Made by a program: the position numbers and the translations under genes
Assembly (NCBI GenBank): GCA_016873095.1
Contig: VGYC01000041.1
Coordinates: 1-44,458, forward strand
Source: Planctomycetota bacterium
GTDB taxonomy: Bacteria; Planctomycetota; Planctomycetia; Gemmatales; Gemmataceae
Length of the DNA: 44,458 nucleotides
Direction: 5' to 3'
Shown: piece by piece, positions 1 through 44,458 of the stretch
Layout: each line of letters opens with the position of its first letter
How positions within the stretch are numbered: the stretch's first letter is position 1
The notes under the pieces: generated by a model
Databases searched by the model: none
The model's input: only the letters and a program-made list of their open reading frames with translations
What the model was told of the DNA's origin: nothing

Positions 1-86
1 CGGGTGTCGCGGCGAGATCAGCTTCAGAAACAACCGGAGAAGCATCCATGCCAGCTGCAAGGATACCCCATTCCGAGTAGAAAACG

Positions 87-782
87 CTAGACTGACCTGT
101 GAACGGTTACGTCCTTGTCCTTCTTGGTCTTGTCGCCGATGAGCTTGGTGAATTCTTGCAGGTGAGCCTGGCTTCGTTTCATGTACTCCGGATCGAGATC
201 GACCTGCGGCACGCGCGCCAGCTGCTCTTCGAGGCTCTGCTGCAACGTCCATTTCGACGGCGATAGGGACCAGCGCGGCGTCGCCGTGGCGCGCTTGGCC
301 CTTGGCAGGTCTTCCGCGGCCATCCGTGGTCCCGGCGCTTCCTTGTCCCAGCCACGGGCGTATGGACCAAGCTTCGCCCGGATCGGCGCGCCCGGCGGCT
401 TGACAGCGACCGGTATGTGATATCGCGATGGCTTCACAGTCGCCCGAATCTGCGCCACCTCAAGCGCTGGCGAGCTTGGCACGGATTGCATCGACACGAC
501 CGGCACCGGAACCGGCCTCTGCGCCGTGCCGATTGCCGGTTGCTCCGAGCGGCGGAAGAACATTGGCCCCAGCACAAGCAGAACCGCCATCGCCAGGCAC
601 AGACCCACGGCGACGGGCCAACGCCTCGGTCCATGGCATTCGTCACCAACCAGCCGGTAGCTTCGCGACGGTCCGATCCACAATTCCTGCTTGCAGACCG
701 GGCAGCGCGACACCTTGCCGGCCCGGTGACGGGGCAGGGCAGGCAGGCTCTCGCAGAATCCACAGCGGCTTTGAGCGGACAT
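87..782 (-). CDS. Zinc-ribbon single-pass membrane protein of unknown function
   Basis: The protein has 231 residues. Residues 7-30 carry two CxxC pairs (C7/C10 and C27/C30), spaced like the short zinc ribbons common at the N-terminus of planctomycete membrane proteins. A hydrophobic segment at about 55-76 should be a single transmembrane helix. The remaining roughly 150 residues are Pro/Arg/Lys-rich and have no domain I recognise; the likely topology is zinc ribbon in the cytoplasm and tail outside. The open frame runs much further upstream, but the ATG at 782 puts the ribbon at the N-terminus and avoids overlap with the divergent sigma-factor gene. Divergence from an ECF sigma/anti-sigma pair suggests, but does not show, a role in envelope signalling. 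Function unknown. Confidence 0.7.
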   Translation of the reverse strand: MSAQSRCGFCESLPALPRHRAGKVSRCPVCKQELWIGPSRSYRLVGDECHGPRRWPVAVGLCLAMAVLLVLGPMFFRRSEQPAIGTAQRPVPVPVVSMQSVPSSPALEVAQIRATVKPSRYHIPVAVKPPGAPIRAKLGPYARGWDKEAPGPRMAAEDLPRAKRATATPRWSLSPSKWTLQQSLEEQLARVPQVDLDPEYMKRSQAHLQEFTKLIGDKTKKDKDVTVHRSV

Positions 783-992
783 GAGCGGACCTCCGTGACA
801 GGGGCCACCAAAAACGGGATATGCAACCTCTGGATTGTAACCGGCCAGTCCGGTCCGAAGAAAGGAAAAATCCGCGCTTGTTTGCGTTTCGCGCTCACGT
901 CCTGCCAGGCTGCATCTCACTGCCTGGCAACCACCGGGCGCGAGGGGCAAACAACTTTGACTTGCCCGGCCTACCTGGATTATGATTGAGTA

Positions 993-1649
993 TTGTTGAG
1001 CACCAGGCGGCAAAGCAGCACTTTTTGGAACTATTCCTTGGCCACCGTCGTCCCAGAGATAGAAAAAGACCGGGCCGTGAACGCCGACGACCAGCGGCTG
1101 ATCGCGGAATGCCTGATGGGCAAGACGACGGCGTTTGGCGAGTTGGTGTCGCGCTACCAAAATCGTCTTTTCAACACGGTGTTTCGGCTGCTGGACCATG
1201 CTGAGGATGCCAGGGATGTTGTCCAGGAGTCCTTTCTGAACGCCTATCAGGCCCTGGACAGCTTCAAGGGAGACTCGCTGTTTTTTACCTGGCTGTACCG
1301 CATCGCAGTGAACTCGGCCATCAGCTTCAAGCGAAAGCAGCGGGGGGCACGGCGACTGGGTGTTGCCGACGTGGATCGCGGCGGCCTGGAGCCGCAAGAT
1401 CCATCGGAGATCAGCCAGCCAGACCGCGTCTTGCAGCTGGCCGACGAGGAACGGCGGATTCAGGCGGCGCTTGCCCGGCTGTCTGCGGAGCATCGAGCCG
1501 TGCTGGTGATGAAGGATATCGACGGCATGAAGTACGAAGACATGGCCGAAGTGCTTGAAGTGCCCATCGGCACCATCCGCAGCCGCCTCCATCGTGCCCG
1601 CATGGACCTGCGCAACATCTGGCAGGAGATGTATCCGGAAGGCCAGTAG
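993..1649 (+). CDS. ECF-type RNA polymerase sigma factor
   Basis: This is a sigma-70 family factor of the extracytoplasmic-function class, which directs RNA polymerase to a dedicated promoter set. Region 2 is clear at about residues 48-110 (FGELVSRYQNRLF, then DVVQESFLNAY and TWLYRIAVN). Region 4 is clear at about 155-207, with the helix-turn-helix ending in GTIRSRLHRAR. No region 3 is present, as expected for the class. The start is uncertain: 993 is a TTG, and a GTG at 1077 (residue 29) gives a protein of about 190 residues, nearer the usual ECF length, beginning at NADDQRL. Neither has a convincing ribosome-binding site. The next gene, 51 bases downstream on the same strand, looks like its anti-sigma partner. 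Confidence 0.93.
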   Translation: MLSTRRQSSTFWNYSLATVVPEIEKDRAVNADDQRLIAECLMGKTTAFGELVSRYQNRLFNTVFRLLDHAEDARDVVQESFLNAYQALDSFKGDSLFFTWLYRIAVNSAISFKRKQRGARRLGVADVDRGGLEPQDPSEISQPDRVLQLADEERRIQAALARLSAEHRAVLVMKDIDGMKYEDMAEVLEVPIGTIRSRLHRARMDLRNIWQEMYPEGQ

Positions 1650-1700
1650 CCCGTTGTGCACTGTTGATTCGCCCGTTGTGACCTGGAAGCTCGGAAGCGT

Positions 1701-2669
1701 ATGCTATCAGATCGTCACTGCCAGCTGTTGACCGCGTTCGTGGATGGCCGCCTCGGTCAGCGCCATCACGAGGAAGTTCAGCGTTTGCTGGAGCAATCGG
1801 CTCACGCTCGCTCCTTGCTGCAGCAGTTGCAGGAAGATAGCCAGCGCTTGCAAGAGCTTCCCAAGCTAGCGCTCGAGCCGGAATTCGCCGCCGAGGTCGT
1901 CAGCCGGATCGATGCCGCACAACCACACACAGTGCCAGTGTCCGCGAGTCGCGTGCCGCGCTCGCTTCCAGGCTGGGTGGGTCTGGCGGTGGCCGCCTCG
2001 CTGCTCCTCGCGGTGACTGCAACCTCTTACCTCTATTACTCCGTCCGGAACCGTCCGGAACCGGAGCACACTTTGGGGCTGGCCGATTTCGATCGCGCCG
2101 CGTTTCAGGAGCGCGTCGCCATCGAAGCCAGAAAGAACAAGGGCGTCCAGCTGGATTTGACCTATCAGGACGGTCCAGAAGCAGTGAAACGCCTGCGCCA
2201 GGCTTTTGAGCACAACGGCATCAAGCTGTTGCCAGGTCCGGTGGACGGCAACGGTGAGTTGCTGGTTTTCGCCGAAAACATCAACGCCGACGAACTGGGC
2301 GGCATCGTCGCGCAGCTTTCCGCTGAGGAGAGAAAATCGCACCAGTTCGACCTGCCGCAGATTCAGCCTTTCAGCGCCCAGGAGCATCGCCAGGTAGCCC
2401 GCTCGCTGGGCTTGAGATCGCTCGAGAACGAAGATGACTTGTTCAAGAACATCCTCCCGGCGCCGGCGAAGGACAAGCAGTCAACACCCAAAAAACCGCC
2501 GACGCCTGCGCCTGCCGTGAAGGATCGCGTGGCCATCGTCCTCGCCAGCGGGGCAGTGCAGGGGGGGCAGGGCACCTCCGCCGCCGTCCGTGATTTCCTC
2601 GCCAACCGAACCGCCGCCCGCCCCGGCACCTTCCGTGTCGTCCTGGTATTGCGACCCGCCAGCGCTTGA
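1701..2669 (+). CDS. Putative membrane anti-sigma factor
   Basis: The protein has 322 residues. The N-terminal part (about 8-50) resembles the helical anti-sigma domain, with the LTAFVDGRL opening followed by two helices, but lacks the HxxxCxxC zinc motif of ZAS-type anti-sigma factors. One transmembrane helix lies at about 91-113, and an exported domain of about 200 residues follows, ending in a Pro/Lys-rich linker and a short basic tail. In ECF pairs such a protein holds the sigma factor at the membrane until a signal arrives. The assignment rests mainly on position immediately after the sigma gene plus topology. The exported domain is not a family I recognise. A GGAAG sequence lies just upstream of the ATG. 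Confidence 0.72.
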   Translation: MLSDRHCQLLTAFVDGRLGQRHHEEVQRLLEQSAHARSLLQQLQEDSQRLQELPKLALEPEFAAEVVSRIDAAQPHTVPVSASRVPRSLPGWVGLAVAASLLLAVTATSYLYYSVRNRPEPEHTLGLADFDRAAFQERVAIEARKNKGVQLDLTYQDGPEAVKRLRQAFEHNGIKLLPGPVDGNGELLVFAENINADELGGIVAQLSAEERKSHQFDLPQIQPFSAQEHRQVARSLGLRSLENEDDLFKNILPAPAKDKQSTPKKPPTPAPAVKDRVAIVLASGAVQGGQGTSAAVRDFLANRTAARPGTFRVVLVLRPASA

Positions 2670-2752
2670 TGAACGTCAAGTTCCGCAGTCGGGTTTCATC
2701 TTGAAACTCGCGAGCCTGGAACACCTGGAACTCGAAGCGTATTGAAGCAGTC

Positions 2753-2810
2753 AAAGCACGGTCTCTTCGCACCTTCTGGGGGGAATGGTCGGGGAGCCGT
2801 GCTTTTTTTT
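2753..2810 (+). terminator. Rho-independent terminator after the sigma/anti-sigma operon
   Basis: AAAGCACGG (2753-2761), one bulged T, then CTC pairs with GAG followed by CCGTGCTTT (2794-2805). The stem has about 12 base pairs and a 28-base loop, and the descending arm runs into eight T residues (2803-2810). It lies 84 bases after the anti-sigma stop codon, in a gap with no other gene end. Confidence 0.75.
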
Positions 2811-3020
2811 GTGCCCCTCCGGCAACGAATTCGCCGGGGACACACCATCGGCACAACCATTGCAATGTCGGCGACTTGCGGCGCGGCGGCGCAGTCTCTC
2901 ATTTCCCCTGCGTGCGGCATTTTAGATTGCGTTGCGCTTACGAGTTTTACACACCCACACGCGTCCCTTGGCCGCTTCAACCCAGACCTCACTGAGAAGT
3001 TACGCCGCTGCAAGTTGCAC

Positions 3021-3064
3021 ATTCGTTGCCGGGGTGCTGAGAGGGGGGTGGCAACGCAACGAAT
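3021..3064. repeat. Perfect 9-base inverted repeat upstream of the VIT-VWA gene
   Basis: ATTCGTTGC at 3021-3029 is the exact reverse complement of GCAACGAAT at 3056-3064. A second possible pairing, GTTGCC (3025-3030) with GGCAAC (3050-3055), overlaps it. The element ends about 108 bases before the likely start codon at 3173, so it could be an operator or a leader hairpin. Confidence 0.45.
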
Positions 3065-3172
3065 ATGATGCGGCGCTACTCGCTGTCTCCAGATTCAATC
3101 CAAATCGATTCCCTTGCCGTCTTATACATGAAGTCACGGACAGAAGCGTTCCCTTATCGAACGGGGTGCATC

Positions 3173-5566
3173 ATGCGGCGTTTCCTGGCAGTCCTGATCG
3201 TGGCGTTGACAGGGGCGGAGTCGGCACAGGCGCGCGGCATCCTCATCCCGACGGAAAAGACGCTGCCGCCGCTGGCGATGCTCAACCACAAAGTGGATAT
3301 CGCCATCGAGGACCAGGTGGCGATCACCCGCGTCGAGCAGACGTTTCGCAACCACACCGACCGGCAACTGGAAGCAACCTACATCTTCCCGGTCCCCAAG
3401 GGCGCCACCGTCCGCAAGCTGACGATGTGGATCGACGGCAAGGAAACGCCTGGCGAGTTGGTGGAAGCGGCCAAGGCCCGCGCGATTTACACATCCATCG
3501 TGCAGCGCAGCCAGGATCCAGCCTTGCTGGAAAGCATGGGTAACGACCTGTTCCGTCTCCGCGTCTTCCCCATCCTGCCCAGGAGCGACCAGAAGATCTC
3601 GATCAGCTACACCTCGGTAGCGGACAAGGACAACGGCGTCATCGAGTACATCTATCCCTTGAAGCACGATAGCAAGGCCATCAGCACGCTGGAGAAGTTC
3701 TCGATCAAGGTCGACCTCAGGTCGCAACTGTCGTTGCAAAACATCTACAGCCCGAGCCATGCGATCACGATGCAGCGGCCGAACGACAAGCATGCTGTCA
3801 TCACCTTCGAGAAGGACGCCGCCGTCCTCGACCGCGACTTCCAGCTCTTCTACACGGCCGGCGCGAAGGATGTCGGCCTCACGTCGCTGGTCCATCGGCC
3901 CACGGAAAGCAACCCCGGTTACTTCATGCTGCTGGTGTCGCCGCGGGCGGAGCTGTCGAAATCGCAGCAAGTGCCGCGCGACATGATCTTCGTTCTCGAT
4001 ACCTCCGGCAGCATGCGCGGCAAGCGCATGACGCAGGCCCGTGGCGCGTTGAAGTACTGCCTGAGCAACCTCAATCCGCAGGATGGCTTCGCGGTCATCA
4101 ACTTCGCCACCACGGTCAACCGCTACACCGAGAAGCTCTTGATTGCGAGCAGCGACAACATCGGCGAGGCGCAGAAATGGGTGGATGCCCTGGAAGCGAC
4201 CGGCGGCACGGCCATCCAGGACGCACTGCTGTCGGCGCTGGAGTTGCGGCCAAGCGAAAATGGCCGGACCTTCACCATCGTCTTCTTCACCGACGGGCGG
4301 GCCACCATTGGCGAGACCAACGAGGCCAACATCTTGAAGAACGTGCTGGCCAAGAACTCGGCCAACACACGCATCTTCACCTTTGGCGTTGGCGACGATG
4401 TCAATGCGTCCATGCTCGATCAGCTTGCCGAACAGAGCCGGGCGATCAGTTCCTATGTCCGCGAAGCCGAGGACATCGAATCCAAGGTGTCGGCTCTGTA
4501 CGGCAAGATCAGCAACCCGGTGTTGACCGGCCTCAAGCTCAGCGTCGATCCGAGCGTGAAGATATCCGAGGTGTATCCGCCCGAGTTGCCGGACCTTTTC
4601 CACGGCACGCAGCTCGTGATCATGGGCCGTTACACCGGCAAGGATAAGGTCAAGGTGAAGCTCACAGGCAATGTCGGCAAGGCGGCGAGGGAATTCGTCT
4701 ACGAAGTTGCGTTCGCGGACAAGACTCCAGAAGACAAGCCGTTTGTCGAGGACCTCTGGGCCCGTCGCAAGGTCGGCTTCCTGCTCGAGCAAATTCGCCG
4801 CAACGGCGAGAAGAAGGAACTGGTCGAGGAAGTCGTCACGCTGGCGAAGCGCTACGGCATCACCACGCCGTACACCAGTTACCTGATCGTGCCGGACAGT
4901 GCGACGCCGATTGCCGGCGGCATTCGCCGGCCCGTCGATCCGGCGGCACCGCCGGCGTTCTTGCGCGGTGGCGACAAGGATGGCAAGAAACTGGAGGAAG
5001 TCGCACGCCGCCTCGGTCAAGGCAAGGGCAAGGCAGGGCCGGGAGGCGCGGGCGGGATCGCAGGCGAGCGCGGCGAGTTCCAGGATGAACGTCTCAAGCG
5101 CGAGGCCGACGAGCCTGCCTCCGCGCCTGCCGCGAAAGCGGCTCTCGAATCGAAGAAGGCGCTCGACAAGGCTAAGATGCTCTTCGATCGCCGTGATTTC
5201 GACGGCGTGCAGACCGGCAAGCTCGGCGTTGATCTCTCCGTTCGCATGAATGAACTGCGCAATCAGACGCGCACGGTCCGCACTGCCACCCGGCTGGCCA
5301 ACGGGCGGAATTGCCTGGAGGTCGGCGGCGTATGGATCGACGACGGCTTCAATCCGAAGATGAAGATCGTTGCGGTCAAGGCCATGAGCAAGGCTTACTT
5401 CCGCATCCTGGAGTTGCAGCCACGCATGCGCGAGGTGCTGAGCCTCGGCAACTACGTGATCTGGGTCGCACCCAGCGGCACGGCCCTGATCATCGACCTC
5501 AACAGCGGCCGCGAGGAGATGCCCGACGCCGACATCGACCGGGTGTTCACGCGGGCAAAGGAATAG
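3173..5566 (+). CDS. Secreted VIT and von Willebrand factor A domain protein
   Basis: The 797-residue protein starts with a signal peptide (residues 1-21, ending SAQA). A VIT domain (inter-alpha-trypsin type) spans about 25-150 and includes the typical GELVEAAKARAIYTSIVQR and DPALLE stretches. A VWA domain follows at about 268-440, with an intact MIDAS metal site, DTSGSM, at D276, and TDGRA in the expected place. After it come a conserved beta-rich region, a Gly/Lys/Ala-rich low-complexity linker (about 620-680) and a C-terminal domain of unknown type. VIT-VWA proteins usually bind other proteins at or outside the cell surface. The frame is open from 3065, but the ATG at 3173 gives the signal peptide and has GGGGTG just upstream. 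There is no sortase signal. Confidence 0.9.
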   Translation: MRRFLAVLIVALTGAESAQARGILIPTEKTLPPLAMLNHKVDIAIEDQVAITRVEQTFRNHTDRQLEATYIFPVPKGATVRKLTMWIDGKETPGELVEAAKARAIYTSIVQRSQDPALLESMGNDLFRLRVFPILPRSDQKISISYTSVADKDNGVIEYIYPLKHDSKAISTLEKFSIKVDLRSQLSLQNIYSPSHAITMQRPNDKHAVITFEKDAAVLDRDFQLFYTAGAKDVGLTSLVHRPTESNPGYFMLLVSPRAELSKSQQVPRDMIFVLDTSGSMRGKRMTQARGALKYCLSNLNPQDGFAVINFATTVNRYTEKLLIASSDNIGEAQKWVDALEATGGTAIQDALLSALELRPSENGRTFTIVFFTDGRATIGETNEANILKNVLAKNSANTRIFTFGVGDDVNASMLDQLAEQSRAISSYVREAEDIESKVSALYGKISNPVLTGLKLSVDPSVKISEVYPPELPDLFHGTQLVIMGRYTGKDKVKVKLTGNVGKAAREFVYEVAFADKTPEDKPFVEDLWARRKVGFLLEQIRRNGEKKELVEEVVTLAKRYGITTPYTSYLIVPDSATPIAGGIRRPVDPAAPPAFLRGGDKDGKKLEEVARRLGQGKGKAGPGGAGGIAGERGEFQDERLKREADEPASAPAAKAALESKKALDKAKMLFDRRDFDGVQTGKLGVDLSVRMNELRNQTRTVRTATRLANGRNCLEVGGVWIDDGFNPKMKIVAVKAMSKAYFRILELQPRMREVLSLGNYVIWVAPSGTALIIDLNSGREEMPDADIDRVFTRAKE

Positions 5567-5575
5567 CGGTCCGGG

Positions 5576-6625
5576 TTACGTTTCGCGTTCACAGGCGACG
5601 GTCTTCGACTCCAGCTTGCGAGCGCGAAACGTGAACAAGGAATCCAGCAACTGGAGCCAGCGCGCGGCGCCTAGCTCAACTGAATACTCACGCTCGACGC
5701 GACGCCGGCCTGCCTCGCCCATGCGCCGGCGCAAAACAGGATCGTTCATCAGCGTCCTGATGGCGCTGCACCATTCGTCGGCGGTCGAGGCGTGCAAGCC
5801 TGTTTGTCCGTGCTTCACCATGTCCGCTTGCACACCGACGGGATTGGCAACCACCGGCAAGCCTGCAGCCATGTATTGCAGCACCTTCAAGCCGCACTTG
5901 CCGCGACTCCAGCCATCGTCGGGCAGCCAGCTCACGCCGATGTCGGAGGTCGCCAATTCGCGGGCTTCATCCTCTTCCGTCCAGGGACATTCAATGATGG
6001 ACAGTCGTCGAAGCTGTGGAAAGCGGTCGCAGATAATCTTCATGCTGAGCCCCGGACACTGTTCGCCGATGGTCTCGAACAGATTTCGACTCAGCTCGAG
6101 CCCTTTGAGCGTGCTCGAACAACCGATCCACGCTAGCTGCACGCCTTTTCCGGAGCGCTCGTGCTCCGCCACGAGATAACGATCGGGGTCAACAAGTGAA
6201 GGGATGACATGAATGCGTTCGGCCCCGGTCCAGCGCCGAGCTTCGGCGGCGAGGAAGTCGTTGCCGGCCACGACGGCATCAGCCGTCTTGACGGTGGCCG
6301 CGAATCGTGCATGCCGACGGGAGTTGATCGGCCCCTTGCGTGCGTACGAATCGCGCTGATACACCGCGTCGTCGAAGTCGAAAATGAGCAAGCGAGAGGC
6401 GCGGTGCAGTTGATAGAGTTGCCAGCTCGTCAGCAGCCGGCGCTGCACGATGACGGCGTCCGTTTCGCCGATGAGCCTTTCAAGACGCAGCCGGGACCAG
6501 TATGATCGCGGCCAGGGACACAGCGCCAGCTGATGGCCGGCGCGCTCGAAGTAGGGCCGATAGGCTTGAATGCGATAGCGGCAACAAACGTGATCGACAG
6601 CATCGACTAGCGCGGTGATGTGCAC
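5576..6625 (-). CDS. GT4-type glycosyltransferase
   Basis: The 349-residue protein has the two-Rossmann layout of GT-B family 4 enzymes, which transfer a sugar from a nucleotide donor. Visible features are the N-terminal strand MHITALVDAVDHVCCRYR, an acceptor-side IFDFDDAVYQ, and the donor-side GKCGLKVLQYMAAGLPVVANPVG (about residues 253-275). The frame is open further upstream (TTG at 6694, ATG at 6664), but the GTG at 6625 is preceded by a near-perfect ribosome-binding site, AAGGAGG, so I take it as the start. The last 19 codons run through a GTTTCGCG/CGCGAAAC palindrome, so the tail (RARKLESKTVACERET) may be repeat-derived. The gene converges on the VIT-VWA gene with 9 bases between stops. 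Sugar specificity cannot be read. Confidence 0.85.
   Translation of the reverse strand: MHITALVDAVDHVCCRYRIQAYRPYFERAGHQLALCPWPRSYWSRLRLERLIGETDAVIVQRRLLTSWQLYQLHRASRLLIFDFDDAVYQRDSYARKGPINSRRHARFAATVKTADAVVAGNDFLAAEARRWTGAERIHVIPSLVDPDRYLVAEHERSGKGVQLAWIGCSSTLKGLELSRNLFETIGEQCPGLSMKIICDRFPQLRRLSIIECPWTEEDEARELATSDIGVSWLPDDGWSRGKCGLKVLQYMAAGLPVVANPVGVQADMVKHGQTGLHASTADEWCSAIRTLMNDPVLRRRMGEAGRRRVEREYSVELGAARWLQLLDSLFTFRARKLESKTVACERET
5578..5632. repeat. GTTTCGCG/CGCGAAAC palindromic element between convergent genes
   Basis: ACGTTTCGCG (5578-5587) is the exact reverse complement of CGCGAAACGT (5623-5632), with a 35-base loop. It lies at the meeting point of two convergent genes, inside the last codons of the minus-strand gene. 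It may act as a two-way terminator. Related palindromes occur at 25750 and 29558. Confidence 0.55.
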
Positions 6626-6789
6626 GATGGTCCTCCTTGACCCGGCAATATCTTCGTCAAGCATCGGGAAACCGATCGGCAGAGAGTAACACAATCATTT
6701 GAAAACGGGCAAGGACTTTTTCGTGTTGACGCGGCCGACGAGCCTTGATAGGCCAGACCATGCTCAGTTAGGCAATCAGGAGACCTCTC

Positions 6790-7665
6790 ATGGAGTCCTG
6801 GCACTACAATCGACGAAACTTCCTGCGCGGCGTTGGTGCGCTCATGGCGGGCGGCCTGGCCGGGGCAGGGCAGGGGGCCGACAAGAACAAGGATCGCGAT
6901 CCGTTCGGCGGTTTCACTGTCGGCGTGCAGAGCTACAGCTTCCGCAACTTCAAGCTCGAGCAAGCACTGCAGCGCACCCAGAAGCTGGGTTTGCGTTCCG
7001 TCGAGTTCTTCAGCGGGCACGTCAATCCGCGCAGCACAGAAGCCCAGATTCGCGCGGTCAAGAACCTGTGCCGCGACCACAACATCACACCGATTGCATT
7101 CGGGGTCGAGCGTTTCACAAAGGACCATGCCGCGAACCGGCGGCTATTCGAGTTTGCCCGCAATCTCGGTGTGCGCTTTCTGTCGGCCGACCCCGACCCG
7201 GACAGCTTCGACAGCCTCGACCGGCTCGTGGACGAGTTCAAGATCGGCATTGCGATTCATCCCCACGGGCCGGCCGGCAAGGCGCTGCATCGCTGGTACT
7301 CGGCAGAGGTCATCATGAAGGCGGTCGCGAAGCATCATCGGCTGATCGGCTCATGCCTGGACACGGGACATCTGATCCGGTCGGCGCAAGAGCCTTTCAA
7401 TCGCAAGCTCGATCCCGCCGCCCAGGTGCGCGTGATGGGGGCACGCAACTTCGGCCTGCATCTGAAAGACCACGACAACAAGAAGCGGACCGACGTGATC
7501 TATGGCCGCGGCGCCCTGGATGTGCTGTCCGTGCTGCGTGCCTTGCGCGACGTCAAGTTCACCGGCTATATCAGCATCGAGTACGAAGCCAACCCGGATA
7601 ACCCGAGCCCTGACATTGAAGCGTGCCTCAAGATACTGCGCGACGCAGTGCGAAAGCTCGGATAA
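6790..7665 (+). CDS. Tat-exported sugar phosphate isomerase/epimerase-like protein
   Basis: The protein has 291 residues. The N-terminus carries a twin-arginine motif (RRNFLRG at about 8-14) and a hydrophobic stretch, so it should be exported folded. The rest fits the xylose-isomerase-like TIM barrel (AP_endonuc_2 clan): VGVQSYSFRNF near the start, LRSVEFFSGH with a candidate metal-binding Glu, GSCLDTGHL, LHLKDHD, and ISIEYE near the end. Members isomerise or epimerise sugars, often with a divalent metal, but the substrate is unknown. The ATG has CAGGAGA upstream. It is divergent from the glycosyltransferase. Planctomycetes carry many such exported paralogues, usually tied to polysaccharide catabolism. 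Confidence 0.87.
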   Translation: MESWHYNRRNFLRGVGALMAGGLAGAGQGADKNKDRDPFGGFTVGVQSYSFRNFKLEQALQRTQKLGLRSVEFFSGHVNPRSTEAQIRAVKNLCRDHNITPIAFGVERFTKDHAANRRLFEFARNLGVRFLSADPDPDSFDSLDRLVDEFKIGIAIHPHGPAGKALHRWYSAEVIMKAVAKHHRLIGSCLDTGHLIRSAQEPFNRKLDPAAQVRVMGARNFGLHLKDHDNKKRTDVIYGRGALDVLSVLRALRDVKFTGYISIEYEANPDNPSPDIEACLKILRDAVRKLG

Positions 7666-7800
7666 CGGCACACAGAGAACGTGGCTATACGCTGCCAGCG
7701 TTAGCCGAAGCGGCAATCGCCAGGCGCAACAAGCATGCGTGCGGGAGTTCGTTCGACACGCTGGCAGCGTGTCGTTGCGACGCGCACGCGGAACGGCAAC

Positions 7801-8730
7801 ATGAGTCCCGAACAAATCGCCGAACTGCGACAGAAGCACTACAACGCCACGGTGGCATCCATTCGCTGGGTGAACCCCGATCTGTACGCCATCCGTGTTC
7901 GCCCCGACTACCGTATTCCCATTCACAAGCCGGGCCAGTACTCGACGCTGGGGCTGGGCCACTGGGAACCGCGCGTGCCCGACTGTCAGGAAGAGCATCC
8001 AAAGCCAGGCGACGAAGTGAAACTCATTCGCCGGGCGTACTCCATCAGCTGCCCGATCCTGGATGACGCCGGCAAGTTGCTGGACGTGACAGGAACCGAC
8101 TGGCTGGAGTTCTATATCGTACTGGTGCGCCGCTCGGAGAAAGGCCCACCGGCCTTGACGCCGCGATTGTTCGCGCTCAAGGAAGGCGACCGGCTGTTCC
8201 TGGGCGAAAAGATCGCCGGACACTACAACCTCGATCCGGTGCAGCCAGGCGACACCGTGCTGTTTCTGTCGACAGGCACTGGCGAGGCGCCGCACAACTA
8301 CATGACCTGGCAACTCCTCTCCCGCGGGCACACCGGGAAGATCCTTGCAGCGTGTTGCGTTCGCTATCGGCAAGACCTGGGCTACCTGCCGACCCATGAC
8401 GAGCTCATGCGCCGGTACCCGCATTACAAGTATCTGCGGCTGACGACACGCGAACCGGAGAACCTCAACCAGAAGGTTTACATCCAGGACCTCATCAGCA
8501 GCGGGCAACTGGCATCGATCCTCGGCAAGCCGCTTGATCCGGACCATACCCACGTCTACCTGTGCGGCAATCCGAAGATGATCGGCGTTCCCAGCATCGA
8601 CAAGGCCACCGAAGAGGTAGTGTATCCCGAACCGCTGGGCGTCGTTGAAATCCTCGAAAAGAGCGGTTTCAAGCGGGACGCTCCGGCGGTAAAATTCAAG
8701 GGCAACATCCATTTCGAGGAATACTGGTAA
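7801..8730 (+). CDS. Ferredoxin-NADP+ reductase-like flavoprotein
   Basis: The 309-residue protein has the two-domain FNR fold. The FAD domain contains IPIHKPGQYSTLGLG and RRAYSISCPI, the latter matching the RxYS flavin-binding signature. The NADP domain contains LSTGTGEAPHNYM (matching the GTGxAP motif) and HVYLCGNPKMIG near the C-terminus. Such enzymes move electrons between NADPH and ferredoxin or flavodoxin. The frame is open from 7735, but the ATG at 7801 starts the protein just before the family region. The P450 at 38873 would need such a partner, but the 31-kb distance gives no real link. Confidence 0.88.
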   Translation: MSPEQIAELRQKHYNATVASIRWVNPDLYAIRVRPDYRIPIHKPGQYSTLGLGHWEPRVPDCQEEHPKPGDEVKLIRRAYSISCPILDDAGKLLDVTGTDWLEFYIVLVRRSEKGPPALTPRLFALKEGDRLFLGEKIAGHYNLDPVQPGDTVLFLSTGTGEAPHNYMTWQLLSRGHTGKILAACCVRYRQDLGYLPTHDELMRRYPHYKYLRLTTREPENLNQKVYIQDLISSGQLASILGKPLDPDHTHVYLCGNPKMIGVPSIDKATEEVVYPEPLGVVEILEKSGFKRDAPAVKFKGNIHFEEYW

Positions 8731-8781
8731 CAGTTCCTCCGCAGGAAGTCCTTTCGGTAACTGGCCCTCTGGTAACGGAAC

Positions 8782-9639
8782 ATGGCGGAAGAAGTCATCG
8801 GCGGGTATCGGCTGGTGAACTTGATGATGACAGGGCAATCGAGCCAGGTCTGGGAGGTGGTCGAGCTTTCCAGCCATCGACATTTCGCGATGAAGCTGCT
8901 CTTGCCCGAGAAGGTGCGCGACATGGAGCAGCGCCGCATGCTCCTGCACGAGGCCAAGGTCGGCAAGCAGCTGGCCCATCCCAACGTCATCAAGATCGTG
9001 CAGGTCAGCACCGAGGCCGCAAACCCTTACTTCGTGATGGAGTTCTTCCCAGCGGGCAGCTTGAAGCTGCGCATCGTCCGCAAGCAACATGAATTCATCA
9101 AGGAAAAGGCCCACGACATCTTAAAACAAGCGGCCACGGCATTCGCCTACATGAACAGCAGCGGCTGGGTGCACCGTGACGTGAAGCCGGACAACATTCT
9201 CGTCAACGCCGCCGGCGATGTGCGGATCATCGACTTTGCCCTGGCGCAGCGCATTCAAAAGCCATCGTTCTTCTCGCGCTTTTTCAAGAAGAAGGGGCTG
9301 ACACAGGGAACGCGCAGTTACATGTCTCCGGAGCAGATTCGTGGCGAACCTCTGGACGGCCGGGCCGACCTTTACAGTTTCGGCATCAGCATGTACGAGA
9401 TCGTTACCGGCCGGCCGCCGTTTCGGGCCGGCAGCAACCAGGAGTTGCTGCTCAAGCACATCACCGAGAAGCCGCCATCGCCGCAGGCATACAACAAGGA
9501 CTTGACCGACGAGTTTTGCGAACTCGTCCTGCACACGCTTGCCAAGAAACGCGACGAGCGGCCGCGCGACTTTCATCAAGTGCTCATGAAGCTCAAGACG
9601 ATCCGCATCTTCAAATCGGCCGAGGCAAAAGCGGAGTAG
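8782..9639 (+). CDS. Divergent serine/threonine protein kinase
   Basis: The 285-residue, soluble, single-domain protein has the Hanks-type kinase layout. Present: the ATP-binding Lys (FAMK, K38), the catalytic loop HRDVKPDN (H131, D133), SYMSPEQI in place of APE, and the DLYSFGISMYE helix. Unusual: the glycine-rich loop is replaced by MMTGQSSQVWEV, with only one Gly, and the metal-binding DFG is DFA (D151-F152-A153). The Lys, catalytic Asp, Asn and metal-binding Asp all remain, so activity is possible but not assured. Planctomycete kinases usually carry a transmembrane helix and sensor domain; neither is present here. It lies 51 bases after the FNR-like gene and may be co-transcribed with it. 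Confidence 0.88.
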   Translation: MAEEVIGGYRLVNLMMTGQSSQVWEVVELSSHRHFAMKLLLPEKVRDMEQRRMLLHEAKVGKQLAHPNVIKIVQVSTEAANPYFVMEFFPAGSLKLRIVRKQHEFIKEKAHDILKQAATAFAYMNSSGWVHRDVKPDNILVNAAGDVRIIDFALAQRIQKPSFFSRFFKKKGLTQGTRSYMSPEQIRGEPLDGRADLYSFGISMYEIVTGRPPFRAGSNQELLLKHITEKPPSPQAYNKDLTDEFCELVLHTLAKKRDERPRDFHQVLMKLKTIRIFKSAEAKAE

Positions 9640-9689
9640 TCCGAGCGGCATGCAGCGCCCGTTTTCGCGCTGCCACGTTGCCGTATATC

Positions 9690-9698
9690 TGCTACACT
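9690..9698 (+). promoter_or_regulatory. Possible extended -10 promoter of accA
   Basis: TGCTACACT is an extended -10 (TGN plus TACACT) in the 138-base gap before accA. No convincing -35 element sits 16-18 bases upstream. The start codon is about 80 bases away. Confidence 0.3.
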
Positions 9699-9777
9699 GC
9701 TGGTTTGCTGCAGTTGGTCGGCGGTTCCGCGCTCCGCGCGAATCCGCAAGCGGTCGAACTTACCGAGGAGTTTGTCG

Positions 9778-10746
9778 ATGCCGTCCGGCTTGCCGTTCGA
9801 GCGCGAGATCGACGAGATGGAAGAGTTGCTCGCCAAGATGGAAAGTGGCACCGGCAACGGCCAAGTCACGGCCAGCGAGGAAGTCCGTCGCATGCGCCGC
9901 GAACTGGCCAATCTTATCCGCAAGGTGTATGGCAATCTCCGCTCCTGGGACACGGTGCTCGTCTCGCGTCACAAGAACCGCCCGCAAACTCTCGACTACA
10001 TCGACATGATCTTCGACGATTTCGTCGAACTGCACGGTGACCGGGCCATTGGCGATGACCGGGCCATGCGTACGGGCTTCGCGCGGCTCGCGGATTTTCG
10101 CGTGATGCTGGTCGGCCACCAGAAGGGCCACACGCTCAAGGAACGCAACGAGTGCCTGTACGGCTGTGCCCATCCGGAGGGCTACCGCAAGGCACTGAAC
10201 AAAATGCGCCTGGCCGCCAAGTTTCGCATTCCGATCATTTGCCTGATCGACACCCCCGGAGCGTATCCGGGCATCGGTGCTGAGGAGCGCGGCCAGGCTC
10301 AACTCATCGCCACCAACCTCCTGGAGATGTCCCGACTGGCCACGCCGATCATCTGCGTCGTCATCGGGGAAGGGGGGAGCGGTGGCGCCCTGGGCATCGG
10401 TATCGGCGACAGGGTCGCAATGCTGGAGCATGCCTACTACTCAGTCATCAGCCCTGAGGGTTGCGCCGGCATCCTGTGGAAAGTCGCCACGGAAGAAACC
10501 AAGCCGATGGCCGCCGAAGCCCTGAAACTAACCGCCCGGGACCTATTTCGCCTGCGCGTCATCGACGCCATCATTCCCGAGCCTCTTGGCGGCGCTCATC
10601 GCGATCCGCGTGGCATGGGAAGCATCCTGAAAGACTACCTGCTCCGCTATCTGCGCGAGCTGCGTGACCTTTCCGTTGCAGAACTTCTGGACCAACGCTA
10701 CCAGAAGTTTCGGGCAATGGGCGTATTCGTGGAACAGGTGATTTAG
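9778..10746 (+). CDS. accA: Acetyl-CoA carboxylase carboxyltransferase subunit alpha
   Basis: The protein has 322 residues, close to the 319 of E. coli AccA. With AccD it transfers the carboxyl group from carboxybiotin to acetyl-CoA, giving malonyl-CoA for fatty-acid synthesis in the cytoplasm. Family hallmarks: the helical N-terminus (FEREIDEMEELLAKM), FDDFVELHGDR, GCAHPEGYRKALNKMRLA, CLIDTPGAYPG, and the oxyanion-hole stretch GEGGSGGALGIGIGDRV followed by YYSVISPEGCAGILWK. The ATG at 9778 has GAGGAG 8 bases upstream; a TTG two codons earlier is less likely. accD is not in the window, which is common because the two subunits are often unlinked. Confidence 0.97.
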   Translation: MPSGLPFEREIDEMEELLAKMESGTGNGQVTASEEVRRMRRELANLIRKVYGNLRSWDTVLVSRHKNRPQTLDYIDMIFDDFVELHGDRAIGDDRAMRTGFARLADFRVMLVGHQKGHTLKERNECLYGCAHPEGYRKALNKMRLAAKFRIPIICLIDTPGAYPGIGAEERGQAQLIATNLLEMSRLATPIICVVIGEGGSGGALGIGIGDRVAMLEHAYYSVISPEGCAGILWKVATEETKPMAAEALKLTARDLFRLRVIDAIIPEPLGGAHRDPRGMGSILKDYLLRYLRELRDLSVAELLDQRYQKFRAMGVFVEQVI

Positions 10747-10823
10747 GGCCTGGCTAGAGTCTAACGACTGGCCCCGCCTAGAGTTTCGTCAATTAAACAT
10801 AACAGTTATTATCGGACGTTGCG

Positions 10824-13800
10824 CTATGGTGTCAAAACGGCGGGCTCGCGGGCCGACCTTGCCGACGCCAGCTTTGCAAGCCCGCTGATGGCCAGGTCCC
10901 GAGCCCAGAAAGACTCGAGGTCAGCCTTGAAAAGCGCCGCCGACGAACTGTCCAGAAGGGCCAGTGCCGGCCGGAAATTACGTTCCGCTTGCTCGACAAA
11001 TCCGGATTCCATGGCCAGCATGCCGCGGACGGCCGTCAGCTTGGCTTGCCGGTGCAAACCATCCGCCACCATGAGCAGACCAAGCCCAACTTCGGCCTGG
11101 TCCGGAAACAGCTTGTAAGTGGACAAAGGCAAGGCGCCGACAGCGACGAAAACACTCAGGGGCATCTTGGAGAAGGGCCCTCCCCAGGTGGGCGCCAGGA
11201 CGCCATTCGCCAGCATCAGTGCAGCGGCCCCCTGCAATGTAAGATCCTCGCGATCGAGGACGCGCAATCGCTCCAGCGCCTGTAACTCGGCGTCGGCCAG
11301 TGCGAAATCGCCCAGGCTTGCGTGCAGTTGAATCTTGTTCCAGCGGTAGGCATCCAGAATTCGCTCATGCTCTTCGCTCATCCACAGGCGAACATACTCG
11401 GTGTTGCCGGTCAGCAGCAAGAGTTTCAACTCCAGGTCCATGCCTTCGACGCCGAAGGCTGAAACATCGGACTCCAGCAGGATGTCCAGAGCCTTGCCGA
11501 CCAGTCCGAGTCGCCCTGCCAGACTGGCGCGGTCGTAGACTTTCAGCTTGGAGGAATTGATCTCGAACCGCTGCGTCATCTGTTCGACGCTCCTGGAGAG
11601 GTTTTTGAGGATCCGTTCCGGCCGGGCCAGGCGCTTCTCCAGAGCATCAAGCCCCTCACCGGGCATGGGCCCCTGCCGGCGCACGCAGCGAAGGTACTCT
11701 TTGAGGTGCTTGAGCGCCAGGTCCTTGTAATCCATGCTGATGAAAAGATGGGCGAGGCGGTCGTGCGCAGTGACAAGGTTCGGATCCAGCCGCAGCGCGT
11801 TCTGGAAAGAGTTAACCATCTGGATAGAACGAATCCGCCCCAGGCTGGCGAGAGCATCGCTCCAGGCGCGCTCGCGCGTGGCAGTGTGCAGCCGGTAGAA
11901 TGCCTCGCCAAGCACGAGATGAGTGCCGGCTTCCGAAGGGTCGCTGGCGACGGCCCTGCGCCCGGCGCGAACTGCCAGATGCAAGGCTTCGGGAGGAGCA
12001 CTGTCCTGCCCCTTGAGAAAGAGCGTGCGGCCAAGGTCTCCTGACAAATGCAAGAAAGGCAAACCGGGTCCAGCCGCGTGCCCGAGCAGACTCGCCGACA
12101 GGCTGGACCGCCAAACCGTCACGTTGCGTGCCTGCCGGGCTGGCGTGGCAGCGTCAAAGGCAGCCACCGCCAGCACCGCTTCGCGCAAGTCGACAGTGCG
12201 GAATGGTCGGCGCTTCCAGAATGCCTCCCACCAGCGAAAAGGTTCTGGGCCTCGTTCAGGGCCGGCAGCGGGAGCGGGCCGCGCCTCGCGCGGGTCATAG
12301 GCAAATTTCGCCAACGTCCGATCCAGTTCGGCAGGATCCGGATTGGCCCCCTTCCCAAGCTGCGGGTCGCGCCAGCCGAACACGGCAGCCCCGCCACCCA
12401 AGTACAGCAGCGGCCATTCGCCCGGCATCCTCAGCAGATGGGCAACGACCCGCTCCACCTCTGCGAGGTTGTTTGAATAAGCCACAACGTAGCCGATTTC
12501 GCGCTTTCGCAAGATTTCGCGCCAGTCCGTCTTCTCGGAGTCAGGACGCGCCAAAAGTCCGGCACGAACGGCAACAAACTCGCTGGCCTCACGCGGCGAG
12601 ACTCGTAGCTGAGAACTCAAGAAGCTTTTTTCCTCCGTGCACCACCAGGCCAGCTGGTTGGCCGCCTCGGGCGCCAGGTGGAAGCTGTTGCGTGGCATGT
12701 GCCCCTGCCTTCGCCATTGCGCCAGCCTGCTGGCCAGTCGCTCCATGCCCGGGTCGGCATCAACATACCAGCCGCGCGGCTCGAGAACGCTACTCTGAAA
12801 CAAGCCAATCCAGGCCCCAGCCATGAGCGCCAATCCTGCCAGCACCAGACCACCACGAGCCAGTGCTGCTCCACGAATCGGCAACCTCGGTCGTTCGGCA
12901 ATCCACGCGCTTACTTGCCAGGAAAAGCTCACGCATGCTGTCATGGCGAAGAATGGAATCACCTGCGACTGAAAGAGGCTCAACAGCAGAAACACACCCC
13001 AGATGATTGCCCTGCTCGCTCGTTCCCGCCAGCTCTCGCCGGCGAGCGTGAAAGACCACAGGCTGAGCCCGACAAGAAGCCAGAATGCCACGCCGGGCCC
13101 CGTGAAGAACAACTGCCGGGAAAAATAGATTTCACGCCAGGGAGCGAGGATCTCCATCTCGAGCATCGGATCCGCTCGGAGCTGCCCGGCCACACCGGAT
13201 ATTGCCCACTCACCGCCGGGTCGAAATACCGCGGCGAGATTCGGATTCAACAAGCAGGCGCCCGCGCTGAAAAGGATCAGGAGGGCCAGTGTAGTCGGCC
13301 GCGCGGCACCATGCGTCTCGTGGCTGGCGCGTCCCCTGCTGAAACCGTTTTGCGGCAACTGGCCGAGGCAGAAGCAGATCAGCAGCAACAATCCCAGTAC
13401 GAACCAGCCATCGATATGGACCCAGAGCGTGAACAGTATCGCCAGTGCAATCAAGGTTCGCCTCGACGCCCCGCCCCGTTCAACCCGTTGCAAAACCAGC
13501 AGGAGAATCGCGAACAACAGGTAGGATGCGAAAACCGGTTTCAGCGCCAGCCACGGACCGATGGCAACCAATCCCAGCACGGTCGCTGCTGCAGGCACCC
13601 AGTACGCGGTTGTACCGTTCCTTCTGCCGGCTGCCATCAAGGTTAGACCAATGAGCGTCGCCAAGCCGGCCTTCAGGACCATAAGAGTGGTCGCGCCAAG
13701 TAGTTTGAAGCTGCCGTAAAGGAGTACATCGTAGAGCCAGCCGTTGGCGATCGACGGCGCGTCCGTCAGGTAGGTGAAGCTGGTTCCGCCCGTGTGCACG

Positions 13801-13976
13801 AGGTCGCGCCCCGCGGCGAGATGCAACCAGAAATCGCTGTTGCGCACCGGAACAGATGCAAGCAGAAATGCGACAATGGCGACGAGAAGAACAGCAACGA
13901 GACCGCGCGTGGCCGTCGGAGGTGCCTGCTCGCCATCAACTGCGAAATTGCCCTGAGTTGCAGGTTCGACTGTCAT
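10824..13976 (-). CDS. Large polytopic membrane protein with C-terminal TPR region
   Basis: The 1050-residue protein starts with about ten transmembrane helices (roughly residues 24-430). Right after the first helix comes SDFWLHLAAGRDLVHTG, then NGWLYDVLLY; this arrangement resembles GT-C-like or polysaccharide-processing membrane proteins in planctomycetes. A soluble half follows, with helical TPR-like repeats (for example SFQNALRLDPNLVTAHDRLAHLFISM). I see no definite catalytic motif, so enzyme activity is only a possibility. The frame is open to 14075, but the ATG at 13976 gives a short cytoplasmic N-terminus before the first helix. It converges on accA and is divergent from the DUF1559 gene. 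Confidence 0.82.
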   Translation of the reverse strand: MTVEPATQGNFAVDGEQAPPTATRGLVAVLLVAIVAFLLASVPVRNSDFWLHLAAGRDLVHTGGTSFTYLTDAPSIANGWLYDVLLYGSFKLLGATTLMVLKAGLATLIGLTLMAAGRRNGTTAYWVPAAATVLGLVAIGPWLALKPVFASYLLFAILLLVLQRVERGGASRRTLIALAILFTLWVHIDGWFVLGLLLLICFCLGQLPQNGFSRGRASHETHGAARPTTLALLILFSAGACLLNPNLAAVFRPGGEWAISGVAGQLRADPMLEMEILAPWREIYFSRQLFFTGPGVAFWLLVGLSLWSFTLAGESWRERASRAIIWGVFLLLSLFQSQVIPFFAMTACVSFSWQVSAWIAERPRLPIRGAALARGGLVLAGLALMAGAWIGLFQSSVLEPRGWYVDADPGMERLASRLAQWRRQGHMPRNSFHLAPEAANQLAWWCTEEKSFLSSQLRVSPREASEFVAVRAGLLARPDSEKTDWREILRKREIGYVVAYSNNLAEVERVVAHLLRMPGEWPLLYLGGGAAVFGWRDPQLGKGANPDPAELDRTLAKFAYDPREARPAPAAGPERGPEPFRWWEAFWKRRPFRTVDLREAVLAVAAFDAATPARQARNVTVWRSSLSASLLGHAAGPGLPFLHLSGDLGRTLFLKGQDSAPPEALHLAVRAGRRAVASDPSEAGTHLVLGEAFYRLHTATRERAWSDALASLGRIRSIQMVNSFQNALRLDPNLVTAHDRLAHLFISMDYKDLALKHLKEYLRCVRRQGPMPGEGLDALEKRLARPERILKNLSRSVEQMTQRFEINSSKLKVYDRASLAGRLGLVGKALDILLESDVSAFGVEGMDLELKLLLLTGNTEYVRLWMSEEHERILDAYRWNKIQLHASLGDFALADAELQALERLRVLDREDLTLQGAAALMLANGVLAPTWGGPFSKMPLSVFVAVGALPLSTYKLFPDQAEVGLGLLMVADGLHRQAKLTAVRGMLAMESGFVEQAERNFRPALALLDSSSAALFKADLESFWARDLAISGLAKLASARSAREPAVLTP

Positions 13977-14032
13977 GGGAGAGCCCTTGGGGAATCGTAG
14001 CAGCCCACCGGTAAGATTTCCATTTTTTTTCC

Positions 14033-14062
14033 TTGACACAACTACACGGTAGCGCCCAGAAT
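14033..14062 (+). promoter_or_regulatory. Sigma-70-type promoter of the DUF1559 gene
   Basis: A perfect -35 hexamer TTGACA (14033-14038) is followed after 18 bases by CAGAAT (14057-14062), one base off the TAGAAT used elsewhere here. It lies in the only AT-rich stretch between the divergent genes. The predicted transcript has a leader of about 100 bases before the ATG at 14172. Confidence 0.55.
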
Positions 14063-14171
14063 TATTAAAGTCCAATGAAGCTCTTTATCCAATTGGTAGT
14101 TCTTTCTGCCCCTCAAGGTATGGGGTGGAGCGGGACTTATTCTTTTTCTCTCTTTGGCAAAGGAGCGGGAC

Positions 14172-15215
14172 ATGCGGTACAACTTCTTGAAGAAGTGCTG
14201 GCGAGGATTCACGCTCATCGAGTTGCTCGTAGTCATCGCCATCATCGCCATCTTGATTGCACTGCTCGTGCCGGCGGTGCAGAAAGTTCGCGAGGCGGCT
14301 GCACGGGCGCAATCGCAGAACAACCTGAAGCAGATCAGCCTGGCATGCCACAACGCCAACGACGCCTACAAGAAGCTGCCCCCTTCTGACGGTTTTTTCA
14401 CCGTCACTTGGGCACAGGCCGGCTCCGGCAGCTGGGGCTCTGACAATTCCGCCTGGACGCAGCCTCCTTCGCCGCGTGGACCAATCTTCTATCACTTGCT
14501 CCCGTACATCGAGCAGAACACGATCTACAAGACAGCCACGGACGCCACGAACTGGACCGTATCCAGCTTTCCGGTTTCGACGTACATCGCCCCTGGCGAC
14601 CCGACGGCTCCAACGAATGGCCTGTTCAACACGTGGGCGACGAACAGCCCGATAACGAATTCAAACGCCTGGGGCGGTTCTGGTGGCGGCGCCTTGAGCT
14701 ACGCCGCCAACAACCTGGTTTTCAATGGCCCGCCGACCTCGCAAAATGGCGGCACGACACAGGCAGTGGCTAACTGGAGTGCTCAGTCGAGCGCGAGCAT
14801 TCCCCGCACGTTGCGCGACGGCACCTCCCACACCATTCTGTTCGCGGAGCGCTACGCGCAATGCAACGATCCCGCCAACCAGAACTTCTACATGGCGCAC
14901 AACTGGAATGCTTACGAGGATTCGCAAGTCGGCACGACACTCAATCCCTGGGGCGGAGGCAGTTCGTGGATGGTCGCCTACGATAACCCGGCGAACGGCT
15001 GGGATGCCGCGAACGGCTACCAGGGCGCCTTGCCGCAGTTCCAGCCGACGGACGCCCAGTGTGTGTGCTACAACCTGCAGGCGTACGCCAGCAGCGGGTT
15101 GCAGGTGGTCATGGGTGACGGCAGCGTCCGCACCGTATCTCCAACCATCACGCTCACCACCTGGAAGTATGCCAACCATCCCGCCGATGGTCAGCAACTT
15201 GGTAGCGACTGGTAG
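14172..15215 (+). CDS. DUF1559 (SBP_bac_10) pseudopilin-like protein
   Basis: The 347-residue protein opens with a type IV prepilin-like leader: a short basic segment, then [21 protein letters not shown], with cleavage expected after the Gly and methylation of the new N-terminal Phe. The body is the large DUF1559 domain found almost only in Planctomycetes and relatives, which occurs in many paralogues per genome. The C-terminus has the typical [12 protein letters not shown] stretch (H-X9-DG type). The role is unproven; a pseudopilus or surface structure is the usual guess. The ATG at 14172 has AGGAG 7 bases upstream; the in-frame TTG at 14154 is rejected. A lipoprotein gene follows, a typical arrangement for this family. 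Confidence 0.93.
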
Positions 15216-15261
15216 CGCCTGATAGCTGTCCCCAACAAGTCATGTTCATTCCGGCAAGATT

Positions 15262-15283
15262 GAGGGGCTTCCGGCCCCTCTTT
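15262..15283 (+). terminator. Hairpin terminator/attenuator after the DUF1559 gene
   Basis: GAGGGGC (15262-15268) pairs with GCCCCTC (15274-15280) around a five-base loop, TTCCG, and is followed by TTT. It lies between the DUF1559 stop and the lipoprotein start. The short T run suggests partial termination, which would lower expression of the downstream genes. Confidence 0.65.
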
Positions 15284-15301
15284 CATCTTGAGGGCATATC
15301 C

Positions 15302-15769
15302 ATGAGATGCGTCACTGTCGCCATGTTCATCGCCGCGCTTGCTGTAGCCGGGTGCGGCAAATCCAGTGGCTCGCTGAGCGGCAACGTTTCCTATCAGGGC
15401 AAGCCCGTGACCGGCGGCGTCATGCTCCTGGTCGATGCGAAGGGCAGGAATTTCCCGGCGTCCCTTAACGCCGATGGCACGTACAAATGCCCGGAGATTC
15501 CTCCGGGGGACTACACCGTGACCATCAACACCTCCGCCCTGAAGGGTACGGACAACCAGGAAGGAACGGCGAAGATGCTGGAAAAGCAAGGACTGGGCAA
15601 CGACGCCGGCTCGAAGCAACCCAAGGACCTGGCCAAGGTCAAGGAAATGTCTACAGGCGCCGGCAAGCTGGTGTCCATTCCCCCGAAGTACGCCAGTACG
15701 ACCACATCGACTCTCACCGTGAAGGTCGAAGGCGGCAAGCAGATTCAGGACTTTACGCTGACGGACTGA
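15302..15769 (+). CDS. Small lipoprotein with carboxypeptidase-regulatory/transthyretin-like domain
   Basis: The 155-residue protein has a lipoprotein signal (hydrophobic stretch, then LAVAGCGKSSG, Cys at about residue 18), so it should be lipid-anchored. The rest reads as one beta-sandwich: SLSGNVSYQGKPVTGGVMLL, then DGTYKCPEIPPGDYTVTINT, the pattern of carboxypeptidase-regulatory-like domains. Such lipoproteins commonly follow DUF1559 genes in Planctomycetes. The ATG at 15302 has GAGGG upstream. The next gene starts four bases after the stop codon, so the two are probably co-translated. Confidence 0.85.
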   Translation: MRCVTVAMFIAALAVAGCGKSSGSLSGNVSYQGKPVTGGVMLLVDAKGRNFPASLNADGTYKCPEIPPGDYTVTINTSALKGTDNQEGTAKMLEKQGLGNDAGSKQPKDLAKVKEMSTGAGKLVSIPPKYASTTTSTLTVKVEGGKQIQDFTLTD

Positions 15770-15773
15770 AGCA

Positions 15774-17033
15774 ATGTCCGCAAGATGGTTCAACCCGCTG
15801 TGGCGATTTGTCCGAAGCGGCTGGCGATTCCAGTGCGTCGTGGTCGCCGTGGTGGTCGTTGCCCTGGGTCTGTCAAGCTTGTTGGCCGTCTACCTCTGGA
15901 GCAACTATCACTTTCGAGAAGCGCAGAGCGCCTTCGACAACGGCCAGTTCGAGGCTGCCCGTGAACATATCCTCAACTGTCTGGCGGTCAGCGCCACAAA
16001 CACCGACGCCCACTTTCTCGCAGCGCGGATTGAAAGGCGTTCCGGGCAGTTTGAAACTGCCGAGAACCATCTGAAGACCTACAAGCGCCTGCGCGGCATC
16101 ACCGATGAGTTTCAGACGGAATGGATCCTGCTGAGGGCTCAGAGCGGTGAGTCGCCCAAGCTGGAACAGGCACTGTGGAATTGTGTTCGCAAGAACCATC
16201 CGCAGACGCTGGAAATCCTGGAAACCCTGGCTGCGTGCTTCATTCGCGAAGGCCGATATCACGCCGCGATCACTTGCCTGGATGAATGGATCAAACGTGC
16301 ACCTAACTGCGTGCTGGCGTTCGAGTGGCGTGGGCTGGCGCGCGAGAATCGGATGCAACGCGACGGCGCGGTGGAAGATTACGAGAAGGCGCTTGAACTG
16401 GACCCGGCGCAATGGCAAGTGCGTTTGCAGCTTGCCAAGCTCCTGATGGACATGGCACGCTTGCCACAGGCCGCAATCCATCTCGCGACCCTGAACAAGA
16501 CTCACGCAGGCGACCCGTCCGTGCAGATGGCCTGGGGACAGTGCCTGTTCCAGCAAGGCGAATCCGAGCACGCCCGCCGCGTGTTTTCAGAGTTGCACGC
16601 CAAGCAAGGGAATCAACAGCCGATGGTGCTCTATTATCTCGGCAAGCTGGAAGCCGATCCCACCCGGGCCGCGACATGGTTTCGGCAACTGCTGACGATT
16701 CAGCCGGCGCACCTGGAAGCGCGGTTCGCGCTGCACGCCAGTCTGCTCCAGGCCGGCCGTGGCCCGGAGGCGGCCGCGGAACTGCGCACTTATCAGGCCG
16801 CTCGCGCCGAACTGGATCAGATCAAGACGCTCTACGAGAAAATGGAACGTGAACCGAACAATCCGGACGTCTTGAGCACGTTGAGCGAGCAACTCCTCGA
16901 CAAGTTCAACAGTCCGCAGGCTGTCCACCTGCTGTACCGGGCGCTGGCTTTTGATCCCAATCATCAGCGCTCGCGCGAACTGCTCGCGAAGTATCGTCAG
17001 AAGGAAGAATCTCGTCAGCAAGAGTCGCGCTAG
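15774..17033 (+). CDS. Membrane-anchored TPR protein
   Basis: The 419-residue protein has one transmembrane helix near the N-terminus (about 22-42) and then a long array of helical repeats. TPR-like units are visible as AFDNGQFEAAREHILNCLAV, GAVEDYEKALELDPAQWQVR and HLLYRALAFDPNHQRSRELL. TPR arrays bind other proteins; the helix implies scaffold work at the membrane. It starts four bases after the lipoprotein stop, with no clear ribosome-binding site, which fits translational coupling. The partner is unknown; the DUF1559 protein and lipoprotein are the obvious candidates. Confidence 0.85.
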   Translation: MSARWFNPLWRFVRSGWRFQCVVVAVVVVALGLSSLLAVYLWSNYHFREAQSAFDNGQFEAAREHILNCLAVSATNTDAHFLAARIERRSGQFETAENHLKTYKRLRGITDEFQTEWILLRAQSGESPKLEQALWNCVRKNHPQTLEILETLAACFIREGRYHAAITCLDEWIKRAPNCVLAFEWRGLARENRMQRDGAVEDYEKALELDPAQWQVRLQLAKLLMDMARLPQAAIHLATLNKTHAGDPSVQMAWGQCLFQQGESEHARRVFSELHAKQGNQQPMVLYYLGKLEADPTRAATWFRQLLTIQPAHLEARFALHASLLQAGRGPEAAAELRTYQAARAELDQIKTLYEKMEREPNNPDVLSTLSEQLLDKFNSPQAVHLLYRALAFDPNHQRSRELLAKYRQKEESRQQESR

Positions 17034-17136
17034 CAAGAGTGGTGGCGCCAGCGTGGCCTGTCGTGTCAACTTGCCTATCATCTTTCTTACCGCTCGAAGC
17101 GTGCGGGCTTGTAACTTTGCAACGAGGACATGCGCC

Positions 17137-17631
17137 ATGGCCGACAAGGTAAAACCGATCCCCGAGGGCAGCCAATCCGTCACCCCCTATCTGTCGATCC
17201 GGGGCGCAGTCGAAGCGGTCGAGTTCTACAAGAAGGCGTTTGGCGCCGTCGAGCAGATGCGGATGCCCTCTCCGGACGGCAAGACGCTGATGCACGCCGA
17301 ATTGAAGATCGGCGACTCGCAGCTCTATCTGGCCGACGAGTTCCCCGGCATGGAAGTATCCTCTCCGGCGGGCCTCAAGGGAACGACCGTATCGATCCAT
17401 CTTTACGTCGACGAAGTGGATGCCGTGTTCGCCAAGGCGGTCGCGGCCGGGGCCACGGTGAAGATGCCGCTCATGAATATGTTCTGGGGAGATCGCTTCG
17501 GCAAGCTGCTCGACCCGTTCGGCCATAGCTGGGCGCTGGCCCAGCACATCGAGGACGTGCCGCCGGAAGAAATGGACCGGAGGGCCGAGGAATTCCGCAA
17601 GCAGTGGGCCGAAGGCAAGGGCCACGCATGA
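17137..17631 (+). CDS. VOC (glyoxalase/PhnB-like) family protein
   Basis: The 164-residue protein has the vicinal-oxygen-chelate fold of the PhnB-like subgroup: TPYLSIRGAVEAVEFYKKAFGA, then MHAELKIGDSQLYLADE, then HLYVDEVDAVFAKAVAAGATV and WGDRFGKLLDPFGHSWALAQH. Family members are metal-dependent dioxygenases, isomerases or resistance proteins; the substrate cannot be read from sequence. The frame is open well upstream, but the ATG at 17137 has GAGG in the right place and starts the protein just before the domain. The stop overlaps the start of the next gene (ATGA), so the two are translationally coupled. Confidence 0.88.
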   Translation: MADKVKPIPEGSQSVTPYLSIRGAVEAVEFYKKAFGAVEQMRMPSPDGKTLMHAELKIGDSQLYLADEFPGMEVSSPAGLKGTTVSIHLYVDEVDAVFAKAVAAGATVKMPLMNMFWGDRFGKLLDPFGHSWALAQHIEDVPPEEMDRRAEEFRKQWAEGKGHA

Positions 17632-18902
17632 ACCCTCCTGCACCGAACACGCTCCGGGCCGGCATGGTCGGCCTGGGCATGATTTTCGACGACACCTATC
17701 GGCCGTTCTTCGAGCAGGCCCACGACCACTGGCTGCACCTTCCCGGCAACGTGGCGTATCAGGTCAGCCTGGCCGCCGTCGCCAGCCGTACCGGCAAGCG
17801 GGTCGAGGACTACCGGCGCAGATCCCCTGCCGATTTCGTCAGCTTCGCAGGCGATGACGCGGTTCGTGAATTGCTGGCGCATGGCGTTGATGCCGTCTGT
17901 GTGGCCACGCCGGACAACCGCCACTTCGACATTGCCCGCGCCGCTCTGAAAGCCGGCAAGCATGTTCTGATCGAAAAGCCTTCGGTACTGACGCTGCAAG
18001 AACTTGACGAGCTCACGGCTCTCGCGAGCGCCAACAGCGTCCTCGCCAAGGTCGTCTATCACAAGCTCGCTGATCCGGATCACAAGAAGCTGCGTACACA
18101 CGTAGTCGATGATGTGCTGCGGCATGTCAACAACGGCTACTGTTCGCTTCTGGAACCAAAGCAAATCAGCGGCAGTCAATTCGCCGAATGGATCAACGGC
18201 CGTAATCCGGGGACCTACGTCGCGGTTCACTACATCAAGCTCATCGATTTCTCCTTCGGGCCTGCCTGGCAGCTCAGGCGCATCCAGGCAACCGGCCAGC
18301 GCGGACTGGTCGGGCCGCCGACCGGAAACACCTGGGATTCCGTGCAACTGCAGATCATCTACGCTTACTCAGACGGTCGGGAGGCAGCCTTCGACATCCA
18401 TACCAGCTGGGTCACGCCGGACAACTTTCCCGGATACGTCGAACAAGAAGTGCAGTTCCGCTTTGACAACGGCGTCTGGAATGCCCACCAGCGCAAGCGC
18501 GGCGTAGAGGTCACGGTCGAGGGCAAGACTCCCGGCGACATGAAAATCACGCCCAACCATCATTACAACGGCACGTTCATCGAGCCGTGGGGCCAGCGCA
18601 GCCAGCGCGGTTATGGCGTCGAGATCATCCAGCGTTTTTTCGAGGAAGTGGCTCATGTCGAATTCGGTGGCCCCTCTGCCCTGCGGGGTTCCCGGCTGGA
18701 GGAAATGCGCGGCCTGGCCTACAATGACGTGGCCGCCGATCGCAATACCGTCGCCATCGTGCAAGCCATGGAAGCGCTGCTGCAACAACACGCTGCCGGC
18801 CGCCCCGGTTGCCTGTGCGAGGTGAATGGCTCCGACGGCGGCTTGATATTGCGTGTTCCCGGAAAGGAAAAACCACTTACCCTCTATCCTGGGCATGTTT
18901 GA
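17628..18902 (+). CDS. Gfo/Idh/MocA family oxidoreductase
   Basis: The 424-residue protein has an N-terminal Rossmann domain with the NAD(P) motif in AGMVGLGMIF (about 11-20) and the family EKP motif in HVLIEKPSVLT (about residue 117). The C-terminal alpha/beta domain follows. Members oxidise or reduce sugars, inositols and related compounds using NAD(P). It overlaps the VOC gene by ATGA. The YHKLADPDHKKLR stretch has the region where the family places its catalytic Lys and His, but I cannot assign the exact residue. Substrate unknown. No signal peptide, so cytoplasmic. Confidence 0.9.
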   Translation: MNPPAPNTLRAGMVGLGMIFDDTYRPFFEQAHDHWLHLPGNVAYQVSLAAVASRTGKRVEDYRRRSPADFVSFAGDDAVRELLAHGVDAVCVATPDNRHFDIARAALKAGKHVLIEKPSVLTLQELDELTALASANSVLAKVVYHKLADPDHKKLRTHVVDDVLRHVNNGYCSLLEPKQISGSQFAEWINGRNPGTYVAVHYIKLIDFSFGPAWQLRRIQATGQRGLVGPPTGNTWDSVQLQIIYAYSDGREAAFDIHTSWVTPDNFPGYVEQEVQFRFDNGVWNAHQRKRGVEVTVEGKTPGDMKITPNHHYNGTFIEPWGQRSQRGYGVEIIQRFFEEVAHVEFGGPSALRGSRLEEMRGLAYNDVAADRNTVAIVQAMEALLQQHAAGRPGCLCEVNGSDGGLILRVPGKEKPLTLYPGHV

Positions 18903-18941
18903 CTTTGCAGGCGTTGAGAATACCCAGCCAAGGAATCGCAG

Positions 18942-20375
18942 ATGACGACACCGGTATTGCATCCACACGAGAATTCATCCAACGCGGCGCGCGATTTGGT
19001 TGCCCGCGTTGAGCCGCGCAGCTTGCGAACCTTCACGCCGACACAGGCCGTGCTCGCCAGGAGTGCCGGCATATATCACTGGACCCCCGAAGGCAGGCGG
19101 CTCTACGATTTCAGCTCCGGCGTCCTCGTCTCCAACCTGGGGCACAATCCATCACCGTGGATGAATCGCTTCGCCAAGTACATGGGCTGGGCCGACATCC
19201 CCTGGCGCGAAGCTGCGGGCGCCAACGGCCAGACACCCGGCGGCTACTTCCCGGCCGTGACGCTCACCGCCTACAACGCCGTGACGGAGGTCGAGACCAG
19301 CGCCAGCCGGCGCCTCCTCGATTTCCTCATGAAGCAGACCGGCGGCCGCAGACTCGAACAGGTCTTCTGGGCAGCGTCCGGGTCCGAGGCGATCCAGAAG
19401 GCGCTGTGGGCATCCCTGGCGCGCGACCGTGATCGAGACATGATCCTGGCGACGCGTTACGGCTTCCACGGCAAGAAAGGGCTGGCCGGCGCGGTCACCG
19501 GCTGCGAGACGGATCGCGACCGCGACCCGCGTGTCCGCTTCATCAGTTTCCCGATGACGGAATGTGCCGACGTCAGCATGCGCGATCGACCAATAGATCT
19601 GGCCCCATTCCGCAAGGAACTCGACGCGCTCAAGAAAGAGTTCGGCGCGCGCCTTGGCACGCTGATCACCGAGCCGTATCTCGGCGGCGGCGGGTCCTAT
19701 CACCCGCAAAAACAGTATCTGCACCTCCTCCAGGATTTCTGCCGTACCAACGACATCGTCTTCATCCTCGACGAGGTGCAATCGAACTTCGGACGCACTG
19801 GCGAGCTGTTCGCGTTCACGACGTACGGCATCGAGCCGGACATCGCCGTGCTCGGCAAGGGTCTGGGCAATGGTGTGCCGGTGGCCGCTGCCGTCGGCCG
19901 AGCCGACATATTCGCCAGCCTCGATTACGGCGAAGGGTCCGACACCTGGAGCGCCAACCCGCTGTGCTGCGCCGCCGTGCTGGCCACGCTCGACGAGTTC
20001 GAGGCGCGTGACGTGATGGGCCCCTGCCGGAAGTCGTCTGCCATCATCGAGACTGGCCTGGTCAAGCTGAAGGAATTGCCGTTCGTGGCCAATGTGCGCG
20101 GCGAGAAGGGCGGCATGGTCTGGGGCCTGGAGATGGCCGACCACGCGGGCCGGTCCGCCGCCGACTGGGCCAACGCTGCGGTCCTCGCTTGCTACCGCGG
20201 CGAAGGCGACGACGGCATCCATCTGCTGGGCCCGCTGGCAAAAAAGGTTGTACGCATCGCGCCGCCGCTCGTGATCAGCGAAGCCGAGGCGCGGCAGGCG
20301 ATGGAACTGATGCAGCGGGCGCTGGGATCGCTGGCCTGCGAGCCCAGGCAAGTGCTGGCAGGCGTCGGGGCGTAA
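18942..20375 (+). CDS. Class-III PLP-dependent aminotransferase
   Basis: The 477-residue protein has the fold-type I class-III pattern: YDFSSGVLVSNLGHN near the N-terminus, FWAASGSEAIQKAL, the cofactor-binding FILDEVQSNFGRTGE (D277), and the Schiff-base lysine in VLGKGLGNGVPVAAA (K306). The group includes GABA, ornithine and acetylornithine aminotransferases; I cannot choose among them. AAGGAA precedes the ATG. It starts 39 bases after the Gfo/Idh/MocA gene and 73 bases before the metal permease, all on one strand, so it could be part of either transcript. Confidence 0.92.
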   Translation: MTTPVLHPHENSSNAARDLVARVEPRSLRTFTPTQAVLARSAGIYHWTPEGRRLYDFSSGVLVSNLGHNPSPWMNRFAKYMGWADIPWREAAGANGQTPGGYFPAVTLTAYNAVTEVETSASRRLLDFLMKQTGGRRLEQVFWAASGSEAIQKALWASLARDRDRDMILATRYGFHGKKGLAGAVTGCETDRDRDPRVRFISFPMTECADVSMRDRPIDLAPFRKELDALKKEFGARLGTLITEPYLGGGGSYHPQKQYLHLLQDFCRTNDIVFILDEVQSNFGRTGELFAFTTYGIEPDIAVLGKGLGNGVPVAAAVGRADIFASLDYGEGSDTWSANPLCCAAVLATLDEFEARDVMGPCRKSSAIIETGLVKLKELPFVANVRGEKGGMVWGLEMADHAGRSAADWANAAVLACYRGEGDDGIHLLGPLAKKVVRIAPPLVISEAEARQAMELMQRALGSLACEPRQVLAGVGA

Positions 20376-20448
20376 GGCCGACACATCAGTGTCACGCGCG
20401 GGATCTGTACACGTCGGGCTTGCGCCTCGACGCTGGCCGAGGTGCGGC

Positions 20449-21414
20449 ATGGGCGACTGGTTGCAATCGCTAACCGGCGGCGTGGATTCGGGCATCCACT
20501 GGTTCACAACCTTGTGGCCGGCCGGCACTTTTCTGTCGTGGCATTTCAACGTTACCAGCATGGTTGCCATCATCTTGGTGGCGCTGATCTGCGGCATGGT
20601 CGGTTCCCTCGTGGTTGGCAACCGCATGGCGTTTTTCAGCGACGCGCTGGCGCATTGTGCCTTTGCCGGAGTTGCGCTGGGGCTCTTGATTGCCTTGTTC
20701 AACCGAATTCCGGTCCGTGACTTCACGGCCTGGATTCAATTGATCATGGTTGTGTTTGGCATCGCCATCGGGTTGGGCATCGCCTGGGTCCGCGACAAGA
20801 CATCACTGGCCAACGACACCGTGATCGGGGTTTTCTTCGCCGGAGCCATCGGCCTGGGAGCGCTGGTCATGAAAGGAGTCCGGACCGGTTTTCCGCTCGA
20901 GAGTTTCCTTTTTGGTGGGCCACTCGAGGCCAGCCCGGCGGACTTGCTGAAGCTCGGCGCCTTGTTGCTCGTGACCCTGGCCGTGCTCGGCTGGAACTAC
21001 AACTCGCTGGTGTTCACGAGCTTCAACGCGAGCCTGGCCCGGTCGCGGCAGGTTCCCATTCGCTTCAGCAACTACCTGTTCATCGCCCTGCTGGGCCTGA
21101 TCGTCAATCTGTGCCTGTCCATCGTCGGCGCCCTGCTCATCAATGCGCTGCTGATCGTGCCGGCGGCGACGGCGGCCAACGTCAGCCGAAACATGCGACA
21201 GCAATTCTGGCTTTCCGTGGTTCTGTGTCTGGCGTTCGGGATCGTTGGCCACATCCTCAGCTGGGAGATACAGATTCCCGACCCCACTTCGCACGAGCCG
21301 ATCCAGTTCGGCATCAGCGGCATCATTGTCGTCCTCAGCGTCGTCGCGTTCTTCATCTCGATGGCCGTGGGCCCGATGCTGCGCCGCCGGGCCAGCGCGC
21401 CCCCATTGCCATGA
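20449..21414 (+). CDS. ABC-3 family metal ABC transporter permease (ZnuB/MntB-like)
   Basis: The 321-residue polytopic protein shows the ABC-3 family pattern: GSLVVGNRMAFFSDALAHCAFAGVALGLL early, DTVIGVFFAGAIGLGALVM in the middle, and LSIVGALLINALLIVPAATAANVSRNMRQQFWLS late. These permeases import zinc, manganese or iron with an ATPase and a metal-binding protein. Neither partner lies beside it; the upstream neighbour is an aminotransferase. The ATG at 20449 has GAGGTG upstream, and the longer open frame from 20389 is rejected. Its place directly before a UPF0718 permease and two His-rich membrane proteins supports a transition-metal role. Confidence 0.9.
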   Translation: MGDWLQSLTGGVDSGIHWFTTLWPAGTFLSWHFNVTSMVAIILVALICGMVGSLVVGNRMAFFSDALAHCAFAGVALGLLIALFNRIPVRDFTAWIQLIMVVFGIAIGLGIAWVRDKTSLANDTVIGVFFAGAIGLGALVMKGVRTGFPLESFLFGGPLEASPADLLKLGALLLVTLAVLGWNYNSLVFTSFNASLARSRQVPIRFSNYLFIALLGLIVNLCLSIVGALLINALLIVPAATAANVSRNMRQQFWLSVVLCLAFGIVGHILSWEIQIPDPTSHEPIQFGISGIIVVLSVVAFFISMAVGPMLRRRASAPPLP

Positions 21415-21581
21415 TTCCGGTGATGCCGGTATTACAGTGTTGCAACTTTCTGCCGCACGGTCGATTGCGCCTTGTTTCCGTCTCGTGATGATCGGAAAAT
21501 GACTCCGCCGGGCGAACCTTTGTGGGAACGCCCTTCCTAGCAGTGGAGTTGCTTCCTTTTCCAGGCCGAGCGGGACATTTC

Positions 21582-22610
21582 GTGGACCAGTACATCATCA
21601 ATTTCACGAGCATCGTCTACGAGGCTTTACCCTTCATCGTGCTGGGCGTCATCCTCGCCGGGCTTCTGGAGGAATTCGTCCCGCAGCAATTCATCACGCG
21701 CGTGACGCCGAGCAACCGGGCCATGGCGATCGCCCTGGGCTGTCTGCTAGGCCTCGTTTTCCCGATGTGCGAGTGCGGCATCATCCCCGTGATGAAACGG
21801 CTCTTGCGGAAGGGACTGCCGCTCAGCCTGTGCGTCTCGTACATGCTGGCGGGGCCGATCATCAACATCGTCGTCATCATGAGCACTTATGTGGCATTCA
21901 AGAACCCGATCTTCGGCGGCTCCGTTGCCGTCGTGGCTCTGCGCGTCGGCCTAGGCTTCGTGGTCGCGTACAACGTCGGCTTGATCGTGGACCGCCTGTG
22001 GCGGCGGCACGGGACCGACTTGCTGGCGCCGTCCGTCGCCAAGGGACTCGATCAGCCGAGCAACGACGAAGTCTCCGGCCGGCCGCGGACGTTGATGGAC
22101 CGGTTGAACAACATCACCGCGACGGCGCTGGGCGACTTCATTGACATTCTGGCGTTTCTCATCATCGGGGCGTTGCTGGCCGCCGGCGGACGAGCCATGC
22201 TGGACAGCATGCGGCCGGCGCCGAATCGGCCCAGCAGCCTCGAGCTGGAATTGAAGAAGCACCCTGCCCTGGCGATCCTGATGATGATGGCCCTGGCAGT
22301 TCTCTTGTGCCTGTGCAGCGAGGCCGACGCCTTTGTGGCTGCCAATTTCCCCGATGCCTGGGCGCCTGCCGCCAAGCTGGCCTTCCTTGTTCTCGGGCCC
22401 ATGATGGACCTCAAGTTGTTCTTCATGTACACGCGCGTCTTCCGGCAGAAGCTCATCTGGACGATCATTGTCGCGGTTGTCATCCAGGTCTTCGCATACT
22501 GCCTGATTCTCAATTACCTGGAAGTGCCGGTCACTCAGCACGGCCAGGCTCTGCAAGAAAACTGGGACTGGATTATGGGTTTGGCTTCCTCGGGGCAGAA
22601 GGTAAAATAA
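21582..22610 (+). CDS. UPF0718 (DUF318, YraQ/ArsP-type) permease
   Basis: About 342 residues with eight or so transmembrane helices. The family hallmark is clear: PMCECGIIPVMKRLLRKGLPLSLCVSYMLAGPIIN, with the CxCxxxP motif, and a second half ending in FLVLGPMMDLKLFFMY. Members include proposed arsenical and metal permeases. A relative is encoded next to a DUF1980 protein in Bacillus (ycgR-ycgQ), the same pairing as here. The start is uncertain: GTG at 21582 gives a start just before the first helix, GTG at 21522 adds 20 residues, and GTG at 21543 is a third option; none has a strong ribosome-binding site. Confidence 0.88.
   Translation: MDQYIINFTSIVYEALPFIVLGVILAGLLEEFVPQQFITRVTPSNRAMAIALGCLLGLVFPMCECGIIPVMKRLLRKGLPLSLCVSYMLAGPIINIVVIMSTYVAFKNPIFGGSVAVVALRVGLGFVVAYNVGLIVDRLWRRHGTDLLAPSVAKGLDQPSNDEVSGRPRTLMDRLNNITATALGDFIDILAFLIIGALLAAGGRAMLDSMRPAPNRPSSLELELKKHPALAILMMMALAVLLCLCSEADAFVAANFPDAWAPAAKLAFLVLGPMMDLKLFFMYTRVFRQKLIWTIIVAVVIQVFAYCLILNYLEVPVTQHGQALQENWDWIMGLASSGQKVK
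22581..22608 (+). promoter_or_regulatory. Leaderless-type promoter of the first DUF1980 gene
   Basis: TTGGCT (22581-22586), 16 bases, then TAAAAT (22603-22608). Exactly six bases separate the -10 from the ATG at 22615, so transcription should start at or next to the start codon. The element overlaps the end of the upstream permease gene. Confidence 0.5.
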
Positions 22611-22614
22611 GAAC

Positions 22615-23472
22615 ATGGACCACCATCACGCTCATGTGCACGATGCCTATTACCTCGACCAGATTTGCCTGATCGTGGTGTCCGCGGCATTCGGCGGTAT
22701 CTGCCTGTCGCTGTGCACCTGGCAAGGCGCGATGCTGCACATGATGCTGGCCCCGTTCTTGCACGGATACGTCCTGGCCGGCGGCATTCTGCTGGTCATC
22801 GCCGCCCTCATCCGTGCCGCGATACTCTGGCACGAGGCGGCCAGGGATTCGGGACACGAAGACGACCATGCCGATTGTGAACACCAGTGCGGACACGCAC
22901 ATCACGATCACGATTGGGCGCCGTGGCGCTATGTCATCGTGCTTGTGCCGATCATTCTCTTTCTTCTCGGCCTGCCGAACAAGCTGCCGGAATTGCGTGG
23001 CGACGCCGTCGCAGTGGATTTGACGCAAGAGGCAATGAGCTACGCCAGCCTGGTGGCCGCGAGCCAGCGGCCATCATCCGCCGCTTTGGCACTTGGCGCA
23101 CTTTTCGCGGAGCCTGCCGTTGACATTGCACCGACCATCCTTGTTTCCAGCTTGGCGAAAGCCAACCTGGGCACGCGCGAGCAATGGCTCGGTGAACTCG
23201 TCCGGGTCGAAGGCCGTTTCGACCCAACCACGAATCCGCGGCAGTTCGAGATCGAGCGCTATGTTCGTGCGTGCTGCATTGCAGACGTTCAACGAGTGAG
23301 TGCCCTGGTAGTTTGCCGGGAGCCTGCTCCGGCGTTCCCCGTCAAGCAATGGCTGGCGGTGACGGGCCGAGTCAACTTTCGAAACTCGGCGCACGGTGTC
23401 GTGACCGTGCTCGAGGTTGCAAACATGAAAGCCATCGTCCCGGGGCCTCCACAAAGCCCACTCGCGTATTAA
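22615..23472 (+). CDS. DUF1980 (TIGR03943-like) membrane protein with His-rich linker
   Basis: The protein has 285 residues. The N-terminus has a His cluster (DHHHAHVHD), then two helices (about 16-34 and 47-70), a His/Asp/Cys-rich linker (81-99), a third helix (about 103-120), and an outer domain. That domain carries RACCIAD (C220-C221), the double-Cys stretch typical of this family. DUF1980 proteins are encoded beside UPF0718 permeases in several bacteria, and a role in metal handling has been proposed. It lies four bases after the permease stop and has its own TAAAAT hexamer. The next gene is a paralogue with the same layout and shared stretches ([24 protein letters not shown]). Confidence 0.82.
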   Translation: MDHHHAHVHDAYYLDQICLIVVSAAFGGICLSLCTWQGAMLHMMLAPFLHGYVLAGGILLVIAALIRAAILWHEAARDSGHEDDHADCEHQCGHAHHDHDWAPWRYVIVLVPIILFLLGLPNKLPELRGDAVAVDLTQEAMSYASLVAASQRPSSAALALGALFAEPAVDIAPTILVSSLAKANLGTREQWLGELVRVEGRFDPTTNPRQFEIERYVRACCIADVQRVSALVVCREPAPAFPVKQWLAVTGRVNFRNSAHGVVTVLEVANMKAIVPGPPQSPLAY

Positions 23473-23478
23473 GCCGCA

Positions 23479-23484
23479 TAGAAT
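23479..23484 (+). promoter_or_regulatory. Leaderless-type -10 element of the second DUF1980 gene
   Basis: TAGAAT followed by six bases and ATG (23491). The surrounding sequence, GCATAGAATACC, is identical to that before the P450 start at 38873. No good -35 is visible, and there is no ribosome-binding site. Confidence 0.45.
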
Positions 23485-23490
23485 ACCATC

Positions 23491-24522
23491 ATGGCACACC
23501 ATCATCACCACGAAGACAGCGACACCTATTATCTGGATCAGCTGTGCCTGGTCGCGCTCTCAGCCGCGTTCGGCGGCGTATGCCTGTCGATGTACACCTG
23601 GCAGAGGCCGATGCTGAACATGATGCTGGCTGCACAGTTCCACGTCTTTGTCCTCGCCAGCGGCATTCTACTCACCGCACTGGCATTGATCCGGGCGGTG
23701 GTCTTGTGGAAAGCCGTGGGCATGAAGCCGCAGCCAGCACACGTACACAATCATGAGCACGCTCAGGATCACATACATGACCACGCACATGATCACGCGC
23801 ACGGCGAGTGCAGCCACAGTCACGTGCACAGTCACGAGCACACGCATGCCCACGCACACGGTCACGAGCATGTGCAGACCCTTCCGCACACTCATGCGCA
23901 TGCCCACGATCACGATCACGATCATGGCCACGATCATGATCACGACCACGACTGGGCGCCGTGGCGCTATGTCATCTTGCTTGTGCCAATCATCCTCTTT
24001 TTGCTGGGGCTGCCGAACAAGCCGCCGGAGATTCGGGCGGAAGCGGCGCAACTTGATATGTCGCAGGAGGGGGCGAACACGACGAGTTTGGTGGGGGCGC
24101 TGACCAATCCGGTCTCCAGCCTGGCCATGCTCGCCGGCGTGTATGCCGATTCGGCAGAAGGTCCAGCGCTGACGGTGCGTTTCAGCTTCCTTGAAGAGAT
24201 CGCCTCCTCGCCCGAGAGCCGGGCCGAATGGGCAGGCAAACCGGTGCGGATCATAGGCCAGTACATGCCGCTGCGCGGCTCGGACCGGCAGTTCACGCTT
24301 GTTCGCCTCAAGATCCGCTGCTGTGCCGCCGATGTGATCCCGCTCAAGGTACCGATGATTTGCAAGGAGAAGCTGCCAGCGCTGCCAGATCTGCAATGGG
24401 CCAAGGTCACGGGCCGCATCGAGTTTCGCCAGGTGGACAATACCATGACCACGGTTCTCATCGTCCCCAGCGCGGCCGCCATCTCGGCCACTCCGCCAGA
24501 ATCCAATCCCTACGAGCAATGA
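23491..24522 (+). CDS. DUF1980-like membrane protein with extreme poly-histidine linker
   Basis: The 343-residue paralogue of the preceding gene product has the same order: N-terminal HHHHH cluster, two helices (about 16-36 and 50-72), His-rich linker, third helix (about 157-174) and outer domain with IRCCAAD (C277-C278). The linker, residues 84-154, holds 31 His in 71 positions, mostly alternating with Asp, Ala, Ser or Glu. Its bulk explains the extra length over the first copy. Such tracts bind zinc, nickel, copper or cobalt. With two helices before it, the linker and the C-terminal domain lie on opposite sides of the membrane. A metal buffer or donor for the neighbouring permease is my inference. 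Confidence 0.82.
23905..23951 (+). repeat. CACGAT-type hexanucleotide repeat inside the His-rich linker
   Basis: Near-perfect six-base units (CACGAT, with CATGGC, CATGAT and CACGAC variants) encode alternating His-Asp. The tract is likely to vary in length by slippage, which would change the His count without breaking the frame. Confidence 0.6.
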
Positions 24523-24538
24523 TCCCGGGAGAATTGCC

Positions 24539-25732
24539 ATGAAGTCGTCGATGAGCTGGCTGCTTGCTGCCACAATCATTGTGGTCCTGTCGGTAGGCGG
24601 CCCCCTGCCCTCCCCCGCCCTTGCTTGCCCCTTCTGTTCGCAGGAGAAAGGGCCAACGCTGCTGGGCGATTTCAACTCCGCCCAGATGGTGCTGGTCGGA
24701 TCATTTGCCAACGCCAGGCTGGGCGGCAAGGGCGCCATCGAGGACGGCACCACCGATCTTGTGCTCGACAAGGTGCTGAAATCACACGACATCCTCAAGA
24801 CCAAGGCAACAACGGTGAACGGCAAGCAGGTCGTCACCCTGCCCCGGTACCTGCCTCAGGCGAAGAACCAGTTCCTCATCTTCTGCGATGTCTACAAGGG
24901 CGCCATCGACCCGTACCGCGGCGTCGAACTGCAATCGGCCAAGGCGATGGTGGACTACTTGCAAGGCGCCATAAAGGTCAAGGACCGGCCCGCCGGCGAG
25001 CGGCTCGCCTTTTGCTTCAACTATCTGCAGAGCCCCGATTTCGAGGTGGCGATGGACGCCTACCGCGAATACGCCAAGGCCGACTACAAGGACTACATGG
25101 AGGTCGCCAAGAAGTATCCCGCCGAAACGATTGCCAAGTGGCTGCAAGACCCAAAGACGCCCCCGTTCCGCTACGGCCTGTATGCCTCGCTCCTGGGTCA
25201 CTGCGGAACCACGGAGCATGCCAAGCTGCTGCGCAAGATGATCGACGACCCGGAGAAACGTAAAGGCTCCGGCATCGACGGCATGCTGGCCGCCTACGTC
25301 ATGCTCCAGCCGGCGGAGGCCTACGGTTACCTTTGCGACGTGCTCAAGGACTCCAGCCAGGAGTTCCTGATGCGTTACGCCGCTCTGCGGACCATTCGCT
25401 TCCTGTGGGACCAGCGGCCAGACCTGGTGGCCAAGAAGGACCTGGTAGCCGCTACCGCGCTGATCCTCGACCACGGCGACATGGCCGACTTCGCCATCGA
25501 GGACCTGCGCAAATGGCAGCGCTGGGAGCAGACTGACCGCATTCTCGACCTGTTTGGCAAGAAGAACTACGACATCGGCGTGGTCAAGCGCGCCATCCTT
25601 CGTTTTGCGCTCCGCTGCCCAAATCCCCGTGCCGCGAGTTTTGTGCAAGACCAGCGCCGCCGCGACGCCGAATGGGTTCGCGATACCGAGGAATTGCTAA
25701 GGCTGGAGTATCCTGACGAACCCAAAAAGTAG
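24539..25732 (+). CDS. Exported protein with N-terminal CPFC, paralogue A
   Basis: The 397-residue protein has a signal peptide (1-29) ending in ALA. The predicted mature protein begins with C30-P-F-C33, a CxxC motif at its very end. A beta-rich region follows (MVLVGSFANARL, TTDLVLDKVLKS, FLIFCDVYKG), and then a helical part that may form HEAT-like repeats. The protein at 25865 is homologous over its whole length (compare DFAIEDLRKWQRWEQT with DVAVEDLRRWQMWDLT). I do not recognise the family. A ribosome-binding site GGGAG precedes the ATG. It follows the His-rich membrane protein by 16 bases on the same strand, so shared metal or redox work outside the membrane is plausible but unproven. Confidence 0.82.
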   Translation: MKSSMSWLLAATIIVVLSVGGPLPSPALACPFCSQEKGPTLLGDFNSAQMVLVGSFANARLGGKGAIEDGTTDLVLDKVLKSHDILKTKATTVNGKQVVTLPRYLPQAKNQFLIFCDVYKGAIDPYRGVELQSAKAMVDYLQGAIKVKDRPAGERLAFCFNYLQSPDFEVAMDAYREYAKADYKDYMEVAKKYPAETIAKWLQDPKTPPFRYGLYASLLGHCGTTEHAKLLRKMIDDPEKRKGSGIDGMLAAYVMLQPAEAYGYLCDVLKDSSQEFLMRYAALRTIRFLWDQRPDLVAKKDLVAATALILDHGDMADFAIEDLRKWQRWEQTDRILDLFGKKNYDIGVVKRAILRFALRCPNPRAASFVQDQRRRDAEWVRDTEELLRLEYPDEPKK

Positions 25733-25749
25733 CTCATCGGTCAAGCGCA

Positions 25750-25767
25750 TTTCGCGTTCGCGCGAAA
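25750..25767 (+). repeat. TTTCGCG hairpin between the two CxxC paralogues
   Basis: TTTCGCG (25750-25756), a TTCG loop, then CGCGAAA (25761-25767): a perfect seven-pair stem, 18 bases after a stop codon. It has no T run, so it is a possible but untypical terminator. It belongs to the same family as the elements at 5578 and 29558. Confidence 0.55.
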
Positions 25768-25801
25768 CGTGAGCAGGCCCCCTGCCCTGCCCCATCTCGA
25801 A

Positions 25802-25829
25802 TTGCTGAATCGTGGTGAGAGTGTAGAAT
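25802..25829 (+). promoter_or_regulatory. Promoter of paralogue B
   Basis: TTGCTG (25802-25807), 16 bases, TAGAAT (25824-25829). A leader of about 28 bases with a perfect AGGAGG leads to the ATG at 25865, unlike the leaderless genes nearby. Confidence 0.5.
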
Positions 25830-25864
25830 AGGAGGCGATTTGCGCGCCTGGCAGGAGGTAATTA

Positions 25865-27013
25865 ATGACCCGGTTTCTCGGTCTTCTCACGCTTGCCATG
25901 CTTGTTTGCCTCCCCCCCTGCCCTGCCCCGGCATGCTCGCTGTGCAACGGCAGCGCCCTGCAGATGAAACCGCTGCGCGAGCACTGGGAACGGGCCAAGG
26001 TGGTGATCTACGGCACGCTGGCCAATCCGCGCTTCATCAACAGCCAGGCCGGCATCGGCATCACCGACGTGCATATCCTGCAAGTCCTGAAGTCGGATCC
26101 GCTCCTCGGCAACGCCAAGACGGTGGAACTGAGCCGCTATCTGCCGGTGCTCGATCCCAAGAAGCCGCCGCGGCAGCTCATCTTCTGTGACATCGTCAAG
26201 GACAAGATCGACCCTTATTTCGGCAAGGAGGCGCGCTCCCCTGCCCTGCTTGATTACTTCAAAGGCATCCAGGCCCTGGCGGGCAAGGATCGGCTGGAAG
26301 CGCTCAAGTTCTTCTTTGAGTATCTCGACAACGAGGATCCGGTGCTGGCCGACGACGCGTTGCTGGAGTTCCTCCGCTCGACGGACGCGGAAGTGGGGCA
26401 GGTGGCCAAGCACTTGCCGGTGAACAAGCTGCGCCGCTGGTTGCAAAACCCGGACACAACGGCGGACCGGCTGAGCCTGTATGCCTTTCTCTTGAGCGCG
26501 GCCGGCGACCCGGGCGATGCCCGTTTGCTGCGTGGCCTGATTGACAAAGCCGACAAGCGCAGCAAGGCGGCGCTCGACGGGTTGCTTGCCGGCTATATCC
26601 AGCTCAACCCGCGCGACGGCTGGGAACTGGCCATCAACATGCTGCACGATGAGCGTACGCCTCTTCTGGATCGGTTTGCCATCCTGCGGACGTTTCGCTT
26701 CTATTACGGCTGGAAGCCGGCCGAGAGCAAGGCGCAGGTGCTCCGCGCACTGGGCGGGCTCATCGAGACTCCGCTTCTGGACGTCGCTGTTGAAGATCTC
26801 CGCCGCTGGCAGATGTGGGACCTGACGCCAAAGATCCTCGCCCAGTTCGGCAAGCCAGGCAACGCCTCGCAGATCGTCCGCCGTACCATCGTGCGTTATG
26901 CGCTGTGCAGCCCGCAACCCGAATGCCGCAACTTCCTCGACCGCGTCCGCCGTAGCGACGGCGAGATGGTCCGCGAGATCGAAGAGGGACTGGAATTGGA
27001 ACGCAAGCACTGA
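25865..27013 (+). CDS. Exported protein with N-terminal CSLC, paralogue B
   Basis: The 382-residue paralogue of the preceding product has a signal peptide (1-23) ending in APA, so the mature protein should begin C24-S-L-C27. The order of the beta-rich part (VVIYGTLANPRF, LIFCDIVKDKIDPYFG) and helical part matches paralogue A. It has its own promoter and a strong AGGAGG ribosome-binding site, so it can be expressed apart from paralogue A. I know of no described function. The shared layout argues for two related periplasmic or surface parts of one process. Confidence 0.82.
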   Translation: MTRFLGLLTLAMLVCLPPCPAPACSLCNGSALQMKPLREHWERAKVVIYGTLANPRFINSQAGIGITDVHILQVLKSDPLLGNAKTVELSRYLPVLDPKKPPRQLIFCDIVKDKIDPYFGKEARSPALLDYFKGIQALAGKDRLEALKFFFEYLDNEDPVLADDALLEFLRSTDAEVGQVAKHLPVNKLRRWLQNPDTTADRLSLYAFLLSAAGDPGDARLLRGLIDKADKRSKAALDGLLAGYIQLNPRDGWELAINMLHDERTPLLDRFAILRTFRFYYGWKPAESKAQVLRALGGLIETPLLDVAVEDLRRWQMWDLTPKILAQFGKPGNASQIVRRTIVRYALCSPQPECRNFLDRVRRSDGEMVREIEEGLELERKH

Positions 27014-27210
27014 AGAGTTCCGGACACCTGGGTGATGATGGCCGGCGGAAGTACGATCCTCGGAATCAGCGTGTCACTCATCCTGCTGAGACGAAGACAA
27101 CGGCGTAGACGGGCGCTGTCGTCATGAATCTTGTTCTTGTGCCTTGTTGCTTGGCCCGTGGTGCCTCCAGCAGGCCAGGGCCATGGATTCGCAGGGGCTT
27201 CCAAGTCGCT

Positions 27211-27655
27211 TTAATATGCAAGCATAGACCGCTGCCGCCGGCCGCCGTAAAGAAAATCGCAGCGGTCAAGTACATCCCGGCCAAGCAACGCCTGGTAGCC
27301 GATGCCAGCGAGAGCTACTTCCAGGATAAGCAGATTCTGAAGGACCAGACTGCGAGGGATCGCCCGACGGATGCACGACGATCAAGCTTGCATGATAATG
27401 GGCGCCGGCACTCAATCCCCCAAGCATTGGAATATTTGCAAGCGCCACCTGCGCCAGCGGCAAGCCGAGTTGCTGGACCACGATTCCATCGATGCAGGTA
27501 ATTTCGGCGCCCGTATCCAAGAGAGCGCGTACATCGACCCGTGGCGGCACAGGGCGCTGCAAGTGCCGTAACGCCCGCGCTTGGTTGGTACTCCAGCCGA
27601 ACTGAACGTCAGTCAGCGCTCCTTCACCTTGCAGAATGCCTTTCAAGATGGGCAC
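27211..27655 (-). pseudogene. Frameshifted retropepsin-like aspartic protease
   Basis: The frame starting at 27655 encodes a retropepsin-like domain with the active-site LLDTGAEITCIDG, followed by LGLPLAQVALANIPMLGG. The first frame ends at 27266, but from about codon 102 its sequence no longer looks like the family (SGPSESAYPG). The next frame continues correctly as LVLQNLLILEVALAG, then YQALLGRDVLDRCDFLYGG, and ends at 27211; the (L/I)GRDVL stretch is the usual C-terminal family motif. A one-base insertion near 27347-27372 would explain this. It is either a real pseudogene or a sequencing error. The 13-base overlap with the upstream gene shows the two form a unit. Confidence 0.75.
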
Positions 27656-27951
27656 TGCTGCTCCTTGCCAATTGCCCTGACATGAGAGAACCGGGCGACA
27701 TCGAGTGGATTGATCTTGTATGTTGCCACTGGCTCTGCCCCGAAGCGCTCGTTGGCCGCTTGCAAGGCATCGCCTTCGGTATCCCAGACGCTCACAACCT
27801 GACCGCTCTTGATAAGCGCATACCTGTTAGCGTGCCCGTCTTTCAAGAGACGCGGCAGTTCGCGCCGATAAGTCTCCAGATCATCCAATGCCCGCTCCCA
27901 CTGTTCGGGTGGAATGTGCGCGGGACGTGTCAATGAGACGTTACTTGCCAT
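27643..27951 (-). CDS. Small DUF5678-like protein paired with the retropepsin gene
   Basis: The 102-residue soluble protein has a helical N-terminal half (PPEQWERALDDLETYRRELPRLL) and then a short domain, RYALIKSGQVVSVWDTEGDALQAANERFG, that resembles DUF5678. The ATG at 27951 has GAGGG upstream, and the longer frame is rejected. Its end overlaps the retropepsin-like gene by 13 bases. From memory, such small proteins are often found next to retropepsin-like genes; the biological role of the pair is unknown. Confidence 0.7.
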   Translation of the reverse strand: MASNVSLTRPAHIPPEQWERALDDLETYRRELPRLLKDGHANRYALIKSGQVVSVWDTEGDALQAANERFGAEPVATYKINPLDVARFSHVRAIGKEQQCPS

Positions 27952-28059
27952 GGTTCCCCCTCGTGCGTGACGCACGAATCCACTTTACCGGAATACCACC
28001 AAGAAATAAACTCTCTGTTGCATCGAATTACAAACCTGGCCAGAAGAACTGAGAAGCCA

Positions 28060-29544
28060 ATGCAACTTACTTCACACATCGGCGATCTTCATGAAGTCGA
28101 AGCCGACTGGCTGATTCTGCCCATCTGGGAAGACGGCGCCCCTGGCAAGGCCGCCGCGGAACTTGACGTCAAGCTCGGCGGCGTCATCGCGCGGCTACGC
28201 GAGGCCGGAGACATCAAGGGCAAGGCGAAAGAGCTGACGCCGTTGCTCGATCCGAAAGGGATCGCGGCCGGCCGGGTCATGGTCGTCGGTCTGGGCAAGC
28301 GGGCCGGCATCGATCGCAATATCTTGCACGATGCGGCGGCGGCCGCGGCCCGCGCCATCACCAGCAAAGCACGCGACCGGCTCGGATTCGCGCTGCCGGA
28401 GGACGTATCGAACCTGAATTGGGGCGACGTCGCGCTCGCGTGCGGTGTCGGCCTGATGCAGGGCTGCGACGGGCCCGGGCTGCGCAAGAGCGAGAAGGAT
28501 CGCTTTCCGCCGAAGGAGATCGTCCTGATCGCGCCGGCGTCCGCCCCAGCCGAAGAGATAAAGCAGGCAACGGAGAGGGCGGGCATCGAGGCCGCCGCCG
28601 TCAGCCTGGCCCGCGAGCTGGTCAACACCCCGCCATGCGACCTGTTTCCAGAAACCTTTGCCGCGCGCGCCGACAAGGTCGCCCAGGAGACCGGCCTGCA
28701 GTGCACGATACTCGATCTGCGGCAACTCGAGACCGAACGCATGGGGGCCTTGCTGGCTGTCGCCCGCGGCTCGGCCCGGGCGCCGCGGCTGGTCGTTCTT
28801 CGACACAGCAAGGGAACCGGCAAGACGCTCGGCCTGGTCGGCAAAGGTGTGACTTTCGATAGCGGCGGGCTGTCGCTCAAGACCAACGACCAGATGGTGG
28901 ACATGAAGTGCGACATGGCGGGCGCTGCCGCCGTGCTCGGCGCCATGCAGGCCATCGCCCGAATGGCGCTGCCGGTCAATGTGATCGGCGTGATGGCCCT
29001 GGTCGAGAACATGCCCGGCGGCAAGGCCATGAAGCTGGGAGACGTCTTGCACGCCCGCAATGGCAAGACCATCGAGGTGCTCAACACCGACGCCGAGGGC
29101 CGGCTCATCCTTGCCGACGCGCTGGCCTACGCCATCGATCACAAGGCCGATCACCTGGTCGATCTGGCAACGTTGACCGGCGCGTGCATCGTCGCGCTGG
29201 GCATGGAGGTCGCCGGCCTGATGAGCAACAACGATGAGTGGAAGGGCCGTGTGGAAACGGCGGCGCGGACGGCGGGAGAACGACTCTGGCCGTTGCCGAT
29301 GTTTCCGCTCTATGGCGAGATGATCAAGAGCGACGTGGCCGACATCAAGAACACGGGCGGCTCGCGCTGGGCCGGCGCCATCAGCGCCGCCAAGTTCCTG
29401 GAGGAATTTGTCGCCGGCAAGCCGTGGGTGCATCTCGACATCGCGGGCCCCGCCTGGGCTGAAAAGGAGAACGCCGTCCGCGCCTCCGGCGGCACCGGCG
29501 CCTTTGTCCGCACGCTGGTCCAGCTGGCCAGACAATACGCCTGA
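28060..29544 (+). CDS. pepA: Leucyl aminopeptidase (M17 family)
   Basis: The 494-residue protein has the family's N-terminal macro-like domain and the C-terminal catalytic domain. Motifs: VGKGVTFDSGGLSLK (metal-binding Lys and Asp), the downstream DMKCDMAGAAAVLG, and the M17 signature NTDAEGRLILADAL. The enzyme removes N-terminal residues from peptides, usually as a hexamer with two metal ions per subunit, in the cytoplasm. The frame is open from 27967, but the ATG at 28060 begins the normal domain start. It is divergent from the small gene at 27951. Confidence 0.95.
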   Translation: MQLTSHIGDLHEVEADWLILPIWEDGAPGKAAAELDVKLGGVIARLREAGDIKGKAKELTPLLDPKGIAAGRVMVVGLGKRAGIDRNILHDAAAAAARAITSKARDRLGFALPEDVSNLNWGDVALACGVGLMQGCDGPGLRKSEKDRFPPKEIVLIAPASAPAEEIKQATERAGIEAAAVSLARELVNTPPCDLFPETFAARADKVAQETGLQCTILDLRQLETERMGALLAVARGSARAPRLVVLRHSKGTGKTLGLVGKGVTFDSGGLSLKTNDQMVDMKCDMAGAAAVLGAMQAIARMALPVNVIGVMALVENMPGGKAMKLGDVLHARNGKTIEVLNTDAEGRLILADALAYAIDHKADHLVDLATLTGACIVALGMEVAGLMSNNDEWKGRVETAARTAGERLWPLPMFPLYGEMIKSDVADIKNTGGSRWAGAISAAKFLEEFVAGKPWVHLDIAGPAWAEKENAVRASGGTGAFVRTLVQLARQYA

Positions 29545-29557
29545 GCAACGGCTTGCG

Positions 29558-29585
29558 GTTTCGCGCGCCGCATCCTACGCGAAAC
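29558..29585. repeat. GTTTCGCG/CGCGAAAC palindromic element after pepA
   Basis: GTTTCGCG (29558-29565) pairs with CGCGAAAC (29578-29585) around a 12-base loop. It begins 14 bases after the pepA stop and touches the start codon of the next small gene (29587), so a hairpin here would hide that start. Confidence 0.55.
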
Positions 29586-29586
29586 G

Positions 29587-29808
29587 ATGAACCAGCCACC
29601 CAAACCAATCTGGGTTCGCCTCGTCCTGCTGGGCGCATCCAGCCGCGGCTCCGCCGTCGCCTGTTGCCTCATCTCGCTGATTCTGGGAGTCGCAATCGGC
29701 CTCGGCGGCCTGTGGGATCGCCGCCTGTTCCCAGGGTTTCTGCTGCTGGTCGCGGCCCTGGGATACTGGGGGGCGATCCGCTGGATGGATCGGCATGACA
29801 GCTGGTAA
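29587..29808 (+). CDS. Small two-helix membrane protein
   Basis: The 73-residue protein has two predicted transmembrane helices (about 22-41 and 49-66) and a charged C-terminus (MDRHDSW). It follows pepA by 42 bases on the same strand. There is no ribosome-binding site, and the start lies directly after a palindrome. Function unknown. The clear membrane-protein pattern makes it more likely real than chance. Confidence 0.6.
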   Translation: MNQPPKPIWVRLVLLGASSRGSAVACCLISLILGVAIGLGGLWDRRLFPGFLLLVAALGYWGAIRWMDRHDSW

Positions 29809-29867
29809 CCAGGCGGGGCGACTCATCCGCAGCTGGCCATCGGGACATGCGACGATCGCCGCCTCCC

Positions 29868-30722
29868 TCACTCCGCAGTCGTCTTGAGCCCCGACGTGTC
29901 TACCACCCACAGGTCAAGTCCCCCCTGCCCTTGCGGACGGTCGGAGGCGAAATACAGTTTCTTGCCGTCGCCGCTCAGGCATGGAGACATGTCGCCGCGC
30001 GTGGCATCGGCGCTGTTCAGATTGGCGAGCGGTTCCGGCTTCGACCAGGCGGCGCCGGCCTTGCTGCGTTTCGAACGAAACAACCCAACGCGGTCCTTGG
30101 CCACAGGACCTTGCAAGTACATGACCAGTCCGGAGGCGGATAGCGTGGCGTGATGGAAGCCGGCCGGAAAGCCGACCTCCTTGGCGTTGCCGATTGGCAT
30201 CATGGCCGGGCCACGCGCGACGAAAAGGACAAAGCCGTCCTTCGACTTGCGACTGAAGTACATCTCCTTGCCGTTGGCGGTCACCCATGGGTACAGCTCG
30301 TCCTCTTTCTCGCTGATTCCCGGAATGATGACGGGTGCCCTGCCCTGCGTGCGGTACTTGATGTCGTAGTTCTTGAGGTCCTTCAGTTTCTCGTCAGGAA
30401 CCTCGTTGCTCGCGAAATAAAGCTTGAAGTCGCGGGTCATGAACGGACTGCGGAAATCCGTCTCCTTGTCGTTCAGGTCCGGTATGGGTTTGCCGGCCGA
30501 GAAGCCCTTGCCGGACCGCTGCGCGATGCGGATGCCGAACTTGCCGCTCTTGTTGCTGGCGTACAGCAACTGCGTATTGCCGGTCACAATGAACGGATCA
30601 TCCTCGTCTGCATCCGTGTTCACCTTGCCAAGATTCACCGGGACAGGATCCTTGCCGCCACCGGCGACCGAATGCGAAACGAACAGCGACAGCAACGTCC
30701 ACAATGCCATCAATCGTGCCAT
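29868..30722 (-). CDS. Secreted beta-propeller protein with PD40/TolB-like repeats
   Basis: The 284-residue protein has a signal peptide (1-20, ending VAGG). Repeats with the PD40 (WD40-like) pattern are visible: NTQLLYASNKSGKFGIRIA, DFKLYFASNE, GKEMYFSRKSKDGFVLFVA, and DGKKLYFASDRPQGQGGLDLWVV at the end. The fold should be a beta-propeller outside the cytoplasm, usually a binding module. The frame is open upstream, but the ATG at 30722 has TGGAGG before it. It is the last gene of the minus-strand DUF1501 cluster, 149 bases after the previous gene, so it may have its own promoter. Confidence 0.8.
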   Translation of the reverse strand: MARLMALWTLLSLFVSHSVAGGGKDPVPVNLGKVNTDADEDDPFIVTGNTQLLYASNKSGKFGIRIAQRSGKGFSAGKPIPDLNDKETDFRSPFMTRDFKLYFASNEVPDEKLKDLKNYDIKYRTQGRAPVIIPGISEKEDELYPWVTANGKEMYFSRKSKDGFVLFVARGPAMMPIGNAKEVGFPAGFHHATLSASGLVMYLQGPVAKDRVGLFRSKRSKAGAAWSKPEPLANLNSADATRGDMSPCLSGDGKKLYFASDRPQGQGGLDLWVVDTSGLKTTAE

Positions 30723-30871
30723 GTACACGCCTCCAGTAAACTGGCAATATATAGCAGCAACTCTCATTCCGAGACAGGGCGACCTGCGGAATACACGGCC
30801 AGACGATGAGACAGTCCGCCTGCCGGTGCATTCCGTGGCGATTCCATCGCCAGCCGTGGCGACCCGATCGC

Positions 30872-31885
30872 CTACTTCACCCGCTTCTTTTCCAAGGTTT
30901 CGAGCAGTGCGATCACGGCCCAGCTTGTGGCCGTGAACGAGATAAATTGCGACGGTCCACCTGGATCCCCGTTGTCGAAGAATGTCTGAATCGGTCGGCT
31001 GCGAGTCTTCACGAACCAGGAGCCGTCTTCCTTCTGCGTAGAGACCAGAAACTTGACTGCCTTGCGGAACGCGGGATGGTCTGCCGGCACGCCTGAATGA
31101 CGCAGTACAAAAATGGCCGAGCCGGTTGCATAGGCATCGCCGGCCAGACCGGGAAGCTGCGCCCAGCTGCCGTCGCCACGTTGCTCGCCAAGCAACCGTT
31201 CACGTTCCACATCGACATTCTTCACATCGGCCCCGGCATGCACCAGCGCGTGCAGACGAAAGACCTTGTCCTCGGTCGTCTTTGCGGGATTGGCGAGCAA
31301 CCATGCCTTACCCTTGCGGAAAGTCTCTTCGACCTGTTGCTTCTGGTCATCGTCTGCATAGCGTCGCAAGTTAGCAAGCGCGAAGGCGGCACTGGCGAAC
31401 AGACTGCCCTCGGACGGCGGTCGATTGGCCTGGGCCGGCCAGGCGCCGTCGCCACGTTGCCGCGCAGTCAGGAACTTGACCAGCGCAGCGGTCGTTGCGT
31501 CCGGCCTGTGGCCGGCGGCGGACAGCGTTGCCAGCGCGTAGGCAACGGTCGTGTTGGCGCCGCCCACCCCCTGCCCCTTGGCAATGGTTTCCCTTCTCGC
31601 AAATGATTTCAGGGTGAAATCGACAATCTCCTGAATCTCTGCCGGCCGCACCGAAAAACCGCGTTCGCGCGCCAGGGTCAGGCTCATGAGCGGCAACGCT
31701 TGATGATGGCAACTGAAACAAGTGCGCTTGCTGCGGTAGCTTGCCGCGCCTTGCTCGATGCGACGCAGGCCTTTGTCAATGGCGGCTTTCACCGGCGGCG
31801 TGTCGGCGCGGGCGACGCTCAGCACCATCCCCATGAGCGGAATGATGAGCAACCGAGAACGATGAATCAGGAAATGGCAACGCAT
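30872..31885 (-). CDS. Secreted alpha-toroid (prenyltransferase/squalene-oxidase repeat) protein with CxxCH
   Basis: The 337-residue protein has a signal peptide (1-27, ending ARA). Repeats typical of the alpha/alpha toroid are visible: FLTARQRGDGAWPAQ, GEQRGDGSWAQLPG and LVSTQKEDGSWFV. Near the N-terminus is C56-F-S-C59-H60, a heme c attachment motif, unexpected in a toroid and potentially making this a mono-heme protein. The usual DxDD catalytic motif of cyclases is not seen, so it is unlikely to be a terpene cyclase. It starts 18 bases after the DUF1549/DUF1553 gene and is in its operon. Confidence 0.83.
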   Translation of the reverse strand: MRCHFLIHRSRLLIIPLMGMVLSVARADTPPVKAAIDKGLRRIEQGAASYRSKRTCFSCHHQALPLMSLTLARERGFSVRPAEIQEIVDFTLKSFARRETIAKGQGVGGANTTVAYALATLSAAGHRPDATTAALVKFLTARQRGDGAWPAQANRPPSEGSLFASAAFALANLRRYADDDQKQQVEETFRKGKAWLLANPAKTTEDKVFRLHALVHAGADVKNVDVERERLLGEQRGDGSWAQLPGLAGDAYATGSAIFVLRHSGVPADHPAFRKAVKFLVSTQKEDGSWFVKTRSRPIQTFFDNGDPGGPSQFISFTATSWAVIALLETLEKKRVK

Positions 31886-31903
31886 GGCAAGCTCTCGGCC
31901 ATC

Positions 31904-34438
31904 CTACCGGTTGAACAGCAACTCGCGTCCGGCCAGCACCGCCCAGAACAGGTCTTCGAGCACCTCGCGCCGCGAGGAACCGGAATCGCGACCGCCCTCG
32001 GCCATCAAGGAGAGAAACCGCTGCCGCTCCGTTGCTGTCGGCGTGCGACACAGCGCCAGCATGTAGATGTGCTCGATCGCCTCACGATCGCTGATCTTCG
32101 CCTTCAACCATAGCTCGATACGTGATTTCTTGTCGCGCAATCGGTCGTTGAGCGTGTTGCCGTTGGCGAGGTGCAACGCCTGGGTAACACTGGAATCTTG
32201 CTGGCGCTCGCACGAGCATGTCTGGCCGCGCTCAGGCCGGCCGAAGGCGTCGAGGAACTGCGACACGAGCTGTGTGTCGGGCAGTTGCAAGGCTCGGGTG
32301 CCGAGCGGATAATCTCCCGTCCCGGCCGTGCCGCCGCTGGAGCCGACGTTGACGCTGGTGAATGGCGTCGGCACTCCCGTGACAGTAGCGTAGGCGTCGA
32401 GGATCACTTCGGCGGGAAGGCGGCGAATGAGATAGCGCGAGTAGAAACGATCGTCGGCCTTGTTCTCCGGCAGCGCGACCGAGGAGCGCTGATAGGCGGC
32501 CGAGTTCATGATGAGCCGCATCAGGCGCTTCACATTGTAGGCGTTCTTGACGAAATCGGCGGCGAGAGCGTCGAGCAACTCCGGGTTGCTCGGCGGGTTG
32601 GTCTGTCGCAAATCATCCTCGGCCTCGACCAGTCCGCGGCCCAGGAAATTTCGCCACACTCGATTGACCAGCGACTTCGCGAAATAGGGGTTGTCATCGG
32701 CTGTCAGCCAGTCGGCGAAATACTGACGGCGATCGATGAGGCTATCGAGTTCCAGCGGCTTGCCGTCCAGCGGCGTCGGCAGCATGGCGACGTTGCGGCG
32801 CGGATGCAGCACCTCGCCGTCCGGCTGCGATTGCACGGCGATCTCTTCGGCCCTGTCGCCGTTCTTGAGGGCCACGCGCGCGAACAGGTTGGCCATGCTC
32901 CAGTACTGGTCCTGCGTCCATTTCTCCAGCGGATGGTTGTGACAGCGAGCGCAGGTGATCGACATCCCGAGAAAGGTGACCGCGGCCGTCTCCGTCAGAT
33001 CGGCCACATCCTTGTGCAGCACGAAGAAGTTGGCGGCGCCGCTGACCAGATTACTGCCTCGGGCGGTGATGATCTCGCGCGCAAAGCGGTCCCACGGCTT
33101 GTTGTCGGCCACGCTCTGTCTGACGAACTGATAAAAGGCGCGCATGGCCGGTTGATTGAGCCGCCGGCTCGAGATCAACAGCACGTCGGACCACTTGTAT
33201 GCCCAGTAATCAACCGTCTCGGAACGCTCCAGCAAGCGCTCGATGAGTCTGGCCCTCCTGTCCGGACCATCGGCAAGAAACTTCTTGACTTCATCTGGCG
33301 ACGGCAGGATGCCGGCCGCGTCCAGATACGCGCGCCGGATGAACTCATGGTCCGAGCACGCCGGCGATGGCGGAATGTTGAGTGACTGCAGCTTTTTGAG
33401 GACGAGATTGTCGATGAAATTCGCCCGCGGCGCCACATCGAAGACGTGGGCCGGAATCGCCTGTGGAAACGGTGACGAGATCAGCGCCGTTGCCACCTGC
33501 CCGCCAAAGACGACGGGAACCGATGCCTCGCCATGACTGCCGACGGTGACGATTCCCTTGTCATCCACGCCGACGATCGACTCCTCGGTGCTGCTGAAGC
33601 GGGACCAGCGAGTCACGTCGCGCGGCTTGCCATCGCTGTACCAGGCGCGAACCACCATGCGCATCGTGTCTCTGGGGCGCAGGACGGCTCCGGCCGGAAA
33701 GACTTCCAGGCGAGTCAGGCGCACATCATCCGATCTGGGCCCCGGCGCTCCCGCAGCGATCCAGTCGGCAAGAAGCTGGTAATCGGGTGAACCGACTTCT
33801 ATCTTCTGTCCGCCGCCGTGCGACACGGCCAGCGTGGGTTTTTGAAGCAGCAAGCTCCTGGCGGGCTCGACGAGGTTCACGCGCCGACTCTTGGCCTGAC
33901 GCGTCAAGACGAAATGATCGACGTCCGGCGCGTAGCCGCGAAGTGAGAGTTTGAAGCCCCCCTTGCCTGCCAGGGCACCGTGGCACGCCCCGGAGTTGCA
34001 GCCGAGTTGCGTCAGCACCGGTACGACTTCGTTGCGGAAACTGGGTGCGGCGACCTTGTGCGTGCCCGTCGCCTTCACGGTGGCGCTCGCCGCGTCATCG
34101 CCCAGGGTCGCCGTGATCGTCGCCTCGCCATCGGCGCTCGCCCTGATCAGACCAGCGCCATCGATTGCGATGTTCGATCGTGATGAACTCAGCTTCGCCT
34201 GCGAGGTAACATCGCGGACTACCTTGCCGTCCGTCTCCTCGACGACGATGAAGCGGTGTGTTGCGCCCGGGCCGGAGAGAAGGATCGCCGGCGGCAGGAT
34301 CTTGATTGCACCCCAGGCCGGCGCAGCGTGGAGGCAGAACACCGGCATGAGCAAACCTGCCAGGAAAACGTCTCGTCGGCAGTTTCTGTGCAACTTGCTG
34401 TGCAAGGCCAGCACACCCCCTGTCAGATGATTCAGCAT
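31904..34438 (-). CDS. DUF1549/DUF1553 (PSD1-type) secreted protein with Ig-like domains
   Basis: The 844-residue protein has a signal peptide (about 1-43). It is followed by a bacterial Ig-like domain (about 45-125), the Cys motif C147-N-S-G-A-C152-H153 (a CX4CH pattern), a second Ig-like stretch (about 248-330), DUF1549 (about 340-545, with FIDNLVLKKLQSLNI, RRAYLDAAGILPSPDEV and TCARCHNHPLEKW), and DUF1553 (about 560-830, with LVNRVWRNFLGRGLVEAEDDLR and NSAAYQRSS). The family is common in Planctomycetes and is usually encoded beside DUF1501 proteins; its biochemical role is unknown. The ATG lies 20 bases after the DUF1501 stop, so the two are co-transcribed. Confidence 0.93.
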   Translation of the reverse strand: MLNHLTGGVLALHSKLHRNCRRDVFLAGLLMPVFCLHAAPAWGAIKILPPAILLSGPGATHRFIVVEETDGKVVRDVTSQAKLSSSRSNIAIDGAGLIRASADGEATITATLGDDAASATVKATGTHKVAAPSFRNEVVPVLTQLGCNSGACHGALAGKGGFKLSLRGYAPDVDHFVLTRQAKSRRVNLVEPARSLLLQKPTLAVSHGGGQKIEVGSPDYQLLADWIAAGAPGPRSDDVRLTRLEVFPAGAVLRPRDTMRMVVRAWYSDGKPRDVTRWSRFSSTEESIVGVDDKGIVTVGSHGEASVPVVFGGQVATALISSPFPQAIPAHVFDVAPRANFIDNLVLKKLQSLNIPPSPACSDHEFIRRAYLDAAGILPSPDEVKKFLADGPDRRARLIERLLERSETVDYWAYKWSDVLLISSRRLNQPAMRAFYQFVRQSVADNKPWDRFAREIITARGSNLVSGAANFFVLHKDVADLTETAAVTFLGMSITCARCHNHPLEKWTQDQYWSMANLFARVALKNGDRAEEIAVQSQPDGEVLHPRRNVAMLPTPLDGKPLELDSLIDRRQYFADWLTADDNPYFAKSLVNRVWRNFLGRGLVEAEDDLRQTNPPSNPELLDALAADFVKNAYNVKRLMRLIMNSAAYQRSSVALPENKADDRFYSRYLIRRLPAEVILDAYATVTGVPTPFTSVNVGSSGGTAGTGDYPLGTRALQLPDTQLVSQFLDAFGRPERGQTCSCERQQDSSVTQALHLANGNTLNDRLRDKKSRIELWLKAKISDREAIEHIYMLALCRTPTATERQRFLSLMAEGGRDSGSSRREVLEDLFWAVLAGRELLFNR

Positions 34439-34458
34439 GGCACGATTTGCAGTGCTTC

Positions 34459-35829
34459 TCAAAAAAGTTCTCGGATCGGTTGCACGCCGAAATCGACGAG
34501 CGGCAGCGGCCGGTTCTGCGGTCCTGCGAGTTCGCGGTGGATATCGACGCCGAGGCCGCGGTAGATGGTGGCGGCGACTTCGCCGGGCGTAACCGGACGC
34601 GACTTCGGGCGATAGCCCAGTTCATCGGACTCACCGATGACCCGGCCGCCGCGGATCGGGCCGCCACCCAGGATGATGCTCCAGACGCCTGGATGGTGGT
34701 CGCGGCCGCCGGCAGGATTGATTTTCGGCGTTCGGCCAAATTCTCCCAGTGCCACGACGATGGTGTTGCTGTACATGCCGCGATCGTGCAAGTCCTCCAG
34801 CAGCGTGCTGTACGCCTGATCGAAGTTCGGGACAACTTCGCGCGACATCTGAGCGATGTCGGTGAACGGCCGTGAACCGTGGATGTCCCAGGTGACTTCA
34901 TCAAAGACCGTTTCGAACATGTTAATGGTGACGAAGCGCACGCCGCGCTCGATGAGCCGGCGTGCCAGCAAACAGCTCTGGCCGAAACGAGTGCGGCCAA
35001 AGCGATCGCGCGTCGCCGCCGGCTCTTGCTCCAGGGCAAAGGCCTCGCGGGCCCGCTGGCTGGACATGAGGCGATAGGCGAGCTGGAAGTTGCCTTCCAT
35101 CTGCTGGGCCTGGCCGTTGCCCTCGAACGAGGCGACCGCGCCGTCCACGGCATCGCGCATCCGCTGCCGGCGGTCGGCACGGACAGACGAGATGTACGAT
35201 GGCGGCAGCAGATCGGGCACGCGGAAGTTCGGCGTGGCCGGGTCGGCGTTGAGGACGAATGGATCGTGCTGCCGGCCGAGATAACCGGCGTTCTGGCCGT
35301 GCGGCAAGTTGCCGCCCGTACGACCGATGGGTCGCGGCATGAGGACATGAGCCGGCACCTCGCCGCGCTGCCCCTTGAGCATGCCGAGCACGCAGCCGAT
35401 GTGTGGGTGCTCCACGCCGCCGGAGAACAGCCGGCCGGTCTGCATCATCTGATGCCCGGTGTCGTGCACGGCCGTGGCCGTGTGATAACAGGAACGCACC
35501 AGCGAGAACTTGTCCGCGTGTCGGGCCATGCGCGGAAATATCTCGCTGATCTGCATGCCCGGAACATTGGTGGCGATGGGACGAAACGGCCCGCGAACTT
35601 CCTCCGGCGCCTGCGGTTTTGGATCCCAGGTGTCGATATGGCTGGGCCCGCCGACCAAAAACAGCATGATGCAGTTGATGTCAGGAGCCGGTCCATCCTG
35701 ACTCGCGCGCAGCGCGTGCCAGTCCGCCAGCGTCAGCCCGAGCGTGGCCAGCGACCCGGCGTGTAGAAAGTCGCGCCGCGTCAGACCGTCACAAAACGTC
35801 ACGCCGCGCGCGGCATCCAGTCGCAGCAT
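34459..35829 (-). CDS. DUF1501 family Tat-exported protein
   Basis: The 456-residue protein has a twin-arginine signal (TRRDFLHAGSLATLGLTL, R18-R19), so it is exported folded. The DUF1501 domain follows, a sulfatase/alkaline-phosphatase-like fold: FLVGGPSHIDTWDPKPQAP, VRSCYHTATAVHDTGHQ, VVALGEFGRTPKIN and GRDHHPGVWSIILGGGPIRGG, matching the metal-site regions of that clan. Activity is unproven. The ATG at 35829 has GGAGGA upstream. It is the first gene of the DUF1501 / DUF1549-DUF1553 / toroid operon. Confidence 0.94.
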   Translation of the reverse strand: MLRLDAARGVTFCDGLTRRDFLHAGSLATLGLTLADWHALRASQDGPAPDINCIMLFLVGGPSHIDTWDPKPQAPEEVRGPFRPIATNVPGMQISEIFPRMARHADKFSLVRSCYHTATAVHDTGHQMMQTGRLFSGGVEHPHIGCVLGMLKGQRGEVPAHVLMPRPIGRTGGNLPHGQNAGYLGRQHDPFVLNADPATPNFRVPDLLPPSYISSVRADRRQRMRDAVDGAVASFEGNGQAQQMEGNFQLAYRLMSSQRAREAFALEQEPAATRDRFGRTRFGQSCLLARRLIERGVRFVTINMFETVFDEVTWDIHGSRPFTDIAQMSREVVPNFDQAYSTLLEDLHDRGMYSNTIVVALGEFGRTPKINPAGGRDHHPGVWSIILGGGPIRGGRVIGESDELGYRPKSRPVTPGEVAATIYRGLGVDIHRELAGPQNRPLPLVDFGVQPIRELF

Positions 35830-35884
35830 CGCACAGTCCTCCCGGGCCCGCTCCACTCAAACAGGCGTGTAGAAAACTCGCCTG

Positions 35885-35922
35885 GCGGTTTCGCGCGGAT
35901 AATTGCGTGCGCAACCGCCAAG
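35885..35922. promoter_or_regulatory. Strong hairpin in a divergent promoter region
   Basis: TGGCGGTT (35885-35892) pairs with AACCGCCA (35915-35922). After one mismatch, CGCGCG (35894-35899) pairs with CGTGCG (35908-35913, one wobble), around an eight-base AT-rich loop. It gives about 14 pairs, 56 bases before the DUF1501 start on the minus strand. There is no T run, so an operator or leader structure is more likely than a terminator. Confidence 0.5.
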
Positions 35923-36057
35923 CGAGCTTTGGGAAGCTTTCCCATCCACTATAGATTATTGAGGGTATCGCGCATGCCATGTCATTGCAATGAAAATCCC
36001 CGAGCCAGGCTCGTTCGTCGTACTGGAGAATCGTCACATTCATTCAGGAGAACTTCC

Positions 36058-36861
36058 ATGCCGACACACCGTCTCTTGGCAGTGGCTTCTCTCAGCACCC
36101 TGGTAGCTTGCGCCGCCGTCCACGCTGACGACGAGAAAGTCAAGGAACCGTCGCTGGCACACAAGGCGCTCGAAGCACACCTGGAGAAAGCGGGAATCGC
36201 CAATGCGCAGATTGTGCCGCTGAAGTCCGCCGTGCTGGGCAAGGCGTTGCCCGGACAAGCGTTCTTCGCCGTGCGTTTCCGGCAGTATCCGGTGGCCGTC
36301 GCGCCGCCGGAAGGAATGAACTCGGCCAACGTCTTCGCCGTCGCCAGGACTGGCAAGCCGAGGCTCATGCGCGACGCCGCCGAACTGGAGAAATTCCTGC
36401 GCGGCAACCTGGCCGGCGTCGGCAAGGCTCAGGTGGAAAGTGCCCTGGCCAGCTATCTCACGCTCGCTCAGGAACTGCATCAGGACGGCTTTTACACCTT
36501 CGAAGTCCTCACCAAGGGCTTCGCCGTCGAGGACAAGGGCAACGACACGATCGAAGCCGCCGGACGGGCCATGGTCACCAAGGGAGGTAACGGCGAGCTG
36601 AACGTGACCATGATCTTCAAGGACCGCAAGCTGGCCAAGGTCGTCGCCTCGAGCAAGCTGCGCCCGGGCCCCCGCCCGCGCTGCCAGGCTACCAAGCTGC
36701 TCGATCCGGACCCGATTGTGCGTGAAATGGCGGAGCAGGCCCTGCTTTACATGGGTGTCGCCGCCCGCCAGTACATCATGGAGCAGCGTGCCAAGGCGGC
36801 GCCACAGCTGCGCGATGCCATCGATCGGCTATGGCGAAGGATTGAAAAGGAAGGCTGGTAG
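36058..36861 (+). CDS. Secreted protein of unknown function
   Basis: The 267-residue protein has a signal peptide (1-23, ending VHA). It has no recognised domain. Visible features are a helical stretch (HKALEAHLEKAGIANAQIV), a beta region with AFFAVRFRQYPVAVAPPEGM, a central part DGFYTFEVLTKGFAVED, and a C-terminal stretch with LLDPDPIVREMAEQALLYMGVAARQYI that resembles one HEAT-like repeat. The ATG has AGGAG 9 bases upstream, a strong site. Transcribed away from the DUF1501 operon across a 228-base gap. Confidence 0.75.
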   Translation: MPTHRLLAVASLSTLVACAAVHADDEKVKEPSLAHKALEAHLEKAGIANAQIVPLKSAVLGKALPGQAFFAVRFRQYPVAVAPPEGMNSANVFAVARTGKPRLMRDAAELEKFLRGNLAGVGKAQVESALASYLTLAQELHQDGFYTFEVLTKGFAVEDKGNDTIEAAGRAMVTKGGNGELNVTMIFKDRKLAKVVASSKLRPGPRPRCQATKLLDPDPIVREMAEQALLYMGVAARQYIMEQRAKAAPQLRDAIDRLWRRIEKEGW

Positions 36862-36883
36862 TGACGGGTCACGCAGTGGTTGC

Positions 36884-37384
36884 TCACTCCACCTGCACGT
36901 CCAGGGCCGCAAAATGCTCGTGGTCGGAGCCGGTGTTGAGGGTGTCCACGCGCAGCAGGTAGATGCCCGGGTTCGGGATGGTCAAGGCCACGCGGGCACC
37001 GACCCGGCATTTCGGCTTGAAGTGCATCTGGAACTGGCCACGAACGACGCAATCGTCCAGGGACGGCAGCGTCTTGTGATTCAGCTTCGGCACCGGGACA
37101 ACGAAATAGCGGACGGTCACATCCTTGTTGACACCGTGTGGATAGGTGTTGATCAGGATAAACTGCAAGACCAGCGGGTCCTTGGCCTTGGCCTTGATCA
37201 TGGGGCGTTCCTTCACGCCCCCCGGCGGCGGCTCCTGATCCGAACTACTCGTCACCTCGTCCACCGTCATTCCGGAGACGCGGTCCAGGCGAAACATCTT
37301 GAGGACGATGTCGGCATGCTCCGCGCGGCTCGCCAGCGGCGCGAACAGGAGCAACACAACGATCGCGGCCAACGATGTTCTCAT
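36884..37384 (-). CDS. Secreted beta-sandwich-like protein, member 1 of a pair
   Basis: The 166-residue protein has a signal peptide (1-21, ending SRA) and a single domain, predicted to be mostly beta. It is related to the product at 38235: both have a VRYFVVP/VHFFAVK strand, a central QFQMHFKPK/ALVMDFNPK stretch, and a near-identical end (PNPGIYLLRVDT ... HFAALDVQVE compared with AQPGPYLLRLET ... FFAALELLVEE). Function unknown. A TAGACT element six bases before the ATG suggests its own leaderless transcript. It converges on the gene at 36058. Confidence 0.72.
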   Translation of the reverse strand: MRTSLAAIVVLLLFAPLASRAEHADIVLKMFRLDRVSGMTVDEVTSSSDQEPPPGGVKERPMIKAKAKDPLVLQFILINTYPHGVNKDVTVRYFVVPVPKLNHKTLPSLDDCVVRGQFQMHFKPKCRVGARVALTIPNPGIYLLRVDTLNTGSDHEHFAALDVQVE

Positions 37385-37390
37385 GATGGA

Positions 37391-37396
37391 AGTCTA
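37391..37396 (-). promoter_or_regulatory. Leaderless-type -10 element of the 37384 gene
   Basis: On the minus strand TAGACT, then six bases, then ATG (37384). The spacing is identical to that of four other genes in the window. No ribosome-binding site is present. Confidence 0.4.
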
Positions 37397-37433
37397 CCAG
37401 GGAACAGCATGCCCAGCAATGACAAACAACGTT

Positions 37434-38222
37434 TCAGGCACCAAACGCCAGCCGTATCAACCAGTCGCGTGCCTTGCCCGGGAGCAAGCTGAACAGATAA
37501 CCGCCAATGCTTTGCAGGCCGATCAGGTAGCGAGTCCTGGGCCGCCGCGTTTCCAGGATCTGAGCCACGACCCGTGCGACTCGCTCCGGCGACTCGCCGC
37601 GTGGCTGCAGAGCTTCGCGGATCGTCGGCAAGTGTGCTGAATAGGACCCGGCCAGCGGCGTCAGCTCCTCCAGGGCGCGGATGGCTTTTTCCCACACGGC
37701 AGTCCGCACCTGGCCCAGTACGGCACAGACGACGGTGATCTTCCAACCGGCCAGTTCCATCCTCATCGAATCGGTAATTGCCGCCAGGGCAAACTTGCTC
37801 GATGAATATGGCGACAGAAACGGCATCGACACAAGGCCGCTCACCGAGCCGATGTTCAACACGCGGCCCTGGGCGGCACGCAAGAGCGGAATGCACTCCT
37901 TGGTCACCGCCAGGACGCCGAAGACGTTGACCTCGTAGAGCTGGCGTACGCGGTCCAGGTCGAGGCACTCGACCGGCCCGCCATATGGAATGCCGGCGTT
38001 ATTGACGAGCGCGTCCAGCCGGCCGCAGCCTGCCTCGACGGTTTCTCTGGCCGCGCGAATGTGTTCGGGATTCGTGACGTCGAGCAGGACGGCCGTCGTA
38101 CCGGCAGGAGCGTGCGACAGGTCGCGAACGCCAGCGAAAACGCGCCAGCCACGCTTGACCAAGACCTGAGCCAGGGCCCGGCCGATGCCGGTCGAGCAAC
38201 CCGTAATCAACACACACTTCAC
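37434..38222 (-). CDS. Short-chain dehydrogenase/reductase
   Basis: The 262-residue classical SDR has the cofactor motif TGCSTGIG (residues 7-14), NNAGIPYGG (74-82) and the catalytic tetrad region with S126 or S128, Y139 and K143 (YSSSK). It reduces or oxidises a carbonyl or alcohol with NAD(P) in the cytoplasm; no substrate can be assigned. The start is a GTG at 38222. It sits between two related secreted-protein genes, 12 bases after one and 49 before the other, all on the minus strand. Confidence 0.9.
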   Translation of the reverse strand: MKCVLITGCSTGIGRALAQVLVKRGWRVFAGVRDLSHAPAGTTAVLLDVTNPEHIRAARETVEAGCGRLDALVNNAGIPYGGPVECLDLDRVRQLYEVNVFGVLAVTKECIPLLRAAQGRVLNIGSVSGLVSMPFLSPYSSSKFALAAITDSMRMELAGWKITVVCAVLGQVRTAVWEKAIRALEELTPLAGSYSAHLPTIREALQPRGESPERVARVVAQILETRRPRTRYLIGLQSIGGYLFSLLPGKARDWLIRLAFGA

Positions 38223-38234
38223 GCCAGGCCCGCC

Positions 38235-38726
38235 TCAACGCTCCTCAACCAGCAATTCCAGCGCGGCGAAGAACTCCTGACCGCGCTCGCCGACGGCGGC
38301 GCCGATCGTTTCCAGGCGGAGAAGATAAGGACCGGGCTGCGCGACGATGAATGCCAGTTCGCCGGTCGCCTTGTCCTTTGGGTTGAAATCCATCACCAGC
38401 GCAGACTCCGCCTGGACTCCCTTGTCTAACTTGGGCTGAATCTTCTGGCCAAGCTCGGCTTCCTTGACGGCGAAGAAATGAACGAGGACGTTCTTGATGG
38501 CTGCCTTGTCGCGATTGATCATGGTCCAGCGTACCTGGACCCTGTCGCCGGCCTTGAGGCGCAGCACTTCGCGCTTTCTGGGCGTGGCCCCGATATCCGA
38601 CTTCTCCTCGCGGGCGCTGAGCACCTTCTTGCCGGCCTGCACCTTGAGTTCGATGGCGAAATCGGCGGCGCCGGCGGGAGCTGCGAGCAAGAAGAAGAAC
38701 ACGAGATCGGTCCAGCGAGCTTGCAT
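38235..38726 (-). CDS. Secreted beta-sandwich-like protein, member 2 of a pair
   Basis: The 163-residue protein has a signal peptide (1-20, ending GAA). Its single domain is related to the product at 36884 (see that entry for the shared stretches). The open frame runs upstream to 38783, but the ATG at 38726 gives a proper signal peptide and lies six bases after a TATGAT -10 element. The SDR gene follows by 12 bases. It is divergent from the P450 gene; both promoters lie in a 146-base gap. Confidence 0.75.
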   Translation of the reverse strand: MQARWTDLVFFFLLAAPAGAADFAIELKVQAGKKVLSAREEKSDIGATPRKREVLRLKAGDRVQVRWTMINRDKAAIKNVLVHFFAVKEAELGQKIQPKLDKGVQAESALVMDFNPKDKATGELAFIVAQPGPYLLRLETIGAAVGERGQEFFAALELLVEER

Positions 38727-38732
38727 CCATTT

Positions 38733-38761
38733 ATCATACTGACTGACGTCAGATGTTGCAA
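38733..38761 (-). promoter_or_regulatory. Leaderless-type promoter of the 38726 gene
   Basis: On the minus strand TTGCAA (38756-38761), a 17-base spacer, TATGAT (38733-38738), six bases, ATG. This is the best -35/-10 pair of the leaderless set, and there is no ribosome-binding site. Confidence 0.55.
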
Positions 38762-38860
38762 CCGGATTTTTGGGTCCCATCAAAGTTCACCCCGACACGA
38801 GGACGGCACGGCCGTCAACATGGCAGCCGGCATTACCGCCACCGCGCCGGTGTCGTCGCA

Positions 38861-38866
38861 TAGAAT
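38861..38866 (+). promoter_or_regulatory. Leaderless-type -10 element of the P450 gene
   Basis: TAGAAT, six bases, ATG (38873). The 18-base stretch GCATAGAATACCTTCATG differs by one base from the one before the second DUF1980 gene. The -35 is weak. Confidence 0.45.
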
Positions 38867-38872
38867 ACCTTC

Positions 38873-40213
38873 ATGCAATCGACGCTGTTGCCTCCGGGCC
38901 CACGCGGTCGCTTTCTCTGGGGAAACCTGAAAGACTTCCAGCGCGGCCGGCTCGACTTCCTGACGAGCTGCGCGCGCGACTACGGCGATGTCGTCGGGCT
39001 TCGCTTTGGCCGGCACCGGGTATTCGCGCTGTTTCATCCGGACGGCATCGAAGAGACGCTGGTGCCACACTATCAGCAGTTCATCAAGCACTACGCGTTG
39101 CGGCTCAATCCGCTGATATTCGGCAAGGGATTGATCACCAGCGAGGGCGAGTTCTGGCTACGACAGCGGCGGCTCATCCAGCCTGCATTCAGCCGCCGGC
39201 AGATCGCCAGCTACGCGCCCGTCATGGTCGAGGCGACGGCCGCGATGCTCGGCCGCTGGCAGGCCGGCGAGACGCGCGACATCTTCCCCGAGATGATGCA
39301 GGTCACGCTTGCCATCGCCGCCAAGACGCTGTTCGACGCCGAAGTCGAGACGGATGCCCCGGAAGTTGGCCAGGCCCTGCACCTGCTCCAGCAGAATTTC
39401 CAGAATCGGCTCAATCGCTTGCTGCCGTTGCCGCTGTGGCTGCCGACATTTGAGAACCTGCGGCTGCGCCGGATCATCCGCGGGCTCGACGCCATCATCT
39501 ATCGATTCATCGCCCAGCGTCGCAAGGACGGACAAGACCGAGGCGATCTGCTGTCGTTGCTGCTGCGGGCGCGCGACGAGGATGACGGCCAGGGCATGAC
39601 CGATCAGCAAGTCCGCGACGAGGCGATGACGTTGTTCCTGGCCGGGCATGAGACAACGGCCCTGGTCCTGGCATGGACGTGGTGGTTGCTGTCGCAGAAT
39701 CCGCGCGTCGAGGAAGCGCTGGCCGCCGAGGTCAAGGAGGCGCTCGACGGTCGCTTGCCAACGGTCGATGATCTTCCACGGCTGTCCTACACGGAGAAGG
39801 TCGTCACGGAATCCATGCGGCTGTATCCGCCGGTGTGGACCATCGGCCGGGAGACGACGGTGGATTGCACCATCGGCGGTTTCCAGGTGCCGCGTGGCAC
39901 GACGCTGCTCATGCCGCAATGGGTGGTGCACCGTGATGAGCGCTTCTTCAGTCAACCGGAAGCATTTCTGCCGGAGCGCTGGACGGAGGAGTTCACGCGG
40001 CGGCTGCCGAAGTTCGCGTACTTCCCGTTCGGCGGCGGCCCGCGCCTGTGCATCGGCAACAATTTCGCGCTGATGGAACTGGTGCTGGTCCTGGCCTGTA
40101 TCACGCAGCGTTTTCGCTTCACGTTGCAACCCGGCTTCGACGTCAAGCCATGGGCAACGTTCACGTTGCGGCCGGAAAAAGGCGTGGCGACTTTGCTGAC
40201 CAAACGTGGTTGA
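38873..40213 (+). CDS. Cytochrome P450
   Basis: The 446-residue P450 has all family motifs: the I-helix AGHETT, the K-helix ESMR, PERW, and the heme-binding FPFGGGPRLCIG with the thiolate ligand at C393. There is no N-terminal membrane helix, so it is soluble, needing ferredoxin or flavodoxin and a reductase. The sequence pattern resembles fatty-acid or terpene hydroxylases, but substrate prediction is not safe. No ferredoxin gene is nearby. The ATG lies six bases after a TAGAAT element. It converges on the small gene at 40261. Confidence 0.95.
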   Translation: MQSTLLPPGPRGRFLWGNLKDFQRGRLDFLTSCARDYGDVVGLRFGRHRVFALFHPDGIEETLVPHYQQFIKHYALRLNPLIFGKGLITSEGEFWLRQRRLIQPAFSRRQIASYAPVMVEATAAMLGRWQAGETRDIFPEMMQVTLAIAAKTLFDAEVETDAPEVGQALHLLQQNFQNRLNRLLPLPLWLPTFENLRLRRIIRGLDAIIYRFIAQRRKDGQDRGDLLSLLLRARDEDDGQGMTDQQVRDEAMTLFLAGHETTALVLAWTWWLLSQNPRVEEALAAEVKEALDGRLPTVDDLPRLSYTEKVVTESMRLYPPVWTIGRETTVDCTIGGFQVPRGTTLLMPQWVVHRDERFFSQPEAFLPERWTEEFTRRLPKFAYFPFGGGPRLCIGNNFALMELVLVLACITQRFRFTLQPGFDVKPWATFTLRPEKGVATLLTKRG

Positions 40214-40260
40214 AATGACGCCAGCCGCGAACGCAACGGTAAGCACGCTGCGAAAGCAGA

Positions 40261-40710
40261 TCAGTGAGGCGGCGCTTCGGCTGGCATATCCAGGTCCACG
40301 GTGTTCATTTCTTCCGGGGCCAGCAGGACAGGCCCCAATGGCTCGATAGTCGGAACTGCCAGGTTGGTCGAGTCGGTCAACAGCGGTGGCTCCTGGTTCT
40401 CGGTCAGGGCCAGGTGCCGCTGCGTCATGCCGGCGCTAGCGCCGCCGCCGCAACCGCAACCCGGACGGGCAGTGGTCGGAGCGGTATGCACGCAACTCGG
40501 ATACGAAGCGTAACCAGAGCAACCGCGGCGCAGGCGCATCCCCCAGCCACGATCGCGCAGAAAGTCGCAGATGCCGCGAAACTGGCTGCAATCGCTGTAG
40601 CGAATGCCACCCGCGGTGTAACTGGCGGGCGGCCAGCCCCACGATTGGGCAAAGCATGGGCTCGGCAACGCCGCAATCAAGAGAACCAGAAGGAGCGATT
40701 TCCTGTTCAT
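40261..40710 (-). CDS. Small secreted Cys-rich protein
   Basis: The 149-residue protein has a clear signal peptide (1-20, ending CFA). The mature part is Cys/Gly-rich with aromatic stretches (SWGWPPASYTAGG, DCSQFRGICDFLRDRGWGM, CSGYASYPSCVHT, GCGCGGG) and a Pro-rich acidic tail. The cysteines could form disulfides or bind metal. No family recognised. An ATG six codons earlier (40728) is possible; neither has a ribosome-binding site. Divergent from the isomerase gene. Confidence 0.7.
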   Translation of the reverse strand: MNRKSLLLVLLIAALPSPCFAQSWGWPPASYTAGGIRYSDCSQFRGICDFLRDRGWGMRLRRGCSGYASYPSCVHTAPTTARPGCGCGGGASAGMTQRHLALTENQEPPLLTDSTNLAVPTIEPLGPVLLAPEEMNTVDLDMPAEAPPH

Positions 40711-40869
40711 GGCAATCACAATCGGCATCTTCGGCGACGTCCCCCGAGAGACGCCGGGATGTTTGTCGGCGCTCGCTGCGAAGCCCCCCGGCATTTCTCG
40801 AATCCTCAGAAGAACCCGTAAAGTCTGCCACCGTAGCAGCGGAGAACTCACAACAAATTGCCTCGTCGC

Positions 40870-40895
40870 CTGGTAAGATAGCGAAAGTCTACCAG
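40870..40895. repeat. Inverted repeat upstream of the mannose-6-phosphate isomerase gene
   Basis: CTGGTA, one unpaired A, GA (40870-40878) pairs with TCTACCAG (40888-40895). The eight-pair stem ends 23 bases before the ATG at 40919, and a TAAGAT hexamer lies across its left arm. It may be an operator or overlap the -10 element. Confidence 0.35.
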
Positions 40896-40918
40896 TCAGG
40901 GTCCGAACACGGAGAGAC

Positions 40919-41896
40919 ATGGAACCGCTTGCATTCGAGCCGTTTCTGCGGCCGCTCGTATGGGGGGGCCGCCGACTGGGCGAACTGTTCGGTAAGCCGT
41001 TGCCGGAAGGCGCCGTCGGCGAGTCGTGGGAGATCAGCGCGCATCCACAGCATGTCAGCCGGGTCGCCGACGGACCTCTGCGCGGACGGGCGCTGGACGA
41101 CCTATGTCGAAACTGCGCACGCGAACTGTTCGGTGACCATCCCCTGCCGGATGGTAGCTTCCCGCTGCTGATCAAGCTGCTCGATTGTCGTGACTGGCTG
41201 TCGGTGCAGGTCCACCCGAACGACGAGATCGCTGCCCGGTTGCTTCCCGGTGAGCGCGGCAAGACGGAAGCTTGGGTCGTGCTGGAGGCAGAGCCCGAAG
41301 CTCGCATTTACGCCGGACTGACGCCAGGAACCACGCAAGGGAAGCTTGAATCTGGCATCGCCGACGGCAGCGTTGCCGATTGCCTGCACTCCTTCGTGCC
41401 CAGGGTCGGCGACTGTCTGTTCTTACCGGCGGGCACGGTTCATGCCGTCGGCGGAGGCGTCGTCATCGCCGAGGTTCAGCAGTGCAGTGATGCCACCTTT
41501 CGTCTTTTCGACTGGAAACGCGTGGGTCTCGACGGCAAGCCACGACCGCTGCACATACGCGAGGCCCTCGAGTCCATCGACTGGCGCCAGGGGCCAGTGA
41601 CGCCGGTTACACCTGTGACAACTGTGAAGGGTACGGAGATTGGCCCATGCGGAGAGAGGCTGGTGCGCTGTCCCTACTTCGGGCTGGATCGCTACTTTCT
41701 TGAAGAGGCGATGGAATTGCCGGCGCGAGACGAGCTATCGATCTGGATGGTGATCGAGGGTTGCGCCCGGCTGCTAAGCGTCAATGGTCATGAAAGTCGA
41801 TGCCGGCGCGGCGACACCATCATGCTCCCGGCGACAGCATCGAGGTGCCGCTGGGAGCCGGCGCCGAAAGCAACGATGTTACGCATCGCGCTGTGA
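40919..41896 (+). CDS. manA: Class I mannose-6-phosphate isomerase
   Basis: The 325-residue protein is a cupin-fold, zinc-dependent isomerase that interconverts mannose-6-phosphate and fructose-6-phosphate. Zinc-ligand regions are visible: QVHPND (Q97, H99), KTEAWVV (E117) and AGTVHA (H175). The N-terminal VWGGRRLGELFGKPLP and GESWEIS match the family. The length fits the short bacterial form. A ribosome-binding site GGAGAG precedes the ATG. A VTPVTPVTTV stretch (about 227-236) in the linker to the last domain looks like a small internal repeat. Confidence 0.92.
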   Translation: MEPLAFEPFLRPLVWGGRRLGELFGKPLPEGAVGESWEISAHPQHVSRVADGPLRGRALDDLCRNCARELFGDHPLPDGSFPLLIKLLDCRDWLSVQVHPNDEIAARLLPGERGKTEAWVVLEAEPEARIYAGLTPGTTQGKLESGIADGSVADCLHSFVPRVGDCLFLPAGTVHAVGGGVVIAEVQQCSDATFRLFDWKRVGLDGKPRPLHIREALESIDWRQGPVTPVTPVTTVKGTEIGPCGERLVRCPYFGLDRYFLEEAMELPARDELSIWMVIEGCARLLSVNGHESRCRRGDTIMLPATASRCRWEPAPKATMLRIAL

Positions 41897-41986
41897 TATG
41901 GCCACACAACGCAGCAAGCCGGCAAATTCAAGCTTGCTCGTGCGTGGCTCGTAATAGCCTCACTATCGTGATCGGAACCAGGTCGC

Positions 41987-44308
41987 ATGATTCGCTATAC
42001 CTCATCTGTCTTGTGCGCTGCGATCCTGCTCGGGAATGCACGAGCCGATATCGTCCGACTCACGGATCTCGAGAAGGAAGCCGAGAAAGCGCTGCCGCCG
42101 GTGGCCGTGTTCTATCGCACGATCCTCAAGTCCGCGGCAAGGCCGGACGCCAGCGTGCCTGCGGCACGACAGGGACTTGACCTTGTCGAGGCGCTGCTCA
42201 AGGACAAGAAGGTTTCCAGCAGCGTGGCGCTGCCCGCGGCCGAACGCGCGTTGCTCGCCCTCGCCTGGATCGTGCGCATGAACGCCCCGGATGATGGCGA
42301 TCTCCAGCGCCGCCTCGACGACAAGTTGCTCGACATTCGCCAGCGGCGGCTCGGAGTCCTGGCCGAAGAAGCCAAACATGCCAACGCCTGGCAAGAAGCG
42401 CTGGCCTTCGCCGACAGTTTGCTCGACCAGTATCCGCGGAGCCTGGCGGTTGGCAAGCAGGTTCGTCGCCTCTGGGCGGACGTGGCGCTGAGCGAAGCGG
42501 ACCCGCACAAGGCTCGGCAGCTGTGGCTGCGTGCGCAGCAGCGATTCCTCGACAGCCCGGAGATGCGCCCGGTGCAAGAGATGCTGCAAAAGCAAGCGCG
42601 ACAATGGCTCGACGAGACTGCCAAGCTCGACAACGGCCCAGCACTGGAGAAGCTGTCGCAAGCGTTCAAGCTCTGGCCGCGGCTTTCCGGTCTGCGCGAT
42701 GCCCGGCGGCGCCGCGAGAAAAGGTACGTTGTCGTTCAGGTCGGCGTGCGGCAATTGCCGGAGTTTCTCTCGCCGGCCACGGCCGTGAACGATGCCGAGA
42801 AACTGGCTCTCGACCTGATCTACGAGGGGCTCGTGCAGCCGACCCACAGCAATGAAACTCTGCAAACGCACGAGGCACGGCTGGCAGCGCGCCTGCCCGA
42901 GTCTCGGCCCTTGCACCGGCGCTTCACGCTCCGCCGCGACGCCTACTGGTCCAGCGGCGAGCGCGTCATCCCCGCGGATGTCCGTCATTCCATTCAGCTG
43001 GCGACCGATGCCAAGGTGCCCGGACGCACTTCAAGCTGGCTGGATGTTTTCGACGTCCCCGAAGTCGATGGCGCCTCCTTCACACTTGACTTCCGCATGA
43101 AGCAGGGTCTCTTCGATCCACTGGCACTGCTGTCGTTCAAGGTGTTGCCTCAATCGTTTCGCGACAAGCCGCTCAACCGCGGCGACGATCTCGAGTTTGC
43201 CAGGTCGCCGGTGGGCAGCGGCCCATTCATCTACCAGGGGCGCCGAGAGATTGACGGACGCTCCTGCGCGGTGTTCTCCGCCAATCCCAGCCATGTTCGT
43301 GGCGACCGTCCTGACGAGCCGCGCATCGACGAGATTCGCATGTTCGCCTGGAAGGATGCGAAAGACCTCGCGGCAACCGAGCGCGGCGCCCTGTTGCTGG
43401 ATGTGCCAATGACTGATTTGGCCGCGGTCGCAAAACTCGGAACGCATCAGGTGCGGACCTTACGACCCCGGCGCGTGCACTTCCTGGCCGTCAATCACCG
43501 CGTTGCGACGCTGGCGGACGATTCGTTGCGGCGCGGGCTGGCCCATGCCATCGACCGCGAAGGTCTTTTGCGACGTCATTTTCGCGGCAGGTACATGGAT
43601 GTGAACCTGCTGGCGCCGCTGGGGGCAGCGCTCGCCTTACCGCTCGTGAGTCTGCCGCCCCGGCATGCGGATCTGCACCGGGCACTGAGTGGTCCGTACC
43701 CGCCCGATTCCTGGGCAAGTCCGCCCGGCGTGCGCGATCTTCTCGACGCCAACCTCGCCAGATCGCTTTTTCGGCAGATGCCGAAGGACCGAACAATCAA
43801 GCTGAGCCTGAAACATGCGGATGATGACCCGCGTCTGGGCCCAGCCTTGCGCGACCTGGCCCGGCAGGTCGAGAGCGCTGCCGCCGAAGGCGGCGTGAAT
43901 CTGCGCATCGCGATGCTGGCCATGCCGGCGCGGGCCTTGAAGAGCGCTATCGACCGCCGCGACTTCGAACTGGCTTACTGTCATTGGGACTACGAGTCGG
44001 TGAACTACTGGCTGTGGCCGCTGTTCGATCCGCAAGCCGCCGCCGTGCAGCCGGGCGGTAGCAACTATCTCGGCTACGACAACGACGCCATCCTGCAAAA
44101 CCTGTTTCGCGCCGCACTGGGTCACCGGCAATTCACGGCGCTGCAGTCGGCGACACACGACATACACGCCCGGCTCACGTTGAAGATGCCGCTCATCCCC
44201 CTGTGGCAACTCGACGTGCACGCGGCCGTTCCGACCGGAATCACGACGGGCGTCATCGACCCATTGCGTGTATTCGCCGATGTCGGGCGCTGGCAGCGCA
44301 AACCCTGA
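41987..44308 (+). CDS. Family-5 solute-binding-like protein with N-terminal helical extension
   Basis: The 773-residue protein has a short signal peptide (about 1-21, ending ARA). Residues 22-240 are helical and TPR-like (EALAFADSLLDQYPRSLAVGKQV, ARQLWLRAQQRF). The family-5 ABC solute-binding domain (oligopeptide/dipeptide type) takes the rest from about residue 250: FTLRRDAYWSSGERVIPADVRHSIQL, SPVGSGPFIYQG, DSLRRGLAHAIDREGLLRRHF, and YCHWDYESVNYWLWPLF near the end. There is no permease or ATPase gene downstream within the window. It may bind a ligand for sensing rather than for transport. Confidence 0.85.
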   Translation: MIRYTSSVLCAAILLGNARADIVRLTDLEKEAEKALPPVAVFYRTILKSAARPDASVPAARQGLDLVEALLKDKKVSSSVALPAAERALLALAWIVRMNAPDDGDLQRRLDDKLLDIRQRRLGVLAEEAKHANAWQEALAFADSLLDQYPRSLAVGKQVRRLWADVALSEADPHKARQLWLRAQQRFLDSPEMRPVQEMLQKQARQWLDETAKLDNGPALEKLSQAFKLWPRLSGLRDARRRREKRYVVVQVGVRQLPEFLSPATAVNDAEKLALDLIYEGLVQPTHSNETLQTHEARLAARLPESRPLHRRFTLRRDAYWSSGERVIPADVRHSIQLATDAKVPGRTSSWLDVFDVPEVDGASFTLDFRMKQGLFDPLALLSFKVLPQSFRDKPLNRGDDLEFARSPVGSGPFIYQGRREIDGRSCAVFSANPSHVRGDRPDEPRIDEIRMFAWKDAKDLAATERGALLLDVPMTDLAAVAKLGTHQVRTLRPRRVHFLAVNHRVATLADDSLRRGLAHAIDREGLLRRHFRGRYMDVNLLAPLGAALALPLVSLPPRHADLHRALSGPYPPDSWASPPGVRDLLDANLARSLFRQMPKDRTIKLSLKHADDDPRLGPALRDLARQVESAAAEGGVNLRIAMLAMPARALKSAIDRRDFELAYCHWDYESVNYWLWPLFDPQAAAVQPGGSNYLGYDNDAILQNLFRAALGHRQFTALQSATHDIHARLTLKMPLIPLWQLDVHAAVPTGITTGVIDPLRVFADVGRWQRKP

Positions 44309-44458
44309 GCGGTCGACGTTTGTTCCTGCCAGGCTGCCAGGGTAATCTGGCGAGCCAGTTGCGTTGCTGGGCCGGCGGGGGGGGGCAGGCGCGGGGCCGC
44401 GGGGTGACGGGATGACGCGACGCGGGCGCGGAGAGGCCGGGCACGCGATGCGGACGGG
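44309..44458. other. Window end, G-rich sequence, no gene
   Basis: No gene is seen. The stretch contains a run of nine G residues (44377-44385) in very G-rich sequence that could form a G-quadruplex or cause assembly breaks. The window may end here because a contig ends. Confidence 0.4.

Follow-up and report, generated by a model that had tools for sequence, protein, structure and literature searches.

The locus at positions 20449..27013 of the window (the whole 44,458-nucleotide stretch of DNA analysed) probably supplies the inner-membrane and envelope portion of a system for zinc acquisition and handling; we give this reading, with the partner roles proposed below, a probability of roughly 0.6. 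In a large group of planctomycetes, the channel gene of a probable zinc importer appears to have parted from its partner genes and to have been kept beside a UPF0718-DUF1980 pair and a family of exported, hitherto unnamed CxxC proteins, and the orphan proteins at the locus thereby gain a testable role in zinc supply. The transition-metal traffic suggested by the original prediction was supported, and the split ZnuA-ZnuC partner operon, a common promoter palindrome and a link from DUF3299 to the Zrg systems narrowed it to zinc, the best-supported metal of the locus.

The six-gene locus and the split Znu genes

The window derives from a Gemmatales-type planctomycete, and the six consecutive same-strand genes that had been predicted were all present with their positions correct, separated in order by 107, 4, 18, 16 and 132 bp. 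As these genes are kept in many genera, their arrangement is more than chance. They form part of a longer conserved block, accA-Gfo/Idh-aminotransferase-ZnuB-UPF0718-DUF1980-CX1-CX2-pepA, which is whole in many genomes, that of the Gemmatales species Zavarzinella formosa among them. As part of the linkage is this wider synteny, which takes in the accA, Gfo/Idh, aminotransferase and pepA genes, adjacency need not mean common function. The contig scan used a single peptide pattern and gives an undercount.

The first gene (20449..21414, + strand) encodes an ABC-3 permease of ZnuB type, which scored 154.5 bits against PF00950 (Pfam cut-off 20.1). Its nearest NCBIfam models are those of the zinc permeases AztB and ZnuB, both equivalogs being matched below cut-off (121.7 vs 280 and 95.2 vs 284 bits, respectively). 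This gene is an orphan znuB whose likely SBP and ATPase partners are encoded elsewhere in the genome, on contig C37. The three genes do not stand together as a ZnuABC operon: SBP and ATPase lie on C37 and the permease lies in the window. Three ZnuA genes were found in the genome, and the one on C37 has an ATPase beside it and no permease. Across 21 ZnuA loci of this type (20 from relatives plus our own), an ATPase adjoined in 19 and an ABC-3 permease in none; as a control, the same check made an ABC-3 permease visible in two other operons of the genome. The sole ABC-3 match of the single-contig genome G001 lies 1.8 Mb from its sole ZnuA match, and three further genomes (G010, G016 and G024) have one match of each kind. 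The C37 SBP has a His-rich loop and zinc SBPs as its nearest models, and the adjoining ATPase has ZnuC as its best model, all with scores below cut-off. A second palindrome-bearing SBP, on contig C12, is equally close to MntC and AztC. The ZnuB gene adjoins UPF0718 in 27 of 30 genomes, our own counted. In the literature searched, mostly open-access, we found no report of a split Znu system in planctomycetes.

The UPF0718 and DUF1980-like membrane proteins

The second gene (21522..22610, + strand) encodes a UPF0718 (ArsP_1) permease of SO_0444/YcgR type with the CECGIIP motif. Its score of 174.6 bits against PF03773 (Pfam cut-off 32.3) bore out the predicted family, as the PF00950 score had done for the ABC-3 pattern; against the SO_0444 Cu/Zn efflux equivalog it reached 71 bits, under the cut-off of 300. 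Two DUF1980-like (YcgQ-like) membrane proteins follow, copy a (22615..23472, + strand), with a short His linker and a double-Cys C-terminal domain, and copy b (23491..24522, + strand), with a long His-rich linker. Against PF21537 (cut-off 25.9), copy a scored just above (26.8 bits) and copy b just below (25.3), while TIGR03943 (cut-off 88.8) gave 68.5 and 74.4, respectively, and alignment placed copy a with the family. PF09323 matched copy a at only 16.6 bits (cut-off 25.9) and had no listed match to copy b; a search of the whole genome with PF09323 found nothing at E up to 0.001. On these scores the DUF1980 label is a remote assignment for both window proteins. Of the two His-rich DUF1980 proteins originally predicted, the two genes stand, but the family label is remote and the long His-rich linker is confined to copy b. 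The predicted double-Cys motif was confirmed, as both Cys residues of the C-terminal domain are invariant in all 18 aligned sequences. The duplication did not hold up as a typical trait: it was seen in our genome only, with one copy at each of 57 other loci having such an ORF, and at most loci the relatives' gene matches copy b better than copy a.

YcgR and YcgQ are members of the UPF0718 and DUF1980 families, respectively. UPF0718 adjoins, or is fused to, a DUF1980-like gene in 27 of 29 genomes (our own included), and in four genomes a nested single-chain fusion runs in the order DUF1980-N, UPF0718, DUF1980-C; both the adjacency and the fusions support the view that the two proteins make up one membrane unit. 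Comparison of the DUF1980-like C-terminal domain with DUF3299 proteins using hhalign gave a probability of 91.5 (pairwise E = 8.8e-07), which suggests that this domain and DUF3299 are distantly related. The conserved linkage to an orphan permease of zinc type, the nested fusions and this homology bridge to ZrgE together yield a concrete zinc hypothesis for UPF0718-DUF1980, a pair (YcgRQ, ScfAB) that is reported to matter for streptococcal fitness in mice and whose function is there called unknown (PMC5584981).

The CxxC family, its neighbours and the promoter palindrome

The last two genes encode CX1 (24539..25732, + strand) and its paralogue CX2 (25865..27013, + strand), which is 37% identical to CX1 and falls in a common alignment with it; both are predicted to be exported, with mature N-termini of CPFC and CSLC, respectively. 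The family had been predicted to be unrecognised, and neither protein matched Pfam or NCBIfam at E up to 1. The CxxC motif at the predicted mature N-terminus proved to be a family trait, lying close to that end in 65 of 70 members recounted; the other five lack it at the expected place, and one of them (L088) has Cys-x-Cys. In 54 of these 65 the residue directly before the first Cys is Ala; the other 11 have S (4), P (3), F (2), W (1) or H (1) there, and cleavage may therefore not fall exactly before the Cys in every member. A lipoprotein reading was judged unlikely because position -1 is mostly Ala and Leu occurs at -3 in just 4 of the 65.

AlphaFold2 modelled the whole of CX1 with a mean pLDDT of 95.7 from a 43-row alignment (the single-sequence fold was poor, at 51) and predicted an N-terminal five-stranded barrel with Cys at the likely mature N-terminus. 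The Foldseek matches of this model included NTR and agrin NtA domains as well as HEAT repeats. The NTR-type matches had a probability of 1.00 with weak E-values (0.013-0.065) and TM-scores by target of 0.50-0.61, and none appeared among the 50 VIA rows listed, which were helical-repeat matches. At E up to 0.5, no NTR or TIMP Pfam family was listed for the 43 members, and HEAT_2 (PF13646) matched 11 of them (best E 2.1e-06), CX1 itself not being one. The CxxC proteins are predicted to be exported, to combine a putative NTR/TIMP-like OB domain with HEAT repeats and to carry Cys-x-x-Cys at the mature end. We found no description of a bacterial NTR-HEAT family in the literature searched, mostly open-access.

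Of the 29 genomes with both DUF1980 and CX1, 18 have the two genes clustered and 11 have them apart. In a phylum survey, none of the 23 other genomes of the same class with CxxC proteins had a DUF1980 match to the C-terminal domain; the DUF1980-profile matches seen in the f4 and f6 families were confined to the N-terminal and His-rich stretch. The predicted co-occurrence of CxxC proteins with UPF0718 and DUF1980 was therefore found in part, as clustering in 18 of 29 genomes, but not in these 23, which tells in part against the original prediction, and a single obligate six-gene system was rejected on the same 18/29 count and on the presence of CX without DUF1980 in f4 and f6. In other families of the class, 11 CxxC loci were examined; the CxxC gene had DUF3299-type neighbours at 10 of them, in one case identified solely by BLAST similarity, and MacB-type ABC genes stood beside it at five. 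At two of these loci the ATPase, MacB-type permease and DUF3299 were confirmed by Pfam; at the rest the FtsX/MacB and DUF3299 labels were carried over by BLAST or alignment. At four f5-family loci CX adjoins neither DUF1980 nor DUF3299. Since 10 of 11 loci without DUF1980 have DUF3299-type neighbours, the metal link of the CxxC proteins survives in another form, and the family gains, beside its predicted fold, two separate zinc-type contexts. Vibrio and Pseudomonas have DUF3299/MacB-type (Zrg) operons that are reported to be zinc-responsive (PMC9817125, PMC9820375, PMC11481552). A Pfam search with eight window proteins found no member of the Zrg set (MacB-type permease, ATPase, DUF3299, DUF2796).

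Because 13 ZnuA promoters served to train the palindrome model, matches at these are not independent. Outside the training set it scored at least 12.5 at seven of eight ZnuA loci, L102 being the miss, and the znu operon on C12 carries both palindrome boxes independently of training. The palindrome was also present at 9 of 53 CX1 promoters (the remaining 44 score below 11.7), which amounts to 8 non-redundant sites vs 0.9 expected (P = 4e-6); this P value is conservative because too narrow a mask left ZnuA-promoter sites in the background. No strong palindrome was found upstream of any of the six window genes. The weak match at 21428..21446 (+ strand; score 7.8), 94 bp before the UPF0718 start and with one perfect half-site, may be due to chance (shuffle p = 0.045). 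A scan of our genome gave 32 sites vs 10 for a reversed control; among the better of these sites, those at C380 and C301 seem to have no link to metal. In the 21 ZnuA promoters, the TGATAATNATTATCA-type consensus of the Zur/Fur box matched once at p 0.01, the rest being unconvincing. Two Fur-family genes are present in the genome. As a candidate reader of the palindrome we considered a Cys/His-rich protein encoded near the C12 znu operon, ribbon-helix-helix-like on our reading of its sequence and without a Pfam family over its cut-off, which is present as a single copy in 31 of 41 genomes. Palindromes lie upstream of its gene in our genome; just 3 of the 31 loci, our own included, reached p 0.01, and the sequence at one locus was too short for scoring.

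Proposed role in zinc handling and relation to known systems

We propose that a ZnuA lipoprotein and a ZnuC-like ATPase encoded elsewhere would work with the window ZnuB to import zinc, a partnership that we infer from the conserved gene complement, the proteins themselves being evident from their sequences. UPF0718 and the DUF1980-like protein would act as one membrane unit, bearing a His-rich loop and a DUF3299/ZrgE-related double-Cys domain, that probably carries or buffers zinc beside ZnuB. CX1 and CX2, predicted to be exported and to expose the N-terminal Cys-x-x-Cys on the TIMP-like OB domain, probably bind zinc itself, or clients that bear it, within the envelope and would thereby be accessory to whichever zinc ABC transporter a lineage uses. 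Both the direction of transport and the ligands of the CxxC motif we infer. A bolder version, which we regard as speculative and rather unlikely, would see in the CxxC proteins a novel kind of zinc chaperone in the envelope, in which a free N-terminal Cys-x-x-Cys on the TIMP-like domain holds zinc and a HEAT scaffold supports it, serving two unrelated zinc ABC systems of different planctomycete lineages by docking on double-Cys OB partners (DUF1980-C or DUF3299), with the DUF1980-nested UPF0718 as a zinc conduit beside ZnuB.

It is possible, though we doubt it, that UPF0718 and DUF1980 form a zinc or copper exporter that balances the importer, the locus being a homeostasis switch and CX shielding envelope proteins from excess metal. 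ArsP-type relatives export organoarsenicals, and the nearest studied UPF0718 model is that of a proposed exporter, SO_0444, but the cut-off of this model is far from reached and the pair sits with an importer permease. Moreover, CX1 has a promoter element in common with znuA in some genomes, and the double-Cys domain resembles the DUF3299 of a zinc-starvation operon. SO_0444 of Shewanella, a distant family member at 71 bits, is reported to be needed for growth under zinc or copper stress and is proposed to be an efflux protein (PMC3219624), and one study argues that the Pseudomonas DUF3299 operon is an exporter (PMC11481552). About equally doubtful is the view that the CxxC pair has nothing to do with the permeases and lies beside them only through inherited gene order, perhaps as a general envelope scaffold or a protease-inhibitor-like protein. 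The accA-to-pepA block conserved entire in many genomes, the separation of DUF1980 and CX1 in 11 of 29 and the many planctomycetes with CX and no DUF1980 all favour such a view; it sits poorly with the DUF3299-type genes that adjoin distant CX loci instead (10/11) and with the znuA palindrome at 9 of 53 CX1 promoters.

That the metal is manganese, cobalt or nickel appears improbable. In its favour, the known substrates of ABC-3 permeases include Mn and Fe, two genomes have CbiM-type cobalt/nickel genes after the block and the C12 SBP is as near to MntC as to AztC. The C37 genes nevertheless speak for zinc, the SBP through its best models and His-rich loop and the ATPase through ZnuC, all below cut-offs, and the DUF3299/Zrg operons are zinc-regulated in the literature cited above.

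The zinc acquisition reading that we favour relates the locus to several known systems. Like the NTR/TIMP-like domains of meteorin, PCOLCE1 and agrin NtA, CX1 has a predicted barrel with Cys at the likely mature N-terminus; TIMPs carry Cys-x-Cys, whereas CX proteins have Cys-x-x-Cys, a HEAT fusion, a bacterial host and no sequence-level match to these domains. As in ZrgABCDE of Vibrio and PA4063-PA4066 of Pseudomonas, CxxC genes of other planctomycete families adjoin DUF3299, sometimes with an ABC ATPase and a MacB-like permease, and the DUF1980-like C-terminal domain is a putative remote relative of DUF3299; in contrast, the window permease is ABC-3 rather than MacB-type, and DUF2796 (ZrgA) matched none of the eight window proteins searched against Pfam. 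YcgR-YcgQ of Bacillus and ScfA-ScfB of Streptococcus have the same two families side by side, but the planctomycete set differs in the long His-rich linker of most relatives, the zinc-type importer permease upstream and the nested fusions in four genomes. Finally, the genome has the parts of ZnuABC/AztABC (ABC-3, cluster A-I SBP), namely an ABC-3 permease, a His-loop ZnuA-type SBP and a ZnuC-like ATPase, yet the planctomycete permease gene lies away from those of the SBP and ATPase and is stably tied to UPF0718-DUF1980.

The ABC-3 permease and its likely distant partners

The window, contig C41 of an 8.36 Mb genome, carries six same-strand genes where the original prediction had placed them (20449-27013). 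Using profile searches, we found that the ABC-3 and UPF0718/ArsP_1 permeases both scored well above cut-off, that the two DUF1980-like proteins gave remote matches only, and that neither CxxC protein (CX1, CX2) matched any family. Genes for accA, a Gfo/Idh oxidoreductase, a class III aminotransferase and an M17 aminopeptidase (pepA) flank the locus (9772-10746, 17604-20375 and 27967-29544), in an order kept in many Gemmatales genomes. The relatives picked up via the CxxC family were mostly Gemmataceae, Gemmatales or other planctomycetes.

ABC-3 permeases require an ATPase and a solute-binding protein (SBP). BLAST with both types found neither partner within the window. Our genome encodes three ZnuA-type SBPs: those on contigs C12 and C149 are each accompanied by their own ABC-3 permease, and that on contig C37 has an ATPase alongside and no permease. 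The C37 SBP contains a histidine run and scored best with zinc SBP models, and ZnuC was the best-scoring model for the C37 ATPase, in each case under the equivalog cut-offs. ZnuA matches were present in 40 of the 41 genomes compared, ours included. When the C37-equivalent locus was taken from 20 relatives, selected among the stronger ZnuA matches, an ATPase adjoined the SBP in 18 of them and in our genome, and an ABC-3 permease in none of the 21 loci. The sole ABC-3 match and the sole ZnuA match of G001, a relative assembled as one contig of 6.6 Mb, are separated by 1.8 Mb, and G010, G016 and G024 likewise have exactly one of each (E up to 0.001); in these four genomes the separated ABC-3 and ZnuA are the only candidate partners for each other. 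As the split is seen in both the relatives' loci and the single-match genomes, it is common to several genera. The window permease is an orphan, half of a probable zinc importer.

UPF0718 and its DUF1980-like partner

UPF0718 was matched at 130 bits or above, taken as strong, in 30 of the 41 genomes (counts include our genome), and an ABC-3 permease adjoins it in 27, the exceptions being G016, G034 and G039; in one of the 30, G005, the locus is interrupted by contig ends. DUF1980-like proteins are present in 29 genomes and adjoin or are fused to UPF0718 in 27 of these (G018, interrupted by contig ends, was scored as adjacent), the two genes lying on separate contigs in G011 and G017. In four genomes (G010; G012, on the contig of locus L056; and those of loci L059 and L062), a single chain runs from the N-terminal portion of DUF1980, His-rich stretch included, through UPF0718 to the C-terminal double-Cys domain. 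Since these fusions nest UPF0718 inside the DUF1980-like protein, there is good evidence that the two form one complex. The DUF1980 duplication that had been predicted is present in the window and is not typical: among the relatives' loci compared, two DUF1980-like ORFs occur only there and in its own duplicate (L001), 57 other loci have one, and the tandem copy looks specific to our genome.

In several Gemmatales genomes an HD-domain gene lies between DUF1980 and CX1 (L047:8071-8655, L038:10428-10985, L034:10530-11171 and others); Pfam assigned the one member submitted to HD_4, and the product resembles a small alarmone hydrolase of the MESH1 type. In two genomes the gene after DUF1980 or CX1 encodes a cobalt/nickel permease of the CbiM type (L050:9795-10394 and L037:11586-12692).

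The CxxC family and its neighbours

The CxxC family was found in 34 of the 41 genomes, and two copies in tandem are common. A recount from the named loci and the window gave 70 members, 65 with Cys-x-x-Cys at the expected place; among these 65, the residue before the first Cys is Ala in 54 and position -3 is Ala, Val, Ser or Thr in 56. Ala before Cys with a small residue at -3 is the signal peptidase I pattern. In G023 (L007:2720-3846) the second CxxC gene is broken up and contains stop codons, the first is intact, and another CxxC gene lies on a contig (L096) of a MAG labelled Bacteroidales, likely a wrongly binned planctomycete contig.

AlphaFold2, with a 43-row alignment, predicted mature CX1 (mean pLDDT 95.7) to be a five-stranded barrel (about residues 21-102) followed by helical repeats, which matched HEAT-type repeats in Foldseek. 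The barrel matched NTR domains of meteorin (7tlw, 7tlh), PCOLCE1 (1uap) and agrin NtA (1jc7, 3i70, 1jb3, 1pxu), with E-values of 0.013-0.065, probability 1.00 and TM by target of 0.50-0.61; the titles of 1jc7 and 1jb3 relate agrin NtA to N-TIMP-1. Among Pfam matches of 43 CxxC members, HEAT_2 appeared in 11 and an NTR family in none. The modelling supports this predicted fold, and on that basis we describe the barrel as NTR/TIMP-like, short of claiming family membership.

The CxxC family is partly tied to the permeases. Of the 29 genomes that have both CX1 and DUF1980, 18 carry them in one cluster. Because conservation extends to the surrounding genes (accA, Gfo/Idh, aminotransferase, pepA), some of this linkage reflects gene order inherited in common. 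A phylum survey of 244 genomes found a CxxC match in 27: our own, 23 in other families of the same class, none of which matched the DUF1980 C-terminal domain, and three elsewhere, where the match was confined to the helical part. Of the 15 distant CX loci taken, 11 are from families f4 and f6 and four from f5. Small conserved proteins, one or two per locus, sit next to CX in 10 of the 11 from f4/f6; a double Cys is invariant in an alignment of two such proteins from each of nine loci (18/18), the tenth locus being assigned by BLAST alone, and DUF3299 was above cut-off in three of the four given to Pfam. An ABC ATPase and FtsX/MacB-type permease lie near CX in five of the 11, Pfam-confirmed in both loci tested. 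The four f5 loci have neither a DUF1980 nor a DUF3299-type neighbour.

DUF3299 corresponds to ZrgE of the Vibrio ZrgABCDE operon, for which a rise of about 76-fold in zrgE transcript, along with its ABC genes, is reported at low zinc (PMC9817125). In V. cholerae the Zrg operon contributes to growth at low zinc, zrgE alone having no effect (PMC9820375). Zinc represses the Pseudomonas version of the DUF3299 operon, for which an export role has been argued (PMC11481552). Profile comparison aligned the double-Cys domains of the DUF1980-like family and DUF3299 proteins (probability 91.5; E = 8.8e-07 as a single comparison, not a database search). The DUF3299 profile also found a solved structure, 4hsp (E = 1.8e-06), which we take to be PA4066. 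At the profile level, a homology bridge between the two double-Cys domains is supported. Since these domains align, a double-Cys partner often accompanies the CxxC protein in both settings; in many, so does a zinc-type ABC permease.

The promoter palindrome and the proposed zinc function

Promoters of znuA-znuC repeatedly carry a palindrome, GGTATTACAAAGTAATACC in symmetrised consensus. Using a model trained on 13 such sites, we found sites of 12.5 or more at seven of eight ZnuA loci outside the training set. The C12 znu operon, which is independent of that set, has two strong copies. Sites were also found at the G034 UPF0718-DUF1980 operon (12.6) and the G012 aminotransferase-ZnuB-fusion operon (12.9). 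Nine of 53 CX1 genes have a site scoring at least 11.7, with shuffle p no higher than 0.013 in every case, eight of the nine falling 116-171 bp before the start; non-redundant sites numbered eight versus 0.9 expected by background (P = 4e-6). Most of the 53 CX1 promoters are without a convincing palindrome, and the window shows no more than a weak half-site, located ahead of UPF0718 (score 7.8, p = 0.045).

Elsewhere in our genome, three copies lie upstream of a C12 gene (L135:13711-14130, minus strand) that occurs once each in 31 of the 41 genomes. Its product, by reading of the sequence, has a ribbon-helix-helix-like N-terminus and then Cys/His-rich motifs, and is a candidate metal regulator; a CobW-family GTPase gene lies 1.5 kb away. 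Repeated palindromes (L134:2353-2715) directly follow a transketolase gene, in sequence present twice, on the short contig C380, where no metal genes were seen.

Computation establishes which parts make up the locus, that their order is conserved, that fusions occur and that the Znu complement is split. We propose that the transported metal would be zinc, that the window ZnuB would work with the distant ZnuA-ZnuC, and that UPF0718-DUF1980 may conduct or buffer zinc beside ZnuB, with the CX proteins as putative accessories for zinc in the envelope. The chief rival reading makes UPF0718-DUF1980 an exporter of zinc or copper, the role proposed for SO_0444 (PMC3219624). The original prediction of a six-gene metal system pointed in the right direction and drew the system too tightly, as these are two modules that often travel together. 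With zinc as the preferred metal, the setting is a previously undescribed variant of known zinc transport and offers a real chance of showing what UPF0718-DUF1980 and the CxxC family do.
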